Assembly (NCBI GenBank): GCA_030427255.1
Contig: JAUHWY010000008.1
Location: 1 to 64,000, forward strand
Direction: 5' to 3'
Length of the DNA stretch: 64,000 nt
DNA from: Bacteroidia bacterium
GTDB lineage: Bacteria; Bacteroidota; Bacteroidia; CAIKAF01
Of this stretch, positions 1 to 64,000 are shown one piece after another; the first letter of the stretch is position 1, and each line of letters begins with the position of its first letter. Both the position numbers and the translations under genes were made by a program. Under the pieces are notes generated by a model. That model was not told the DNA's origin and did no database searches. It worked only from the letters and a program-made list of their open reading frames with translations.

Positions 1-83
1 AAATGGGGCTAAGTCTCTGCGAGAGTCTACCAAAGGGCGACTTAGGCGCAAATGTGCTCCCATTTCTTCCACTTATCCATAAC

Positions 84-194
84 TTAGCGCAGAAAAGGTG
101 GCACGCAAAGTCGCAAAGGCGCAAAGGTTTAAGCGGAGGAGAGCGCACGCAAAGGCCATTCATCATTGAGAGACGGGAGGCATCCCGTCTTTAC
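84..194. repeat. 111-bp dispersed repeat, copy 1
   Basis: This stretch matches 1775-1885 over 111 bp without gaps, with about 7 differences. It holds a part rich in CGCAAAG/CGCAAAGG motifs and ends in the hairpin AGACGGGA-GGCA-TCCCGTCT followed by TTAC. Downstream is low-complexity DNA made of ATTCATC/ATTCACC-like words. It reads as a non-coding intergenic repeat. Open frames across it are short and carry no recognisable protein. Confidence 0.8.
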
Positions 195-236
195 TTCATC
201 ATTCACCATTCATCATTTATCATTCCTTCCGAAGCG

Positions 237-390
237 GACTTTTCCAAAAGATCGCCCCCAAGGCCAAGGGAGGGCCGCCCGAAGCCGGTGCCTAGCCGCT
301 CCAAGGCGAGGAGGTGGAACCCCAATTGGGTGAACCCCCGCAGGCTCGGAGCGGCTTGGCGCCGGGGAGGGAGACCGGAATAGGGCCGAC
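237..390. repeat. GC-rich palindromic intergenic element (A)
   Basis: A GC-rich block that stands out from the AT-rich flanks. It carries the inverted pair AGCCGCTCC (294-302) and GGAGCGGCT (348-356), with the palindrome CCCAATTGGG (321-330) between them. It resembles blocks at about 1.4, 14.5, 38.4, 44.2 and 49.5 kb in composition and hairpin layout but not in exact internal sequence. No gene is seen here. From 390 to 695 nothing further could be identified. Confidence 0.5.
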
Positions 391-695
391 TAGTATACAT
401 GCACTTCCTAGCGTTTAAGGGCCCAGCCCCTTATGCTTTTTGGCAGAGCCGGTTCTTAGCAGGATTTTTATTTTTGGTTTAAAGGTTTCCACCCTTGGAT
501 TGGTCGCTCTTTCCGGGGTGGAAATATTTGGTCCGGAAGCTGCATTTCCAGTATATTCCAAAGTTCCTTACCCTTCCATTTGATTTTATTTTTTTTCGCA
601 GCCAATGGGCACTAAATGCGAAGTTTGGGCGTTCATAGGTTTGAAAACTAAAGACCTCAGCTGTCACCTTGTTCACATGAACTAATCCAAATCCT

Positions 696-1295
696 ATGAC
701 TTTTCGAAAAAAATTGCTTTTCTCTACGCTACTGGTTGCCCTGGCAGGGAGCTTTATGTCTTTTGACTTACCCACCGGCTGGGTAATTGCCGGGAGTAAG
801 CCCGAAAGCTACGATATGGGTATTGCCCCCGGGGCCGGAAGGGATGGGAAAAATGCCGCCACCATTCAATCGAAGTTCAAAAAGGTCAATGGATTCGGGA
901 CCTTGGCGCAGTCTTGTTTGCCCGGCGATTTTCTTGGTCAACGGGTGCGCATGAGCGGTTGGCTTAAAACCCAAGATGTGAGCGGTTGGGCAGCGCTTTG
1001 GTTGCGGATTGAAGAAAAAGGCAGTACCAAACCTCTGGGCTTTGACAATATGAAGGATGGAAAAACCGACCGGTCCATCAAAGGAACCACCGATTGGACG
1101 AAGTATGAAATAGTTTTGGACGTTCCTGAGAACGCCTCTTTCTTAGCCTTTGGTGGATTGATGGTAGGAACGGGACAGATTTGGTTCGACGACCTTCGTT
1201 TTGAGGTGGTAGACCCATCGGTTCCCACCACCGGGTATGGAAAGGATATGCCAAATCCCGAGCCCATGAATTTGGATTTTGAAACCTCGGAGTAA
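696..1295 (+). CDS. Exported carbohydrate-binding-like (galactose-binding fold) protein
   Basis: A 199-residue protein. The first about 22 residues are basic then hydrophobic, consistent with a signal peptide. The rest resembles a jelly-roll, galactose-binding-like domain found alone or fused to AraC-type regulators and erythromycin-esterase-like proteins. The order of conserved pieces fits: a GW near the start, a GSxPExYxMG-like stretch, FGTLAQS, then GQRVRMSGWLKTQDVSGWAALW, and near the end a FDDLRFEVV strand. The family has no assigned enzymatic activity, and a ligand-binding role is inferred. The gene stands alone between two repeat-rich regions and has no operon partner. The ATG was chosen because it begins the signal-like segment. 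Confidence 0.6.
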   Translation: MTFRKKLLFSTLLVALAGSFMSFDLPTGWVIAGSKPESYDMGIAPGAGRDGKNAATIQSKFKKVNGFGTLAQSCLPGDFLGQRVRMSGWLKTQDVSGWAALWLRIEEKGSTKPLGFDNMKDGKTDRSIKGTTDWTKYEIVLDVPENASFLAFGGLMVGTGQIWFDDLRFEVVDPSVPTTGYGKDMPNPEPMNLDFETSE

Positions 1296-1378
1296 CTCTT
1301 TTGGATTCCTTCTGCCGGCAATCAACAGAATAGAAGCCCTGCGAGGGAGAGGGTTTCAACCCTGAATTTTAAGGGTTT

Positions 1379-1525
1379 GGGCGCCTAATCCGTCTCCGGT
1401 TCCAAGTCCTCGGTTGGCGGCCACCTTCGGCTAAGCGCTCCGTGGGCTTCGTACCTCAGCCTCCGTGCGCCAAGCCGAAAGGGGCCGCCAAGCTCCGGGC
1501 TTTACACCTCCGCCGGGGCGCGTGT
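1379..1525. repeat. GC-rich palindromic intergenic element (B)
   Basis: It starts with GGGCGCC (1379-1385) and ends with GGGGCGCG (1515-1522). It contains a long inverted repeat: 1414-1432 pairs with 1473-1491 at 17 of 19 positions. The end motifs match elements E (44119-44270) and F (49387-49544). No coding signal is seen. Confidence 0.6.
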
Positions 1526-1643
1526 ACTTCCTGAGTTTTTGGTTCCATAAAAAAGGGTGTCCCAATGCTCCGAATGCCCCGGAGCTGTTGTTTTTGCTGT
1601 GCTGTTGCCCTATAAATAGGTTGATGGACTATATTTCGCTATT

Positions 1644-1742
1644 GAGAGACGGGAGGCATCCCGTCTTTACCTCATCATTCAGAGACGGGAAATGTCCCGT
1701 CTTTACCTTGTCCATGAGAGACGGGAGGCATCCCGTCTTTAC
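1644..1742. repeat. Three short hairpin repeats (AGACGGGA/TCCCGTCT family)
   Basis: Three tandemly spaced copies lie at 1644-1670, 1681-1706 and 1716-1742. Each has arms AGACGGGA and TCCCGTCT and a TTTAC tail. The middle copy keeps the arms but has a different centre (AATG-like instead of GGCA-like), so the arms are conserved more than the loop. Further copies form the 3' ends of the 111-bp repeats at 84-194 and 1775-1885. The spacers are short ATTCATC-type low-complexity words. Confidence 0.75.
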
Positions 1743-1774
1743 CTCATCATTCACCATTCATCATTATTCCATCG

Positions 1775-1885
1775 TTAGCGCGGAAAAGGTGGCACGCAAA
1801 GACGCCAAGGCGCAAAGGTTTAAGTGGAGGAAAGCGCACGCAAAGGCCATTCATCACTAAGAGACGGGAGGCATCCCGTCTTTAC
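1775..1885. repeat. 111-bp dispersed repeat, copy 2
   Basis: Second copy of the 84-194 repeat, in the same orientation and about 94% identical. It ends with the same hairpin and is followed (1886-1975) by ATTCATC/ATTCACC low-complexity sequence. A truncated hairpin tail (CCCGTCTTTAC) lies at about 1962-1973. The 1296-1975 gap otherwise holds element B and the three short hairpins, and no supported gene. Confidence 0.8.
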
Positions 1886-1975
1886 TTCATCATTTATCAT
1901 TTATCATTCATCATTCACCCTTCATCATTCACCATTTATCATTCATCATTCACCCTTCCCCCCGTCTTTACTTCT

Positions 1976-3292
1976 TTACGAGGGCAAAAAACGGCCTTGG
2001 CGGCGCATCCATTCGATTTCGAGCCATTTCGCTTGTAGGCGAGCTTGGGTAGCTTGCTGCATCAGTTCTTGATAACTCTGTCGGGCGCGGTATAGTTCGA
2101 GTGCATTTAAGTTGCCCGATTCAAATTGTTGCATGGAGAGGTCTAGGTTTTCGCGGGCTAAGTTGAGGTTCTCGGTCAGCAGTTGGGCGGTGGCAAAGGC
2201 AGCTCGGTAGGCCTTGCCTAGGCGAAAGTTGGCCACCTGCACTTGCATGCTGCGGTCTTGCAGGGTGAGCTGCGCGTTAGCGGCTTCGATTTTGGCGCGT
2301 TGAATGTTTAGGTGGGTTTGAAAGCCTTGAAACAACGGAAAGTTGAGCTGCAGCCCAAAATTGGCGCCTTGGTTTTGGTTAAAGAGGGCAAAGCCTCCGG
2401 TGTTTTCGGAGCGGCCCCAGCGGTAGCCGGCCAGCATGGCCAATTGGGGCGAGCGGTTGGCGCGCCAGGCTTTTAGGTTGCTTTGGGCCAATGCTTCGAG
2501 CAGTCGCGCCTCTACCAAACTGCTGTTGTTTTGCAGGCTGTCTTGGGGCAGTTCCAATTGGTCGGGATGTTTTAAGGGAATGCTGTCCCACAATTGCAAA
2601 GAGGTTTCCGGGGCTTGTTCGAGTGCTCCGTTGAGGTTGGCCAGTGCCGCTTCCCACAGTCCCTCGGCCTGCGCCAGCCGTGCTTTTTCTTGGTTGAGGT
2701 CAAGTCGAACCTGCAACCAAGCTTGCCGACCCACCAGCCCTAAGTCGAGGCGTTCTTTGGTGAGCTGTTCTTCGGTTTGTAGGTAGTTGAGCAGTTGTTG
2801 GCTTTGTTCCAAAAGCTGAGCTTGGGCAATGGCTTCAAAATAGAGGCGGAGCACTTGTTCGGTAATGCTTTCGGCTTGCATTTGCACGCGAAAGCTGCCG
2901 AGTTCGGCTTCGGCTGCCAGGCCTTGATAGCGGTAAAACATGCCCAAACCGTCGAAGAGAGTCCAGTTCAATTCGGCAGCTGCATCTAGATTGTCGGAGC
3001 GCACGCCGTCTTGTTCCACTTCGAGTCCGTTGGAGAAGGTCTGGCGAAGGTTGGTGGTGCTGGTATTGAAATTGCCGTTGAGGTTTAGGTTTGGCAGCAT
3101 GCCTGCCATGCCGGGATGTTTGAGCTTACGTGCAGCTTCGGCTTGGTTTTTTGCGATGACCAAGCCCAATTCTTGTTGCAAGGCAATAGAAACCGCATCG
3201 GTTGGACTCAAGACCTGTGCCTCAAGCCGGAGAGGGAGCAAAGCTGCTGCCCAAGCAAAAAAGGCCGCTAAAAACTTAAGCTTCGGCTTCAT
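1976..3292 (-). CDS. TolC family outer membrane efflux protein
   Basis: A 438-residue outer membrane factor of the tripartite efflux pump encoded upstream. It begins with a signal peptide (MKPKLKFLAAFF...LRLEAQ). It then shows the long alternating helical and strand pattern of two OEP repeats, with typical stretches such as LSPTDAVSIALQQ near the N-terminus and ARENLDLSMQQFESGNL near residue 390. The length is normal for the family. Its start overlaps the end of the RND gene by 17 bp, which suggests translational coupling. It is the last gene of a three-gene operon (membrane fusion protein, RND pump, TolC) read right to left. The substrate cannot be told from sequence. Confidence 0.9.
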   Translation of the reverse strand: MKPKLKFLAAFFAWAAALLPLRLEAQVLSPTDAVSIALQQELGLVIAKNQAEAARKLKHPGMAGMLPNLNLNGNFNTSTTNLRQTFSNGLEVEQDGVRSDNLDAAAELNWTLFDGLGMFYRYQGLAAEAELGSFRVQMQAESITEQVLRLYFEAIAQAQLLEQSQQLLNYLQTEEQLTKERLDLGLVGRQAWLQVRLDLNQEKARLAQAEGLWEAALANLNGALEQAPETSLQLWDSIPLKHPDQLELPQDSLQNNSSLVEARLLEALAQSNLKAWRANRSPQLAMLAGYRWGRSENTGGFALFNQNQGANFGLQLNFPLFQGFQTHLNIQRAKIEAANAQLTLQDRSMQVQVANFRLGKAYRAAFATAQLLTENLNLARENLDLSMQQFESGNLNALELYRARQSYQELMQQATQARLQAKWLEIEWMRRQGRFLPS

Positions 3293-6200
3293 CGGGGAGT
3301 TTTTCCGGGTTTTTTACTTTTTTTCCTGACAAATAAGCATACATAGCGGGTACTACATATAAGGTAAGTATTAGGCTGAACATAATGCCACCGATGATGG
3401 CCATGCCCAGGGGTTTTCTGGACTGTGCGCCGGCGCCTAAAGCCAGGGCAATGGGCAAAGCACCAAGAGCAGTGGCCAGGGAGGTCATGAGGATGGGCCT
3501 CAAACGCATGGTGGCGGCTTCAATAACGGCATCTATTTTTTCCATGTCTTTTTTAAGACGGAGTTGGTTGGCAAATTCAACAATTAAAATGCCGTTTTTG
3601 GTGACCAAGCCAATGAGCATAATAATTCCGATTTGCGAAAAGATGTTTATGGTGTAACCAAAAGCCCAGAGGCTGAACAAGGCACCGAACAGGGCTAAAG
3701 GTACGGTTAGCATAATGACCAAGGGGTCTTTAAAACTCTCGAACTGAATGGCCAAAACCAGATAAACCAAAACCAGGGCAAACAAGAAGGCGAAGAGGGT
3801 ATTGTCGGAGCTTTCTTGAAAGTCGCGGGATGCTCCGCTGAGTTCGGTGCTGAAGCTTTCGTCGAGTAGGCTGTCGGCAATGCTTTCCAGCACTTGGATT
3901 CCATCTTTGAGGGCATAACCGGGGGCTAAATCTGCTTCGATTTTGGCCGATTTGTAGCGGTTGTAGTGGTACAATTGGGGAGGGTTGGTCACCTCTTCCA
4001 TACGGATGAGTTGGTCCAAGGAAACCATTTCGCCGGTATTGTTGGGCACGAACACCTTTCGAACATCGTCCGGATTGTCGCGGTTGTTGAGGGCTACTTG
4101 ACCAATGACTTCGTACTGGCGGCCGTTAAGGGTGAAGTAGCCGAACCTACGTCCGGAAAAGGAAAGTTGTAAGGCTTCGTTGATGTCGGCCACCCGAACG
4201 CCCATGCTGGCCGCTTTGTCGCGGTCAATGCTGAGTTCCATTTCGGGCTTGTTGAACTTGAGCTCAGAATCCACACCCACCAAAACGCCACTGTTTTGGG
4301 CGGCTTCCATAAATTCCGGCAATACGGCCCTGAGCTTTTCGAAGGAGTTGTTTTGCAGCACAAACTGAATGGAACGTCCCAGTCTTTGGCCGGTAGAAAT
4401 GGTTTGTTCTTGCACCACAAAGGCTCTACCGCCGGTAAGGGTGCTGAAATCTTGAAAAAGGGCACCTGCGATTTCGTTTTGGCTGCGTTCCCTTTCGTTG
4501 GGTGGTACCAAACGCACGCGCATAAATCCTGTATTTGGAGCTCCGCTACCAAAAAAGCCGGGGGAGGTGACCGAAAGCACTACGGTATGCTCCGGCACAG
4601 AGTCCATGGCGACTTGGACCAATTCGTCCATATAGTCGTACATGTATTCGTAGCTGACACCTTCGGGAGCAGAAACGATGACCCGCAGGTTGGAACGGTC
4701 TTCGGAGGGGGCCAGTTCCTGCGGCAAGCTTTGGTAGAGCAGGGCGGTACCCAGTCCGGTGATGCCCAAAAGCGGGAAAACCAACCAGGATTTTTGCATG
4801 AAGCTGCGCAGGCTACCGCGGTAAAACCGGTCCATGGCTTCAAAGAAGGGGGCCGACCATTGGTAAAATTTAGAAGGAGCTTTAGGCGTTTTGGAGGTGA
4901 GCCAAACGTTGAGAATAGGGGTTAGGGTTAAGGATACAAAGGAAGAAATCAAGACGGCGGCGGCAATAACCACCCCAAATTCACGGAAAAGGCGGCCCAC
5001 AAAGCCTTGCAAAAAAATAATGGGCAAGAAAACAAAGGCCAGGGTTACCGAAGTGGCAATAACGGCAAAGTAAATTTCTTCGGCACCTTCTCGAGCGGCA
5101 CGGTAGCGGTTCATGCCCTGCTCCAGTTTTTTGTAGATGTTTTCGGTGACCACAATGCCGTCGTCTACCACCAAACCGGTGGCCAGTACAATGGCCAGTA
5201 GGGTAAGTACATTGATGGAAAAGCCCATCAAATACATGATAAAGAAGGTGCTAATGAGCGAAACCGGAATGTCAATAAGCGGCCGCAGGGCGATTTTCCA
5301 ATTTCTAAAGAACAGGTAAATGATAAGCACCACCAAAATAAAGGCAATGAGCAGCGTTTCTCCAACCTCTTCGATGGATTGGCGGATAAACACGGTGGAG
5401 TCTAGGGCAATGTCCAGTCGAATGTCATCGGGTACTTCCTTTTTAAGGCGGTCGTAGCGGCGGTAAAATTCATCGGCGATATCGATGTAATTGGAGCCGG
5501 GTAGGGGAACCATGGCCAGGGCAACCATAGGAACACCGGATTCTTTGAGGATGGTTTCGTCGCGTTCCGGTCCGAGTTCGGCGTGGCCGATATCTTCGAA
5601 ACGCACCAATTCGCCGTTTCTTTCGGCCACAATAAGGCGGTTAAAGGCTTCGGGGTCACTAAGTCGGCCTTGCGTTTTTAAGGTAAGTTCGGTTTGGATT
5701 CCGCTAACTTTTCCGGCGGGCAATTCAATGTTTTGGGCTTCGAGGGCGCGCAATACTTCTACCGGGCTAATTTGGTAGGCTCCCATGCGGATGGGGTCGA
5801 GCCAAAGCCTCATGGCATAGCGTTTTTCGCCCCAGATTTGGACCGAACTTACGCCGGGAATGGTTTGAATCCGTTCCAGCACCACATTGGTGGCATAGTC
5901 GTTGACCTCCAATTGCGTGCGGGTATCGCTTTGGATTTGCATGGAGATGATGGCGTCGGAGTTGGCATCGGCTTTACTTACTACGGGCGGCCCGTCGATA
6001 TCGTCAGGTAGGGAGCGCAAGGCTTGGCTTACTTTGTCTCGGACATCGTTGGCGGCTGCGTCCAGGTCTTCTCCTAAATCGAATTCTACGGTAATGCGGC
6101 TGCTACCTTGGTTGCTGGAAGAAGAAATGGTGCGAATGCCTGCAATACCGTTAATGGCTTTTTCTAAAGGCTCGGTGATTTGGCTTTCGATAATGTCGGG

Positions 6201-6365
6201 ATTGGCACCCTTATAGCTTGTGGTTACCGTAATAATGGGCGGGTCGACCGAGGGAAACTCTCTTACCCCCAAAAAAGTATAGCCAATGGCCCCAAAAATT
6301 ACGAGCAAAAGATTGAGGACAATGGCCATTACCGGCCGTTTTAAGCTTAGGGATGGAAGACTCAT
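3276..6365 (-). CDS. RND efflux transporter permease (AcrB/HAE-1 family)
   Basis: A 1029-residue inner-membrane proton antiporter, the full length for the HAE-1 family. It opens with the usual LSLKRPVMAIVLNLLLV first membrane helix. Two periplasmic porter regions are present, and TM4 carries the paired acidic residues in GLVVDDGIVVTENIYKK (around residue 400) needed for proton relay in this family. The second-half TM10 counterpart is the VTKNGILIVEFANQLR stretch. It would work with the neighbouring fusion protein and TolC to expel drugs or other small compounds. Its start overlaps the fusion-protein stop by 4 bp. The start ATG directly begins the conserved N-terminal helix. Confidence 0.95.
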   Translation of the reverse strand: MSLPSLSLKRPVMAIVLNLLLVIFGAIGYTFLGVREFPSVDPPIITVTTSYKGANPDIIESQITEPLEKAINGIAGIRTISSSSNQGSSRITVEFDLGEDLDAAANDVRDKVSQALRSLPDDIDGPPVVSKADANSDAIISMQIQSDTRTQLEVNDYATNVVLERIQTIPGVSSVQIWGEKRYAMRLWLDPIRMGAYQISPVEVLRALEAQNIELPAGKVSGIQTELTLKTQGRLSDPEAFNRLIVAERNGELVRFEDIGHAELGPERDETILKESGVPMVALAMVPLPGSNYIDIADEFYRRYDRLKKEVPDDIRLDIALDSTVFIRQSIEEVGETLLIAFILVVLIIYLFFRNWKIALRPLIDIPVSLISTFFIMYLMGFSINVLTLLAIVLATGLVVDDGIVVTENIYKKLEQGMNRYRAAREGAEEIYFAVIATSVTLAFVFLPIIFLQGFVGRLFREFGVVIAAAVLISSFVSLTLTPILNVWLTSKTPKAPSKFYQWSAPFFEAMDRFYRGSLRSFMQKSWLVFPLLGITGLGTALLYQSLPQELAPSEDRSNLRVIVSAPEGVSYEYMYDYMDELVQVAMDSVPEHTVVLSVTSPGFFGSGAPNTGFMRVRLVPPNERERSQNEIAGALFQDFSTLTGGRAFVVQEQTISTGQRLGRSIQFVLQNNSFEKLRAVLPEFMEAAQNSGVLVGVDSELKFNKPEMELSIDRDKAASMGVRVADINEALQLSFSGRRFGYFTLNGRQYEVIGQVALNNRDNPDDVRKVFVPNNTGEMVSLDQLIRMEEVTNPPQLYHYNRYKSAKIEADLAPGYALKDGIQVLESIADSLLDESFSTELSGASRDFQESSDNTLFAFLFALVLVYLVLAIQFESFKDPLVIMLTVPLALFGALFSLWAFGYTINIFSQIGIIMLIGLVTKNGILIVEFANQLRLKKDMEKIDAVIEAATMRLRPILMTSLATALGALPIALALGAGAQSRKPLGMAIIGGIMFSLILTLYVVPAMYAYLSGKKVKNPEKLPDEAEA

Positions 6366-7432
6366 GGAAGTGATCCTAAGCGTTTAATGGTGAGTGGCTT
6401 TCCGGGGCGTGCCTGTAGAATGCCGGTGGTCAGTACAGTGTCGCCTGCTTGGATTCCTTCCACGATTTGGACCAAACTGTCTACGCGCAAGCCGGGAACT
6501 ACCTCTTGGCTTACCGCTTTCCCGGATTTGTAGAGCACCAGTCGATGGCCGCGGATTTCGGGTATTAAAGCTTGAGAAGGAACCACCACGGCATTGGGAA
6601 TAGAGGCTAAGCTCAAATGAACCGTCCCAAAGCCACCCGCAGGAAGGCTTTGGTTTGGATTGGCAATAAAGGCGCGGGCTTTTAGCACTCTACTGTTGGC
6701 GTCCAAAGAAGGAGAAAGCGCAGAGATATTCGCTTCAATGGAGGTATCCGGGTGGTTCAGGACGAATTTCAATGGCTGTTTCTCCCGAAGTTTTCTGGCA
6801 TATTTGTCGGGTACGTCAATGTCCAATTTTAGCGGATCGGTTTGCACCAAAGAAATGAGTGGGGTGCCAACGGTAGCATAGGTACCTGTAGAAACATTTC
6901 GGAGCCCTACTCTTCCGGGAAAAGGAGCCCTAATCATGGACTGGTTGATTTGAACGGCAAGTACTAAGGAATCGGCAATTAGGCTTTGCAAAAGGGCTTG
7001 GGCGGATTCGAAATCGCGTTCGCTTATGTTTTGGTTGGCTTTGAGTTTGGCCAAGCGTTGGGATTGCAGACGTGCTTCTTTTAACTTGGCCACCAGGCCT
7101 TGCATTTGAGCTTGGAGGTCTTCGTGGAAAATTTCTACCAACACCTGCCCTTTGGTCACCAATTGGCCATCTTGGACATGCCATTGGGTGATGCGACCGT
7201 TGCGTTCGGCAGCCAATTGGGCTTCCTCAAAGGCTTTGAGCTCTCCTTTGGTTTCAAAGCTTTCGGTAAGCGACTGTTTGGATGCAATAAAGGCTTCTAC
7301 TTGGAGGGCTTGGTTTTGCTTTTTTGGTGCGGTTTTAGCTTCCGGACTAAAAAGCAGGCGCTTTAATGCCAAGCTTAAAAGAATCAGTCCAAGAACCCCG
7401 AATACCAGTAGTAGTTTTTTTTTGTCCTTCAT
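6362..7432 (-). CDS. RND efflux periplasmic adaptor (membrane fusion protein)
   Basis: A 356-residue HlyD/AcrA-type adaptor. It has an N-terminal membrane anchor (residues about 6-28), a split biotinyl-lipoyl-like domain (ELKAFEEAQLAAERNGRI and SMIRAPFPGRVGLRNV), a helical hairpin between them and a beta-barrel domain after. It bridges the RND pump and TolC. It is the first gene of the efflux operon and overlaps the pump gene by 4 bp. The 95 bp upstream must hold the operon promoter. A TAGTTTCG sequence there is close to, but does not match, the Bacteroidota TAnnTTTG element, so no promoter is called. Confidence 0.92.
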   Translation of the reverse strand: MKDKKKLLLVFGVLGLILLSLALKRLLFSPEAKTAPKKQNQALQVEAFIASKQSLTESFETKGELKAFEEAQLAAERNGRITQWHVQDGQLVTKGQVLVEIFHEDLQAQMQGLVAKLKEARLQSQRLAKLKANQNISERDFESAQALLQSLIADSLVLAVQINQSMIRAPFPGRVGLRNVSTGTYATVGTPLISLVQTDPLKLDIDVPDKYARKLREKQPLKFVLNHPDTSIEANISALSPSLDANSRVLKARAFIANPNQSLPAGGFGTVHLSLASIPNAVVVPSQALIPEIRGHRLVLYKSGKAVSQEVVPGLRVDSLVQIVEGIQAGDTVLTTGILQARPGKPLTIKRLGSLP

Positions 7433-7578
7433 GCAATTTAATGTACCAACAAGGAGTTTTTTGAAAACACCATGACGAAACTACGCATACCAACTAAGGC
7501 GAGGATGCAATTAGTATTTTTTATGAGATGTTTTTGGGAATTAAGGGCACCCTCGCTGCAATTTATATACCTTTAATT

Positions 7579-8313
7579 ATGAGCATTCGATACTTGACCA
7601 AACTCGCTTTCCGCCTAGCTATTCTAAGCTTTGTTGGGACACCTTTCTTAATGGGGCAAAGCGACACCATACCAAGTTCTTTTTCAAGGCGACCTTTTTT
7701 GGACTTTCAAACTACGCTAGGCTTTGGAACCGATGCAAAGGTTTTTGTTCCTTCCTTTCAGGGGGAGGGAATCGTTTCCTTTCCAATCCATCCTAATTTT
7801 AGTATTGAGGGAATTTTTGGAGGGCGTTTCAACCTTATGCATGTGGACCAAAAGGTTTTTCAAACCTCATTTCCTAATCGCCCAGGAGAAGGAGTTTTTG
7901 ATACTTTGCAAGTGGAGGATGTCCGGGTATTCTCCTTAAACCTTCATGTGGGTTTGGCCTTGCGTTTTTGGGAGAAGTGGAGTGTAGGAACAGATATAGA
8001 TTTGGTAGGATGGAGCTTTGGTTCTCGAGGCTTATTTTTATACGAATCTGAAGGCTCCACGGAGTCTCAATCTTTTCAATGGGCCAGCCCGGAACCATTC
8101 AATGTAATGCTTATGGGTAGGAACGACAGGGGTAGCTTAAACAGCAGGTTCTGGCTTGGTTATCGCTTCCATAAAAAATGGGAGATTCAAGGAGGCTTAG
8201 CCATTGTTCATATCATTTATCGAACCGACAATACCTTGGCTTTCGAAAACGATCGATTTTTTTCGGATTACAAAACGGGCTTTGTTTCAGTGGCCTACAG
8301 ACCTTTTAATTAA
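7579..8313 (+). CDS. Putative outer-membrane beta-barrel protein
   Basis: A 244-residue protein with an N-terminal hydrophobic segment ending near MGQSDT, which looks like a signal peptide. The rest alternates aromatic and polar residues (for example FWLGYRFHKKWEIQGGLAIVHI) and ends in aromatic-rich VSVAYRPFN, as in small barrels. No specific family is recognised. The ATG at 7579 was preferred over an in-frame ATG at 7528 because it starts the signal-like segment. It is a single gene, divergent from the efflux operon and convergent with the glycosyltransferase. Confidence 0.6.
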   Translation: MSIRYLTKLAFRLAILSFVGTPFLMGQSDTIPSSFSRRPFLDFQTTLGFGTDAKVFVPSFQGEGIVSFPIHPNFSIEGIFGGRFNLMHVDQKVFQTSFPNRPGEGVFDTLQVEDVRVFSLNLHVGLALRFWEKWSVGTDIDLVGWSFGSRGLFLYESEGSTESQSFQWASPEPFNVMLMGRNDRGSLNSRFWLGYRFHKKWEIQGGLAIVHIIYRTDNTLAFENDRFFSDYKTGFVSVAYRPFN

Positions 8314-8320
8314 ATCAGGC

Positions 8321-9412
8321 TTAGGAATCAGCAATTTCGCTTAGAATCCGGTGGTATACCGGTTCAAATGCCTGCACAGAGAAGCGCTTTTCCAAATCAG
8401 GGCGGCAGCGGTTTTTCATTTCACTCAGTTCCTGTGGATGTTGAATACACCACCTGAGGCTCCGAAGCCAAGCGTTTTCGTTGTCGCACAGAAAGCCGTT
8501 GAAACCTTCTTTTACAATTTCCGAATTTACGCCCACCGGTGAAACAAAAGCCGGAATACCTAAAGCCAAGTATTGAAGCGCTTTAAATCCACATTTGCCT
8601 TCAGACCACGGGTCGGGCAATAAAGGCATAAGTCCCACATGGCAAGAAAGCAAGCCCTCAATTTCTGTAGCTCTAGACCAAGGAATGTATTTCAAATACG
8701 GCTTTTCTTGATCCGGTGGCTGGTCAGAAATGACCACAAAACGCAATGGGTGGTCTTTATGAAGGTTGTCTAGTACCGGCCAAAGCATTTTAAGGTAGTG
8801 CATGGTGCTATGGCTTCCGGTCCACCCCAAGCATAATTGTTCCGATATTTTTGGAGGATTTGCCTCACGGTTATGGTGGGCCTTGGTATCGATGGTGGTT
8901 GGTATTAAATAGGTGTTTTTTTGATGTTTTAGGGCATAGGCCTGCAAAAAGCGGTTCCCACAAAACACGCCATCGGCCATGGCAATAATCCGTCGGGTGT
9001 TGCCATAGGACTTTAAAAATCCGATCCAACGATTAGACAAAGAGCTGTTGGGAATCCAAATGGCATCGTCAAAATCAAAAACAATCTTTTTGCGCCACAG
9101 GTTTTTTAAGACCCAAACGGTAAGAGGAAGACCAACGGGAGAAAACTCTCGATGAATAAAAACAACAGACTCTTTGCATCCAAACAGCAGACGTTTGCGG
9201 CGAAGTAGGGCCTTGGCCATAAAAGCAAATTTTTGAGCCACATGCCCGGGTTGGTAAAGCACCTTCCAGGCTTTTTTGGACCAAAAGCTTTCTTGGCGAA
9301 TTTCCCAACCTTGTGTTTTTAAATATTCTAAATACTGTTCAAACCGAAACCTTTGGCTTGGTGCTTCTCCTTTGGGATAAGGGCAAACGATTAAAAGGCT
9401 ACGTTTGCTCAT
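8321..9412 (-). CDS. Glycosyltransferase (GT4-like)
   Basis: A 363-residue protein of the group 1 glycosyltransferase type. The N-terminus (SLLIVCPYPKGEAPSQRFRFEQYL) fits the Rossmann acceptor half. The C-terminal half has the nucleotide-sugar binding stretch EGKCGFKALQYLALGIPAFVSPVGVNSEIV, including the conserved acidic residue region and PVG turn. It lacks a signal peptide and membrane helices, so it should act at the cytosolic face. Donor and acceptor are unknown. Its start overlaps the stop of the upstream GNAT-like gene by 4 bp, so the two are probably co-transcribed. Confidence 0.85.
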   Translation of the reverse strand: MSKRSLLIVCPYPKGEAPSQRFRFEQYLEYLKTQGWEIRQESFWSKKAWKVLYQPGHVAQKFAFMAKALLRRKRLLFGCKESVVFIHREFSPVGLPLTVWVLKNLWRKKIVFDFDDAIWIPNSSLSNRWIGFLKSYGNTRRIIAMADGVFCGNRFLQAYALKHQKNTYLIPTTIDTKAHHNREANPPKISEQLCLGWTGSHSTMHYLKMLWPVLDNLHKDHPLRFVVISDQPPDQEKPYLKYIPWSRATEIEGLLSCHVGLMPLLPDPWSEGKCGFKALQYLALGIPAFVSPVGVNSEIVKEGFNGFLCDNENAWLRSLRWCIQHPQELSEMKNRCRPDLEKRFSVQAFEPVYHRILSEIADS

Positions 9413-10602
9413 GTTTCTGAAGATTTGCCACTCTTGCCAATGAACGGATGCCGCTCAAAGGGCTTATTTCGGTCAAATAAATAGCGGTAGGTAATAAGGG
9501 TTCTTTGTTTTTTTACGCCTAGGTTTTCGCAAACCCTCAACATTTTTAAGTTAAAATCTCCAATCCAAGTAATTATGGTATCCACATAATTCCCTTTTGG
9601 AACAATGGTGTCCTCCGCAAATTTTATCATGGCTCCTTCTACTCCTTTGCCTTGCCATTCGGGCACTATGCCAAAGACAACGCCAAACATGGTTTTTGGG
9701 GTTTTGCGCCATTTATGCCATAAAAAAACCAGTTTCCCCCAAAGGTTTAAGTTCCCATGGACATACCTGAAAATTTGATTGAGTTCGGGTAGATTGATGT
9801 AAAAACCAATGGGTTGATTCTTATAAAAAGCAAATAGGCTAATGTCCGGGTCCTTCACCGGTTTAATGGCTTTCATAATGGCTTGGGCCTGGGCCAATTT
9901 CATTGGGCTAAAGCCTGCATGGTTTCCCCAAGCGGCATTATACACCGCTAAAAAGTCCTTGGCCAGTTGAGCCTCACTCACCCCGCGCACATTGCGTACT
10001 TCAAAATCAGGGTTTTGCTTCAAAATGGAAGCTTTCCGTACAAAAACATCCTGAGCGGGATCGGTAATTTTTCTCCAAAAGACATATTGTTCGTAGTAGG
10101 TCTTGAAACCATAGGCTTCAAAAAAATTACGGTAGTAGGGTAGGTGGTAGTTGATTTGATAGGCAGGGGCATGTTCGTACCCGTCAACCAATAAGCCCCA
10201 AAAGGCATTTTTTTCTCCAAAGTTAATAGGGCCATCCATGGCTTCCATTCCTTGGGATTTAAGCCAAGCCTTGGCGGTGTCAAACAGCAAAAATGCAGCC
10301 TCTTTATCTTCGATGCATTCAAAAAAACCTAATCCGCCCGTAGGCTGGTCAAAGCTATTGGCTGTTTTTTGGTCATAAAAGGCAGCAACCCTTCCTACTA
10401 CTTCATGATTTATGTCTTTAAGCAACCAGCGCCGGGCTTCTCCCTTCCTAAAGGCTTTGTTCTTTTTGCTATCAAATACTTTTTCTACGTCTTGCTTGAG
10501 ATGGGGAATCCAATGTGGAACCTCTGCATACAAAGCAAAAGGAAGGCGATGAAAGGCCTTAATGTCTGCTCGTGTCTTAACTTCTTGTATTTGATAAGCC
10601 AT
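9409..10602 (-). CDS. GNAT-like N-acetyltransferase family protein
   Basis: A 397-residue cytosolic protein related to a Bacteroidota family usually annotated as GNAT-like acetyltransferase. An acetyl-CoA-binding type core is suggested by the stretch FGVVFGIVPEWQGKGVEGAMIKFAED, where the Q/RxxGxG/A-like loop (EWQGKGVEGA) is visible. The conserved LPFALYAEVPHWIPHL near residue 22 is typical. The function is not known. The ATG at 10602 was chosen over one at 10626 because a TAnnTTTG promoter element at 10609-10616 lies between them. The downstream glycosyltransferase overlaps by 4 bp. Confidence 0.65.
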   Translation of the reverse strand: MAYQIQEVKTRADIKAFHRLPFALYAEVPHWIPHLKQDVEKVFDSKKNKAFRKGEARRWLLKDINHEVVGRVAAFYDQKTANSFDQPTGGLGFFECIEDKEAAFLLFDTAKAWLKSQGMEAMDGPINFGEKNAFWGLLVDGYEHAPAYQINYHLPYYRNFFEAYGFKTYYEQYVFWRKITDPAQDVFVRKASILKQNPDFEVRNVRGVSEAQLAKDFLAVYNAAWGNHAGFSPMKLAQAQAIMKAIKPVKDPDISLFAFYKNQPIGFYINLPELNQIFRYVHGNLNLWGKLVFLWHKWRKTPKTMFGVVFGIVPEWQGKGVEGAMIKFAEDTIVPKGNYVDTIITWIGDFNLKMLRVCENLGVKKQRTLITYRYLFDRNKPFERHPFIGKSGKSSET

Positions 10603-10608
10603 GGCTTG

Positions 10609-10616
10609 CAAATATA
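10609..10616 (-). promoter_or_regulatory. Bacteroidota -7 element, GNAT-like gene
   Basis: Reads TATATTTG on the minus strand, matching TAnnTTTG. It ends 6 nt before the ATG at 10602, so the message would be leaderless or nearly so. No clear -33 TTG is seen at the usual spacing. Confidence 0.45.
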
Positions 10617-10857
10617 CAGAGAGCAATGGGTAACCCTAGGCGCTTTTTGCCACCGCCTTCTATTTCATACTTCTTTTTTCTTGTGGAACTTGCTAAACAG
10701 CGTAATGCTTTGGATTTTCTTACCTATCCGCTTTCCCTTTTTAATCCGGTTTGAGAGGTTTTTTGGCCCTAAACTCCCCGGCCCTATGGTCAAGGCTTTC
10801 GTTTAGGTCGCCCCCCGGTTCGGCATTTTCATGCTTGGAAAGCCGTACTTTCGCTTT

Positions 10858-11661
10858 ATGGAATCAAAAGTGGTGATTGTTACCGGTGCCGGAAGTGGCA
10901 TTGGAAAAGAAATTGCTCGTAAATGGGCAGCACAAGGTGCTCATGTGGTTTTGGCCGGTCGTCGCTCCGAACCATTGCAAACGCTCCAAGAGGAGCTAAA
11001 ACTTTTGCCCGGAAAACGCTTGGTGGTTCCCGCCGACGTGGGTCAAAAGGAAGATTGTAAGGTTTTGATAAATAAAACAGTAGAGGCTTTTGGTCGGATA
11101 GATTTGCTTGTGAACAATGCAGGTATTTCCATGCGTGCGCTTTTCAGTGATTTGGATTTAGAGGTTTTGGAAAAGCTCATGCAAGTCAACTTTTGGGGAA
11201 CTACCTATTGCAGTTATTATGCTCTTCCTTATTTGCTCCAGTCCAAAGGTTCTATTATTGGCATTTCCTCTGTTGCAGGTTACCAAGGCCTTCCCGGCAG
11301 AACCGGCTATTGTGCCTCAAAATTTGCGATGCATGGTCTACTAAATACCCTGCGGGTGGAATATAAGAACCAAGGCCTGCATGTGTTGATTTGTTGCCCC
11401 GGTTTCACTGCTTCTAATATTCGAAAAACGGCCTTAAATGCCGCCGGAGAAACCCAAGGAGAATCGCCTAGAGACGAGCAAAAAATGATGCAGCCCCAAG
11501 AAGTAGCTCAGGCTTTGTTTAAAGCTTGGCAAAAGCGCAAGCGTTTTTTGGTGCTCACCTCTCAAGGAAAACTTACTTGGTGGTTGAGCCGCTTTTTTCC
11601 TGCCTTTGTGGACGCTCAAGTACTCAAACATTTTCAAAAAGAATCTGAAAGCCCGGTCTAA
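10858..11661 (+). CDS. SDR family NAD(P)-dependent oxidoreductase
   Basis: A 267-residue classical short-chain dehydrogenase/reductase. The cofactor motif TGxxxGIG is seen as VTGAGSGIGKE, followed by NNAG (LLVNNAGISM), the catalytic Ser in SSVAGYQG, and YxxxK in GYCASKFA. The substrate is unknown; it resembles the subgroup often annotated as acyl or steroid type SDR. The ATG at 10858 was chosen over one at 10831 because the Rossmann strand starts at once after it. Its stop overlaps the ATG of the TPR gene as TAATG, so the two are coupled. Confidence 0.88.
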   Translation: MESKVVIVTGAGSGIGKEIARKWAAQGAHVVLAGRRSEPLQTLQEELKLLPGKRLVVPADVGQKEDCKVLINKTVEAFGRIDLLVNNAGISMRALFSDLDLEVLEKLMQVNFWGTTYCSYYALPYLLQSKGSIIGISSVAGYQGLPGRTGYCASKFAMHGLLNTLRVEYKNQGLHVLICCPGFTASNIRKTALNAAGETQGESPRDEQKMMQPQEVAQALFKAWQKRKRFLVLTSQGKLTWWLSRFFPAFVDAQVLKHFQKESESPV

Positions 11662-13088
11662 TGCTTCGTTCCGTTTTTTTTGCAGCCTTTTTTGGGCTTT
11701 CGTCCCTACTTTCCGCTCAGTATGCTTTTCAATCCATCGATTATCAAATGCACCATCCTTCGGCTGCTCCCGCCACTTGCAACGACTGGACCTTTACCCA
11801 GCTCGAACTTGCCTTGCAAAGCCTTTGGCATAGGGAGCCAGACAAAGCCTTGGCTTTAGCGGAATCGGCCTTTAACGGGGAACCGGATTGCCCCCAAACC
11901 TGGCAGGTCCGCGCCAAAGCACTTTTCGAACTTGGGCAAAGGGCCTTAGCGCTTCAAGTACTGGATAGCGCTATCCTCACCTTTAAGGCCTTCCCGGAAT
12001 TGGTGGGCACCAAAGGACAGCTTTTGATGGACCTTTCTAATCAAGGACGATTAAGTAAAGACAATAGATTTTATGAATTCCCCGGTCCCGACTCTTTGTT
12101 TCGCCAAGCCTGCCTAAAAGAAGCCCAAAACTGTTTTAGCTATGTGCTCGCTCAATTTCCCGAGGATGAGGCAACAGCTGAACTCTTGGCCATGATTTAC
12201 CGGGAGTTGGAAGATTACCCTCCTATGGTTCCGCTGCTGGAGCCTTTTGTGAAAAAGGCCGATTTCCCGGAATTGCTTGAAGCCCGCTGGCTGTTGGGTC
12301 AAGCTTACTTAAAGCTGGAGGAATCTCAAAAAGCAATTCATTTGCTTAGGCCTTGGGTGCGTTCAAAAACCCTGCATCCGGGCATTTCTTTATCCCGCAT
12401 TTACGGAGCCTACGGAAAGGCTTGGGAAAAGGTCAACCCTGACTCGGCCCAGTTTTACCAAAACCTAGCTGTTTTCTCTTCTTTTGTTCCAGAAACACTG
12501 GGACTTGAGTTTAATACTCAAAATTACACCCTGCTTAAAACGCTTTTAGAAACCGAAGACAACAAGCGTTTTGCTTTTCTTCGAAAAGAAATCCGTAGGG
12601 AAGCCGACTCCCTACAAACCCAATGGATGGTATTGGCCACGCTTATTTTACCCACGGACCCCGAAATGAATTTCTCAGGTTGGCTGCTGGCACACATGGA
12701 GCAATGTTGGCCCTATTTGGAAAGAATAGCAGAATCTCGCGACGACCAAATCGAACGCATTTCTCAAATTGCCCGGCTTGGTGGAGCTGCTCGGCATCCC
12801 GGATTTGTTTCTTGGGCCACACAAGAGCTAAAGGTTTGGTCTGCTTGTTGCCTTTGGTCTCCCATGCCTGACTTTTTACCCGCACTTAAAATGGCAGATC
12901 CCATAGGAACCCTTGACCTTTGTTTGGAACTTTGGGATAGGCCCGCTACTTTAAGGCGAAACGCCTTGGAGGAAACCCTAGCCGAGTACAGTTACGAGGA
13001 TATCCGTCAAGCCGCACAAAGACAAGACCTATCAACCGATAAGCTCAACCTGCTAATGGAGCGTTTGGGCGGATCAAACCAACGGTAA
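11661..13088 (+). CDS. Secreted TPR-containing protein
   Basis: A 475-residue protein with a signal peptide ending near LLSAQ (residue about 20). Helical repeats of TPR type follow (for example ALALAESAFNGEPDCPQTWQVRAKALFELGQ and EATAELLAMIYRELEDYPPMVPLLEPF). The C-terminal third has no recognised domain. It probably acts as a periplasmic or outer-membrane scaffold, which is an inference. It is translationally coupled to the SDR upstream and ends one base before the convergent serine-hydrolase-like gene. Confidence 0.6.
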   Translation: MLRSVFFAAFFGLSSLLSAQYAFQSIDYQMHHPSAAPATCNDWTFTQLELALQSLWHREPDKALALAESAFNGEPDCPQTWQVRAKALFELGQRALALQVLDSAILTFKAFPELVGTKGQLLMDLSNQGRLSKDNRFYEFPGPDSLFRQACLKEAQNCFSYVLAQFPEDEATAELLAMIYRELEDYPPMVPLLEPFVKKADFPELLEARWLLGQAYLKLEESQKAIHLLRPWVRSKTLHPGISLSRIYGAYGKAWEKVNPDSAQFYQNLAVFSSFVPETLGLEFNTQNYTLLKTLLETEDNKRFAFLRKEIRREADSLQTQWMVLATLILPTDPEMNFSGWLLAHMEQCWPYLERIAESRDDQIERISQIARLGGAARHPGFVSWATQELKVWSACCLWSPMPDFLPALKMADPIGTLDLCLELWDRPATLRRNALEETLAEYSYEDIRQAAQRQDLSTDKLNLLMERLGGSNQR

Positions 13089-14297
13089 TTAGTGGTCGTG
13101 GTGGTCGTGACCATCCAATAATGGATGGTGTCCATCATAACTGGCTTTTGGCTTTTCGGGCACCGGTTGATCAAACACTTTGGTCAAAACCGCCGTCCGT
13201 AAATAGGCCACTGCTTCATTCGTTGGCCCTCCCGCTGTGTTGGTAACAATCAAAATACCTAAATCAACGTCGGGAAGTAAGGTCACGTGCGCATAAAAGG
13301 TTCCTGCCGAACCATCGTGGGTGCTTACACGGCTGCCCGGGTCTTGTTTGTGCAGCCAACCCAAGGAGTATGTGGGTAAGCCATAGTGCATAAACTCATA
13401 CGTTTGTTTGGGTATTCGGGGGTGTTTGCCCTGAATCCCCCTCAGTTGCACCTGGTAAAACCGCATCATATCGCGCAGGGTCATGCTTAAGTGGCAAGCG
13501 GGAGAAAATAGCGTAGAAATGGCCGCATTTTCCGCTTTCGAAACGGGGGTAAACAGAACTTGCTTGCTATTGGGCATCCAATGCCCCCAAGGCTGCATTT
13601 CTCCAAATTGATTGGGCCATCCCATGTAGGCCCGAACACCAAACTCCTTGGTGAGGTATTTGTCCAATAAGTCTTTGTAGGTTTTTTGACTCACCATTTC
13701 CAACATAATGGCAGCCAATGCTACGCCACCGTTGGAATACACTAGGCCCGTGTCGCCGGGAGGGTTGTTTAAAACTTCCTGCACAAATTTGCGTCTCTGT
13801 TGCACATCGTTGCCTCGTAACTTTGGAAAAGCCACCAGTTCGGCCGTGGTAGAGTAGGGACGTACCCTTGCACGATGCGAGAGCAAATCCTTAAGGGTCA
13901 TAGCATGATACGCCGGACTTACTTTATCCTTTAATTTGGGAAACAGTGAAAAAAATGTGGTTTCCCATCGGATTTTCCCTTCCGATACCAAGCGTGCCGC
14001 CAAATAGGAAGTAACATTTACCGTATTGCCGCCCAGATGAAAGAGTTGACGCTCCGTAACTTTAGCTCCATTGGGCCATTTGCTGATTCCCACTGCTTTG
14101 CAGGCCAAAACCGTATCGGACATAAACAGTCCAACGCCGGCCACCGGAATTGGAAACAATTCATAGGTGTTTGCAAGCTCTCGCTTAACATGCGTGGTAT
14201 CTGTCAGTATACCCACCCATTGAATGGGGTCTTGCCCTTGAGCCTCAAGGCCATTTCCTAACAGTAAAAACAGCAATCCAATACAGAAAGTACGCAT
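13089..14297 (-). CDS. Beta-lactamase-fold protein lacking the catalytic Ser and Lys (probable pseudoenzyme)
   Basis: A 402-residue exported protein with a signal peptide and the class C beta-lactamase/esterase fold. Conserved surroundings are present: LAARLVSEGKI, TLKDLLSH, the YSN motif in GLVYSNGGVALA, and HDGSAGTFYA near the C-terminus. The active-site motif SxxK is missing: the stretch that should read F-x-(I/L)-G-S-x-x-K reads FHLGGNTV, so Gly90 replaces Ser and Val93 replaces Lys. This suggests a binding or structural role, or a changed mechanism. The protein ends in a His-rich tail (DGHHPLLDGHDHHDH) that could bind metal. The tail is on the protein, not an artefact of frame, since the reading frame is intact throughout. 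Confidence 0.75.
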   Translation of the reverse strand: MRTFCIGLLFLLLGNGLEAQGQDPIQWVGILTDTTHVKRELANTYELFPIPVAGVGLFMSDTVLACKAVGISKWPNGAKVTERQLFHLGGNTVNVTSYLAARLVSEGKIRWETTFFSLFPKLKDKVSPAYHAMTLKDLLSHRARVRPYSTTAELVAFPKLRGNDVQQRRKFVQEVLNNPPGDTGLVYSNGGVALAAIMLEMVSQKTYKDLLDKYLTKEFGVRAYMGWPNQFGEMQPWGHWMPNSKQVLFTPVSKAENAAISTLFSPACHLSMTLRDMMRFYQVQLRGIQGKHPRIPKQTYEFMHYGLPTYSLGWLHKQDPGSRVSTHDGSAGTFYAHVTLLPDVDLGILIVTNTAGGPTNEAVAYLRTAVLTKVFDQPVPEKPKASYDGHHPLLDGHDHHDH

Positions 14298-14306
14298 AAA
14301 AATTAT

Positions 14307-14338
14307 TTGTAAGCTAAGGTAAAGAATTTATACTTTTG
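14307..14338 (+). promoter_or_regulatory. tRNA-Leu promoter
   Basis: TTG at 14307-14309, 21 nt of spacer, then TACTTTTG at 14331-14338, matching the Bacteroidota TTG/TAnnTTTG promoter. The predicted start lies about 5-8 nt downstream, just before the tRNA at 14352. Confidence 0.65.
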
Positions 14339-14351
14339 CCCTCCAATCCCC

Positions 14352-14433
14352 GCCGAAGTGGTGAAATTGGTAGACACGCACGTTTCAGGGGCGTGTGTCG
14401 CAAGACGTGCCGGTTCGAGTCCGGCCTTCGGCA
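14352..14433 (+). tRNA. tRNA-Leu (anticodon CAG)
   Basis: An 82-nt class II tRNA. The acceptor arm GCCGAAG pairs with CTTCGGC and the discriminator is A. The anticodon arm is CACGT-TTCAGGG-GCGTG with CAG at 14386-14388. It has a long variable arm (TGTCGCAAGACGT) and a T arm GCCGG-TTCGAGT-CCGGC. CCA is not encoded. It decodes CUG codons. Confidence 0.97.
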
Positions 14434-14439
14434 CTCTCT

Positions 14440-14461
14440 CCGGCTCAAAGCCGGTTTTTTT
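14440..14461 (+). terminator. Rho-independent terminator of tRNA-Leu
   Basis: CCGGCT-CAA-AGCCGG hairpin (14440-14454) followed by seven T residues, six bases after the tRNA end. Confidence 0.85.
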
Positions 14462-14486
14462 GGGCCCTCTTTCCTAGTTTAGTTTT

Positions 14487-14642
14487 TTGTTTTTAGCCCG
14501 GCTTTGGTTCCGGTCTCCGGGGCTTCCTTGCACTTCCCGGCAACCGCTGCGGGTTCCGAGCATAGCCTCGGAATCCTCGCCGGGCCGGGACAGGCAAGCA
14601 AGCTCCCGGCGGCCCTCCTCCTGCCGGGGGGGCTATTTTCTA
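14487..14642. repeat. GC-rich palindromic intergenic element (C)
   Basis: A GC-rich block between the tRNA terminator and the universal stress gene. It has nested inverted repeats: CCGGGGCTTCCTTGC near the left pairs imperfectly with GCAAGCAAGCTCCCGG near the right, and CCGAG...CTCGG lies inside. It belongs by layout to the same family as elements B, E and F. The rest of the gap up to 14740 shows no gene. Confidence 0.5.
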
Positions 14643-14740
14643 ATATTCCTTCTTCCAATTCGGGTTTTTATTTTGTTTTTTTGCCTAGCGTTCAGTCTAC
14701 CCAAAGAAAAATTGTAATTTCATCGCGCAAAATCCTTTCT

Positions 14741-15619
14741 ATGCTTTCTACCAAACAAAATGATTTACTGCTCGTTCCTTACGACTTTACCAAAGAAGCA
14801 GATACCGCATTGGCTCATGCCTCCGGAATCGCTAAAACCGGAAGCGACTCGGTTAGGCTTCTTCATGTAATCAACCGCGAAACCAGAGCTAGACTTAAAA
14901 AGGAAGGCATTTCCGAAGAAGACTTAAAACAAAAAATGGCCGCCATTGCTTCTGCTAATACAGAGCAAACTGGCGTGCAAACGGCTTGGCATGTGGTGGA
15001 AGGCTCCATTTTTTCTGCCATTGCAGAAGACGCAAAGGCCTCCAATGCCGACCTTATTGTTTTAGGTACACACGGCGTTAGCGGAATGCAACATGTCTTG
15101 GGCGCAGATGTTATGCGCATCCTAGAAAAATGTCACGTGCCCGGCATCGTGGTACAACAAAAAAAGATCGATGAGGACGGATACAACCACATTGTATTGC
15201 CCATAGACGAAAACCGCTTTGGAAAAAATAAAATCTCCTATGCCGTTGCTATGGCAAGATATTTCAACGCCAAAGTACACGTGTATAGCGATTATTCATC
15301 CGACGAATTCATCGCTAAAGCCATCAAAAACAATACGGCACAAGCCATGGAGACCCTCCGTAAGCACGGAATACCTAGCGAACATATTGCGCAAGAAAAC
15401 GACGACGAGGACTTCGACTATGCCTTGGTCCGCTATGCTGTGGCCATTGATGCAGAACTCATTGTTATTTCTTCCCGTCCCGACGAACGAAATATGGCAT
15501 CACTGCTCTTCGGTAGAGTGGAAGAAGAAGTCATCAATAACGAAGCCATGATTCCTGTCTTAGTGGTCAATCCAAAACAGGATGTGTCCCACCTAAGCAT
15601 CGATATTTCTACTTGGTAA
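14741..15619 (+). CDS. Universal stress protein, tandem UspA domains
   Basis: A 292-residue cytosolic protein with two UspA-like domains. The first (residues about 5-145) starts LLLVPYDFTKEADTALAHA and ends with the nucleotide-binding-type stretch GTHGVSGMQHVLGADVMRILEKCHVPGIVV. The second (about 150-290) starts HIVLPIDENRFGKNKISYAVAMA and ends SSLLFGRVEEEVINNEAMIPVLVV. The GxxG-S/T-like loop is clear in the first domain and weaker in the second, so ATP binding is more likely in the first. The ATG at 14741 begins the first domain; an in-frame ATG at 14504 would translate through the GC-rich repeat and was rejected. A terminator follows. Confidence 0.9.
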   Translation: MLSTKQNDLLLVPYDFTKEADTALAHASGIAKTGSDSVRLLHVINRETRARLKKEGISEEDLKQKMAAIASANTEQTGVQTAWHVVEGSIFSAIAEDAKASNADLIVLGTHGVSGMQHVLGADVMRILEKCHVPGIVVQQKKIDEDGYNHIVLPIDENRFGKNKISYAVAMARYFNAKVHVYSDYSSDEFIAKAIKNNTAQAMETLRKHGIPSEHIAQENDDEDFDYALVRYAVAIDAELIVISSRPDERNMASLLFGRVEEEVINNEAMIPVLVVNPKQDVSHLSIDISTW

Positions 15620-15641
15620 CTCTTTTTAGCACATGTAAAAT

Positions 15642-15681
15642 AGGTCGGAATATGAGTAAGTCTCTATTTCGACCTTTTTTT
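15642..15681 (+). terminator. Rho-independent terminator after the stress gene
   Basis: AGGTCGGAATA (15642-15652) pairs with TATTTCGACCT (15665-15675) with one G-U pair, followed by a T-rich tract. Confidence 0.8.
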
Positions 15682-15718
15682 ATTTAATTCATTTTTCGCC
15701 AAGCATTAAGCCCTAACT

Positions 15719-16585
15719 ATGCGCGCCCATACGCTTTCATTTGTCGCCGTAAAACTATTGTTGCTTTTGGTGCGTGGCTTAGGGCAAAAAGGCGTTCGAA
15801 GCTTAATCCCGCTGCTTAGTTTGCTTTTAAAGCCCTACCGGAAAAAGGTTATTCAAGCCAACCTTAACAAATGTTTCCCCGAATTGCCTTTGGCGGAGAA
15901 AAAAGCCCTCCATCAAAAGTACCTAAGCTACTTATGCGAAGTGCTGCTTCAAAGTCTGCTGGGCTTTGTGAGTTCACCCAAACGCCTGGCGCTTTGGCAA
16001 GATTTTGCGCCAAATAACCTGCTTGACCAAATGGCCTACCAAAGCTCCAATTGCTTTGTGGTGATGGGGCATACTTCCAATTGGGAATGGGCAGGGCTTC
16101 GTGCCGGAATGCAACAAGGCTTGCATATGGCTGCCGTTTACAAACCTCAATCCAACACAAAAATTGACCGCTTTTTAAAAAAAACGCGACGACGTTTTGG
16201 CACAGAAATGGTTGCCATGTCCGAGGTGCCCCGTTTTTTGGCAAAAAAAGAAAGCCCTTGGTGCCTAACTTTTATTGCCGACCAAAACCCACCCAAAGAA
16301 ACGGCCCACTGGGTAGATTTTTTTGGCACCAAAACCGCTTTTTTTTCGGGTTGGAGCCGCTTGGCCGTTAGAAAGAAAATTCCGGTGCTGCTTGCTGTCC
16401 CAAAAGATTCGGACCCTTGGAATAGGTGCATGGATTTTTCTTTAATCTACAACGGAACAGAAGCGCTTCGCCCCGAGGAACTTACCGCACGGTTTGCCCA
16501 TGCCCTAGAAGCGCAAATTAGGGCCAGGCCCCAAGCTTGGTTGTGGTCACACAAGCGTTGGAAACATGTGTATGTGCCTGAATAA
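15719..16585 (+). CDS. Lysophospholipid/lipid A acyltransferase family protein (LpxL/HtrB-like)
   Basis: A 288-residue membrane-associated acyltransferase. The N-terminus (residues 1-35) is hydrophobic and basic. The catalytic H-x4-E motif is present as GHTSNWEW near residue 113. Conserved downstream parts are TFIADQNPPKETAHWVDFFGTKTAFFSG and, near the end, WLWSHKRWKH. It should transfer an acyl chain to a lipid A precursor or similar lipid at the inner membrane. It stands alone, with a terminator upstream and about 100 bp to the next gene. The exact acceptor cannot be told. Confidence 0.88.
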   Translation: MRAHTLSFVAVKLLLLLVRGLGQKGVRSLIPLLSLLLKPYRKKVIQANLNKCFPELPLAEKKALHQKYLSYLCEVLLQSLLGFVSSPKRLALWQDFAPNNLLDQMAYQSSNCFVVMGHTSNWEWAGLRAGMQQGLHMAAVYKPQSNTKIDRFLKKTRRRFGTEMVAMSEVPRFLAKKESPWCLTFIADQNPPKETAHWVDFFGTKTAFFSGWSRLAVRKKIPVLLAVPKDSDPWNRCMDFSLIYNGTEALRPEELTARFAHALEAQIRARPQAWLWSHKRWKHVYVPE

Positions 16586-16681
16586 CCGATTATTTGCCGG
16601 TATTTCGTTAAGGAATGGTTAAAATCTAAGAGGCTAAGCCTTCTATTGCGTAATTTAGTGTGTTCATTAAAACAATAGCAT

Positions 16682-18175
16682 ATGTGGCAAGGATACTTAC
16701 GTTGGATTATTGTTTTCCTCATTTCTTTTCAATCGCTCAAGGCTCAATCCCAAGAAACTTTTCCCGAATATTCCTTTAGCTTTAAAGTTAAAGGCTTAAA
16801 AGATACGGTGGCCTACCTCGGCTTCCATATGGGTGAGCAAAAATATGTTAGAGATACCGCAAGGGTCAACAGCAAAGGAGAAGTTACCTTTACACACCTC
16901 ACCCGAAAAGGGGCGCCCGATATCTTAAAAGGGGGTATTTACTTATTTGTTTTACCCAATATGCAATGGTTTGAATTTGTGGTGGCTGAACCTAAATTTA
17001 CCATTGAAACAGATACCATTAACTTTGTCCAAAATGCCCAAATCAAAGGGTCTCTTGAAAACCAGCTATGGTTCGATTACCTCCGCTTTGTGAGTTCCAT
17101 GCAAGAAGAAGTTCAAAAGCTTCGCGCAGAACAAGAATCTTTAGAGCCCGAATCTCCACGTTATAAGGCCATCAGTAAGGAATTGGAAGAAAAAACCAAG
17201 GGCCTTAAAGAGTACAGGGCTAAAGTTCGGTCCGAACATCCCAATACCTTCATGACCACCTTGTTCAATGCCATGGAGGACGTGGAACTTCCTAAAGATT
17301 TGGATACAGCCGATCGTAAAGCAGCCTATTGGTACATGCGCAACCACTTTTTCGATCCTTTCGACCTTCAGGACATGCGCCTGCTCAGAACCCCGATCTT
17401 TGAACCCAAACTCGTTACTTATTTCGAAAAGGTCGTCCCCCAACAACCCGACTCCGTTTTGGCAGAGGCCCACAAATTGATTAAAAAGGTAGAGGGCGAT
17501 GAAGAAATGTTCAAGTTTGTAGTCCACAAGCTTACCAGCATGTTTGAGCGAAGCCAAGTTATGTGCATGGATAAAGCATTTGTGGGTATGGTGGAAACCT
17601 ACTACAAAACGGGAAAAGCCACCTGGCTTAACGATAGTACCCTCGCCAAGGTAATCGAGCGTTCCGATAAATTGGCACCGCTCCTTTGCGGAGAAAAAAT
17701 CCCCAACATCATTCTTCCCGATACCAGCATGAAGGTTTGGCATAATTTGTACGCTCAGAATGCAGATTATACCGTCCTTTATTTTTGGGATGCTACCTGT
17801 GGACACTGTAAAAAAGCCACTCCTAAATTGGCAGAGGTCTATACCGAATTCCTTAAACCCAACGGAATTCCCGTATTTAGCGTAGAAGGAGAGGTAGAAA
17901 CCACCAAGTGGAAAGCCTTCATTAAGGAACATAACATTCCTTTCATTTCTGTTTCAGATCATCCTGTAATGCGGGACAAGCCTGAGGACTTTGTGCCTTC
18001 CAAAACCACACTCAACAGCATTAACTTCCGCAATATTTTTGACCTGAAGGCATATCCGGTAATTTATATTTTGGATAAGGACAAAAAGGTTATTGCCAAA
18101 CGTCTTGGGGTAGAACAAATCCAAGATTTTATAGAAAAACACCAAGCACAAGAAAAGAAGAAGAAGCAGCCTTAA
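16682..18175 (+). CDS. Exported thioredoxin-like protein (DUF4369/DUF5106/TlpA-type)
   Basis: A 497-residue protein. It has a signal peptide (residues 1-22), an N-terminal beta-rich DUF4369-like part, a central helical DUF5106-like part, and a C-terminal thioredoxin fold (about residues 340-480). The redox motif is CGHC in DATCGHCKKATPKL. It probably works as a periplasmic thiol-disulfide reductase or peroxiredoxin-like protein, a type common in Bacteroidota. The C-terminus is very basic (EKKKKQP). A terminator overlaps its stop codon. Confidence 0.82.
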   Translation: MWQGYLRWIIVFLISFQSLKAQSQETFPEYSFSFKVKGLKDTVAYLGFHMGEQKYVRDTARVNSKGEVTFTHLTRKGAPDILKGGIYLFVLPNMQWFEFVVAEPKFTIETDTINFVQNAQIKGSLENQLWFDYLRFVSSMQEEVQKLRAEQESLEPESPRYKAISKELEEKTKGLKEYRAKVRSEHPNTFMTTLFNAMEDVELPKDLDTADRKAAYWYMRNHFFDPFDLQDMRLLRTPIFEPKLVTYFEKVVPQQPDSVLAEAHKLIKKVEGDEEMFKFVVHKLTSMFERSQVMCMDKAFVGMVETYYKTGKATWLNDSTLAKVIERSDKLAPLLCGEKIPNIILPDTSMKVWHNLYAQNADYTVLYFWDATCGHCKKATPKLAEVYTEFLKPNGIPVFSVEGEVETTKWKAFIKEHNIPFISVSDHPVMRDKPEDFVPSKTTLNSINFRNIFDLKAYPVIYILDKDKKVIAKRLGVEQIQDFIEKHQAQEKKKKQP

Positions 18176-18189
18176 TTGAGCTGCTTTTT
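18164..18189 (+). terminator. Terminator overlapping the thioredoxin-like stop codon
   Basis: AAGCAGC (18164-18170) pairs with GCTGCTT (18180-18186) around a 9-nt loop, with a T run to 18189. Confidence 0.6.
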
Positions 18190-18227
18190 CAACCCTTATC
18201 CATGGAATTTTCACGACTTTTGTGGAT

Positions 18228-19133
18228 ATGAAGAGGGTTGGCATTATTGGAGCCTCCGGGCAAATAGGCACCTTACTTTCCAAAGGTTTAGCATCCCAAG
18301 GAAATGTAGACCTACTCCGACTGTCTCGAAAACAGGAAGAAGGCTTCCTTTGCTTTGACCCATTTGAAGATTCTTGGGAAAAGCTGGGCACCTTAGATGT
18401 GCTTATCAATGCGGCCGGCATTATTCAGGAAAGCAAGGATGCAGACTTTTACCGCATTCATGTGGATTTGGTACGAAAGATTATTGAGAACCGAAGCCTT
18501 CTTGGAAATCCCAGAATCGTTCACTTTTCTGCCCTAGGCGCCGAAATAGAATCTCCTTCGGCTTTTTTGAAGTCAAAAGCTCTTGGCGATGAAATAATGG
18601 AAAAGCAAAGCAATGTTTTGCTGTTAAGGCCTTCTATTGTTTGTACTCCGGACACCCTTTTGGTGCAAAAACTCATTTTATTGCTGGACATCAGCCGCTA
18701 TTTCTTCAATAGAGCCCTGCTCCCCACGGAGTTTCCAGACAAACAAATTCAACCCGTCATGCCCTTCGATTTGTTGGCCGCGGTCTCCAAAGCTTGCTTT
18801 GAGCCATTGCCTAAAACAAAGGTTTTAGAAGTAGTAGGTCAAAATGCCTACTCCTTTCGGTACCTTATGGAATTGGCCGCACGGGTTCGAAACCAACGCC
18901 TTATTCCCATCGAAATTCCTAAAAACTTGGTAGGTGTGGTAACCAAAAACTTTATTTCGGTATGGTTTCCGGGACTGGTGAGTTACGACCAGTTTCAACT
19001 GCTTTTTAAGGACAATACCGGAAATAAAGAAGCCCTAGAAGCTTGGTTGGGACATCCGGTGCAAGATACCAAGGCCTTTTGGCAAGAAGCCTTTAAAAAG
19101 GAGCAGGAGGGAATTACCCCGGACGCTGAATAA
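18228..19133 (+). CDS. NAD(P)-binding Rossmann protein (extended SDR/NmrA-like)
   Basis: A 301-residue protein with the N-terminal cofactor motif GIIGASGQIGTLLSKGL. Further conserved features are VLINAAGIIQ and FSALGAEIESPSAFLKSKALGDEIM, where the Ser and Lys of an atypical SDR site sit. It resembles proteins annotated as NAD-dependent epimerase or complex I NDUFA9-like. The function is unassigned. The ATG at 18228 was chosen over a GTG at 18222. Its 3' end overlaps the convergent NlpC/P60 gene by 20 bp. Confidence 0.72.
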   Translation: MKRVGIIGASGQIGTLLSKGLASQGNVDLLRLSRKQEEGFLCFDPFEDSWEKLGTLDVLINAAGIIQESKDADFYRIHVDLVRKIIENRSLLGNPRIVHFSALGAEIESPSAFLKSKALGDEIMEKQSNVLLLRPSIVCTPDTLLVQKLILLLDISRYFFNRALLPTEFPDKQIQPVMPFDLLAAVSKACFEPLPKTKVLEVVGQNAYSFRYLMELAARVRNQRLIPIEIPKNLVGVVTKNFISVWFPGLVSYDQFQLLFKDNTGNKEALEAWLGHPVQDTKAFWQEAFKKEQEGITPDAE

Positions 19134-19827
19134 ACCGCAATTGATGCGTGTATTTCTTTAGTCGACTATGGTAAATGCCCTGTTGGTCAAATTTGTCAAT
19201 CCTTACTTCTCCTGAAGCATGCAATATTTCGGTGGGACTCAAAAGCAAACCCACATGGTTTATATTGCCTTCTTCATCTCCAAAAAAGGCCAAATCTCCC
19301 TCACGGGCATCCAACCACCATTGAACCACTGTTCCTTGCTCGGCTTGCTGAGAGGCATCTCTTTTGAGTTGAACCCCTCTGGTCCGCCAAAGCAATTGCG
19401 TTAAGCCTGAACAATCTACACCCATGGGCGATTTCCCTCCCCAAAGGTAAGGAGCGCCTAACCATTCACGGGCTAGTTCCGACCAAGGTTTAGGGAGGTA
19501 TTCCTTTTTATCCTCACTCAGCCAAGCCCCAAAACTTAGCCACCTGGGATGTCCCTCCGCAGGCTTGGGGAAAGACAAGAAGGCCTGCTGAACTACAGAC
19601 TTGCCCTGCCAATCATTGTCGGGAAACTCATCGGAGGACAACAGCATTTGATTGGTCCTTATCCAAGCCGGATATCCATCCACCTGGCTTTCTACCAAGG
19701 CCCATTCCCCCAAATTTTCTAAGATAAGCAAAGGCTCTCCATAGTGCCATTGGGTGCTAAGCTCTGATTTATGCGAAGCTTCAGCCCTTCCGGGAACTAA
19801 GGAAAGGGCAACGGTGGCCACTGCCAT
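19114..19827 (-). CDS. NlpC/P60 family C40 peptidase
   Basis: A 237-residue protein with two SH3-like parts followed by an NlpC/P60 domain. The Cys nucleophile is in GVDCSGLTQLLW (residue about 148), the His is in INHVGLLL, and a further polar residue follows in ILHASGEVRID. It should cleave D-glutamyl-diamino acid bonds in peptidoglycan fragments. No signal peptide is convincing, and the N-terminus already reads as an SH3b strand (VALSLVPGRAEASHKSEL), which suggests cytosolic recycling of muropeptides. The ATG at 19827 lies 2 bp after the thiolase stop, so the two genes are probably co-transcribed. Confidence 0.88.
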   Translation of the reverse strand: MAVATVALSLVPGRAEASHKSELSTQWHYGEPLLILENLGEWALVESQVDGYPAWIRTNQMLLSSDEFPDNDWQGKSVVQQAFLSFPKPAEGHPRWLSFGAWLSEDKKEYLPKPWSELAREWLGAPYLWGGKSPMGVDCSGLTQLLWRTRGVQLKRDASQQAEQGTVVQWWLDAREGDLAFFGDEEGNINHVGLLLSPTEILHASGEVRIDKFDQQGIYHSRLKKYTHQLRFIQRPG

Positions 19828-19829
19828 AG

Positions 19830-21008
19830 TTAAACCTTTTCGATCACTATGGCACTTGCTCCTCCTCCTCCATTGCAAAGGGAAGCTACGCCGTATTTAC
19901 CGTTTTCTTGGTGGAGTACCGAAACCAAAGTAGCCGTAATCCGTGAACCGGAGGAGCCTAAGGGGTGTCCTAAGGAAACTCCACCTCCATACACATTTAC
20001 TTTTCCTGAATCCAAGCCCAACTTTTTGTTATTGGCTAAGGCTACTACCGCAAAAGCTTCGTTGAGTTCGTAAAAATCGACCTGGTCTTGACTTATTCCC
20101 GCACGTTCCAAAGCTTTGGGAACGGCAAGGCTAGGTGCAATGGTAAACCAACAAGGCTCCGTTGCGGCATCGGCATATCCAATGATTTTTGCTAAGGGTT
20201 TCAGGCCATGTTTTTCGACCGCCTCCGCACTTGCCAAAATCAAAGCAGAAGCTCCATCATTCAGGGTTGAAGCATTCGCAGCTGTTACGGTTCCGTCTTT
20301 TTGAAAGACCGGCCTTAAAGATGGAATTTTATCAAAATTCACGCTCTTGTATTCCTCATCCTCAACAAAGGCTATTGGGTCTCCTTTGCGTTGAGGAATG
20401 TGCACGGGGTAAATTTCGCGAGCGAATTTACCGTTTTGCCAAGCTTTTTCAGCCCTTTTGTAGGATTCAATCGCATAAGCATCCTGCTCCTCTCTCGAAA
20501 TATGCATTTCACGGGCACAATGCTCTCCCGCATTGCCCATGTGGTAATCGTTATACACGTCCCACAAGCCATCTTTCACTAATCCATCAAGCACCTGTCC
20601 ATGGCCAAGCTTTTGGCCAAAACGGTTGTTGGTAAGATAATAGGGTACTTGAGACATGTTTTCCATACCTCCTGCAACCACCAAATCGTTTTGTCCAAGC
20701 ATAATGGACTGAGCACCCAACATTATCGCCTTCATACCTGAAGCACAAACCTTGTTTACCGTAGTACAGGGTACTGTGTCCGGTATGCCTGCTCCAATGG
20801 AAGCTTGGCGAGCGGGAGCCTGGCCCAGGCCTGCGGACAAAACATTGCCCATGTATACTTCTTGAATAGCCTCCGGACTTAAGCCCGACTCTTTTAGAGC
20901 TCCTTGAATGGCAAAACTGCCCAGCTTGGTAGCACTTAGGTCTTTTAGGCTTCCTCCAAAACTTCCCATGGCCGTACGTCCTGCCGCTACTATATATACT
21001 TCTTTCAT
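19830..21008 (-). CDS. Acetyl-CoA C-acyltransferase (thiolase)
   Basis: A 392-residue type II thiolase. The nucleophilic Cys is in VNKVCASGMKAI (residue about 87), and the second-half residues are in NEAFAVVALA and GHPLGSSGSRI plus the C-terminal CNGGGGASA, all conserved. It forms or cleaves acetoacetyl-CoA (or longer 3-ketoacyl-CoA) in fatty acid or ketone body metabolism. The NlpC/P60 gene follows 2 bp later. It is divergent from the 7TM-HD gene across 150 bp. Confidence 0.95.
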   Translation of the reverse strand: MKEVYIVAAGRTAMGSFGGSLKDLSATKLGSFAIQGALKESGLSPEAIQEVYMGNVLSAGLGQAPARQASIGAGIPDTVPCTTVNKVCASGMKAIMLGAQSIMLGQNDLVVAGGMENMSQVPYYLTNNRFGQKLGHGQVLDGLVKDGLWDVYNDYHMGNAGEHCAREMHISREEQDAYAIESYKRAEKAWQNGKFAREIYPVHIPQRKGDPIAFVEDEEYKSVNFDKIPSLRPVFQKDGTVTAANASTLNDGASALILASAEAVEKHGLKPLAKIIGYADAATEPCWFTIAPSLAVPKALERAGISQDQVDFYELNEAFAVVALANNKKLGLDSGKVNVYGGGVSLGHPLGSSGSRITATLVSVLHQENGKYGVASLCNGGGGASAIVIEKV

Positions 21009-21146
21009 AATTAATGCGCGTTAGATTTGATGCGAAAATAGGAATTTATAGACCGATTATTGGGCTTTGTTGCCATAATTTAGGGTCAAGCCCCTGGTGT
21101 TGGTCGGTAGGGTGGACCTTAAAAGCTCGACCTCAATGTTCTTGCT

Positions 21147-21154
21147 TACATTTG
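21147..21154 (+). promoter_or_regulatory. Bacteroidota -7 element, 7TM-HD gene
   Basis: TACATTTG, a TAnnTTTG match, ending only 4 nt before the ATG at 21159. If used, the message would be leaderless. No clear -33 TTG was found. Confidence 0.4.
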
Positions 21155-21158
21155 ATCT

Positions 21159-23186
21159 ATGCACTGGTTTAAACGTTTCATAAAACCTTGGATGTTGTTT
21201 TTGGTCGCTGCATTGACCATTACTCTTTTGTTGCCCAACCAGGTTTTTTTCCAATACGAGTATCAAGTGGGGCGCCCTTGGATGCATCAAAAACTCGATG
21301 CCCCCTTTGATTTTGCTATTCAAAAGACCAAAAGGGAACAGAACCAACAAAGGGAAGCGCTCAAAAAGGCCCAATGGGTGGTTTTGCGTGTGGACAGTGC
21401 TGCCGAAAAACGCGTCAAAGTGGCTTGGCAAAAGGTATTGTCGAATTACGCTGCACAGCTTTCCGAAGTTCAAATGGAAACATTGCAAAAGGGAGCCGAC
21501 AGTCTGTTTGAACGAGGCATTCACGCTCAATCCCAAACCCAATTTCCGGTGGAAGTGGTGCATGTGTTGTTTCCCAACCAAGAACTTCGTACCCGATTAA
21601 AAGAACGCATGGTGTCGCTTTCCGAAGCTGCCGAATGGCCCGGAAAGTGGCCTTCCAATCTCGATAGCCTAATTCGGTTGGACCTTAAGCAGGCCTGGCA
21701 ACAAAGTCTAGAGCCCAATTTGTATCCGGATGTTACTTGGAGCGAACGACTTAAAGAACGCACCCTAGATGCTCTCCCGGGCTTTCGCGGCCTTATTCTG
21801 GAAGGGGAGCTGGTGATTGACGAAGGCGAAATGGTGACTCCCGAGCGCTTTAGGGTGCTCAATAGTTTGAGGGCTGCTTATCAAGAAAGAGAAGCCACAG
21901 CCTTGCAGCGCTTTGGGACCTTTGCCGGGCAAGGCTTATTTGTTTCCATTTGGGTTGCCTTCCTTTTTGCCTACTTTAAGGTCTTTCGAATGCTTTGGCT
22001 ACGGCAACCAAGACGCATCGGGGCGCTGCTTGCGTTGCTTTGTTTTCATGTGGGTTTGGCTCGCTTGGCCATCGAAGCGCCCGGTGGACATATTTACATG
22101 GCTCCGGCCATCATGTTTCCTATTCTTGTTCGGGCCTTGTTTGACAGCCGAACCGCCATTTTTTCCTTGTTTACCTATGTGCTCATTTGCGGCTATTTTG
22201 CCCCCAATAGCTTTGAGTACGTCCTGCTTCAATTTGCCGGTGGATTAATTGCTGTTTTTTCTTTCCGTAAGTTTAGAAAACGAGCCCAACTCTTTTCCAT
22301 CATTGGCATGCTGTTGGTGGTGTGGTCTTTTTTAAACCTCACCCTTCATTTGTTGCGCACTGGTACTTTGGTGGGGCTGGACTGGTATCCTTTTCTTTGT
22401 TTTGGCATCTCCGGGGTGGCCACCTTGTTCACCTTTGCCTTGGTATTCATTACCGAAAAGCTCTTTGGTTTCCATAGCGACTTCACCCTATTGGAATTGT
22501 CGGATATGAACAACCCTCTGCTCAAGAAATTATCCCAAAAAGCACCGGGCACCTTTCAGCACAGCATTCAAGTGGCCAATTTGGCCGAAGCTGCCGCCGA
22601 AAAAACAGGGGGTAACAGTCTTTTGGTCCATACCGCGGCCTTGTACCACGATATTGGAAAACTCAAACAACCCGGCTTCTTTATTGAAAACATGATGGGC
22701 GAACGCTCTCCCCACGAGGTGTTAAGTTTTGAGCAAAGCGCAGAAATCATCATTCAACACGTAGAAGAAGGGGTGGCATTAGCTAAAAAACACAAACTGC
22801 CCGAAGTGTTGATCGATTTTATTCGAACCCATCACGGCACCTCCACCGTGCAGTACTTTTACCGAAACTACTTGAAGGCTTTTCCGGAAGACCAAGAAGT
22901 TCGTGCACGTTTTTCTTATCCCGGGCCCAAACCTTTTAGCAAGGAAACCGGCATACTAATGATGGCCGATTCGGTAGAGGCTGCCTCAAGAAGCTTAAAA
23001 GAAAAAACGCCCGAAGCCTTGGAACAGTTGGTCGACAAGATACTGGACTACCAACTCCAAGAAGGCCAATTGGACCATTCCGACTTAACCCTAGCCGAAA
23101 TACGAATCATTCGCAAAGTGTTTAAGGAAAAGCTCATGAATATGTACCATCAGCGGATTGAGTATCCGGAGCCTTCCTCCAACTAA
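21159..23186 (+). CDS. 7TM-HD domain phosphodiesterase (PgpH/7TMR-HDED family)
   Basis: A 675-residue membrane protein. An N-terminal helix (about 11-30) is followed by an extracytoplasmic 7TMR-HDED-like region (about 30-255), then seven membrane helices (about 260-460) and a cytosolic HD domain (about 470-650). The metal-binding His-Asp pair is in HTAALYHDIGKLKQPGFF, and further conserved parts are IIQHVEEGVALAKKHKLP and FIRTHHGT. The family hydrolyses cyclic di-AMP in Gram-positive bacteria (PgpH). The substrate in Bacteroidota is likely the same but is inferred. The length fits the family. Confidence 0.9.
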   Translation: MHWFKRFIKPWMLFLVAALTITLLLPNQVFFQYEYQVGRPWMHQKLDAPFDFAIQKTKREQNQQREALKKAQWVVLRVDSAAEKRVKVAWQKVLSNYAAQLSEVQMETLQKGADSLFERGIHAQSQTQFPVEVVHVLFPNQELRTRLKERMVSLSEAAEWPGKWPSNLDSLIRLDLKQAWQQSLEPNLYPDVTWSERLKERTLDALPGFRGLILEGELVIDEGEMVTPERFRVLNSLRAAYQEREATALQRFGTFAGQGLFVSIWVAFLFAYFKVFRMLWLRQPRRIGALLALLCFHVGLARLAIEAPGGHIYMAPAIMFPILVRALFDSRTAIFSLFTYVLICGYFAPNSFEYVLLQFAGGLIAVFSFRKFRKRAQLFSIIGMLLVVWSFLNLTLHLLRTGTLVGLDWYPFLCFGISGVATLFTFALVFITEKLFGFHSDFTLLELSDMNNPLLKKLSQKAPGTFQHSIQVANLAEAAAEKTGGNSLLVHTAALYHDIGKLKQPGFFIENMMGERSPHEVLSFEQSAEIIIQHVEEGVALAKKHKLPEVLIDFIRTHHGTSTVQYFYRNYLKAFPEDQEVRARFSYPGPKPFSKETGILMMADSVEAASRSLKEKTPEALEQLVDKILDYQLQEGQLDHSDLTLAEIRIIRKVFKEKLMNMYHQRIEYPEPSSN

Positions 23187-23190
23187 CGGC

Positions 23191-24084
23191 CTATTGCTTT
23201 TTGCTTTTGTTGCGGATTAAGGCCTCCACGGCATCCCACATTTCGGGGGGAATCATTTCTCCTACCCAAGTAAACTCGCCTCCGTTTTTCATCCATTCGC
23301 CCCCATCAATGGTAATTACTTCTCCATTCACATAGGCCGAAAAATCACTCATCAAATAAGCCGCTAAATTGGCAAGCTCTTGGTGGTGCCCCACTCTGCC
23401 TACCGGAATCTTTGAGGGAATATCAATTTGATCCATGAATTCTTTAGGGAAAAGCCTGTCCCAAGCTCCCGGAGTAGGAAATGGCCCCGGAGCTATGGCA
23501 TTGCTTCGGATGCCATATTTGGCCCATTCCACAGCCAGAGAGCGTGTGAGCGCCAAAACCCCTGCTTTTCCACAAGCAGAAGGAACCACATAGGCCGAAC
23601 CGGTCCAAGCATAAGTGGTAACGATGTTGAGTACGCTCGCCGGAATTTTTTGCTCTATCCAATACTTACCAAGTGCCAAACTGCAATTGTAAGCTCCCTT
23701 TAATACAATATCCACCACAGAATCAAAGGCTCTATGGCTCAATCGTTCGGTTGGACTCAAGAAATTTCCCGCAGCGTTGTTGACCAAGCCGTCTATTTTG
23801 CCTAGAGATTCCACGCCAAAAGCGATCAACTCTTCCACCTGCTCGTAGTGGCGAATGTCGCAGCTTTTGTACACAATTTTTCCTCCGGTGCGCTCATGAA
23901 GTTCTTTTGCTGTAGTCTCTAATACTTCGATGCGGCGACCACAAATAAGCACTTGAGCTCCCAAGGCTAAAAAATAAGCGGCCATGGATTTGCCAAGACC
24001 GGTTCCTCCTCCCGTTATTAAGATGGATCTGCCTTCCAGGCTATCGCTCGGAAGCATAGGTTTTTGGTAATTTTCCATGTACAT
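23191..24084 (-). CDS. SDR oxidoreductase of 2,4-dienoyl-CoA reductase type
   Basis: A 297-residue protein with the cofactor motif TGGGTGLGKSM and NNAAGNF. The usual YxxxK motif is absent: the site reads PSACGKAGV, with Ser in place of Tyr and the Lys kept. That pattern, with LAVEWAKYGIRSNAIAPGPFPTPGA, matches the 2,4-dienoyl-CoA reductase (DECR) subgroup, in which the classical Tyr is replaced. It would reduce dienoyl-CoA in unsaturated fatty acid oxidation. The ATG at 24084 overlaps the upstream protease stop as TAATG; an ATG 6 bp later is also possible. Confidence 0.8.
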   Translation of the reverse strand: MYMENYQKPMLPSDSLEGRSILITGGGTGLGKSMAAYFLALGAQVLICGRRIEVLETTAKELHERTGGKIVYKSCDIRHYEQVEELIAFGVESLGKIDGLVNNAAGNFLSPTERLSHRAFDSVVDIVLKGAYNCSLALGKYWIEQKIPASVLNIVTTYAWTGSAYVVPSACGKAGVLALTRSLAVEWAKYGIRSNAIAPGPFPTPGAWDRLFPKEFMDQIDIPSKIPVGRVGHHQELANLAAYLMSDFSAYVNGEVITIDGGEWMKNGGEFTWVGEMIPPEMWDAVEALIRNKSKKQ

Positions 24085-25682
24085 TAAGATTTTATGTTTT
24101 TGGGCCAAGAACCTTGCATAAGGTCTATGGCTTTTTGAAGCGATTCGTTTTGACTCTGCATGATCTCAAAGTAGGCATTTCTATCGAACAATGCTTGTGC
24201 AGTCATAGCTTTAAGTACCGTTTTGAGCCATGTTTTGCTCTTGACTAAATCTTCGTCGGGGATATCAATGTCCTTTTCTTTGGCTTCTTTAATCACTTTT
24301 TGAAACAACTCCTCGGCATCAAACCCTTGCTTGAAGGTCGCTAAATCCGGATAGGCTTTTTGTAGTTTGTTCCGGTTGCGGTCTATGTATTCCATGGTGG
24401 TTTGGTAGCTCAAACCGGTACCGTTTACTCGGTTTAGGAATGGACTAAAAAAGGTAGTATCCAGAGGAACAAATACATCGGGAAGAATGCCACCCCCACC
24501 ATACACTTTTCTGCCGGCTTGGGTTTTAAAGGTCAAACTGTCCGGAAAATGAATCATGGCCGAGTCGGTAAGCTCTCCCTCTTCAAAGCGGTGGGCTAAA
24601 TCTTCGTAATAGGCGTCTGTGCCTTTGTCGTAGGGAGATTGGATGAACCTTCCGGAGGGCGTGTAATAACGCGCAGTGGTGAGTCGAAGCGCGCTTCCGT
24701 CAGGCAAAGGAAAGGTGTTCTGCACCAGGCCTTTGCCAAAACTTCTGCGGCCAACCACCAAGCCTCGGTCCCAATCTTGTACTGCTCCGGCCACAATCTC
24801 TGAGGCAGAGGCCGAACCCTCATCAATCAATACCACCAATTTGCCCTGGTCTAAGTTGCCTCTTCCACTGGCCTTATAATCTCGGCGCGCAGAGTGTATG
24901 CCTTCGGTATACACCACCAATTGTCCGGAAGTTAAAAATTCATCGGCCAAGGAAACGGCAGCTCCTAAATAGCCGCCGGAATTGCCCTGAAGATCTAAGA
25001 TAAGGTTTTGGGCTCCTTGTTCCTTAAGGCTTATCCAAGCGTCTTCGAATTCTTTGGGCGTTTTTTCGCCAAAGCGGTTGAGTTTTATATAACCGATGCC
25101 GGGAGCCGCCATATAAGAAGCATCCAAGCTAAATACCGGAATTTCGTCGCGGGTAATATGAAAATCAATCAAATCTTTTTGACCGGCGCGCTTAATACCT
25201 ACGCGAACTATCGATCCTTTCTTACCTCTCAGCCATTTAAACACATCGTTGTTGGTAATGCCGGTTCCGGCAACCACGGTGTCGTTTATGGTAACAATTT
25301 TGTCGCCACTTCGAATGCCCAGTTTTTCCGAAGGTCCACCCGAAATAGGACTCACCACCATAATGGTATCGTTTAGGATATTAAACTGTATGCCAATGCC
25401 TTCGAAATTACCCGAAAGCGCTTCTTCGGAGGCTTGCAGTTCTTTTAAGGACAAATAGTAGGAATGCGGATCCAACTCTTTAAGCACCCCATTGAGCGCG
25501 GCCTCAATAAGCGGATCTGTTTCTACGGATTCTACGTAGTAATTTTCCAAATAAAAGAGCAGCGCATCCAGCTTCTCCGAAGGGTTGATCATGGGTTGCT
25601 GAGCGCGAAGGGCTTGCCCGGAGAACAAGCTCCAAAAGGCCAAAGCCGCCACAAACGTTATGGAACCTTGTATATGCTTCAT
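24084..25682 (-). CDS. S41 family C-terminal processing peptidase
   Basis: A 532-residue exported protease. It has a signal peptide (MKHIQGSITFVAALAF...LRAQ), an N-terminal helical part (SEKLDALLFYLENYYVE), a PDZ domain (about residues 80-165), then the S41 catalytic core. The nucleophilic Ser is in IDEGSASASEIVAGAVQD and the general-base Lys is in GRRSFGKGLVQ. It processes or degrades periplasmic proteins. The start at 25682 was chosen over one at 25718 because the latter would read through the promoter element. It is coupled by TAATG to the SDR gene. Confidence 0.93.
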   Translation of the reverse strand: MKHIQGSITFVAALAFWSLFSGQALRAQQPMINPSEKLDALLFYLENYYVESVETDPLIEAALNGVLKELDPHSYYLSLKELQASEEALSGNFEGIGIQFNILNDTIMVVSPISGGPSEKLGIRSGDKIVTINDTVVAGTGITNNDVFKWLRGKKGSIVRVGIKRAGQKDLIDFHITRDEIPVFSLDASYMAAPGIGYIKLNRFGEKTPKEFEDAWISLKEQGAQNLILDLQGNSGGYLGAAVSLADEFLTSGQLVVYTEGIHSARRDYKASGRGNLDQGKLVVLIDEGSASASEIVAGAVQDWDRGLVVGRRSFGKGLVQNTFPLPDGSALRLTTARYYTPSGRFIQSPYDKGTDAYYEDLAHRFEEGELTDSAMIHFPDSLTFKTQAGRKVYGGGGILPDVFVPLDTTFFSPFLNRVNGTGLSYQTTMEYIDRNRNKLQKAYPDLATFKQGFDAEELFQKVIKEAKEKDIDIPDEDLVKSKTWLKTVLKAMTAQALFDRNAYFEIMQSQNESLQKAIDLMQGSWPKNIKS

Positions 25683-25685
25683 ACA

Positions 25686-25693
25686 CAAATATA
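25686..25693 (-). promoter_or_regulatory. Bacteroidota -7 element, S41 protease gene
   Basis: TATATTTG on the minus strand, 3 nt before the ATG at 25682. This would give a leaderless message if active. Confidence 0.4.
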
Positions 25694-25827
25694 CCTGCCT
25701 CGTTTCATCCTCGGGCATTTGCTAAGGATTTTTAGTTTTTTTTGAGGTTCTTCGCCTGGTTTTTGTCCTATGCTTCGCCGGAAAAACCTTGCCGATCCGG
25801 GTATTCAGCTTCTATTATTAACCATGA

Positions 25828-25963
25828 GTAGAAATTTGATATTTTTAAAATTTTTTGCCCCCCTGAAATTGGTTTAAAATCTCTACATGAACTTTTTTAA
25901 TTAACTGATAAACAGGATATATTTTTTATAAAAATCTCTACATACCTAAAGTAGAAAATTTGA
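25828..25963. repeat. AT-rich segment with paired short direct repeats
   Basis: Two copies of AAAATCTCTACAT (25876-25888 and 25931-25943) are flanked by GTAGAAATTTGA (25828-25839) and GTAGAAAATTTGA (25951-25963). No gene is seen. The meaning is unknown. Confidence 0.4.
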
Positions 25964-26051
25964 GTTCTTTGGGCCCCGGCATCTACAAAAATCCTTCTCC
26001 GTATGGGCTTCCACTGCAGCCTCACCCATGGCAAAGCACGGTCTGCCAACC

Positions 26052-26079
26052 GCCCTAGGGTGTTTTAACACCCCAGGGC
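26052..26079. repeat. 28-nt near-perfect hairpin
   Basis: GCCCT-A-GGGTGTT pairs with AACACCC-C-AGGGC with one A/C mismatch. There is no T run, so it is not a terminator. It lies in the non-coding gap from 25694 to 26905. Confidence 0.5.
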
Positions 26080-26231
26080 AGGGCATACCGGCCATGCCAA
26101 GGGCGGGGTCTTCCGTTCAAGCCCAGGGGCCATTCTATGGAGTTTTTGGTTCTTATTGCTTTGTTTCCAAAGAAGATGTAGGGCTTTCCCTTGTGGAAGA
26201 TAGGATGTCATTGAAAAGGCGAAACCCTAAG

Positions 26232-26374
26232 GAGACCGTTGACGCGTTGTGTTTTCAAGGCGAATTAAGGCACGGCCAAATTAAAAGCCCGAAGTTTACT
26301 GGCTGTAAATGAGGAGCTTGAGATTTGGCTGTAACGCAAAGTCGCCGCAAGAATAGCAACGCGTCAACGGTCTC
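26232..26374 (+). mobile_element. 143-bp fold-back miniature element, copy 1
   Basis: The ends GAGACCGTT and AACGGTCTC form a perfect terminal stem (26231-26249 with 26357-26375). The element is flanked exactly by the 5-bp direct repeat CTAAG (26227-26231 and 26375-26379), as expected of a target-site duplication. Copy 2 lies inverted at 26615-26757 with the same length and about 74% ungapped identity. The whole element folds as one long hairpin with inner stems at element positions 28-32/111-115, 41-50/92-101, 54-57/85-88 and 63-68/74-79. G-U pairs indicate the plus strand for this copy. No transposase is nearby, so it would move in trans. Confidence 0.85.
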
Positions 26375-26614
26375 CTAAGGTAAATGCAAACCAAAGGGAC
26401 ACGCACAAACCCTAAAAAGGCAAACAGCCCGACCACGATTTTCCAAAAAGAATAAGGTTTGAATGTAAAGCTTTGCTTTTAGAGGCATAGATTTCAGCCG
26501 GAACAATTTAGAGTAGATGCTCCGGCGCAGGGACCGAGCCGGTACCCCCCTTTTGGGCTCCGAATGAGGGCCTGCCGGAAGGAGCGACTAAAAGAAGCTC
26601 CCTTGCGGCAGAAA

Positions 26615-26757
26615 GAGACCGTTCATTTACACCTATTCTGGCGGCATCTTTGCGTTGTGGCCAAACCTCAAGCTCCTCATTTACAATTGGTAAACTGCGG
26701 ACTTTCGATTTGTCCACGCCTTTATCTGCCTTGAAAACGGCATAAATGAACGGTCTC
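26615..26757 (-). mobile_element. 143-bp fold-back miniature element, copy 2 (inverted)
   Basis: The same length as copy 1, read on the minus strand. The ends GAGACCGTT and AACGGTCTC match copy 1, but the next pairs differ in both arms together (CATTTA with TAAATG here, GACGCG with CGCGTC there). It is flanked exactly by the 5-bp direct repeat AGAAA (26610-26614 and 26758-26762). An 86-residue open frame crosses it but is interrupted by stops in copy 1, so coding is unlikely. About 240 bp of ordinary DNA separates the copies. Confidence 0.85.
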
Positions 26758-26905
26758 AGAAAGTTCAAAGGCCTCTATTGTTTTTTGAAAATTTCATTTG
26801 CCCGAATTCGGAGGCCAAAAGGGGAGTAAAGGGGAGGGCCCGGAAGCCCCGCCAATAGAGAATGCCTAATGTTGTATTGGAAGAAGCGGGGCTTGCGCCC
26901 CACCA

Positions 26906-28051
26906 TTACAACAATTCGTCGATGAGTTGTTGGTTAACGGCTAGGGCAAGAATAATCGATACCAACAGGCCTATGAGGGCAAACAGTACGTCGCGAAGCA
27001 CCATTTTGATGGCAATGCGTTTGTGGTCAAAGCCGCTTTTTTTGCGCATGATGGAGATGGCGATTTCGCGGCCGCCAATAATGCCCAAAAAGACCCAGGT
27101 GGTGCTCATGGGAACGGTACTGATAAACAGTTTGTAAATGAGCATAATGGCGTAGCTGAAGTCGATGAGCGTGGCGGCTCGCACGTCGTCGATGCGTTTC
27201 TTTTCGCTTACGATGTTCTGAATTTTGTCGCCGCGCTGGTACATAAGCAATCCCAATCCGGCAAAAATGAGTCCTGCAAATCCAAGAAACTCCCAAATAT
27301 TGAGTTGTCGAGGCAGGTAAACGGCTATGTTGGCGGCGTCTTGCATAAGCCAAACTCCCCAAAGCGTGCCGCTAATGAGCCATTGGGCTACAATCCATCC
27401 CTTGGCATGGCTGCGGCCGCTAAAGAATTTTCGGATAATGGAGTAGCCGCCAATCCAGACAACCATGGAAAGGACAAAAGCCATGCCGTATCCGGTGACG
27501 CTTTTAACAAAAACGGAGGAAATGCCAGAAGTGCTGGCTGAGAAACAGCTGAGCAGCAAAAAGGTAGTCGAAACCGGCATGCGCAAGCGAGTGAGCACCA
27601 GCAAAATGAGCGGTGCCACCACTTGAATAAAGGAAAAGCCTTGTGCGGGCGTGGGTTGGGGATAGGGCGAGTGCTGAGGTAAATCGGGGTATTTGCTTGG
27701 GTTGTAAATGCGTTGGTAGGTCACATCCCCATCGAACACAACCCAACTAAAGGTGACCACGGCCAAAAAAATCAAGCCTGCAAAAAGCCAAAGCACCCAC
27801 CAGGGCCTTCGGGCATTACTGACAATAAAAGTGCCAAGGGTTTGGATGGAGTCGTTGGCTACGGCTGCGTAGCCTGCAAAAATAAAGCCCAGCCACATGG
27901 CTACCGAGTGCACCTGATAAAAAATGCCGGAAATGGTAAAGCCCAGCACTATGAGCAACAGAAAGCTACGCTCGCGGAGCACAATTTCGAGAAAGTTAAA
28001 CCTTCTTCGAGCGAGCACCGGCTGCAGTTGCGGACTGGATTTCTGTGGCAT
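26906..28051 (-). CDS. PiT-like inorganic phosphate permease family membrane protein
   Basis: A 381-residue protein with about ten membrane helices. Two halves each carry a P-x-S-T-T motif (MPVSTTFLLLS near residue 158 and VPMSTTWVFLG near 315), and the first half has AVANDSIQTLGTF where PiT proteins have GANDVANAFGT. This is the internal duplication of PiT phosphate transporters, but with altered signatures, so the substrate is uncertain. It transports across the inner membrane. It stands alone, downstream of the repeat-rich gap. Confidence 0.6.
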   Translation of the reverse strand: MPQKSSPQLQPVLARRRFNFLEIVLRERSFLLLIVLGFTISGIFYQVHSVAMWLGFIFAGYAAVANDSIQTLGTFIVSNARRPWWVLWLFAGLIFLAVVTFSWVVFDGDVTYQRIYNPSKYPDLPQHSPYPQPTPAQGFSFIQVVAPLILLVLTRLRMPVSTTFLLLSCFSASTSGISSVFVKSVTGYGMAFVLSMVVWIGGYSIIRKFFSGRSHAKGWIVAQWLISGTLWGVWLMQDAANIAVYLPRQLNIWEFLGFAGLIFAGLGLLMYQRGDKIQNIVSEKKRIDDVRAATLIDFSYAIMLIYKLFISTVPMSTTWVFLGIIGGREIAISIMRKKSGFDHKRIAIKMVLRDVLFALIGLLVSIILALAVNQQLIDELL

Positions 28052-28177
28052 GAGCTAAGCCCTTTAGTTTTGCAGAGTATCTGCAGTTGGCCTGCAAGAT
28101 ACAATCTGTCGCAAATATCTAAGATGCAAAAGGGCAAAAGCCCGGAGCTGTATTAAATTATTGTTAAGGCCACAGGT

Positions 28178-28612
28178 TTACAGCGTAAACTGAGCAGACA
28201 TGTCCCAGTAAAACAACGCGAGCGAAAGACCGGCCAAAATCATGTAAGGCACAAGCGAGGCCGCGCCCGGATAGTCTTTTGCCAATCGCTGGCCGGTAAA
28301 TAGAGCCAAAAGGGAGGCTTTGCTAAAGAACAAAGCGAGGCTTATGAGTGCAGGGCTAAAATCACCCCCTATACCTTCAAAAATCCAGAAACCTCCGGCA
28401 GCCAAGCCAAATAAGCCGGCCAATAGTTCCAAAAGCGTGAGCGTAGGCAGCAGAATGGACACCGTTCCGGCCAGAGGAGAGGCTGAAAAATGCCCTTTAA
28501 GCCATTCCAGGTTGCCTTTGTAGTTACGGCATTTGTCGTAAGCGCTTTGGGCAAAACAAATACCCAGCATGAGCAAGGGGGCGGCAAAAAGAAAACGCGT
28601 TATCCAAATCAT
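28178..28612 (-). CDS. DoxX-like integral membrane protein
   Basis: A 144-residue protein with four likely helices (about 4-22, 48-75, 88-108 and 118-138), the layout of DoxX/DUF-type small membrane proteins. LLPTLTLLELLAGLFGL in helix 2 fits that family. The role is unknown. Its start overlaps the stop of the FMN reductase gene by 4 bp, so they form a two-gene operon and may share a redox role. Confidence 0.55.
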   Translation of the reverse strand: MIWITRFLFAAPLLMLGICFAQSAYDKCRNYKGNLEWLKGHFSASPLAGTVSILLPTLTLLELLAGLFGLAAGGFWIFEGIGGDFSPALISLALFFSKASLLALFTGQRLAKDYPGAASLVPYMILAGLSLALFYWDMSAQFTL

Positions 28613-29151
28613 AGGGCAAAGGTAGCGATCCGGGATTTTAGGTCAGCAATTTGTTGCCGAAGGGCATTGGCCACCGAAGGGTCAACTTGCGTTCCGTCTT
28701 TGGAAACCAGCTGATGGATTCCGGAGACAGGAACTTTAAGGGGCAGCACATCGGAGCCGAGGTAATGGAGTACGGAGGTTAGGTGGTCCATGCCCTTTAC
28801 ATTTCCGGATCTGCCGGTGCCAAGGCCAACCAACACAGAAAGTTTGTTTTTGAACCATTCAGGAGGGCAAGAGTCGATCAGCAGCTTAACCAAACCGGGA
28901 TAGGATCCGTTGTATTCGGGGCAAATCCATACCAAAATTTTAGGTGTGCGCATATGGGTTATCAACAGGTTTTCAACATCCGAAGCGGGCTTGCCAAAAA
29001 TGCTATTGTCTCGAAAGAAAGGGCTAGGCAGCTCTTGGAGAGAGAAGATTTGTGCGCTTAGGCCCTCTTGTTCAAGCAACTGCATGTAAAGCCTTGATAA
29101 AGTGAGAGTATAGCTATCGTTTCTGTGGGTTCCTGAAATAATATGTATCAT
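28609..29151 (-). CDS. NADPH-dependent FMN reductase family protein
   Basis: A 180-residue flavodoxin-fold protein. The N-terminus ISGTHRNDSYTLTLSRLY is the phosphate-binding loop for FMN, and the second conserved region is VWICPEYNGSYPGLVKLLIDS (PEYNGSxPG). It reduces FMN or quinones with NAD(P)H in the cytosol. It is the first gene of an operon with the DoxX-like gene and is divergent from parA across about 145 bp. Confidence 0.85.
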   Translation of the reverse strand: MIHIISGTHRNDSYTLTLSRLYMQLLEQEGLSAQIFSLQELPSPFFRDNSIFGKPASDVENLLITHMRTPKILVWICPEYNGSYPGLVKLLIDSCPPEWFKNKLSVLVGLGTGRSGNVKGMDHLTSVLHYLGSDVLPLKVPVSGIHQLVSKDGTQVDPSVANALRQQIADLKSRIATFAL

Positions 29152-29226
29152 GAAAAGTCGTTCAAAGAAGCCTTAGGCATGTTGATAAGTCAAAAGTAGG
29201 CAAAGCCTTGCTGTATCAATAATGCC

Positions 29227-29234
29227 TATTTTTG
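29227..29234 (+). promoter_or_regulatory. Bacteroidota -7 element, parAB operon
   Basis: TATTTTTG, matching TAnnTTTG. A TTG at 29208-29210 is 16 nt upstream, a little short of the usual 19. The leader would be about 60 nt. Confidence 0.45.
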
Positions 29235-29297
29235 TGTATTGTTCATAGAACATAGAATTAGAGACCTTCTAAGGTGGGTTTCTATAGAAACTAAAGT

Positions 29298-30101
29298 ATG
29301 GGTAAAGTAATTTCCATTGCAAACCAAAAAGGTGGTGTGGGCAAAACCACCACTGCCATAAATTTAGCGGCAGGTTTGGCCGTTTTGGAGTTTAAGACAT
29401 TAATCATTGATGCCGATCCTCAAGCCAATGCCACCTCCGGTGTTGGCTTTGATCATAAGGCAGTCCAAAGTTCCATATACGATTGCATTCTAAATGAGGT
29501 TAAGCCCCAAGACATTATTCTGGAAACCAAAACGCCTCATTTGGATATTATACCGGCACACATCGACTTGGTAGGCGCCGAAATTGAACTGATAAACCTC
29601 CCTCAAAGAGAGCAAAAAATGAAAGAGGTGATTGATGACATCAAACACCTCTACGATTTTATCATAATCGATTGCTCTCCCTCTTTGGGCTTAATAACCG
29701 TAAATGCGCTCACAGCCTCCAATGCAGTGATTGTGCCGGTGCAATGCGAGTATTTTGCCTTGGAAGGCTTGGGCAAACTGCTCAATACCATACGTATTGT
29801 ACAGTCCAATTTGAATCCGGAATTGGAAATGGAAGGCATTTTGCTTACCATGTTCGATAAGCGACTGCGCCTGTCGAATCAAGTGGTAGAAGACGTGCGT
29901 ACCCATTTTCAGGACATGGTTTTTCAAACCATTATTTCGCGCAATACCACCTTAGGAGAAGCACCGAGCTTTGGTGAAACCGTTATTATGTTTGATGCAG
30001 AAAGCCGAGGCGCACAAAATTACCTAGACTTAGCCAGAGAGTTGCTAAGGAAAAACAATATTCGCAAAGAGCAGTCGGTGTTGCATTCTACAAAAGAATA
30101 A
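29298..30101 (+). CDS. parA: ParA chromosome partitioning ATPase
   Basis: A 267-residue ATPase with the deviant Walker A motif [14 protein letters not shown] at residues 10-23, Walker A' at [12 protein letters not shown], and Walker B at [14 protein letters not shown]. It partners with ParB to segregate the chromosome origin region. It is followed after 9 bp by parB. The order parA-parB-DUF5683-dapB is the usual Bacteroidota arrangement. No parS-like palindrome (TGTTnCACGTGAAACA) was noticed in the surrounding sequence. Confidence 0.96.
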
Positions 30102-30110
30102 GCTTAAGAA

Positions 30111-30983
30111 ATGGCACAAAGAAAGAAAGCATTGGGCAAAGGATTGGGTGCCTTATTGGCTGCCAGAGAAGAAGGGCAATCCCCCGACCATGGCTCGGTT
30201 TCGGCTTCCGGTTCAGGAAGTATTGCTTTAATTGCAATAAAGGATATTGTAGCCAATAGGCTTCAACCCAGAACCGAGTTTGAAACAGAAGCTTTGGAGG
30301 ACTTGTCGGAATCTATTCGGCAATTTGGAATCATTCAGCCCATAACGGTACGAAAAACAGGCGCCTCTTCTTATGAACTTATTTCAGGGGAGCGCCGGTT
30401 TAGGGCTTCTCAGATGGCAGGCCTAACCGAAGTGCCCGCTTATGTGCGGGACGCAGACGATCAGGCCATGCTGGAGATGGCCTTGATTGAGAACATCCAT
30501 AGGGAAGACTTAAATGCCATGGAGATTGCGCTGTCTTACCAAAAGCTGATGGACGATTTTCAGTTTACCCAAGAACAGCTGTCATCGAGGGTGGCAAAAA
30601 AGCGTTCTACCATTACCAATTACTTACGGTTGCTCAAGCTGCCGGTGGAAATCCAATCCGGTATAATAGAAGGACTAATAAGTATGGGGCATGCCAGAGC
30701 CTTAGTGAATGCAGGCAGCGAAGACCGCCAAGTAGCCTTGTACCGCATGGTGCTCAACAAAGGTCTGTCTGTACGGCAGGTAGAAGCTCTGGTTAAATCC
30801 CCTGAATCCAAACCTGCACCGGTCTCCAAAGTCCGGAAAGTGTCCCTCAAGCCGGGTGCTTGGGCCGGCGATTTTCAACCAAAAATGGAGGCTAAAGTGG
30901 AAGAAGAGGGTAAGGGCGCCATTACCATTCGCTTCGAGTCCATAGAAGAATACGAGCGATTGGTGCAGCACTTGAGCCAATGA
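30111..30983 (+). CDS. parB: ParB/RepB/Spo0J partition protein
   Basis: A 290-residue protein. It starts with the ParA-interacting KKALGKGLGALLA. The ParB/Srx CTPase-fold domain follows (IKDIVANRLQPRTEF through SGERRFRASQMAGLTEVPAYV, including the GERR motif at about residue 91), then a helix-turn-helix (FTQEQLSSRVAKKRSTITNYLRLLKL). It binds parS sites and CTP in the family. Its stop overlaps the next start by 4 bp. Confidence 0.95.
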   Translation: MAQRKKALGKGLGALLAAREEGQSPDHGSVSASGSGSIALIAIKDIVANRLQPRTEFETEALEDLSESIRQFGIIQPITVRKTGASSYELISGERRFRASQMAGLTEVPAYVRDADDQAMLEMALIENIHREDLNAMEIALSYQKLMDDFQFTQEQLSSRVAKKRSTITNYLRLLKLPVEIQSGIIEGLISMGHARALVNAGSEDRQVALYRMVLNKGLSVRQVEALVKSPESKPAPVSKVRKVSLKPGAWAGDFQPKMEAKVEEEGKGAITIRFESIEEYERLVQHLSQ

Positions 30984-31546
30984 AGCCCCTAGCCTTAGTT
31001 TTCTTTTTCTTGATGCTTTTTGCTTGCGCTAATGCGCAAAAAGAAGCCCAAGATTCCCTTGACCTTATCCGTAGAGACAGCATAAAAGCCCTTCGGTTGG
31101 AAAGACACAAACCGGCTACAGCCAGCATTCTTAGTGCCGTACTGCCCGGGGCAGGTCAGATCTACAACCGAAAATACTGGAAGGCACCCATAGTTTGGGG
31201 AGGTTTGGGAGCTTGTGGCTACTTTTTTGCAGCAAATCATATAGAATACATTAAGTTTCGAGACGCTTTTAGGGATCGGGTAAACGGAATTCCAAATCCG
31301 GAGTTTGATGTCTATGATGCTACTGCCTTGCGTTCCGAAAGAGATTTGTTTCAGCGCAACCGCGATTTTGCAGCCATTATTGGTTTGGTAGTCTATTTAT
31401 TAAATATCGTAGATGCTACGGTAGATGGTCATCTGTATCATTTTGATGTGAGCGATGACTTATCCTTGTATTGGTCGCCGGTTTCCATGCCCGCCGGCCT
31501 GCATGGAATGCAACAAACAGGAATTCAATTGGGTATAAGGTTTTGA
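30980..31546 (+). CDS. DUF5683 family protein
   Basis: A 188-residue protein with a signal peptide (residues 1-19, ending at the ANAQ site) and the conserved segment SAVLPGAGQIYNRKYWKAPIVWGGLGACGYF typical of DUF5683. The role is not known. The gene lies between parB and dapB, as it does widely in Bacteroidota, and overlaps both by a few bases. Confidence 0.8.
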   Translation: MKPLALVFFFLMLFACANAQKEAQDSLDLIRRDSIKALRLERHKPATASILSAVLPGAGQIYNRKYWKAPIVWGGLGACGYFFAANHIEYIKFRDAFRDRVNGIPNPEFDVYDATALRSERDLFQRNRDFAAIIGLVVYLLNIVDATVDGHLYHFDVSDDLSLYWSPVSMPAGLHGMQQTGIQLGIRF

Positions 31547-32298
31547 AGCATAGTACTCCACATAGCTTGCAGCCCCTGGCCATTATGGGCTACGGTAATA
31601 TGGGAAAGGAAATTGAAGCCTTAGCCGGCTCTTTTCCTTTTGAATTGGTAGCAGTGCTCGATCATGGTTTTGAGCAAGCGTCCTTGGATTGGGTGCAAAA
31701 GAAACCGGTGGTGATTGAGTTTTCTGAACCCGAGGCTGCACCAAACAATATCCGATTTTGCATGGATCATGGCCTACCTATGGTGGTTGGCACCACAGGT
31801 TGGAATTCCCGTGAAGCGGAGTTGAAAAGCTATTGCCTGCAAAAAAATGGAGCCTTGCTTAAAGGCAGTAATTTCAGCCCCGGAGTGAATCTTTTCTTTG
31901 CTCTAAATGCTTGGATGGCACAACGGATGAATCAGCTGTCGGACTATACAGCGGCCCTTCACGAAATCCACCATACCCGCAAAAAAGATGCGCCCAGTGG
32001 AACAGCCATTAGTTTGGCCCAAGGGCTTATTAAAGAGCACGCTCAATACCAAGATTGGAAGCTCTCCGAGGACATGCATTCAGATACGAAGGGCATACTT
32101 CCGGTGAGTTATGAGCGCAGCAACGAGGTGCCGGGAATCCATCAAATTCAGTGGAGCTCTTCGGACGATATGCTGCAAATTAAGCACGAAGCCTATGGGC
32201 GAAAGGGATTTGCTCGTGGCGCATTAATGGGCGCTTTGTGGATTGTGCAACACAAGGGTTGGCACGACGTTTCAGAAATGTATGCATTTGCTACATGA
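31543..32298 (+). CDS. dapB: 4-hydroxy-tetrahydrodipicolinate reductase
   Basis: A 251-residue lysine and diaminopimelate biosynthesis enzyme using NAD(P)H. The Rossmann motif is GYGNMGKE and the catalytic region is EIHHTRKKDAPSGTA, with the conserved HH and K. TTG at 31543 was chosen as start because it overlaps the DUF5683 stop as TTGA and gives the first strand; the ATG at 31585 would cut into the nucleotide-binding strand. The next gene starts in the overlap ATGA. The product supplies meso-diaminopimelate for peptidoglycan. Confidence 0.9.
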   Translation: MKHSTPHSLQPLAIMGYGNMGKEIEALAGSFPFELVAVLDHGFEQASLDWVQKKPVVIEFSEPEAAPNNIRFCMDHGLPMVVGTTGWNSREAELKSYCLQKNGALLKGSNFSPGVNLFFALNAWMAQRMNQLSDYTAALHEIHHTRKKDAPSGTAISLAQGLIKEHAQYQDWKLSEDMHSDTKGILPVSYERSNEVPGIHQIQWSSSDDMLQIKHEAYGRKGFARGALMGALWIVQHKGWHDVSEMYAFAT

Positions 32299-32486
32299 GT
32301 TGGTTTAGCGAAGGAAAAAAGACCGAGAAGAGGTCAAAAAGCACCGGAAACCGCATCGATTTTCATCAATACCGAAATCGCCGAAAGGCCGGTTTTAGCG
32401 GACTTATGCGCATGCTGGTGTATGGAGCTATGGTCTTAGCCTTGGCTTTTATGCTTATGGAGTTGGTGCAGATGTTGCCGGGTTGA
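32295..32486 (+). CDS. Small membrane protein (63 aa)
   Basis: A 63-residue protein with a basic, polar N-terminus (about 1-37, rich in Lys and Arg) and one helix (about 40-58, ending QMLPG). The ATG overlaps the dapB stop as ATGA, which supports translation by coupling. The family is not recognised. In many Bacteroidota a signal peptidase gene follows dapB; here it is absent from this spot. Confidence 0.5.
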   Translation: MSWFSEGKKTEKRSKSTGNRIDFHQYRNRRKAGFSGLMRMLVYGAMVLALAFMLMELVQMLPG

Positions 32487-32583
32487 TTCCGACTCGCCAA
32501 TTCTAGGCACGGGCAATGGGTAGCTATTCTACAGGCCGGCTAAAAGCTTCATTCACTCCGAATCATTACTTTTACCCAAGACT

Positions 32584-33228
32584 ATGGACCGGCTAATGGC
32601 TTCTTATGTTTTTGCGGGTTTTGGAGGGCATGCATTGGAGTTGATGGATGCCATGCAAGCGTGGGAGGCATCCCCTGCGGCCTTTGCTTGCTATGTGTTG
32701 CCCGATGCAAAAGCTGCATGGAGGGGGCCAAAACTTGAAGTCATTTGCGATGCGGAAGGTCTTAAAGCCTGGTGCAGCCCAGATACCCGGGCGGTTTTGG
32801 CTACCGGAAACCCAAGCTTAAGGCGGCAGCTTTTCGAAGAGTTAAGTGGTTACGGCATCCCTTTTACTACGGTAGGCCATCCCCAAGCCGTTTGTAGTCC
32901 CAAAGCTATATTGGGAGATGCCTTAAACCTCATGGCCTTTTCTTTTGTAGGACCTTTTGCCCATGTAGAAACCGGAGTGTTGCTTAATGTGGGTGCCTCT
33001 GTTCATCACGGTGCCAAAGTGGGCGCCTTTTCTGAAATTGGCCCCGGCGCCCGTCTTTTGGGCGATTCAAAAATAGGGGAGGGCTGTTTGGTTGGCGCTC
33101 AAGCCACCATTATGCCCGGTATTTCTCTTGGAGAAGGCGTTAGGGTAGGTGCCGGTGCAGTGGTTACCAAAGATGTTCCTGCGGGAAAAACAGTGGTGGG
33201 AGTGCCAGCCACTCCTCTTAAAGGCTGA
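32584..33228 (+). CDS. NeuD-like sugar O-acyltransferase
   Basis: A 214-residue protein. A Rossmann-like N-terminal part (FAGFGGHALELMDAM) is followed by a left-handed beta-helix from about residue 100 with hexapeptide repeats (VETGVLLNVGASVHHGAKVGAFSEIGPGARLLGDSKIGEGCLVGAQATIMPGI). The catalytic His is likely in SVHHGAKVG. It would acetylate a sugar for surface glycan. Its 3' end overlaps the convergent membrane gene by 11 bp. Confidence 0.85.
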   Translation: MDRLMASYVFAGFGGHALELMDAMQAWEASPAAFACYVLPDAKAAWRGPKLEVICDAEGLKAWCSPDTRAVLATGNPSLRRQLFEELSGYGIPFTTVGHPQAVCSPKAILGDALNLMAFSFVGPFAHVETGVLLNVGASVHHGAKVGAFSEIGPGARLLGDSKIGEGCLVGAQATIMPGISLGEGVRVGAGAVVTKDVPAGKTVVGVPATPLKG

Positions 33229-33742
33229 TTTCTTCTTTCTTTTTATTCCTTTGTTGTTCCCAACGATTAAAATCGTTGAGATGCCAAAGCGTGGCCACAA
33301 AAGACAGCAAACTTACCGTCCAAACGGTATTTCCTAAGCCCAGCGAAAACATAAGATTGGCCATATTGAGTACAAAGCCACCCATAAGAAATAGATGAAC
33401 CAAGAGCAGGGGCTTAAGTTTCTGTTTTATGGCCCATAAGATGAACGAAACAACAACAAAGCCCAAAAAGGGAACTTGAAGAATGCTAAAGAAGGAGACA
33501 CCGGGCCAGTGCAAAATGCTGAGCACAAAGGCTATAGACGAAACTCCCAAAAAGCTTACCATAGAAATGATTAGGAAAAAATGCCGAGTTCTATAGCGCT
33601 TGATGGTTAGCACAAAAGCCATCAATGCCGGAATAAGAACCAACAAATGTTTTATATGGGAGAACCGAAGCTCGGAACCTATGTAAAAGCCCATCATGCT
33701 TACACCCATGCATAAATACGCAAGAAACAGACGTACCGACAT
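33218..33742 (-). CDS. Hypothetical multi-pass membrane protein
   Basis: A 174-residue protein with about five hydrophobic helices (around 5-22, 30-46, 55-75, 83-105 and 115-145) and a charged C-terminus (EQQRNKKKEEIS). No family is recognised. Its ATG overlaps the end of the DUF4831 gene by one base, so the two are probably co-transcribed. Confidence 0.45.
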   Translation of the reverse strand: MSVRLFLAYLCMGVSMMGFYIGSELRFSHIKHLLVLIPALMAFVLTIKRYRTRHFFLIISMVSFLGVSSIAFVLSILHWPGVSFFSILQVPFLGFVVVSFILWAIKQKLKPLLLVHLFLMGGFVLNMANLMFSLGLGNTVWTVSLLSFVATLWHLNDFNRWEQQRNKKKEEISL

Positions 33743-34935
33743 CAGCGTTTTTCATGATCAATAGAAAGGGTCCTTATGGTCCCGGATTCCGAGTCAAAGC
33801 TTATGCGCAGGTTTTTAAGTTGCTTGTAGGGAATACGTTGCACGGTGCCCAATTGGGCAATGGGAAGTTTTTCTGTGGTGAGCACCTTATTGTTCCACAA
33901 TATTTGAAATTCGGTGGGTTCGGGAATACGGTAGGCTAGGCGCTGATCCTCTTCCGGGTTTTTGCCTCTTTCGTAGTACAGGTTGGAGCGGTTTTTCCGA
34001 ATGCTTTCGGTAAGCTGGGTAGGTTTAGGAATAATGTACACGGTTTCCTTAATCATTTTAAGGCTATCGTTAACTCCCTTTTCGGGATTGAACTTAAACA
34101 GGGTTTGATAGCCCTGGTCCATGAGGCTTGGAAGATAAGTATAGCGGTAATGAATGGTTTCGGTGGTGCTGTAGCCTGTAAATAACTGGAAATAGGCCGA
34201 TTCCATTTGATCCAGCTCTTCCAGCATAGTTTCTAAAGTTCCTTCGGGGTACTGCACTTCTTCATTAAACGAAATCAGTTGATACCTATTGCTCCTAATG
34301 GATGCAATGCGTGCAGCGGCTTCTCGTGCGCTTTCTTCCAAGGTACTTTTTATAAGCACTTTTTCAATTTGCCAGCGCTCCACCACCACGGAATCATCGT
34401 ACACCTCTCTTTTGTATATGGTGTCTAGCTTTTCCCGCATATTCAGCAGGTTTAATTGGCTTCGAATTTGGGCCTCTTCTTCGGCTCGGGTTACATTTTC
34501 TTGCCTCCGCTCTCTTTTTTCTTCCTCCGAGGTTTGCCAATTTACATGCCTTAACAAGCCGTTGGACTCAAACTCCAACATAAAACCTGCATTGGGAGAG
34601 GCCTCAATAAAGTATACCTGATTAGGATCCGGAATTTGTTCGGTTCTTAGCTCAATATCTTCAATTTCGTAAGAAAATGTTTTGCGTTCCAGTACCGGGT
34701 AGCCCAAGAACTTTTCGGCGTAGGCATGGTAAGGACCGGGTACTTGCGTTGTTTTTTTGATTTTAACGTCAGCCACTACCATAGTTTGGGGTAAGTAGTA
34801 ATAAAAGCCTTCGTTTTTCGGCTTAAAGCCTTCCCTTACATGATGCACCTTTACTTTGCTGCTACAGGCCATACCCAAAACGGTTCCTGCCATCAGTAAG
34901 GCAGCCAAATGCCCTTTATTACTTCTGTGTATCAT
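33742..34935 (-). CDS. DUF4831 family lipoprotein
   Basis: A 397-residue protein. An N-terminal helix ends in a lipobox-like LGMACSS, so the mature N-terminal Cys may be lipidated. The rest follows the DUF4831 pattern: YYYLPQTMVVADVKIKKTT, then FSYEIEDIELRTEQIPDPNQVYFIE and a charged helical stretch (EEEKRERRQENVTRAEEEAQ). The function is unknown. The start overlaps the symporter gene's end by 17 bp. Confidence 0.7.
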   Translation of the reverse strand: MIHRSNKGHLAALLMAGTVLGMACSSKVKVHHVREGFKPKNEGFYYYLPQTMVVADVKIKKTTQVPGPYHAYAEKFLGYPVLERKTFSYEIEDIELRTEQIPDPNQVYFIEASPNAGFMLEFESNGLLRHVNWQTSEEEKRERRQENVTRAEEEAQIRSQLNLLNMREKLDTIYKREVYDDSVVVERWQIEKVLIKSTLEESAREAAARIASIRSNRYQLISFNEEVQYPEGTLETMLEELDQMESAYFQLFTGYSTTETIHYRYTYLPSLMDQGYQTLFKFNPEKGVNDSLKMIKETVYIIPKPTQLTESIRKNRSNLYYERGKNPEEDQRLAYRIPEPTEFQILWNNKVLTTEKLPIAQLGTVQRIPYKQLKNLRISFDSESGTIRTLSIDHEKR

Positions 34936-36397
34936 ATACATCTGCATTCCTTTCCAACGAAATTAGGCTCAATCCGATAAACGTGAACATTCCATTTACC
35001 GGAAGGATCGCAAAACCTAAACTAAAGGCAAAGGTACTGGATAAATAGTATTCAAATAACCAAGCCAAAATGGGGGCCGCTAAACATACCGAAACCAAAC
35101 CCGAAGGAAAGGGATTTCTGGTTTTGTTTAACATTCCAAATGCAAATAGCCCAAGCAAGGGGCCGTAGGTATAGCCTGCCAGTGTTAGAATGGTGCCAAT
35201 TACCGAACGTTCATTTAGTAATTCAAACAACCAAATGCTCAACAACAGAGCCATGGCCATTACCAATTGTACTTGAGTCCGTATGCGTTTTCGTTGCCTT
35301 GGCGAATACCTCTCGGCTTGCCCAAATCCTAAAAAGTCTATGCAAAAGGAGGTTGTTAGGGTTGCCAAAACGGAGTCTGCACTGGAAAAGGTGCTGGCAA
35401 TTAGCCCAAGGGTAAAAAATACCATTACTACTGCACCCAAATGCTCAAAAGACAACCAGGCAAACAGTTGGTCTCCCTCCGGCAAAGTCTGCCCCGGAAG
35501 CTTTTGGGCCGCATAACTGTACAACAGGGCTCCCAAACTCAAAAAGGCCAGGTTTACCAGCACAATTACAAGGCTGAACCCTACCATGTTTTTTTGCGCT
35601 TCTTTTAAGTTTTTGCAGGATAAATTTTTCTGCATCATATTCTGATCCAAACCGGTCATGCATAAGGCAATAAAGGCGCCCCCCAACAAATCTTTGCCCC
35701 AAAACCGCCCATGAGACCAATCGGTGTTAAACCATGGAATGTGTACACTTTCTCCCGCAATTCCTCTCCAATCCCAAAGACTTAGGTCCAATTCCTGCAT
35801 CAAAACAAAAACCGCTACGCCCATGGCCAAAAGCATCATTCCCGCTTGCAAGGCATCGGTATAAATCAAGGTTTTTATGCCCCCTTTCCAAGTATACAGC
35901 CACATAAAGGCCATCATTAAGGCAGATGTTACCAGCAAAGGAACCCCTAAGTCGTCTAAAAAGAAAGCCTGCATTACCAGCACAGCCAAATACAAGCGGC
36001 CTGCAGAACCTAAGATGCGGCTAAGCAAAAAGTAGCCGGAACCCACCCGTTGAGCCGCTGTGCCAAACCTATGTCCTAAAAAGCTGTATATGGTCGTCAG
36101 ATTCATTCGGTAATACAAGGGAAGCAAAACCAAGGCAATGATTTGATAGCCTATGAGGTAGCCAAAAACCACCTGCATATAACTAAAGCCCGACTTGGAT
36201 ACGGTGCCCGGAACACTCATAAAGGTTACCCCGCTTAAGGAGTCGGCAATCATGCCAAAAGCAATTAAATACCATGCCGACTTGCGGTTACCTAAATAAT
36301 AGCCTTGTTCGTCGTTTTTTCGACCGGTTATCCAACCCAGCAGCAGCAACAATCCAACGTAGCCGCCCAAACACACCAACAACCAAATCCAATGCAT
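34919..36397 (-). CDS. Sodium:solute symporter (SSS family)
   Basis: A 492-residue integral membrane protein with about 13 helices. The signature-like stretch GYYLGNRKSAWYLIAFGMIADSLSGVTFMSVPG at the N-terminus is typical of the family and includes the Na+ site Ser region. The family also has the central SSADSVLATLTTSF. The substrate is not determined. The ATG at 36397 was chosen over one at 36499 because the extra residues are not membrane-like and would lie in the T9SS gene. Confidence 0.88.
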   Translation of the reverse strand: MHWIWLLVCLGGYVGLLLLLGWITGRKNDEQGYYLGNRKSAWYLIAFGMIADSLSGVTFMSVPGTVSKSGFSYMQVVFGYLIGYQIIALVLLPLYYRMNLTTIYSFLGHRFGTAAQRVGSGYFLLSRILGSAGRLYLAVLVMQAFFLDDLGVPLLVTSALMMAFMWLYTWKGGIKTLIYTDALQAGMMLLAMGVAVFVLMQELDLSLWDWRGIAGESVHIPWFNTDWSHGRFWGKDLLGGAFIALCMTGLDQNMMQKNLSCKNLKEAQKNMVGFSLVIVLVNLAFLSLGALLYSYAAQKLPGQTLPEGDQLFAWLSFEHLGAVVMVFFTLGLIASTFSSADSVLATLTTSFCIDFLGFGQAERYSPRQRKRIRTQVQLVMAMALLLSIWLFELLNERSVIGTILTLAGYTYGPLLGLFAFGMLNKTRNPFPSGLVSVCLAAPILAWLFEYYLSSTFAFSLGFAILPVNGMFTFIGLSLISLERNADVYDTQK

Positions 36398-36404
36398 CCT
36401 TTGC

Positions 36405-38267
36405 TTAGGGCTTAATGAAGGTTTGGCTCGACTGCACCGAGGCGGAGCTAATGCGCAGCACATAGCTGCCCGAAGCCAAATGTCCAGCCTCAAATGCAAT
36501 TACCTGCTCTCCTGCATAACCTTCACCTTTATACAAGGTATGCAATTTCTTTCCCTGCATGTCGTATACTTCCAACAGTACCTCTTCCTTGCCGGGCAGG
36601 CTGAAGCTAACATGTACTCGGTGGTAGCCCGGATTGGGAAATACCCGTACTTGTTGGCTTTTTTGTGCCTCTTCTATGCTCGAAGGAGCGCTGCCGAACG
36701 GGCTAAATACTTCGGTAATCCAAGTAGAATGTCTGCTGTTGGAAAACCCAAAAGTCCCGGAAATCCAAGCCCTACCATATAAATCATAATCTTGCTGGGC
36801 GCCAAAATAGTCGCCCCAACGTTCCACTCCGCCATTAAGCACCATTAGGTTGCCTTCTCCTTCTTTTACCCGCAACACCTCCGAAAAGTTGCCGTTGTGA
36901 TACAGCATTACGCTATGTCCGGGAAAGGTGTTGGGGCCACTGTGGTTAAAGGCAATCAAGGTCACCGGCTCCCATCCGTTTTGGTAGCCCATGGTTGCTA
37001 GGTTCGGATAGCCCAAATCCAAACTGTCAAAGCCAATGACCCAACCCCGCACGCTCCGCTGCCCCGGGTTTTCAGCCTGTTGAATTTCTCCAAAGTAAAT
37101 GCCCGAAGAGCCATGGGCTGTATCTATGCTGTTGCCGGCAAAATGAATGGTATTTCTGTCTAAATTGGCGCTCAACACCCTGGCGTCATTGGTGGCCAGC
37201 ACCTTGGAGGTGTCCGGCTGTCGGGCATCCGGCGACAATCCATACGCTTTATCCAAGAGCATAACCTCAACGCTCACCTGAGCCGCACCCATGGTATCGC
37301 TCAAGGTTACAAAAAAGAGGGTGTCGTTTTGTAGATCAAAATTTCGGTTGCTCAAAAAATACTGCTTGCGGCTGCCCGCCAGCTCGGAGCGACGCGTTAC
37401 CGCATGCAGGTTTCGGATAGGACGCCCACCGTAGCCAATGCCCGACCAAATCTGAGAAATAAGCGTGTCCCCGGCGTAGGCCGGTGCTTTTTTCATTTGC
37501 CAAATCACCGATTGGGTAAAGCCCAGCTGCCAACTCACTCCATCCTTTATTTGGTTTCCGGTTACAAAAACCTCATCCTCGGTGATGGACAGGGTGGGGA
37601 AATCAAACCAAGTGGTGTCGTTAAATGGATTTCCGGGTAAGGTATAAATGTTCCAATCGCCCGTGGGATCATTGCTCTGCGAAAAGGCCATCAAAATTTT
37701 GCTCGTGGCCGGTGTGTTGCCATTCAAAACCACGGCAATAAATTTATCCGCCAAGGGATCGTAAATAACCTTAGGGTCAAAACGGTTGTTTAAAAAGCCT
37801 CCAAGACCCGCTGCTTGCGTAAAAAATTTCAGTGTTTTTGAGGAGCTCACGCTTCCATCCGTCATGTCGTATACCTGAATGGTAGTGTTCACTACCGAAA
37901 CAATTTGGCTGTCGCGATTAAATGCCAAATAATTGTCCAAAGGCACGCTGCTGTTAAAATAGTTGCCTTGAAACGACCGCCCCAAAACAGGTACTGGAAG
38001 GTTGTTTTTGTTGGGAAGCATAGAAGGAGTACCCACTTTTCGCGGAAAAGCCAAGCTAGATGCTTGTTTTTGAAGCTTTAAGCCCACTTTTGAAGCCTTG
38101 CTGTAATAATCGCCCGATGGCTTAGGCAGCAGTTGAGGCATCCAAGGGTCTTCCAACCCGGCACCTAAATGCACCACACCCGAGGGCGCAATACGAAACG
38201 AACTGGCTTGCTGTGCAAAAAGAGGGGCCGCAAACAAAAACGCACCCAACCAATAAAAACCTTTCAT
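36405..38267 (-). CDS. Secreted protein with T9SS type A sorting domain
   Basis: A 620-residue protein. It has a signal peptide (MKGFYWLGAFLFAAPLFAQQ), a long beta-rich body with no recognised catalytic domain, and a C-terminal type A sorting domain starting VRVFPNPGYHRVHVSF and ending QTFIKP. It should be exported by the Sec system and then carried across the outer membrane by the type IX system. It may form an operon with the symporter, 7 bp downstream of its stop. Confidence 0.85.
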   Translation of the reverse strand: MKGFYWLGAFLFAAPLFAQQASSFRIAPSGVVHLGAGLEDPWMPQLLPKPSGDYYSKASKVGLKLQKQASSLAFPRKVGTPSMLPNKNNLPVPVLGRSFQGNYFNSSVPLDNYLAFNRDSQIVSVVNTTIQVYDMTDGSVSSSKTLKFFTQAAGLGGFLNNRFDPKVIYDPLADKFIAVVLNGNTPATSKILMAFSQSNDPTGDWNIYTLPGNPFNDTTWFDFPTLSITEDEVFVTGNQIKDGVSWQLGFTQSVIWQMKKAPAYAGDTLISQIWSGIGYGGRPIRNLHAVTRRSELAGSRKQYFLSNRNFDLQNDTLFFVTLSDTMGAAQVSVEVMLLDKAYGLSPDARQPDTSKVLATNDARVLSANLDRNTIHFAGNSIDTAHGSSGIYFGEIQQAENPGQRSVRGWVIGFDSLDLGYPNLATMGYQNGWEPVTLIAFNHSGPNTFPGHSVMLYHNGNFSEVLRVKEGEGNLMVLNGGVERWGDYFGAQQDYDLYGRAWISGTFGFSNSRHSTWITEVFSPFGSAPSSIEEAQKSQQVRVFPNPGYHRVHVSFSLPGKEEVLLEVYDMQGKKLHTLYKGEGYAGEQVIAFEAGHLASGSYVLRISSASVQSSQTFIKP

Positions 38268-38317
38268 GAGCTGTAGTCTATGGCCTAAAGTTGTTCAATT
38301 TTTTTGGGATGCCCAAA

Positions 38318-38480
38318 GCCTTTGTTTTAGGGGCCGCTTTTCCGGTGCTTTGCACCATCGGCTTTGCGCCCGGGCGCTTTTGCAGCCGGGTGCAGGGGCT
38401 TGCTGCGCGCCGCCGCTGCCCCGGCGCAAAAGCTGCCCGGCCGCTTCAGCAGGCTGGTGCTGTCGCCCCGGGCGGAATCG
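38318..38480. repeat. GC-rich palindromic intergenic element (D)
   Basis: A GC-rich block between the T9SS gene and gldF, with many palindromic words. GCTTTTGC and GCAAAAGC face each other across a central GCGCGCC-rich part, and GCGCCCGGGCGC is a palindrome. By composition it belongs with elements A-C, E and F, but its ends do not clearly match GGGCGCC. Confidence 0.45.
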
Positions 38481-38499
38481 AAACTGTGGTATTTTCCCC

Positions 38500-38507
38500 T
38501 ACCTTTG
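38500..38507 (+). promoter_or_regulatory. Bacteroidota -7 element, gldF operon
   Basis: TACCTTTG, a TAnnTTTG match, with the GTG start of gldF 23 nt downstream. No clear -33 TTG is seen, since the upstream DNA is the GC-rich element. Confidence 0.5.
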
Positions 38508-38530
38508 TGTTTTAAATCTTGTTTTTGCCT

Positions 38531-39259
38531 GTGAAAGCTGTTTTCCTAAAAGAAATATCCGCTTTTTTCTCCTCCATTACAGCCTACTTGGTTATTGGAC
38601 TCTTTTTGCTGGCCAACAGTATTTATTTGTGGCTTTTTCCGGGCGATAACATGCTCACCGCAGGTTATGCCGATATGCGCCGCTTTTTTGTGGATGCCCC
38701 CTTGCTTTTTTTACTCCTGATTCCTGCCCTCACCATGCGCTCCTTTGCCGAGGAAAAAAGCTTGGGTACCCTCGAAATCTTGCTCACCAAACCCCTAAAC
38801 GAAGGACATTTGGTGCTTGCTAAATTCTTTGCCGCCCTATTTTTAATTTTGGTAGCCTTGCTGCCTACCTTAATTTATCCGGTCTCTTTATACATGCTTG
38901 GCGACCCACCCGGGAACTTAGACCTAGCCGCAGTAACCACTTCTTATTTAGGTCTACTGCTGTTGGCCTCGGTTTACGCCTCTGCAGGCATTTTTGCATC
39001 TACTTTTTCTCGCAATCAAATTGTTGCGCTTCTTTTGGGCTTGCTTTTTTGCTTGCTGGTTTCCGAAGGTATCGCGCAATTGGCCGTTTTGCCTTTCTTT
39101 GCCGGCGCCGACTTGTTCATTGCCAATTTGGGCATCCACGCCCACTACGAAGGCATTAGCCGGGGAGTTATAGATTCCCGCGATTTACTTTATTTCCTTA
39201 GCCTCACGCTTTTATTTTTGGCCGGAGCTCGGCTTGTACTCCAAAAACGTACCTGGTAA
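38531..39259 (+). CDS. gldF: Gliding motility ABC transporter permease GldF
   Basis: A 242-residue membrane protein with six helices. The N-terminus KAVFLKEISAFFSSITAYLVIGLFLL and the stretch MRSFAEEKSLGTLEILLTKPL are typical of GldF and ABC-2 type permeases. GTG at 38531 was preferred to TTG at 38519, since family members start MKA. It forms an ABC transporter with GldG (and GldA, not seen here). Its stop overlaps gldG as TAATG. Confidence 0.92.
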   Translation: MKAVFLKEISAFFSSITAYLVIGLFLLANSIYLWLFPGDNMLTAGYADMRRFFVDAPLLFLLLIPALTMRSFAEEKSLGTLEILLTKPLNEGHLVLAKFFAALFLILVALLPTLIYPVSLYMLGDPPGNLDLAAVTTSYLGLLLLASVYASAGIFASTFSRNQIVALLLGLLFCLLVSEGIAQLAVLPFFAGADLFIANLGIHAHYEGISRGVIDSRDLLYFLSLTLLFLAGARLVLQKRTW

Positions 39260-40962
39260 TGCTGCAGCAACGAAAATGGCGCCATTTGGCCTCCTTTGGA
39301 CTACTTCTGGGTTTGGTTTTTGTACTAAATCTCTTGTCACAAACCGGTTTTTTCAGAATCGATCTTACCGAAGAGGGGCGGTACAGTCTTTCCGATTCCA
39401 CGGTGGCTATGTTGGAATCCATGGAGGAGCCGGCCATTATAACCGTTTATTTAGAAGGAGATTTCCCTGCCAATTTTAAACGCCTGCGCAACGCTACCCA
39501 AGAATTGCTCGACGAGTTCAGATCCTACGGAGGGTCAAATCTGCAGTACCGCTTTGTTGATCCCTTTGCAGGAAAAAACAAAGAAGAGCAGGCGCAGATG
39601 TACCAAGAGCTTATCGAAAAAGGCCTAAAACCCTTTACGGTAGCCTTTACCGAACAGGGCGGTTCTCAACAAAAAATGATTTTTCCCGAGGCCATCGTTG
39701 CGTATCGGGGACGCGAAACCCGAGTGCCGCTTCTTCAAAATCAACAAGGCAGAGATCCGGAGGTTGCCCTAAATCAATCCATTGAGCAATTAGAGTTTGC
39801 CTTTGCCTCCGGATTATACAAGTTGCATACCTACGAATCGCGCCCAAAAGTGGCCTTGTCTTTTGGGCATGGCGAACTACCCCAAGGCCTTATGGCCGAT
39901 TTCCTGGAAACCCTCAAGGATTATTACGTAGTAGAAGCCGTAGAAATCAAAAACGACTTAGAAATTCTAACCCAAGCCTACCGTTGCCTCATTGTGGCCA
40001 AACCTTACCAAGCTTTCGACGATGCTTCAAAATTCATTATTGACCAATACATTATGCACGGCGGAAGGGTGCTGTGGTTGGTAGACCCGGTGCTTACCTC
40101 CATGGATAGCTTGCGCACCACCGGCTTGAGTTATACTGTGGCCGTTCCCCAAGACTTGAACTTGAACGATATGTTCTTTAGGTATGGGTTTCGAATGAAT
40201 TACGATTTGGTGCAGGACGCCAGATGTGCCTTTATTCCCGTAGTTACCGGAATGGATGGCGATCAGCCCCGCGAAGAGTTACTGCCCTGGTTTTATTATC
40301 CGGTGGTGGTGCCCGGAACCCAACATTTTTTGTCAGAGAACGTAGGCCCCATTCGCCTGGAATTTGCTTCTACCGTGGATACGGTTAAGTCTCCGGGAGT
40401 TCAAAAAAGTGTTTTGCTCACCAGCTCCGATTTGACCCGCGTGCCCAAGGCTCCGACTCGGGTTGCGCTTCAATCAGTTTCCGAAATTCCTGTGCCCGAA
40501 CGGTTTAATCAGCCCAATAGAACCTTGGCTGTTTTGCTTGAAGGACGCTTTTCTTCGGCTTTTCAGCAACGCATTGTGCCCAAGGCCAATAAACCCTTTA
40601 AAGCCGAAAGCGAACCTACCCGAATGATTGCCGTTGCCGATGGCGACATCGTTAAGAACAAGTTTAGCGCTTCTCGCCAACAGCCTTTTCCTTTAGGCTT
40701 AGATCCTGTAAGCGGAGTGTATTATCCGGGCAACAAAAACTTTTTGCTCAATTGCGTAAATTACCTTGCCGACGATGGGTGGTTCATTCCTTTGCGCAAT
40801 AAACGCTTTCAAATACGTTTGCTTAACCGAAAAGCAGTAGAAGAAAAGGGCAGAAGCTGGCAAACCTTTAATGTGGTTTTTCCGCTAGCCTTTATGTTGA
40901 TTTTTGCTTTTCTATTCAATTTTGTTCGAAACAGAAGATTCCGAAAGCATGAGAAAGCTTAG
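39259..40962 (+). CDS. gldG: Gliding motility ABC transporter substrate-binding-like protein GldG
   Basis: A 567-residue protein. It has an N-terminal helix (residues about 10-28), a large extracytoplasmic part (with FRIDLTEEGRYSLSDST near the start), and a C-terminal helix before a short basic tail (FNFVRNRRFRKHEKA). The GldG-type extracytoplasmic domain is typical. It acts with GldF in gliding. It overlaps the next gene by 14 bp. The order gldF-gldG-DUF4340-dnaN is common in Bacteroidota. Confidence 0.92.
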   Translation: MLQQRKWRHLASFGLLLGLVFVLNLLSQTGFFRIDLTEEGRYSLSDSTVAMLESMEEPAIITVYLEGDFPANFKRLRNATQELLDEFRSYGGSNLQYRFVDPFAGKNKEEQAQMYQELIEKGLKPFTVAFTEQGGSQQKMIFPEAIVAYRGRETRVPLLQNQQGRDPEVALNQSIEQLEFAFASGLYKLHTYESRPKVALSFGHGELPQGLMADFLETLKDYYVVEAVEIKNDLEILTQAYRCLIVAKPYQAFDDASKFIIDQYIMHGGRVLWLVDPVLTSMDSLRTTGLSYTVAVPQDLNLNDMFFRYGFRMNYDLVQDARCAFIPVVTGMDGDQPREELLPWFYYPVVVPGTQHFLSENVGPIRLEFASTVDTVKSPGVQKSVLLTSSDLTRVPKAPTRVALQSVSEIPVPERFNQPNRTLAVLLEGRFSSAFQQRIVPKANKPFKAESEPTRMIAVADGDIVKNKFSASRQQPFPLGLDPVSGVYYPGNKNFLLNCVNYLADDGWFIPLRNKRFQIRLLNRKAVEEKGRSWQTFNVVFPLAFMLIFAFLFNFVRNRRFRKHEKA

Positions 40963-41974
40963 TACAGTGCTACTTTTTTTAACGGTTTCCCTCTGGTATG
41001 CTTGTGGTTCGGGAGGAAAGGGAAGTACGCTTTCTGCCGATTATACCGCATTCAAAATCGAAGATACGGCCAGTATTGACCGCATTGTGTTGAGCAACCG
41101 AAGCAAACAACAAACCATTTTGGTGCGCAAACCCAACCGTTGGGATGTGGAAAACGGCAATTTTCCTGCACGAAAAGATTTGATTGAAGTTACCCTAAAC
41201 ACCTTACGACGTATGGAGGTGAAGGAATTTGTTTCAAAAGCCGGAAGAGACCACCAATTAAAACAATTGGCGGTGCACGGGACTAAAGTGGAGGTGTACC
41301 AAAACGGTGAAATCACCCGACGCTTTTATGTAGGTGGCCCTACCCAAAACCATATGGGAACTTATATGATGTTGGATGGTGCCGATATGCCGGTGGTGGT
41401 ATATGTCCCGGGCTTTAGAGGCTATTTGTCCAACCATTTTACGCCAAATATTCAGGAGTGGAAAAGCCGGCAAATTTTTGCCTACCATATTTCCGATATT
41501 CAATCGGTGCAAGTGAGGCATGTCCGAAATCCCGAGCAGTCCTTTAAGGTAGAGGTGCTTAGTCCAACACAATTTGCTCTATTTCGTGGGGCTTCTCTTA
41601 GCCAAGCGATGCCTTCTTTTGATACCAGTTTGGTTAAGGTGTTTCTACAAAATTTTAAGGCACTTGGCTTTGAAAACTTTGTAGACATCAACGCAGCACG
41701 CATGGATTCGGTTCGGGCAAAATATGGGTTGTACAGCGTAGAAGTAAAGGAAAAGGGAGGAACCCTAAGAAAAGTGGACCTTTACCAAATTCCTTTGCCT
41801 CCGGGCACTTTAAACATGCTGGGTGAACCGGTAGATTTTGATGTGGATCGCATGTATGGGGTCGTAGACGATTCTATGATTACCCTCTGTCAGTTTTTTA
41901 CCTTTGACCCCGTTACCATGCCTGCCGATTACTTTATAAAGAAATCGGCAGTTGATGCAAAAACCGACGGCTGA
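40949..41974 (+). CDS. DUF4340 domain lipoprotein
   Basis: A 341-residue protein with a signal peptide ending in a likely lipobox (WYACGSGG), followed by the DUF4340 pattern: RIVLSNRSKQQTILVRKPNRWDVENGNFPARKDLIEVTLNTLRRMEV. The role is unknown, but the family is often next to gldG and dnaN. It overlaps gldG by 14 bp. The ATG at 40949 begins the signal peptide. Confidence 0.75.
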   Translation: MRKLSTVLLFLTVSLWYACGSGGKGSTLSADYTAFKIEDTASIDRIVLSNRSKQQTILVRKPNRWDVENGNFPARKDLIEVTLNTLRRMEVKEFVSKAGRDHQLKQLAVHGTKVEVYQNGEITRRFYVGGPTQNHMGTYMMLDGADMPVVVYVPGFRGYLSNHFTPNIQEWKSRQIFAYHISDIQSVQVRHVRNPEQSFKVEVLSPTQFALFRGASLSQAMPSFDTSLVKVFLQNFKALGFENFVDINAARMDSVRAKYGLYSVEVKEKGGTLRKVDLYQIPLPPGTLNMLGEPVDFDVDRMYGVVDDSMITLCQFFTFDPVTMPADYFIKKSAVDAKTDG

Positions 41975-41989
41975 ATCTTTTTTTCAGGC

Positions 41990-41997
41990 TATATTTG
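41990..41997 (+). promoter_or_regulatory. Bacteroidota -7 element, dnaN
   Basis: TATATTTG, matching TAnnTTTG, with the dnaN ATG 21 nt downstream. No clear -33 TTG was found at the usual distance. The T-rich run upstream may serve instead. Confidence 0.45.
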
Positions 41998-42018
41998 TGA
42001 GGATTAAATTGAAGGATT

Positions 42019-43146
42019 ATGCATTTTGTTGTTTCCAGCAAAACTTTATTGCAACACATACAAACCCTAACCGGTATTATTCCTAGCGGAAACTCCACCG
42101 TGCCGGTGTTGCAAAACTTCTTGTTCGCTACCGAAGAGAACGGAAGTTTAAGGGTTACGGCTTCTGATTTGGAAACTACAGTAGTTACCTCCGTGCCTGA
42201 GGTGGATGTGCGCACTCCCGGTAGAGTGGCATTTCCTGCTAAATTCCTTGTAGATATACTTAAGACCTTTGCCGATGTTCCGCTCTCCATTCAGGTAGAT
42301 ACCTCCTCCTGGAAAATTACCTTGAGCTCGGACTCCGGAAAATACCATACCGCCGGTTTCGATCCTGAAGAATATCCTTCACTTCCTGTTTTTGAAGTGC
42401 AAGGCTCCTTTGAAGTAGAGGCAGTTACCTTTAACCATGCCATTTCCAAAACCATGTTCGCTGCCGGAAACGACGAAATTCGCCCGGTAATGAGTGGTAT
42501 TCTTATGCAGGTTACCGCAGAGGGAACCAATTTTGTAGCTACCGACGGCAATAAGTTGGTGCGCTACAAAAGAAAAGACCTCAGTTCCGAAAATCAATTC
42601 GAACTTATTCTTTCCAAGCGTCCGCTTAACTTGCTTAAGTCTATCGTAGGCACTTCCGAAGAACCAATTACCATTGAGTACTCCGAAAGTAATTTGCGCT
42701 TTGTGTTTGGAGACTTTGTAATGTATAGCCGTGCGGTGGAAGGAAATTATCCGGCCTACGAAACGGTTATTCCTAAAAATAATCCCAACAAATTGGTGGT
42801 AGACCGCACCGCTCTGATGAACGCTTTGAAGCGGGTGTCCATGTTCTCCAATAAATCTACCTACTTGGTTAAGGTTCAATTGCAAGGCAATGTAATGCAA
42901 ATCATTGGAGAGGATTTGGATTTCAACAATGCCGCCAGCGAAGAGCTGAGTTGTCAATACGTTGGAGAAGACATGGAAATTGGCCTTAGCGCCCGTTTCT
43001 TGGTAGAAATGTTGAGCCACTTGGAGCAAGACAGCATCACCATGGAATTTAGCTCGCCCAACAAACCGGGAATTTTAGAACCTACCGATTACCAGCGCGA
43101 TATTGAGGACATCACCATGCTCATGATGCCTATTTGGGTAGGCTAA
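42019..43146 (+). CDS. dnaN: DNA polymerase III subunit beta (sliding clamp)
   Basis: A 375-residue protein of normal length with three clamp domains. Recognisable parts are HFVVSSKTLLQHIQTLTGIIPSGNSTVPVLQNFL at the N-terminus, RPVMSGILMQVTAEGTNFVATDGNKLVRY in the middle and MEFSSPNKPGILEPTDY near the end, then MLMMPIWVG. It forms a ring dimer tethering polymerase to DNA. The end overlaps the convergent DUF4159 gene by 4 bp. No oriC cluster is seen around it. Confidence 0.97.
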   Translation: MHFVVSSKTLLQHIQTLTGIIPSGNSTVPVLQNFLFATEENGSLRVTASDLETTVVTSVPEVDVRTPGRVAFPAKFLVDILKTFADVPLSIQVDTSSWKITLSSDSGKYHTAGFDPEEYPSLPVFEVQGSFEVEAVTFNHAISKTMFAAGNDEIRPVMSGILMQVTAEGTNFVATDGNKLVRYKRKDLSSENQFELILSKRPLNLLKSIVGTSEEPITIEYSESNLRFVFGDFVMYSRAVEGNYPAYETVIPKNNPNKLVVDRTALMNALKRVSMFSNKSTYLVKVQLQGNVMQIIGEDLDFNNAASEELSCQYVGEDMEIGLSARFLVEMLSHLEQDSITMEFSSPNKPGILEPTDYQRDIEDITMLMMPIWVG

Positions 43147-43811
43147 TTGGGCATAGAAGCTCCCATAAATACATAATACAGCATATTGGCCCCCATTTGG
43201 AGGGCCTTTTTTCTTGTAGATTCACTGTCGCCGTGCACTTCGGGGTCTTCCCAGCCGTCGCCTAAATCGGTTTCGACGGTGTAGAGCAGTACCAGGCGTC
43301 CTTCTATAAAAATACCCAAGGCTTGCGGTGCTTTTAAATCATGTTCATGAATTTTTGGCATGCCCTGGGCGAAAGTATAAGGCTTTCGAAAAATGGGGTG
43401 ATTGGAGGGTATGCTTTCTAAGGGGTGGTCGGGAAAAATCTTTTTAATTTCTCGCCTGGCGTATTCATCCATGCCGTAGTTGTCGTCTATGTGCAAAAAG
43501 CCACCTCCCATCATCCATAGCCTCAAGTTCCTGACCTCTTCTGTGGAGAGCACTATATTGCCGTGCCCGGTGGCATGCACCCAAGGGTAACGAAACAAAT
43601 CGCTGCTTGCGGGTTCTACCACGGCAACTTCGGGGTTTAGCGCCATACCCAAGGCATCGCGGCAATATTTTACCAAATTAGGCACGCTGCTGGGGTTGGC
43701 ATACCAATCGCCACCTCCTTGATATTTTAGCACAGCCAACTGAGGGAGCTGAGCACATACTAGGTTTAGAGAAAACCATGCCGGAAGAATCAACCAAAAA
43801 CAACGTTTCAT
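43143..43811 (-). CDS. DUF4159 domain protein
   Basis: A 222-residue exported protein with a signal peptide (1-20). It has the DUF4159 pattern LAVLKYQGGGDWYANPSSVPNLVKYCRDALGM, then RNLRLWMMGGGFLHIDDNYGMDEYARREIKKIFP and WEDPEVHGDSE near the C-terminus. The function is unknown, and the family resembles a glutamine amidotransferase-like fold. Its 3' end overlaps dnaN by 4 bp. Confidence 0.8.
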   Translation of the reverse strand: MKRCFWLILPAWFSLNLVCAQLPQLAVLKYQGGGDWYANPSSVPNLVKYCRDALGMALNPEVAVVEPASSDLFRYPWVHATGHGNIVLSTEEVRNLRLWMMGGGFLHIDDNYGMDEYARREIKKIFPDHPLESIPSNHPIFRKPYTFAQGMPKIHEHDLKAPQALGIFIEGRLVLLYTVETDLGDGWEDPEVHGDSESTRKKALQMGANMLYYVFMGASMPN

Positions 43812-43977
43812 AGCTTAAATATACGTTACCTTGGCCATACCTCTGTGGGTACTATACAAGATTGACCGACAGTGAGCTTATTTCATTAGAGCTTAATTAT
43901 TTGAAAATAAGAGTCTTATACTCATTTTTTCTGTTTTGAGCATGTAAAAACCATCGAAACTTGCATTTTTTTGTTTT

Positions 43978-44007
43978 TTGGGCTTTGTTTTAAAGGACGC
44001 ACCTTTG
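43978..44007 (+). promoter_or_regulatory. Promoter of the small RNA at 44 kb
   Basis: TTG at 43978-43980, exactly 19 nt of spacer, then CACCTTTG at 44000-44007, differing from TAnnTTTG only at the first base. The spacing is the textbook one. A start near 44012-44014 is expected. Confidence 0.7.
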
Positions 44008-44011
44008 TATT

Positions 44012-44108
44012 GTAAGCAGCTCATAGGAAAGTTGTTACAAGGTTTAGGTTAGGGTTAGTGTTCGCATAGCGGACATGTAAGGGCGGTTTTCCGCCCTTAT
44101 TTTTTTTT
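44012..44108 (+). ncRNA. Candidate small RNA, three hairpins with terminator
   Basis: A non-coding transcript of about 97 nt is predicted. Hairpin 1 (44012-44038) has arms GTAAGCAGCT and AGTTGTTAC with one bulged G. A single-stranded linker of TTAGG-like words follows (44039-44058). Hairpin 2 (44059-44075) is TGTTCGC-ATA-GCGGACA with one G-U pair. Hairpin 3 is the terminator AAGGGCGG-TTTT-CCGCCCTT followed by A and nine T. No plus-strand gene lies between it and dnaN, and the neighbouring genes are both on the minus strand, so the terminator must serve this RNA. It might belong to a known Bacteroidota family such as Flavo-1; that was not checked. Confidence 0.6.
44079..44108 (+). terminator. 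Strong Rho-independent terminator of the small RNA
   Basis: An 8-bp GC-rich stem with TTTT loop and a run of nine T residues after one A. It faces rightward. Confidence 0.88.
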
Positions 44109-44118
44109 GGAAGATAAT

Positions 44119-44270
44119 GCGCCCCCGGGCGAACGGAAAGCCCGGAAAGCGGGCAGCCCCTACGCTTGGCAGGCGGAGGCTGTTCCGATGCTTCGGAACA
44201 GCCCACGCACTGCTTAGCGTAGGGTGCTGACCGATTGAGGACTTGGAGGGAGCACGGGAATTTGGCGCCC
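44119..44270. repeat. GC-rich palindromic intergenic element (E)
   Basis: Ends are GCGCCCCC (from 44119) and GGCGCCC (44264-44270), matching elements B and F read on the other strand. Inside, CCTACGC (44159-44165) pairs with GCGTAGG (44217-44223), around an 11-bp hairpin GGCTGTTCCGA-TGCT-TCGGAACAGCC at 44178-44203. No coding signal is seen. It separates the small RNA from the VWA gene's stop. Confidence 0.6.
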
Positions 44271-44283
44271 AAAACCTCTTTTT

Positions 44284-46146
44284 TTAAGACCGAATGAACC
44301 GCTTTACAATTCGGTGTTTGGAATTTTCAAATACAATGTAATACAGGCCTTTGCTGAGGGTGTAGCCGTCGTCGGTGCGGAAGCTGTTTTGCCGGCCCAC
44401 TTCGTATTCGAGCAGGCTGCGGCCGTGCATGTCTAAAATGCGGACTTTGGCGGGGCCTAAGTTGCCTTTCCATTGCAGCCTTAGGGGGCCGTGGGTTGGG
44501 TTGGGAAAGACGGTCATATCTAGGTTGTGGCCGGGGTTTTGGGGCCCAAGTTCGCTTTCTAAGATTTGCTGCAAATGGTCCTGAGGTAATTCTTGGGCTT
44601 GTGTGTCGGTAATTTTTTCGCAGTCGGGCACATACACAAAGCGATGAATGATTTGGAGCAACATTTTATTCAGCTTGTCCTTGTCGACGGTTCCGGCTAC
44701 GGGGCTTCGGTGGCTGTTTCCAATGCCGCTGTCGTCGGTAAGTGCCGTGTAGGTTCCGTTGGTGGCTAAGGCCATGGCTCGGCTGAGGAATTCGGCGTCT
44801 GCGTCCATGCCGCTGCAGGCTAGGGGGACTATGCGAATGCCTTTTTCGGCGGCTTGCGCTGTGAGTCTTTGCAATGCGCGAACGGTTTGTGGGTCTTTGT
44901 GGGCAGGCGCATCCAATACCAGAAAAAGTATCCTTGCACGGGCTTGGCTACTCCAACTCAATTGCTGAATGCCGGCCATAAGTCCTTGATCTACTGCTTC
45001 CGGAAAGTCTCCGCCTCCACCGGCCCTTTGTTCCTTTAAAAAGGACGCCGCACCAGATCCCGGTTTAAAATCTTGGTGTTGCGACACGTAGCTGTCGGTT
45101 AGGTCACGGTATACAACGGCTGCGGTTCTGAAATCGAGCGCTTTATGTTGGGTTTGGGCTTTTTGCATGACGTCCTCAAGTTCGGTTTGGAGGTAGTTGA
45201 GTTCGTCGCCCATGGAACCGGTAGCATCAATGACAAAGGCAATGTCTACGGCTTTGGGAGGGGTAGGGCACTCCACCTGGAAGGTCAGATTGCGGTAGCG
45301 ATGGTGCTTTTTATGTGCACGAATGGTTTGGCTTTGACCGTGGTATTCTGCCCTCAAAAACAAAGGGATGTTTAGCTCAGATTCCCGACTAAAAAAATCG
45401 GCCCAAAGCTCAGCAGTTCCTGTATTGTTGGTGCGGCCACTCCAAAGAATTTGCCCTTTTTCATTTTCTAAGAAAACGGGTACATCTACTAAGGCTTGCC
45501 CATCGGAGGCCTGAACCTTAAGGCCATATTTTTTTTGAGGAAACATGTGCCATTGGGCCATGGAATATTGCAGGCTGTCTAGGGCGTGTTGGGTCCAAAA
45601 GTCCCAGTGAATAAAGTCGTTGACCTCTCTTGCCGTAAGTTTTCCGGCGCCGGCAGGTGCCCCGGGACTTGCCTCCGAGCTTTCAAATTCGGCATCCATG
45701 GTGGCCATTCCGGCGGCTTTGTCAGACCTTACACTGCTCATGCTTGGTTCCTCTAAGGCCGTTGGGGCCATTTCATCAGAGGATAGGCTCAAGCGTCTGT
45801 TTTGATAAATGGCAAGGTTTGGTTCTTTTTTGATTTTGGTGGCCTCCAAAACCAAGGAGGTAAATTCCGGAGTTTCATTAGAAACAACCAATGGCATTTC
45901 CAGGTGGTAGGCCATGTTATGGCTAAAAGCCACCAAGCGATAGCTGCCCGGAGGGAGTGTGCCGCAAAGCGTGTCGCCGTTTTGCCACAAAAAGTTGTGG
46001 ACCCTTTTTTGGTTTCGATACATTTCTACCCGAAATTCCAGCGACTTTGGAGCGCTTTCAGGTGCCGAAATACGGAGACATGAGGACTGCGCCCCAAGGT
46101 GCAGGGTAGCTAGGCCAAAACAAAAGAAAAGAAGTGAACGCATCAT
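44284..46146 (-). CDS. VWA domain protein with T9SS sorting domain
   Basis: A 620-residue secreted protein. A signal peptide (about 1-20) is followed by a beta-rich region, and a VWA domain starts near residue 300. The MIDAS motif is intact as FVIDATGSMGDEL. A type A T9SS domain ends it (MTVFPNPTHGPLRLQWKGNL...RFIRS). It probably binds metal and a surface partner after export by the type IX system. The role is inferred. The gene lies just after GC-rich element E. Confidence 0.82.
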   Translation of the reverse strand: MMRSLLFFCFGLATLHLGAQSSCLRISAPESAPKSLEFRVEMYRNQKRVHNFLWQNGDTLCGTLPPGSYRLVAFSHNMAYHLEMPLVVSNETPEFTSLVLEATKIKKEPNLAIYQNRRLSLSSDEMAPTALEEPSMSSVRSDKAAGMATMDAEFESSEASPGAPAGAGKLTAREVNDFIHWDFWTQHALDSLQYSMAQWHMFPQKKYGLKVQASDGQALVDVPVFLENEKGQILWSGRTNNTGTAELWADFFSRESELNIPLFLRAEYHGQSQTIRAHKKHHRYRNLTFQVECPTPPKAVDIAFVIDATGSMGDELNYLQTELEDVMQKAQTQHKALDFRTAAVVYRDLTDSYVSQHQDFKPGSGAASFLKEQRAGGGGDFPEAVDQGLMAGIQQLSWSSQARARILFLVLDAPAHKDPQTVRALQRLTAQAAEKGIRIVPLACSGMDADAEFLSRAMALATNGTYTALTDDSGIGNSHRSPVAGTVDKDKLNKMLLQIIHRFVYVPDCEKITDTQAQELPQDHLQQILESELGPQNPGHNLDMTVFPNPTHGPLRLQWKGNLGPAKVRILDMHGRSLLEYEVGRQNSFRTDDGYTLSKGLYYIVFENSKHRIVKRFIRS

Positions 46147-46199
46147 GGTGTTTTATTTGGTTTACACCTGTGCAATAAAAACGTTCAGAAGGCAGTGCA

Positions 46200-47111
46200 T
46201 TATGGCTCAAAAATCACCTGCAAATCCTTTCTTTTAGAAATGATTTTTAGAGGCATAACCTCGTCGTAGGGAATGGGATTCCCTTTGAGGTTGAGGTAAT
46301 AAAGCTTGGGATGGTAGGCAAATCGTTCGGAAATTTGGGTCAATTGATTTTGGGCCAAATTGATTTCGCTAAGGTTGTTTAAACGGAGCAGGGATTCCGG
46401 AAGCTCGCTGATGTTATTTCCGGCCAAATCCAAGATTTTGAGTTTGGAGAGTTGGGCTATGTCCTCGGGAAGGCTGTCGATTTTGCAATTGACCAACATT
46501 AGGCTTTCCAAGTTTTTGCATCGGAAAACAAAATCGGGAATGCGATGGAGGTTAACGTTGTAAAACTCAATAGAGCGAAGGGAAGGCAATCCGGGCATGC
46601 TGTCTACAAAAAGCAGGCTGTCGCTTTCGTTGTAAAAAATACGCAGCAGTTCCAAATTTCCTAAAGCTGCCAACTCAAAGGGAAGGGAGTCGAGTCGGGT
46701 TTGGGTCATTTCCAAGTAAAGCAAACTGGGAATTTGTCCCAACTCGGGTGGGAAAAAGCTAAGGGGATTGTCGTTGCTTACCAAAATAAAGAGCAGGCTG
46801 TTTTGGCTGAGGCTGGAGGGCAGCTGCTGCAAATGGTTGTTTTTAAGAAAAAGAATTTCCAGTTGGCTGAGCTGACCCAGCTGTCTTTGCTCCTTTTCGG
46901 AAAGGAATCCGGTGAGCATCAATTTTTGGGTGTTTTTATCCTTTAATCCGCTGCGCTCGGTGTAGGTAATTCCCATAGGAGAGCCATATCCTTTGAGTAC
47001 CTCAGGATCGGTGCTGTCGAATCGAACTTGAGCGAAAGTAGGGGAGACAAAGGAGGCTAAAGTTCCTAAGCAAAGTCCCAGATGGAAGATTATGGACAGA
47101 ATTTTTCCCAT
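46200..47111 (-). CDS. Secreted leucine-rich repeat protein
   Basis: A 303-residue protein. A signal peptide (1-27) precedes about nine leucine-rich repeats of about 23 residues, for example LEILFLKNNHLQQLPSSLSQN and LKILDLAGNNISELPESLLRL. No other domain is seen. It likely binds proteins outside the cell or in the periplasm. Its start overlaps the TPR gene's stop by 22 bp, so they form one operon with the barrel-like gene upstream. Confidence 0.8.
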   Translation of the reverse strand: MGKILSIIFHLGLCLGTLASFVSPTFAQVRFDSTDPEVLKGYGSPMGITYTERSGLKDKNTQKLMLTGFLSEKEQRQLGQLSQLEILFLKNNHLQQLPSSLSQNSLLFILVSNDNPLSFFPPELGQIPSLLYLEMTQTRLDSLPFELAALGNLELLRIFYNESDSLLFVDSMPGLPSLRSIEFYNVNLHRIPDFVFRCKNLESLMLVNCKIDSLPEDIAQLSKLKILDLAGNNISELPESLLRLNNLSEINLAQNQLTQISERFAYHPKLYYLNLKGNPIPYDEVMPLKIISKRKDLQVIFEP

Positions 47112-47635
47112 GCTTGTTTAGCGTCTGCATCTCCAAGGTCGGCACTTTTTTTGAAACAGGAACATGCCATTGAGCTATTGCCCCTATCCATGTGTAAAAC
47201 AGCCAAGTTGAACCAGCCTTCGGCAAATTGTGGGTCGGCCTGCGTGCTTTGCTCAAATGCCCAAAAGGTGGAGTCCGGTTCTTGCAGGCGGTCGTAAACC
47301 AATCCTAGGTTAAACCATGCTTCGGCATAGCCGGTATCCAAGGCAATGGCTTTAAAAAAATCGGATTTGGCGGCATCAAAGCGGTCCAAACTAAAGTGGC
47401 AAATGCCTCTGTCGTGCCAGGCCGAAACGTACATGCTGTCTAGGGCGATACATTGGTCAAAGGCTTCTGTGGCTCGGGTTAGGTCTTGGTTTTCATAGTG
47501 TTGTAAGCCTTGCTGGTACCATTCCTCGGCCGAGCCGGGACCTTCTGTATTGGGGTTTGTGGCCGGTTTCGGGGCTTCCTTGCCGCAGCTGTAGGCAACG
47601 CAAAGTCCAAGGCTTAAAAGGAAAAGTGTTTTCAA
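47090..47635 (-). CDS. TPR lipoprotein
   Basis: A 181-residue protein. A lipobox follows the signal helix (LCVAYSCGKEA). Four TPR-like units follow (for example AEEWYQQGLQHYENQDLTRATEAFDQCIALD and AEAWFNLGLVYDRLQEPDSTFWAFEQSTQADP). It is probably anchored to the outer membrane and acts as a scaffold. It overlaps both neighbours, the LRR and barrel genes, by a few bases. Confidence 0.8.
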   Translation of the reverse strand: MKTLFLLSLGLCVAYSCGKEAPKPATNPNTEGPGSAEEWYQQGLQHYENQDLTRATEAFDQCIALDSMYVSAWHDRGICHFSLDRFDAAKSDFFKAIALDTGYAEAWFNLGLVYDRLQEPDSTFWAFEQSTQADPQFAEGWFNLAVLHMDRGNSSMACSCFKKSADLGDADAKQAWEKFCP

Positions 47636-48234
47636 AAGAAAATGCCGGTTCTAATGTCGAAAGGATAAAAATAAGGAGAATCTTGACCCATGGGCAACAC
47701 ATTATACAAAAAGGCCAAGTAAAAGAAACCGGAATCAAAGTGTTCTACATAGCCGCCTCCCAAAAATAAGGCATGAGAATTGAGCCGTGTATTGTCGTTT
47801 TGGTAATTATAATTGAGCCATTCGTACTGGCCCATAACCAATAAGAAGTCAAAAACGGTGAGCATGGCAAAATTTCGCAGGCCAAACATATGCGAGTCCC
47901 CCGGAGAGCCTACCCAATTGGTATACTGGTAAATAGGTCCACCTCCGATAATGAATTTTTGGTCTAGGGATACATCGTAAGCAACTGCCGGAGAAACCCC
48001 AATAACCGTAACATTACCAAACCAGAGGTTCAAATCTCCCCCAAACATTAGGCGGTCCCATACCGAAACACCGGGCTCTTCTTGGTCTTCTCCAAGTGTT
48101 GGGCTATCCGTTTCATCGCGATTCGGTTGCTCTGTTCGGTCAATTTGGGCCCAAAGACCGGGACTTAGCATGCATGTTAGCAGTACGATTCCGAAAGCAC
48201 ACCTTATTTTTTTCCATCCATCGATATACCACAT
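47632..48234 (-). CDS. Putative outer-membrane barrel protein
   Basis: A 200-residue protein with a signal peptide (1-30, ending LWAQ). The rest shows alternating strand patterns (LNLWFGNVTVIGVSPAVAYDV, SGFFYLAFLYNVLP) and ends FDIRTGIFF with a C-terminal Phe, as in outer-membrane barrels. The family is not recognised. It is the first gene of the operon with the TPR and LRR genes. Confidence 0.55.
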   Translation of the reverse strand: MWYIDGWKKIRCAFGIVLLTCMLSPGLWAQIDRTEQPNRDETDSPTLGEDQEEPGVSVWDRLMFGGDLNLWFGNVTVIGVSPAVAYDVSLDQKFIIGGGPIYQYTNWVGSPGDSHMFGLRNFAMLTVFDFLLVMGQYEWLNYNYQNDNTRLNSHALFLGGGYVEHFDSGFFYLAFLYNVLPMGQDSPYFYPFDIRTGIFF

Positions 48235-48264
48235 ACAAAATGTGCTACAAAAACCGCACCGAAA

Positions 48265-49344
48265 TTAATGGTCAAAGCTCAAAATGAGTTCTTCGTCAAC
48301 CGGGTGGGTTTGGCAAGCCAGCGTAAAACCGGCTTCTACTTCTTCCGGACTTAAGGCATAATTTAAGGCCATGCGGCTTTTCCCTTTGAGCACTTTGGCC
48401 TTGCAAGTAGCGCAAACCGCTCCTTTGCAGGCGTAGGGGGCGTCGGCTCCTGCCTCCAATGCGGCGTCCAAAACCGCTGCTCCCTCTTTATCCAGGTCAA
48501 AACTGGTATGTAGCCCATCCAAAATCACCGTTACCCTCGAAGTTTCGCCCGACAGGCTAGGGGCTTGATTTTCTTCTAAGGCTCTGTCGGTCACTTTTTG
48601 ACCCGGAGCAGAGAACATTTCGAATTTAATTTGCTCAGCAGCCACTCCCCGCTCCACCAAACGCTGTTTTACTTGCTCAATCATATCGCCGGGACCACAC
48701 ACCAAATAGGTATCGCCACCGGCGGGGCCAAGTAGTTTTTGACACAGTTCGCCGCAGCGTTCTCCGTCAATGCGTCCGCTAAACAGCGGAATATCCATGC
48801 TTTCCCGACTCAAAATATGATGCAAGGCAAAGCGGTGCGGATACCGGTTTTTTAAACCTTCTAAGGTCTCCTTAAACATGATGGACCCTGTATTTTTATT
48901 GCCAAAAAACAGGGTAAAGGTGCTGTTTTCTTCTCGGGCAAGAACTTCCTGAAGCATGCTCAACACCGGAGTAATGCCCGAGCCCGCAGCAAAGGCCACT
49001 ACATGCCTGCCTTCAGGCGGCGGTTCCGGCAAGGTAAATCTACCCATGGGTTTCATTACCTGAACTTTATCACCTGTTTTTAGGCTTTCGTTGGCCCAAG
49101 TCGAAAAGCGGCCACCGGGAACTTTCTTAATGCCTACCCGCAACAAAGGGTCTTGAGGCGCAGAGCAGAGCGAGTAAGTCCTCCTCAGGTCTTCGCCCTG
49201 GATTTCTTTGCGCAGCGTAAGGTATTGACCGGCCTTAAAAGCGAACTCCTCTTTCAGCTCTTCGGGCACTTTAAAGGCAACTTGAACACTATCTGCAGTT
49301 TCAGGCCGCACTTCGGCCACTTCCAATTCTACAAAACGAGGCAT
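48265..49344 (-). CDS. paaE: Phenylacetyl-CoA epoxidase subunit PaaE (reductase)
   Basis: A 359-residue electron-transfer protein for the PaaABC oxygenase. It has an FAD-binding part (RRTYSLCSAPQDP, the RxYS motif), an NAD-binding part (AAGSGITPVLSML and VCGPGDMIEQ), and a C-terminal plant-type 2Fe-2S domain with CKGAVCATCKAKVLKG plus the fourth Cys in LACQTHP. It passes electrons from NADPH to the di-iron enzyme. Here it runs opposite to paaABCD, across 260 bp containing a GC-rich element. Confidence 0.93.
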   Translation of the reverse strand: MPRFVELEVAEVRPETADSVQVAFKVPEELKEEFAFKAGQYLTLRKEIQGEDLRRTYSLCSAPQDPLLRVGIKKVPGGRFSTWANESLKTGDKVQVMKPMGRFTLPEPPPEGRHVVAFAAGSGITPVLSMLQEVLAREENSTFTLFFGNKNTGSIMFKETLEGLKNRYPHRFALHHILSRESMDIPLFSGRIDGERCGELCQKLLGPAGGDTYLVCGPGDMIEQVKQRLVERGVAAEQIKFEMFSAPGQKVTDRALEENQAPSLSGETSRVTVILDGLHTSFDLDKEGAAVLDAALEAGADAPYACKGAVCATCKAKVLKGKSRMALNYALSPEEVEAGFTLACQTHPVDEELILSFDH

Positions 49345-49358
49345 ATGGCTGTTTTGGA

Positions 49359-49366
49359 CAAATATA
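49359..49366 (-). promoter_or_regulatory. Bacteroidota -7 element, paaE
   Basis: TATATTTG on the minus strand, ending 14 nt before the ATG at 49344. No -33 TTG was noted. Confidence 0.45.
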
Positions 49367-49386
49367 CACGACTGAGGGGATTTTTT

Positions 49387-49544
49387 GGGGCGCCTTTTCG
49401 GGCTTTCGGCGGTAGTGCCTTTGGAGTAGGCTGTCGGTCTCGGGGCTCCGGGCTCTGCAGCCGAGCTGCAGCGTCCTCGCCTCCGGACCGAACAAGCCTA
49501 CTCCTGCTGGCAGCTACCTGCCTCTATCCCGGGCGCGGTGCTCC
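49387..49544. repeat. GC-rich palindromic intergenic element (F)
   Basis: It starts GGGGCGCC (49387-49394) and ends GGGCGCGGTGCTCC. An inverted repeat, GGAGTAGGCT (49423-49432) with AGCCTACTCC (49495-49504), is extended by GTCGGTC with GACCG. It lies between the divergent paaE and paaA genes. No gene is seen within it. Confidence 0.6.
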
Positions 49545-49604
49545 GTTTTAAAACATTCCATAGAGCTGTGGTGTTTTTTTTGTAAAATTGCATCTATACA
49601 GCTT

Positions 49605-50543
49605 ATGGAAACTACCACACTCGAACATCGTTTCAACCAAAAAATTGAACGAGAAGAAAAGATTGAGCCTAAGGACTGGATGCCCGACGACTACCGCAAA
49701 AACAACATCCGGCAAATTTCGCAGCATGCCCATTCCGAAATTGTAGGCATGCTTCCTGAAGCCAACTGGATTACCCGGGCTCCCAGTCTTCGCCGTAAAG
49801 TAGCTCTGCTGGCTAAGGTTCAAGACGAAGCCGGACATGGTTTGTACCTCTACAGTGCAGCAGAAACCTTAGGCGCCGGTCGTGATGAAATGATTGATGA
49901 TTTGCATTCAGGCAAAGCCAAATATTCTTCCATATTTAATTATCCTACCACTACTTGGGCCGATATTGGAGCCATTGGTTGGTTGGTCGATGGGGCTGCC
50001 ATTACCAATCAGGTGGCATTATGCCGTACTTCTTACGGACCCTATGCCCGTGCCATGGTCAAAATTTGCAAAGAAGAGAGTTTTCATCAGCGCCAAGGTT
50101 ACGAAATTATGTGCGCTATGGCCTTTGGAACTCCGGAACAAAAAGCCATGGCCCAAGATGCCTTAAACCGCTGGTGGTGGCCCTCCTTAATGATGTTTGG
50201 ACCTACCGATAGCGATAGCGTGCACTCACAAAAATCGATGGATTGGAAAATAAAGCGCTACTCCAACGATGAGCTGCGCCAAGAGTTCGTGGATAAAACC
50301 GTGGCCCAAGCCGAATACTTGGGACTCACCATTCCCGATCCGGACTTAAAATACAACGAGGAAACCGGTCATTATACCTTTGGTGAAATCGACTGGAAAG
50401 AATTTTACCAAGTGATTTCCGGTAACGGCCCATGCAACAAAGAACGCATAGAAGCCAGACGAAAAGCCCATGAAGATGGAGCTTGGGTGCGCGAAGCGGC
50501 CAATGCCTTTGCACAAAAACGTGCCAATCAACAAGTAGCCTGA
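49605..50543 (+). CDS. paaA: Phenylacetyl-CoA epoxidase subunit PaaA
   Basis: A 312-residue catalytic di-iron subunit. Conserved metal-ligand regions are seen as [40 protein letters not shown] (ExxH) and [15 protein letters not shown] (ExxH). It epoxidises the ring of phenylacetyl-CoA with PaaB, PaaC and PaaE. It is the first of four tandem genes. Confidence 0.96.
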
Positions 50544-50555
50544 TATTTACAACAT

Positions 50556-50843
50556 ATGAGCAACCAAAATTGGCCTCTTTTCGAGGTTTTTATACGATCC
50601 AAGAACGGATTAAGTCACAAGCATGTAGGGAGTTTGCATGCCGCCGATGCACCTATGGCCATTGAAAATGCAAGGGATGTGTATTGTAGGCGCAATGAGG
50701 GCGTTTCTATTTGGGTGGTGCCCTCTACTCAAATTGTAGCTTCCGATCCCGAAGATGCCGAAGCTTTGTACGAACCGGCCAAGGATAAAATTTACAGGCA
50801 CCCAACTTTTTATACGGTACCGGACGAAGTAGGACACATGTGA
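50556..50843 (+). CDS. paaB: Phenylacetyl-CoA epoxidase subunit PaaB
   Basis: A 95-residue subunit, normal for PaaB. Recognisable parts are WPLFEVFIRSKNGLSHKHVGSLHAADAPMAIENARDVYCRRNEGVSIWVVPS. It bridges subunits in the complex. Its stop TGA overlaps the paaC start as TGATG. Confidence 0.95.
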   Translation: MSNQNWPLFEVFIRSKNGLSHKHVGSLHAADAPMAIENARDVYCRRNEGVSIWVVPSTQIVASDPEDAEALYEPAKDKIYRHPTFYTVPDEVGHM

Positions 50844-51604
50844 TGGAGCAGGAAAAGCAAAAAGCGGCCCTTAATTTGTCTTTGGTTATGGGTGATAATG
50901 CCCTAATCTTGGGACACCGCCTATCGGAATGGTGTGGTCATGGCCCCATTTTAGAACAAGACATCGCCTTATCCAACATTGCCTTGGATTTAATTGGCCA
51001 AGCCCGGTTGTGGTTGAGTCATGCAGGAAAACTTCAGGGTGGAAAGTCTGAGGACGACTTGGCTTATCATCGTGATGTATTTGATTTTCACAATTTTCAA
51101 ATGGTAGAAACGCCCAATGGCCATTGGGGTACCACTTTGTTGAGGCAATTTGTATACGATGCATGGCACCATGCTATGCTGCAAAAACTGGTGCTTGCTC
51201 AAGATGAGGACATTGCAGGAATTGCCAGAAAATCGCTGAAAGAGGTGAACTATCATTTGCGCTGGAGCAGCGAATGGGTCATTCGATTGGGCGACGGAAC
51301 GGAGGAGAGCGGAGCCAAAATGCAAGAGGCTTATGCCGATGTTTGGCCCTATGTTGGAGAGCTTCTTCAAAAAGATACTTGGTTAACCGAGTTGGAGCAG
51401 CTGATTCCCGGTTTTCAAGCCGATGAAATCATAAGTCTTTGGTGGAAAACCGTTCGGGAGGTATTCAGTCAAGCCAACCTTTCCTCCGAACCCATGGATT
51501 GGTTGTACCGAAAAGGCCACTTGGGACACCATACCGAGCATTTAGGCTATATATTGGCGGAGATGCAATTTTTGCCAAGGGCCTATCCGGATGCAACGTG
51601 GTAA
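50843..51604 (+). CDS. paaC: Phenylacetyl-CoA epoxidase subunit PaaC
   Basis: A 253-residue structural partner of PaaA. Parts such as LGHRLSEWCGHGPILEQDIALSNIALDLIGQARLWL and KSLKEVNYHLRWSSEWVIRLGDGTEES match the PaaC family. ATG at 50843 was chosen over a GTG at 50840 because of the TGATG overlap with paaB. Confidence 0.95.
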   Translation: MEQEKQKAALNLSLVMGDNALILGHRLSEWCGHGPILEQDIALSNIALDLIGQARLWLSHAGKLQGGKSEDDLAYHRDVFDFHNFQMVETPNGHWGTTLLRQFVYDAWHHAMLQKLVLAQDEDIAGIARKSLKEVNYHLRWSSEWVIRLGDGTEESGAKMQEAYADVWPYVGELLQKDTWLTELEQLIPGFQADEIISLWWKTVREVFSQANLSSEPMDWLYRKGHLGHHTEHLGYILAEMQFLPRAYPDATW

Positions 51605-51609
51605 ATCCC

Positions 51610-52098
51610 ATGGCAAGTCTCGAAACCATAGAACAAGCTTTAGAAAAAGTGAAAGACCCGGAAATTCCGGTGCTCACTATCAAAGACTTAGGCGTTCTAC
51701 GAGGTCTTGAACGTAGTTTGGATGGAAAGCTTAAGGTTATCATAACGCCCACTTATTCGGGCTGTCCGGCCATGTACACCATTGAGCAGCAAATAAAGCA
51801 AGTGCTTTCTAGGTTAGGCGAAGATGCAGTAAGCATAGAGACCCGGTTGGATCCGGCATGGACTACCGACTGGATGACCGAAGAAGCCAAGCAGAAGCTT
51901 CAGGATTTTGGTATTGCACCTCCGGAAGGCAGTAGTGCCGATAAACGCGCATTGTTTGGTGAAGAAAGGCAGGTAACCTGTCCTTATTGCAAAAGCCGAA
52001 ATACCTTTATGAAAAGTCAGTTTGGTTCTACCGCCTGTAAGTCTTTGTATCAATGCAAAGATTGTGGGGAGCCATTCGATTATTTTAAGTGCTTGTAA
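51610..52098 (+). CDS. paaD: Phenylacetate pathway protein PaaD (DUF59 plus zinc ribbon)
   Basis: A 162-residue protein. A DUF59/MIP18-like domain (VKDPEIPVLTIKDLGVLRGL and the Cys in TYSGCPAM) is followed by a C-terminal zinc-ribbon-like part with CPYC and CKDCGEPFDYFKC. It likely helps assemble the Fe-S cluster of PaaE. ATG at 51610 was preferred to one at 51439, since the upstream part would lie inside paaC. Confidence 0.92.
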   Translation: MASLETIEQALEKVKDPEIPVLTIKDLGVLRGLERSLDGKLKVIITPTYSGCPAMYTIEQQIKQVLSRLGEDAVSIETRLDPAWTTDWMTEEAKQKLQDFGIAPPEGSSADKRALFGEERQVTCPYCKSRNTFMKSQFGSTACKSLYQCKDCGEPFDYFKCL

Positions 52099-52199
52099 AG
52101 GAGCAAGCTTATTGTCTTGTTAGGGATTGGGCCTTCTATGAACAGCAAAGATTTTTGCAGCGAAGTCAATAATTGATTGCATCATTGTACCTTGGAGCC

Positions 52200-53615
52200 A
52201 TGCGAACACAGGGTTCATCCACAGAATTGGTTAGAGGCCTAGGTCTATTTGCGGCCTTTGCCTTGGTATTCGGCTCCATGATTGGTTCGGGCGTATTTAA
52301 GAAAGTTTCGGCCATGGCCGATTATTTGGGTAATCCGGTTTGGATAATTCTGGCTTGGATAGTTGCCGGCAGCATTACCTTGATTGGCGCCTTATCCAAT
52401 GCTGAAGTAGCCGGCCTAATTGCCGAACCGGGCGGGCAATACCAATATTTTAAACGGATGTATGGCAAAGGCTTTGCCTTTTGGTATGGTTGGAGCAGCT
52501 TTTCTGTAATCCAAACCGCCACCATAGCTTCTGTGGCTTATGTATTTGCGGAGGGCCTAAATGTGTTCTACCCTTTACCGGTTTTATCGGCATCCTGGGC
52601 AGAGATTACCTGGTTTGGGTACATTCAGCCCTTTCACAACTTCGGGGTAAAGCTGGTAACCATTGGGCTTATTTCCCTACTCACTTTTTTAAATGTGCTT
52701 GGAGTGCGCGTGGGAGGCACCATTACTTCCATTATGGCCAGCAGTGTGGTACTTTGTATTTTACTGATTATTGCCTTGAGTTTTGGTTCGGGAGCGGGGG
52801 ATACCTTGCACTTTCAAATGTCTACCGGACCGCAACTGGAATCAGAACCTTTGGTAGGAACGGGCATGTTGGGCTTGTTTTTTATGGCCTTAATGTCTGC
52901 CTTTTGGGCCTATGAGGGCTGGAATAATATTGGCTTTTTGGGTGGAGAAATCCGAAACCCCTACCGCAATATTCCCAGAGCTTTGGTGATGGGGGTGGGT
53001 TTTGTAATGCTGGTATATGTACTGGTGCATTTGGCCTTTTTGTACATCATGCCCGTCCAAGATTTACAAGCTGTTACAGATAAGCAAATTGCTGCGGTAG
53101 AAGTAATACGACGCTTTATGGGCGATGGAGGGGCATTGGCCATTTCGGCTTTGATAGTGGTGAGTACCTTCAATAGCACCAATACAACCATTTTAAGTGC
53201 ACCTAGGGTGTATTTTGCTATGGCTAAGGACCGGTTGTTTTTTGGTGGAATTGATAAAGTGCACCCTAGGTTCAAGAGTCCTTCCAATGCTCTATTGATT
53301 CAAGCGTTTTGGGCATCGATATTGGTAATGACAGGTAGTTTTGACGACCTAACAGAGATGCTCATATTTGCCGCATTTATTTTTTATGGTGCCGGTGCTT
53401 TTGGCGTATTTGTATTGCGTAAAAAATGGCCTGACCGTGAACGACCGTTTAAAGTACCCTTTTACCCCTTTTTGCCGGCTGCCTTCGTACTGTTTTGTTT
53501 GGCATTGGTTTTGATTTCGATCTTAGAAAACCCTATGGGTTCATTGATGGGCATAGTGCTTATGGCCACAGGGCTGCCCTTTTATTATTTTTGGAAAAGA
53601 AATGGAGGAGAGTAG
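52200..53615 (+). CDS. APC family amino acid permease
   Basis: A 471-residue membrane protein with about 12 helices. The APC signature near the N-terminus reads FALVFGSMIGSGVFKKVSAMADYLGNPVWIILAWIVAGSITLIGALSNAEVAGLIAEPGGQYQYFKRMYG. The GSGIG-like loop of APC proteins is in GSMIGSGVF. The likely substrates are amino acids, perhaps by antiport. ATG at 52200 was chosen over an upstream TTG. The next gene overlaps by 14 bp. Confidence 0.9.
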   Translation: MRTQGSSTELVRGLGLFAAFALVFGSMIGSGVFKKVSAMADYLGNPVWIILAWIVAGSITLIGALSNAEVAGLIAEPGGQYQYFKRMYGKGFAFWYGWSSFSVIQTATIASVAYVFAEGLNVFYPLPVLSASWAEITWFGYIQPFHNFGVKLVTIGLISLLTFLNVLGVRVGGTITSIMASSVVLCILLIIALSFGSGAGDTLHFQMSTGPQLESEPLVGTGMLGLFFMALMSAFWAYEGWNNIGFLGGEIRNPYRNIPRALVMGVGFVMLVYVLVHLAFLYIMPVQDLQAVTDKQIAAVEVIRRFMGDGGALAISALIVVSTFNSTNTTILSAPRVYFAMAKDRLFFGGIDKVHPRFKSPSNALLIQAFWASILVMTGSFDDLTEMLIFAAFIFYGAGAFGVFVLRKKWPDRERPFKVPFYPFLPAAFVLFCLALVLISILENPMGSLMGIVLMATGLPFYYFWKRNGGE

Positions 53616-54558
53616 GACAAACGTATTGGAGGAGAACAGTAGCTTTTTAGGTTTTAGTCTTAAGCTTAAGCCCATGTCTTGGATGGCCATAGTATTTGTG
53701 GGTTTAGGCTTGTTTTTGGCTTTAAGTTTACTGGCCATGTTTTTTTTGACCCAAGCCTCAGGCATGTCGGGGGATTTGTCGGGGGGAGTTACTCAAATGG
53801 TTGATTCCTTAGGGTTTCCTGTGGTGTTTTCCGGAATAATGTCGGTGCATGTAATTTTATGTTTGATTGTATATGTAGTTTGGGTTAAAGGGCTCAAGTT
53901 TCCCGGCCGTGCTTTATTTCGTGTAGGAGCTTCTTTTAAATGGAAGTGGTGGTTGGGAAGTTTTTTGGTAGTATTTCTTCTAAGTGGTCTGATGGATTGG
54001 TTTTACTTAAGTCGCAACCCAATGCATGTATGGACTTTTGACGCTGATCGATTTTGGGCCTTTTTACCTGTTGCCTTGGTCTTTTTTCCTTTTCAGACCT
54101 TATTTGAAGAGTTTTTATACCGAGGTTTTTTGATGCGTTGGAGCTTTAGCCTTACTAAGAGCGGCTTAGTTGCTCTGGTTTTGTCGGCAAGTTTTTTTAG
54201 CTTAATGCACATGGGCAACAAAGAGGTAGAAGCTTATGGCACGGGTTCCATGTTTTTCTATTATGCTTGGCAAGGGGGAATGTTGGCTTTACTGGTTATG
54301 TTGAGCAATGGTTTGGAAGCAGCTTGGGGCTACCACTTGGCCAATAATTTGTATGGATCACTAATAATTTCTGTACCGGATGCCAGTTTGCCTGTGCCGT
54401 CTCTTTGGCAAAGTACGCCACCTGAGGGATCTGTTTTTTTATTTTACAGTGCCTTATCTACCTTAATTATTGTACTTTCTTTGGTTTTGTTGTTTAGGTG
54501 GCGCGATTGGAATCGCTTGTTTCCGGAAAAACAATTGTTTGCCAAAGACAAGGAATGA
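53602..54558 (+). CDS. CPBP family intramembrane metalloprotease
   Basis: A 318-residue membrane protein with about eight helices. The three CPBP motifs are present: EExxxR as FEEFLYRGFLM, FxxxH as FSLMHMG and HxxxN as HLANNLYGS. The role may be proteolysis or protection of membrane proteins. It overlaps the APC permease gene by 14 bp, so they are probably co-transcribed. Confidence 0.85.
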   Translation: MEESRTNVLEENSSFLGFSLKLKPMSWMAIVFVGLGLFLALSLLAMFFLTQASGMSGDLSGGVTQMVDSLGFPVVFSGIMSVHVILCLIVYVVWVKGLKFPGRALFRVGASFKWKWWLGSFLVVFLLSGLMDWFYLSRNPMHVWTFDADRFWAFLPVALVFFPFQTLFEEFLYRGFLMRWSFSLTKSGLVALVLSASFFSLMHMGNKEVEAYGTGSMFFYYAWQGGMLALLVMLSNGLEAAWGYHLANNLYGSLIISVPDASLPVPSLWQSTPPEGSVFLFYSALSTLIIVLSLVLLFRWRDWNRLFPEKQLFAKDKE

Positions 54559-54590
54559 GGTTTGCACCCGTTATCTAAGCAAGAGGGTTG

Positions 54591-54598
54591 TATCTTTG
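54591..54598 (+). promoter_or_regulatory. Bacteroidota -7 element, gene at 54607
   Basis: TATCTTTG, a TAnnTTTG match, ending 8 nt before the ATG. A near-leaderless message would result. Confidence 0.4.
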
Positions 54599-54606
54599 AA
54601 TTACCA

Positions 54607-55359
54607 ATGATGCTCAGATTTTTCCATTTACTGTTTTTGTGTTTGAGCTTAAGCTTAACAAGTAAGCTCTATGCGCAGAATTTGGAGGATCAGGAAGATG
54701 TGGAGTATGATGCGGAGTTCCGAACCGGTCCGGCACCCAAGGGAGGGTATAGGCATTTAATTCAGGCAGAAATATCTTCTCCTCACAACTTAGCCAACGA
54801 AGCCAATGCAAGAGCCTTTGACGGTATCGCATCTGTTCAGTTGGGTTATGCGTACCAAACCCTCAAAGGATTGTATTTGGGTGGGGTAGTGCGTTACACC
54901 GGTTTTAATATCTATCTGCCACCCGCTGTTCCCGGTGCTATTGAAGGCAGTTCTGTTTCTGATATCAACAACCATTTCTTGTCTTTTGGGCCTTCTATTA
55001 GTTATATAACTTCAGGAGAGTCGGGGGTGGGGTTTATGCCGGAGATTAGCGGTGGCCTAAGTACCCTTCGCTACGACGGCATTAAAATTGCCAAATACGA
55101 CAATGGCTTCTTAACCAGAAGTATTTCAGATATGTCGTGGTTTGCCAGCCTGAGGTTAAGGGTTTTATTCACACCTTTTGAAGACAAGCATACCCATTTC
55201 TCTTTGTTCGTGGGAGGAACTTACCTAGGGCATGAATTTAAAAAAGAACCTCTGGGTTTGAATGGAGATGACAATCTGATACCCTTATCGGACGACGGGG
55301 GGAGCCTTCAACTGCATTTTGGCTTGGGTTTCTTCTTCTTATTAGGAAAAAAGAACTAG
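54607..55359 (+). CDS. Hypothetical exported protein, probable outer-membrane barrel
   Basis: A 250-residue protein with a signal peptide (ending SKLYAQ). The rest alternates aromatic and polar residues (IASVQLGYAYQTLKGLYLGGVVRYTGFN) and ends LHFGLGFFFLLGKKN, as in small barrels. No family is recognised. The ATG at 54607 was preferred; a TTG at 54562 would precede the signal peptide. Confidence 0.5.
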   Translation: MMLRFFHLLFLCLSLSLTSKLYAQNLEDQEDVEYDAEFRTGPAPKGGYRHLIQAEISSPHNLANEANARAFDGIASVQLGYAYQTLKGLYLGGVVRYTGFNIYLPPAVPGAIEGSSVSDINNHFLSFGPSISYITSGESGVGFMPEISGGLSTLRYDGIKIAKYDNGFLTRSISDMSWFASLRLRVLFTPFEDKHTHFSLFVGGTYLGHEFKKEPLGLNGDDNLIPLSDDGGSLQLHFGLGFFFLLGKKN

Positions 55360-55366
55360 CTGCAGT

Positions 55367-56647
55367 TTAAGGTGTCTTTTCCCAAAAGTTTTCTGTCCAG
55401 GGCATTCCAATCAAATGCTTTCGTAACATGTTTAAGGCCGACTGAGTAGCTCTGAGCACATTTCCCTCTCTAGTGCTTCCAAAGCGAAAGCACTTGCTAT
55501 AGGTGCCTTCCGGAGTGGCCAATCCAATCCAAACCATGCCAACGGGCTTTTCTACCGTGCCACCACCGGGTCCAGCCACACCCGAACTGGAAAGTGCATA
55601 ATCTGCACCTGTGATGCTTCTAGCTCCTTCTGCCATGGATTCTACCACTTCCTTGCTTACTGCACCAAACTGTTGAATATACTCAGGGGGTACTCCAAGC
55701 TGCCTTATTTTTATCGAATTATCGTAAGAGACTATGCCTCCTAAAAAGGTTGCGGAAACACCGGGTACCGAGGTAAGGTGTTGGGCTAAAAGTCCACCGG
55801 TACAGCTTTCCGCCGTAGCAAGGGTGTACTCTTTTTCTATCATTAAACGGACCACCACTTCTTCCAATCGTTCTTTGTCCGTACCAAAAATCTCTCCTCC
55901 CAATACTTCGCGCAAATCGTGTTCTGCCTGTTTCAAGAGCTCTTGGCCGGTTCCGTTTTGATTCAAACAACTGAGGCGTAGTTTAACTCTTCCGGCGGAG
56001 GGAAGGTATGCCAAGGAAATTTCTGGTGGGAGTGCATCTTCCCAAGAGCGAATGATGCCCATTAATTCAGATTCAGGAATTCCTTCGGTATGGAAAGTCC
56101 TATGGAGCAATGGGGGTAGGGAAAAACGCTTTTTTAAACCCGGAATAACTCCTGTTTCCATTATATGTTTCATTTCGTAAGGAACACCAGGCATGGAAAC
56201 CACAATAGAATTGTCTTTTTCGAACCACATTCCGGCAGCTGTTCCCATCTTGTTCAAAAGCGTTTTGCAAGCCTTTGGCAACAAAGCTTGTCCTCTATTG
56301 GCATCATTTAAGCTGCGGTTTCGCTCTTTAAAAAAATGTTCCAATTGCATAAGCACCTCAGAATCTTCTCGCCAACCACCTCCAAAATAGGCTTCAAGGG
56401 TAGTTTTGGTAACATCATCTTTGGTGGGGCCGAGGCCTCCGGTCATTAAAATAATGGGGTATTTTCCTATAAGTTGGTCCAGTGTAGACCTTATGGCTTC
56501 TTGGGTATCCGCAATGGTGCGTACTTCCGGAACCTTAATTCCAATTTGATTCAATGCCTCAGCCATCCAAGAGGCATTGGTGTTTACAATTTGGCCTATA
56601 AGAATTTCATCTCCAATGCTAACAATAAAGGCTTCCGGACGCTTCAT
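55367..56647 (-). CDS. cinA: CinA-like competence/damage-inducible protein
   Basis: A 426-residue protein with an N-terminal MoCF-like domain (IVSIGDEILIGQIVNTNASWMAEALNQIGI and MTGGLGPTKDDVTK) and a C-terminal CinA deamidase domain (LATAESCTGGLLAQHLTSVPGVSATFLGGIVSYDNSIKI, with GVAGPGGG). The C-terminal domain is an NMN deamidase in pyridine nucleotide salvage; the N-terminal domain is a pyrophosphatase in the family. It is convergent with the gene ending at 55359. Confidence 0.93.
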   Translation of the reverse strand: MKRPEAFIVSIGDEILIGQIVNTNASWMAEALNQIGIKVPEVRTIADTQEAIRSTLDQLIGKYPIILMTGGLGPTKDDVTKTTLEAYFGGGWREDSEVLMQLEHFFKERNRSLNDANRGQALLPKACKTLLNKMGTAAGMWFEKDNSIVVSMPGVPYEMKHIMETGVIPGLKKRFSLPPLLHRTFHTEGIPESELMGIIRSWEDALPPEISLAYLPSAGRVKLRLSCLNQNGTGQELLKQAEHDLREVLGGEIFGTDKERLEEVVVRLMIEKEYTLATAESCTGGLLAQHLTSVPGVSATFLGGIVSYDNSIKIRQLGVPPEYIQQFGAVSKEVVESMAEGARSITGADYALSSSGVAGPGGGTVEKPVGMVWIGLATPEGTYSKCFRFGSTREGNVLRATQSALNMLRKHLIGMPWTENFWEKTP

Positions 56648-56730
56648 AATTCTAATGGGTTCAAAATAAGTGCTTAACAACTTTTAACCGGGCATTGTTC
56701 GAGTGCTACTATAGCCCGAGGCAAAATTGG

Positions 56731-56738
56731 TATTTTTG
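56731..56738 (+). promoter_or_regulatory. Bacteroidota -7 element, MoxR/Bat operon
   Basis: TATTTTTG, matching TAnnTTTG, 50 nt before the MoxR ATG, giving a leader of about 45 nt. TTGG sits just upstream, but no -33 TTG was found at 19 nt. Confidence 0.5.
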
Positions 56739-56788
56739 TATTCATCCGTAACCATTTGCGGAGGTTTATTCTAAAATATTAAGATACG

Positions 56789-57787
56789 ATGGATGGATTG
56801 CGTGTGGATGTAGAAGCCTTAAACGAGCGAATAGCTCAGGGCGCTTCTTTTATTCCCTTGCTTAAACAGGAGATGAATAAGGTGATTGTAGGTCAGAGCT
56901 ATATGACCGACCGGCTGCTGATTGCTTTGCTTGGAAACGGCCATATTCTTTTGGAGGGTGTACCGGGCTTGGCAAAAACCTTGGCCATCAAAAGTCTTTC
57001 TGAGGCCATTCAAGTAGATTTCAGCCGAATTCAATTTACACCGGACTTACTACCGGCCGACGTGGTAGGTACTGTTATTTACAATCAGAAGTCAGAGAGC
57101 TTTTCTGTGAAGAAAGGGCCAATCTTTGCAAATTTTGTTTTGGCCGATGAAATCAATCGCGCCCCGGCAAAAGTGCAATCAGCTTTGCTTGAGGCCATGC
57201 AAGAACGCCAAGTGACTATTGGAGAATCTACCTACCCTTTGCCTGACCCCTTTATGGTTTTGGCGACCCAAAACCCGGTTGAGCAAGAAGGTACATACCC
57301 TTTACCCGAAGCTCAAAGCGATCGCTTTCTTCTTAAAGTGGTGCTTGATTATCCTTCCAACGAAGAGGAACAGCAAATCATACGACTGAATATGGGAGGT
57401 AATTTCCCGAAAATCCAAGCCGTAGTGCAACCTAAAGATATTGCGACCGCAAGATCTTTGGTTAGGGAAGTATATATGGATGAAAAAATCGAACGTTATA
57501 TAGTTCGCTTGGTTCATGCCACTAGAAAGCCTGCCGATACCGGTTTCCCTGACCTGGTTGACCTTATTTCTTTTGGGGCCTCTCCGCGCGCCTCCATTGG
57601 TTTGGCTTTGGCATCTAAAGCTTTTGCCTTTATTCAAGGCAGAGGGTATGTTATCCCCGACGATGTTCGATCGGTAGCCGCAGATGTTATGCGTCACCGG
57701 ATTGGACTCACCTACGAAGCCGAAGCCGAAGAAAAAACGGCCGATGATGTGGTAAAAGAAATTATAAATAAGGTAGAGGTTCCTTAA
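56789..57787 (+). CDS. MoxR family AAA+ ATPase
   Basis: A 332-residue AAA+ ATPase. Walker A reads LLEGVPGLAKTLAIKSL (GxxGxAKT), and Walker B reads FVLADEINRAPAK. The sensor and arginine-finger region includes LATQNPVEQEGTYPLPEAQSDRFLLK. It remodels target proteins, probably VWA partners in this cluster. It starts an operon that continues with DUF58, BatA, BatB, BatC and BatD. Confidence 0.94.
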   Translation: MDGLRVDVEALNERIAQGASFIPLLKQEMNKVIVGQSYMTDRLLIALLGNGHILLEGVPGLAKTLAIKSLSEAIQVDFSRIQFTPDLLPADVVGTVIYNQKSESFSVKKGPIFANFVLADEINRAPAKVQSALLEAMQERQVTIGESTYPLPDPFMVLATQNPVEQEGTYPLPEAQSDRFLLKVVLDYPSNEEEQQIIRLNMGGNFPKIQAVVQPKDIATARSLVREVYMDEKIERYIVRLVHATRKPADTGFPDLVDLISFGASPRASIGLALASKAFAFIQGRGYVIPDDVRSVAADVMRHRIGLTYEAEAEEKTADDVVKEIINKVEVP

Positions 57788-57791
57788 TTCC

Positions 57792-58697
57792 ATGCAGTCT
57801 AGTCAAGATATGGCAAACAAGGAGTTAAAAGAACTGCTGAAAAGAGTCCGGAAGATTGAAATAAAGGCTAGAGGCTTAAGCAATCAGCTCTTTTCGGGTC
57901 AGTATCATGCTGCTTTTAAAGGATTGGGCATGTCTTTTAGCGAGGTGCGTGCGTATCAATTTGGCGACGACGTCCGCTTTATTGATTGGAATGTAACGGC
58001 CCGTTTAAACGAACCCCACGTAAAGGTTTTTGAAGAAGAAAGAGAACTGTCCGTTGTCTTTTTATTGGACATCAGCAGCTCCATGCGTTTTGGAGCTTCC
58101 GACGATCAGTTTAGAGAGCGAATGGCAGAAATTCTTTGTGTTCTTTCTTTTGCCGCTGTACAAAACAACGATAAGGTGGGTGCCATTTTTTTCTCAGGAG
58201 ATCAAAAAAGCTTTATACCTCCTGCTAAGGGAAAAGGACATGCCATGCGGATTGTTCGGGACGTGCTGGCAGCGCCCTTGCCGGAAGGTGAAGCTACCAA
58301 CTTGAGCGAGGGGCTAGCCTTTCTTAACCGGGCGCTCCGGAAAAAAGCTACCGTATTTGTATTGAGTGATTTCCTGGATAAAGGTTTTGAGCTGGCACTA
58401 AGATTAGCCAACCAAAAGCATGACATCATTGCGCTTCAACTTGAAGATTTGAGCCTTAGCCAATTGCCCAAGGTTGGCTTGCTTAAAATTAAAGACCCGG
58501 AAACCGGAAAAACACAATGGTTGAATACCAAATCCAAGCGCACACAAAGGGAGTGGGGAAGGCATTTCGCATCGCATCAAAAAGAACTGATCCGATCTTG
58601 TAAGGCAGCAGGGGTAGACTTGGCTATTCTCCCCGGCCATTTAGACTATATAAAACCTTTGAAGCAGCTGTTTCGAAAAAGAGAAATGATGCGATGA
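57792..58697 (+). CDS. DUF58 family VWA-like protein
   Basis: A 301-residue protein. The N-terminus has ELKELLKRVRKIEIKARGLSNQLFSGQYHAAFKGLGMSFSEVRAYQFGDDVRFIDWNVTARL, the DUF58 signature. A VWA-like domain follows with the MIDAS-like FLLDISSSMRFG. It is the substrate or partner of MoxR in many gene pairs. It lies 4 bp after MoxR and overlaps the next gene by 4 bp. Confidence 0.92.
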   Translation: MQSSQDMANKELKELLKRVRKIEIKARGLSNQLFSGQYHAAFKGLGMSFSEVRAYQFGDDVRFIDWNVTARLNEPHVKVFEEERELSVVFLLDISSSMRFGASDDQFRERMAEILCVLSFAAVQNNDKVGAIFFSGDQKSFIPPAKGKGHAMRIVRDVLAAPLPEGEATNLSEGLAFLNRALRKKATVFVLSDFLDKGFELALRLANQKHDIIALQLEDLSLSQLPKVGLLKIKDPETGKTQWLNTKSKRTQREWGRHFASHQKELIRSCKAAGVDLAILPGHLDYIKPLKQLFRKREMMR

Positions 58698-59653
58698 AAA
58701 AGGTAGGGATTTTTATTTTCATTTTGGCTTTGTTCGCTCAACTGCCTGCTCAGGTGGAAGCAAACCTGCGAATGAATAAAGATACTTTGTGGCTGGGTTC
58801 TCCCGATACGCTGTGGCTTGAGCTTGAGCAAGAGCGTAACTTAACGGTAATTTGGCCCTTGCTTAGTGATTCGCTTGGGCCGCACTTGGAAATTCTTTCA
58901 AAAACCCCATTAGATACTTTAGCCACAAACGATTCCAATACCTTGAGATATCGGCAAGGGATGCAAGTGGTTTCTTACGATTCCGGTGCTTGGGTATTGC
59001 CCACCATTCCGTTTCAATATTTAGATAAACAGGATACGATTTTTGCTGAGTTTCCCGAGAAGAGCATTGTGGTGCTGGCTCCTGCTGTTGACCTCTCCAA
59101 AGACATTCGAGGAATAGAAGGAGTGCTTGATCCGGGGTATCATTGGATGGAATGGCTGCCTTGGCTATTACTTTCTTTAGGCCTTATTACGCTTTGTGTT
59201 TTTGTGGTTAAATGGTGGCTAAGGCGTAAACAAAAACAAAAGGAAATTCCTGTTCCCATTCCTCAAGAAGAGCTTGTTAACCCACTTGAAGAAGCCTTAG
59301 CAAGTTTAGAAATCATCCGCAAAAGAGCCGATTGGAAGCAAGGGAAAGTCAAAGCGTATTATTCCGACTTAGTGGATCTTATGCGGCGATATATTGAGCG
59401 GAGCTATGGGGTTGAAGTTTCTGAAATGACTTCTGCTGAGTGGCTTAGTTGGTGGCAACGGTCCGGTTTGGCAAAGCAAGATGGAGGGAAACTTAAGCAA
59501 CTCCTGCAATTGGCCGATATGGTAAAGTTTGCTAAACAAAACCCAACGGATCAAGAACACCTATGGATGGTGGAAACCATCAATGCTTGGTTGTTGATTT
59601 TGGAAAAAGAAAAACAAGCATCTAGCAATCAAGATTTGGAGGAGAAAGAATGA
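58694..59653 (+). CDS. Bat cluster membrane protein of unassigned type
   Basis: A 319-residue protein. A signal peptide (1-21) is followed by a beta-rich periplasmic part (about 22-150), one helix (about 154-175: WLPWLLLSLGLITLCVFVV) and a cytosolic helical tail (about 190-310) with the RRYIERSYGVEVSEMTSAEW stretch. It resembles the DUF4381/BatD-like protein often found between DUF58 and batA. The role is inferred from context only. Confidence 0.6.
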   Translation: MKKVGIFIFILALFAQLPAQVEANLRMNKDTLWLGSPDTLWLELEQERNLTVIWPLLSDSLGPHLEILSKTPLDTLATNDSNTLRYRQGMQVVSYDSGAWVLPTIPFQYLDKQDTIFAEFPEKSIVVLAPAVDLSKDIRGIEGVLDPGYHWMEWLPWLLLSLGLITLCVFVVKWWLRRKQKQKEIPVPIPQEELVNPLEEALASLEIIRKRADWKQGKVKAYYSDLVDLMRRYIERSYGVEVSEMTSAEWLSWWQRSGLAKQDGGKLKQLLQLADMVKFAKQNPTDQEHLWMVETINAWLLILEKEKQASSNQDLEEKE

Positions 59654-60663
59654 CGGCTTGGCAACAAATAACATTTACCTATCCTTGGGTTTTGGTGCTG
59701 CTTTTGCTGCTTCCCGTGCTTTTTTGGCTCCACAGGTTAACCCTTAAGAAAGGCTCCCCATCGTGGAGGGTTCCCTTTGATTACCATGCTCCAAACCTTT
59801 CCGGTGACCTTAGGGCAACACTGAGTTGGATTCCGGGCATGCTTAGATTATGCGCATTAGCCCTACTTATTGTAGTGCTTGCAAGACCCCGGGGGAATCT
59901 GGGTTTGGTTGAGTCCACCAAGGAGGTGGTAGACATGCAATTGGCCATAGATGTCTCCTTGTCTATGCTTGCGAAGGATTTTCAACCCAATAGGTTAGAG
60001 GTGTCTAAATCTTTGGCGGCTGATTTTATTCAAAAACGGCCCGAGGATCGTATTGGCCTTGTGGTTTTTTCGGGAGAGTCTTTTACACAGTGCCCCATGA
60101 CAACAGACCACAGGGTGCTGCTTAATCGTTTGGATGCCATTTCCATTGACAACGATATGAAACAAGGAACGGCCATTGGTTTGGGCTTGGCCAAGGCAGT
60201 AGCCAGATTAAGCAATAGCGAAGCAAAATCCAAGGTAGTGATCTTACTTACCGATGGAGTGAACAATACGGGGCAGATTTCTCCCTTAACAGCTGCCCAA
60301 ATGGCCAGAACCTTTGGAATTCGTGTGTATGCCATTGGCGTAGGTAAGCAAGGGATGGCCCTTTCTCCTGTAGGCTATGATTTTTTTGGCCAATTGCGCT
60401 ATGGCATGTCTCCTGTTGAAATTGATGAGGCTTTGTTGACCGATATTGCCCAACAAACCGGAGGTGCCTATTTTAGGGCAACCAATCAAGCCAGCTTAAA
60501 ACAGGTGTTTAAGGAAATTGACCGTTTGGAAAAGACAAAGGTTAAGATTACAGAATACCAAAAACAGCCCGATATTTTTTGGCCATTTTTATTGCTTGCT
60601 TCCGGTTTGTTTGGCTTGGAATGGTTGTTGCGTTTAACCCTTTGGAATAGCTTGTCTTTATGA
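59650..60663 (+). CDS. batA: BatA-like VWA membrane protein
   Basis: A 337-residue protein with N-terminal helices (about 5-25 and 60-80), a VWA domain (about 90-290) and a C-terminal helix. The MIDAS is intact as LAIDVSLSMLAKDF, and the second loop has ILLTDGVNNTG. It belongs to the aerotolerance/stress Bat complex and overlaps both neighbours by 4 bp. Confidence 0.9.
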   Translation: MTAWQQITFTYPWVLVLLLLLPVLFWLHRLTLKKGSPSWRVPFDYHAPNLSGDLRATLSWIPGMLRLCALALLIVVLARPRGNLGLVESTKEVVDMQLAIDVSLSMLAKDFQPNRLEVSKSLAADFIQKRPEDRIGLVVFSGESFTQCPMTTDHRVLLNRLDAISIDNDMKQGTAIGLGLAKAVARLSNSEAKSKVVILLTDGVNNTGQISPLTAAQMARTFGIRVYAIGVGKQGMALSPVGYDFFGQLRYGMSPVEIDEALLTDIAQQTGGAYFRATNQASLKQVFKEIDRLEKTKVKITEYQKQPDIFWPFLLLASGLFGLEWLLRLTLWNSLSL

Positions 60664-61682
60664 TACATTGGGAAGAGCCTTGGTTTTTATTTGGTCTTTT
60701 GGTACTGCCTTTGAGCCTTGCCATTGGTTTTCTTCTGCTTAACCAAGCCAAAAGCAGACTAAAAAAGCTGGGTAAAGCCAAAAATACCGCTTTGACTTTG
60801 CCCATGTACCAGCCCCATCGCGTCCTTTGGCGACACCTCTTTCTTGGTCTGGCCGGTGCCTTGCTGGCTGTAGCTTTGGCCAGACCTCAGTGGGGACAAA
60901 GAACCGTGGAAACGGAACGTAAGGGTATGTATTTGGTTTTGGCTTTGGATGTTTCTCAAAGTATGTTGGCCGAGGATGTAAAACCAAACAGACTTTATAG
61001 ATCAAAACAAGCCGCAATTCATTGGTTAGATGATTTAAAAAACGATAGGTTGGCTTTGGTGGTTTTTGCTGCTACTGCACAAATTCAAATGCCAATGACC
61101 TCCGATTATGGAGCCGCACGTCTTTATCTCGAATCCGTGGATCAACTCAAACCGGATTTGCAAGGAACTTCCTTGAACGAAGCCTTAACCGCTGCTTATA
61201 AAGCCATACCTAAAGAGCGTGAGGCCGATGCAGCCGTCATTTTAATTTCTGACGGAGAAGACCATGAAGGAAAAGCCATGGAAATGGCAGCTAAAATGGC
61301 CGAAGAAGGCATTGAGGTACACACCCTCTCGGTAGGACTCAACCAAGCAGTTCCAATTCCCGATGGAAAGGGATATTTAAAAGATGAGGCAGGCAGAATG
61401 GCATTGACTAAGCCCAATAAGCAAATGCTTGCTCAATTGGCTGACGTTGGCGGAGGAACATTTGCAGATGACCCACACCCCGAGCAAGGGTTGAATAGAA
61501 TATTTGCTGCCTTGGAAGAAAAACAGCGTGAAAGTTTTAGCAGCGAAATCAAAGAAGAGGGCAGAGAAGAACATGCAGGCTGGTTTGTAGCCGCAGCTCT
61601 TGTATTGCTATGTATTGAATTATTTTGGAAAAACACCCGAAAACCTCAAGCTAAGGTATGGACATGGTTTGGAAATGGATGA
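60660..61682 (+). CDS. batB: BatB-like VWA membrane protein
   Basis: A 340-residue protein with the same layout as BatA: two N-terminal helices, a VWA domain with MIDAS LALDVSQSMLAEDV and LISDGEDHEGKAME, and a C-terminal helix (about 305-322). The pair of VWA proteins is the hallmark of the Bat operon. It overlaps batC by 25 bp. Confidence 0.9.
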   Translation: MIHWEEPWFLFGLLVLPLSLAIGFLLLNQAKSRLKKLGKAKNTALTLPMYQPHRVLWRHLFLGLAGALLAVALARPQWGQRTVETERKGMYLVLALDVSQSMLAEDVKPNRLYRSKQAAIHWLDDLKNDRLALVVFAATAQIQMPMTSDYGAARLYLESVDQLKPDLQGTSLNEALTAAYKAIPKEREADAAVILISDGEDHEGKAMEMAAKMAEEGIEVHTLSVGLNQAVPIPDGKGYLKDEAGRMALTKPNKQMLAQLADVGGGTFADDPHPEQGLNRIFAALEEKQRESFSSEIKEEGREEHAGWFVAAALVLLCIELFWKNTRKPQAKVWTWFGNG

Positions 61683-62419
61683 CCCTATGCCTGATGGTAT
61701 ACTCTTCGACCTCGGCTTTGGCCCAACAGGCCGAGCGTCCTTGGTATGAGGCACCGCCTTATCGTTTGCTGCGAGAGGGAAATACTGCTTTTGACCAAGG
61801 GAACAACCAAGAGGCCATGAAAGCCTATGAAGCGTATGGAAATCTTATGCCTAATGACCCTCGCTGGCAATACAATTTAGGCAATGCCCTTTTTAAAAAT
61901 GGACAAGCCGATAGTGCCAGATATTGGTACCAACAAGCCGCCCAAAATCTAAATGATCCAAACCATCAATCCATGGCTTGGCACAATTTAGGCAACAGTT
62001 ATATGCAAGCAGAGGATTTCCCCAAAGCTGTAGAAGCCTACAAAAAAGCGCTTTTGGCCAATCCAAAGGCGGAAAACACACGCTATAATTTAAGTTATGC
62101 TTTGAAAAAGCTGCAAAAACAGCAACAGCAACAGCAGCAGCAAGAGCAACAGCAAGAGCAGCAGCAAGAGCAACAGCAAGAGCAACAGCAGGAGCAGCAA
62201 GAGCAACAGCAGGAGCAGCAAGAGCAGCAGCAGGAGCAGCAAGAGCAACAGCAGGAACAGCAAGAGCAACAAGAACGAAACCAACAAAAGAATCAGGAGC
62301 TAACCAGAGAACAGGCTCAAAGGCTGCTGGATGCACTGGATAGAGATGAGCGTGAATTGCAAAAAAAGAAAATGGAATCAGGGGATGCCCCCCAAAAAAG
62401 AATTAAAAAGCCATGGTAA
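61658..62419 (+). CDS. batC: BatC-like TPR protein with a long Gln/Glu tract
   Basis: A 253-residue protein. A signal peptide (1-22) precedes TPR units (REGNTAFDQGNNQEAMKAYEAYG; WQYNLGNALFKNGQADSARYWYQQAA; MAWHNLGNSYMQAEDFPKAVEAYKKALL). A tract of about 53 residues made only of Gln and Glu follows (residues about 155-207), then the conserved BatC end LTREQAQRLLDALDRDE. The tract comes from a CAG/CAA/GAG repeat at 62120-62278 that could slip. It should work with BatA, BatB and BatD. Confidence 0.85.
   Translation: MDMVWKWMTLCLMVYSSTSALAQQAERPWYEAPPYRLLREGNTAFDQGNNQEAMKAYEAYGNLMPNDPRWQYNLGNALFKNGQADSARYWYQQAAQNLNDPNHQSMAWHNLGNSYMQAEDFPKAVEAYKKALLANPKAENTRYNLSYALKKLQKQQQQQQQQEQQQEQQQEQQQEQQQEQQEQQQEQQEQQQEQQEQQQEQQEQQERNQQKNQELTREQAQRLLDALDRDERELQKKKMESGDAPQKRIKKPW
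62120..62278 (+). repeat. Trinucleotide-type repeat encoding Gln/Glu
   Basis: A run of CAG, CAA and GAG codons with short repeat units such as GAGCAACAGCAGGAGCAGC. Its length is a multiple of three in this window, so the frame is kept. Copy number may vary between strains. The reverse strand gives a spurious leucine-rich frame. Confidence 0.85.
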
Positions 62420-64000
62420 GCATGCGTTTTTTTCTCCTTTTTGTAGCGGTTTGGATTACCCATATCCTACCTGCTCAACAGATTTCCGTTCAAGTGAACC
62501 CGGAAAATCCGGCCGTGGGTCAGGCTTTTCGTGTGGTCTACCAGATTTCGGATATGGAAGGCTCTATACGTCCTCCTTCGTTTGCGCCCCTTATTCAACA
62601 AGGAACGTTTCAACAACAGCAGTATGTAAACGGAAGAGTTTCATTTACCTTAACCTTTCAATTGATTGCACGAGAGGCCGGCACATATTTTATTGCTCCC
62701 CTGCGCGTGCTCAATTCCAGAGGCGAAACCGTTGGTTCTAGTCAATCCCTCTCTATTCGTGTTGGAAACGCCTCCGGACCAAATGCCAATAATGCCAAGA
62801 ACCCCGGAACTACCAATGCCCCAAAAAATACCAAGGCAAATGCCGCTCCCAAAATCTTAATGCGTCTCGAACTGGAGCCTAAGGAAGTTTACGAAGGCCA
62901 GCCCTTTGCCATTGACTTAGTTTTATATACCAAGTACACCAGCTTAAGAAATGAAAGCTTTTCTGCCCTGGAGATTCCAGGAGTCTGGCTCCAAGAGTCC
63001 GAAGAAATGGGAAAGCCGGAACTGGTACCCTCTAGCTATCAGGGAGAATCTTATTATAAGGTTTCTCTTAAGCGTTGGTTGGCGATTCCACAAAGGTCTG
63101 GGTCTATTCAAATCCCCACCATGGAAGCAAGCTTTGTTGTGCAAGAAATGCTGCCGCCCACCAATGTTTTTGAACAACTTTTTGGAGGTGGAAATGTGGT
63201 GACTGAAACCGTAGAAATAAAATCTCCCTCCGCTTCGGTTAAGGTAAAACCACTTCCCGAAAAGGGACGCCCTTCGGATTTTATTAATGCGGTGGGCGAC
63301 TTTTCGGTGCATTTTGAAGCAGGCCCCTGCACCCTCAGCACCTCAGATGCCCTACAGATGTCTCTTAAAGTTAAAGGAAACGGCAACCTTAATTTGTTTG
63401 AGTTTCCAAGCCCGGAATTGCCCCAAGGTTTCTTGGCCTATCCTCCGGAAGTAGAAGAAAAGATTACCTTCGGTAGGTTTAAGTTGAGTGGGACCAAAAG
63501 AGCCGACTATATCCTTATTCCCCAAGGCGGTGGAAAGTTTGTTATTCCTCCCCTTCGTTTTTCTTGGTTTAATCCCTCCACGGAAAGCTACCATACCTTC
63601 CATTCCGATAGCCTAAACGTGTTGGTAGAAGGTGCTCCAATGAACCCTTCCTTGGTTCAACCGGATGCCCCCGCCGAATCCTCTCCCGACTTTGCCGTCC
63701 CAAATTACCACGGTTCACCCCTGTGGCCTAGGTGGTTTAGCTCCACAGGTTTTTGGATTCTAACCCTTATTCCTCTGCTTCTTTTGATAAGTTGGCCATT
63801 TTTATGGCGTCCGCTACTTAGCCGGGCATTGCAAAAATGGAAACGAAAGACGCCTTTACAAAAGGCTTTGCACAATCTTCAAAATCTGGAGAAAAGGCCG
63901 GACGTCCCTCTGCATGCCTATTGGCAAGTCTTAAGTGGCTATTTAAATGAAGGCTTGGCCATTCCGCCCAGCGAACAAACTGAGCAAGCCTTAAAGCAAA
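62413..64000 (+). CDS. batD: BatD-like protein (partial, runs off window end)
   Basis: At least 529 residues, open to the window end with no stop. A signal peptide (VSMRFFLLFVAVWITHILPAQQ) is followed by the BatD-like beta-rich region (QISVQVNPENPAVGQAFRVVYQIS; LEPKEVYEGQPFAIDLVLYTK; VGDFSVHFEAGPCTLSTSDALQMSLKVKGNGNL) and a membrane helix (FWILTLIPLLLLISWPFLW) near residue 450, then a cytosolic part. The ATG at 62413 overlaps the batC stop. The start of a BatE-like gene would be beyond the window. Confidence 0.9.
   Translation, partial: MVSMRFFLLFVAVWITHILPAQQISVQVNPENPAVGQAFRVVYQISDMEGSIRPPSFAPLIQQGTFQQQQYVNGRVSFTLTFQLIAREAGTYFIAPLRVLNSRGETVGSSQSLSIRVGNASGPNANNAKNPGTTNAPKNTKANAAPKILMRLELEPKEVYEGQPFAIDLVLYTKYTSLRNESFSALEIPGVWLQESEEMGKPELVPSSYQGESYYKVSLKRWLAIPQRSGSIQIPTMEASFVVQEMLPPTNVFEQLFGGGNVVTETVEIKSPSASVKVKPLPEKGRPSDFINAVGDFSVHFEAGPCTLSTSDALQMSLKVKGNGNLNLFEFPSPELPQGFLAYPPEVEEKITFGRFKLSGTKRADYILIPQGGGKFVIPPLRFSWFNPSTESYHTFHSDSLNVLVEGAPMNPSLVQPDAPAESSPDFAVPNYHGSPLWPRWFSSTGFWILTLIPLLLLISWPFLWRPLLSRALQKWKRKTPLQKALHNLQNLEKRPDVPLHAYWQVLSGYLNEGLAIPPSEQTEQALKQ

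Follow-up and report, generated by a model that had tools for sequence, protein, structure and literature searches.

The window analysed here is a stretch of 64,000 nucleotides (positions 1 to 64,000 of contig JAUHWY010000008.1) from a Bacteroidia bacterium, whose genome is referred to as G000. It carries two copies of a 143-bp repeat in opposite orientations (Table 1). The original prediction had placed two such copies at these positions, about 74% identical and each bounded by its own exact 5-bp duplication, and both points hold: the copies align without gaps at 106 of 143 identical positions (74.1%), and the differing duplications can be read directly from the DNA. The ends of the two copies are alike (GAGACCGTT / AACGGTCTC; in a shorter form, GAGACCGTTGACGCG). 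The plus strand of copy 1 folds with an energy of -77.8 kcal/mol (z = -10.0) and its minus strand with -62.6 kcal/mol (z = -9.1). The apical hairpin of the conserved core is GGAGTTTAC-like and reads CGAAGTTTACTGGCTGTAAATGAGGA in copy 1. Near copy 2, intergenic DNA at 26551-26614 and 26801-26905 of the window is 96-100% identical to that of the sister species G004, against 74-88% for the surrounding DNA. A further dispersed intergenic repeat lies at about 25997-26137, with 70-72% matches at G004:C1:700575-700724 and C12:224925-225077.

Table 1. Features of the two repeat copies in the window, and core matches in Staphylococcus aureus rRNA spacers
Feature	Coordinates	Strand	Remarks
Target-site duplication of copy 1, left (CTAAG)	26227..26231		read directly; the G004 empty site has a single CTAGG
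MITE copy 1, 143 bp, form without hairpins	26232..26374	+	167 bits with model R1; empty site
Copy 1 terminal inverted repeat / outer stem, 5' arm	26232..26250	+	pairs with 26356-26374
Copy 1 conserved core	26266..26340	+	AAGGC / AACGC internal loop and apical hairpin
Copy 1 terminal inverted repeat / outer stem, 3' arm	26356..26374	+	
Target-site duplication of copy 1, right (CTAAG)	26375..26379		read directly
Target-site duplication of copy 2, left (AGAAA)	26610..26614		read directly
MITE copy 2, 143 bp, inverted	26615..26757	-	154 bits with model R1
Target-site duplication of copy 2, right (AGAAA)	26758..26762		read directly
S. aureus paired cores, one spacer	L243:3054-3136, 3328-3410 (NZ_CP077935.1 99553-99635, 99827-99909)	sense	
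S. aureus third core, another spacer of the same record	L186:2477-2558	sense	

In order to be mobile, the element should occur in many copies with fixed ends and independent duplications, as the original prediction proposed to check. BLAST of this genome recovers 48 pieces that match the 143-bp element, and about 60 or more related copies are present. From 25 ungapped copies a covariance model (R1) was made, which yields 78 matches in G000 and 71 in G004, some of these being a second match to a copy on its opposite strand; searched against four other species of the genus (G001, G002, G003 and G005), it finds no copies. The 5-bp flanks match at four or five positions in 22 of the 37 usable copies, 9 of them perfectly, while in 5000 shuffles of the flanks the number of copies matching at that level averages 1.8 and never exceeds 7. 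The signal appears at k = 5 only, and boundaries shifted by 1-3 bases leave 0-3 copies. All 21 copies checked with a simple ORF caller are intergenic (11 between tandem genes, 10 between convergent genes and none between divergent genes). The family agrees with bacterial MITEs in its size (60-330 bp, within the 50-1000 bp range taken for MITEs, and without an ORF filling the element), in its terminal inverted repeats of 13-19 bp, and in being present many times over, with target-site duplications and empty sites.

The history of the two insertions can be read by comparison with G004, where the locus is present as 87% identical DNA without copy 1. An empty site of the kind anticipated for a mobile element is found there: G004 reads AAACG-CTAGG-GTAGG where G000 reads AAACC-CTAAG-[143]-CTAAG-GTAAA, and copy 1 is therefore younger than the split between G000 and G004. 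In G004 copy 2 occupies the corresponding position and has the same flank on its left, but hairpins have taken the place of its middle; because this insertion is common to both species and was remodelled in G004, it is older than the split. At two other G000 loci (L029 and L036, in C23 and C32) the flanks are common to both and the terminal stems are different yet complementary; these stems may have re-paired after insertion, or may have been changed by arm-to-arm copying.

The original prediction had left the family of the element open and had suggested looking for a transposase element with the same ends. Such an element exists in G004, and the family can now be given as IS5 (NCBIfam IS5_4). 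PF01609 genes number one in G004 and none in G000. The G004 gene lies within a 1302-bp stretch (L192:1302-2603) that begins with GAGACCGTTGACG and ends, inverted, with GAGACTGTTGACGCG. These ends match those of the MITE at 13/13 and 15/16 positions, the first 13 bases of the 5' arm of copy 1 being the same as those at the left end of the IS, and no other sequence is common to the two. Its transposase reaches 219 bits against NF033581 (transpos_IS5_4, cut-off 140) and 87 bits against PF01609, and the nearest named relative is of the ISCca7 type of Cardinium, at 44% identity. The MITE shares its ends with an element of the NF033581 group which, unlike the MITE, is autonomous and could move it. 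The sole G004 copy of this IS has TACTAG and AAAATG at its borders, with no visible target duplication.

The 1302-bp element is likely the mover of the MITE; judging from the matching ends, a transposase of the G004 type would act on the MITE copies. This DDE enzyme would recognise GAGACC(G)TTGACGCG ends and leave 5-bp target duplications. The duplications, the empty site and the IS with matching ends together support the originally proposed separate insertions of a non-autonomous, MITE-like element, and we consider it very probable that both repeats are MITEs moved in trans by an IS5-family transposase and carrying an RNA-like passenger core. A 245-bp end remnant of the same IS (the last 27 codons and one end) is kept in G000 at C30:3841-4079; since the parent has decayed to this fragment, the G000 copies are probably immobile now. 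The sister species retains one intact-looking parent IS. The two species make a good system for study: each has about 60 or more copies, insertions both old and new are present, and there is a single parent IS.

Copies of the MITE fall into length classes of 93, 143, 167-171, 192-197, 219-230 and 271-327 bp. The differences between classes are hairpins of 25-27 bp (type CCTGACGCTNCGGTCAGG) that occupy about four junctions (close to positions 28, 57, 84 and 107 in the 143-bp form), either singly or as tandem arrays in which up to 11 units of 27 bp follow one another; the exact hairpin pattern occurs 95 times. Such small hairpins would have been repeatedly gained or lost by the passenger at fixed junctions. 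In the 93-bp form of G000 and G004 one hairpin replaces the core, and copies of this form have perfect duplications (ATGTA, CTTAG). As these core-less copies moved, with 5-bp duplications, the ends suffice for movement. The possibility that the core is required for movement was rejected, given that core-deleted forms of 105 and 60 bp also moved. In elements from a Pseudomonas aeruginosa plasmid and from Halomonas (L189:1528-1640 and L190:1520-1617) extra hairpins are found within the core stem, and modular growth is therefore not confined to the genus of G000.

The core follows the pattern AAGGC...CGNAGUUUAC-N4-GUAAAUGAGSA...AACG. In alignment A1, double-sided changes are seen in 24 of 50 pairs (shuffled mean 9.7) and 96.6% of cells are paired (shuffled 89.6), and none of 500 shuffles reaches either value; these covariation counts carry the caveat that an alignment fitted by a covariance model favours the structure. 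Pairing in A1 falls to 34-43% when the partner is slid by 1-3 columns, and the internal loops of the core are nearly invariant. Rfam gives no match over the elements at either gathering or loose thresholds. The core, which is absent from Rfam, is a rod with strong covariation and unvarying internal loops, and together with the modular hairpins and the wide sharing of this structured core it goes beyond what the original prediction could see. Inside the ends, the passenger would fold into a rod in which the stems are compensated and two internal loops are conserved.

Relatives of the core were found in other Bacteroidota. Two genomes of one genus in the same family as G000 (G008 and G012) contain relatives of about 118 bp with the same loops and different stems, and a model made from them (R2) matches in 27 of 395 Bacteroidia genomes, representing 17 genera, mostly with several copies each. 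The ends and duplications of these core elements vary: GGGCATCTCTAAAAA ends with 4-bp duplications (TTAA, ATAA, CTAA, TAAT) in G154, GGGGAGTTCTAAAAATT ends with 4-bp duplications in G175, AAGACCGTTGCAAAAG ends with the 5-bp duplication GTTAT in G143, and GGGTACTTCTAAAAACT ends with the duplication TTAA in G041. A search of G154, G175 and G308 for a cognate IS with GGGCATCTCTAAAAA ends found none. A second, unrelated palindromic MITE of 142 bp (CGCCACAAAGGCACAAGGGCACTAAG...) occurs in G154 at L172:4128-4269 and also at L170, L171 and L173. Its ends and TTAA duplication are those of the core-bearing element, so that one transposase probably moves both.

Additionally, when plasmids were searched by BLAST with a consensus, matches appeared in Pseudomonas, Halomonas and Staphylococcus aureus. 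Inverted ends of their own are seen in the elements of the first two genera, those of Halomonas being GGAGCCTCTGATTAA with TTAA on both sides. A model of 16 cores from Bacteroidia and Gammaproteobacteria (R3), from which Staphylococcus was left out, gives three matches in one S. aureus record (67.8, 55.8 and 55.7 bits). All three lie in 16S-23S spacers, two of them in one spacer, and all have the rRNA sense; they are the only sequences found in which the core is surely transcribed. These spacer cores may be old insertions, or an independent RNA of the same architecture. Hits of a 20-bp pattern outside Bacteroidota (Lachnospiraceae, Methanomethylovorans, Geitlerinema and others) were judged by model R3 to be chance. 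No core was found in viral and phage collections or in E. coli genomes, and the core string did not turn up when the text of papers was searched.

The two strands of the element are not equivalent. In 27 diverse copies, departures from Watson-Crick pairing are G.T rather than A.C by 35 to 10, in 18 versus 3 columns, and a hand count of A1 gives about 39 to 12; the structures were predicted from the plus strand and the copies are related, and these figures are not a clean probability. The plus strand also has the better fold, with a margin of about 11 kcal/mol, in 25 of 26 copies from this genome and in all 18 taken from other genera. Because this polarity in wobble pairs and fold energy is what a plus-strand RNA would leave, unlike a duplex cruciform, the asymmetry suggests an RNA structure. 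Our best guess, which we hold to be on balance probable, is that the core functions as a structure at the transcript level, in processing, protection or insulation. In the plus orientation it would act as RNA that protects, processes or insulates the transcripts passing through the element.

The core and the palindromy could instead be ancestral baggage without RNA function, kept by a DNA cruciform constraint or by arm-to-arm gene conversion, an account that competes with the RNA part of our explanation and leaves the MITE part untouched. Core-deleted forms do multiply well (those of 105 and 60 bp in G154 and that of 93 bp in G000 and G004), and changes in the long terminal repeats are symmetric, as arm-to-arm copying would make them (L029). 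However, from genus to genus and from phylum to phylum the stems vary and the loops keep the same sequence, the strands are asymmetric, and two sense-oriented cores occupy one S. aureus rRNA spacer; we regard baggage as a possibility of some substance that we are inclined to doubt. A family of host structured ncRNA genes, immobile and spread by segmental duplication, would agree with the very strong fold and covariation, with the intergenic position of all 21 copies examined and with the few loci whose flanks are common outside the element (L029/L036 and L025/L028). It is nevertheless very improbable, and is refuted as the main explanation by the 5-bp duplications that most copies have of their own and by the existing empty site; moreover, the ends match an IS and core-less copies move too. 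REP-like repeats of the IS200/IS605-related (RAYT) system, likewise palindromic, intergenic and with small tandem hairpins, are scarcely credible here and are refuted by target duplications, as RAYT/IS200 elements make none, whereas these have 5-bp (elsewhere 4-bp) duplications and IS5 ends.

Returning to the RNA reading of the core, we tentatively raise the possibility, somewhat short of an even chance, that a single homologous RNA module is common to Bacteroidota, Gammaproteobacteria and the Staphylococcus rRNA spacer. It would have been captured repeatedly by IS5-type ends with differing sequences and duplication lengths, and would spread as a passenger useful to transcripts (processing, protection, readthrough). 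The middles of MITEs are usually deemed meaningless IS leftovers; here the middle is conserved while ends and duplication length vary by lineage, and RNA-type covariation is retained in the core throughout a class and, judged by model score, between phyla. Should the core prove to be a functional RNA module, it would be a mobile RNA element dispersed by transposase, and the acquisition of transcript-processing or readthrough signals by bacterial genomes would become testable.

Several known systems resemble this family in part. BOX of Streptococcus pneumoniae and ERIC of enterobacteria are intergenic fold-back repeats, built of modules or bearing inserts, which can persist as RNA structures in transcripts; they differ from the MITE described here in sequence, ends and movers. 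A further likeness is to MITE464/PgRS and BrickBuilt of Porphyromonas gingivalis, also a member of Bacteroidota, whose IS5-family ends are almost the same. The ends of ISPg1/ISPg4 (IS5 family) and of the MITEs BrickBuilt and MITE464 are GAGACCTTTGCA-like and GAGACTGTTGCA, with GAGACTGTTGCA/TGCAACGGTCTC in MITE464 and GAGACTGTTGCA in ISPg4 (PMC4596501). The P. gingivalis MITEs hold short tandem repeats of 23 or 41 bp and predicted long stem-loops, and are reported to have duplications of mixed length and repeats that lack matches outside the species (PMC4596501). Unlike these, as compared by published description, the present family has a 143-bp core form, hairpins of about 25-27 bp at about four fixed junctions, and uniform 5-bp duplications. 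MITEPsy1 of Pseudomonas syringae is a transposase-free, IS5-type MITE of 100 nt that was shown to transpose, with a 4-bp duplication at CTAG/YTAA (PMC3189936). Its duplication resembles those of the core-bearing elements of G154, G175 and Halomonas (TTAA, CTAA and others), and its ends, again by published description, differ from those of the present MITE. We conclude that this is a real IS5-type MITE family, and that its new features are its modular hairpins and the conservation of its core irrespective of the ends.

Two arrangements of the core were observed in other Bacteroidia. At contig ends of G294 (L160:131-639 and L161:95-334) core-bearing units are arranged head-to-tail in tandem with a spacing of about 120 bp. 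Among the 18 best Bacteroidia loci, four (L132, L125, L143 and L134) lie about 170 bp or less from a tRNA gene, and the element at L132 is flanked by tRNAs on both sides.
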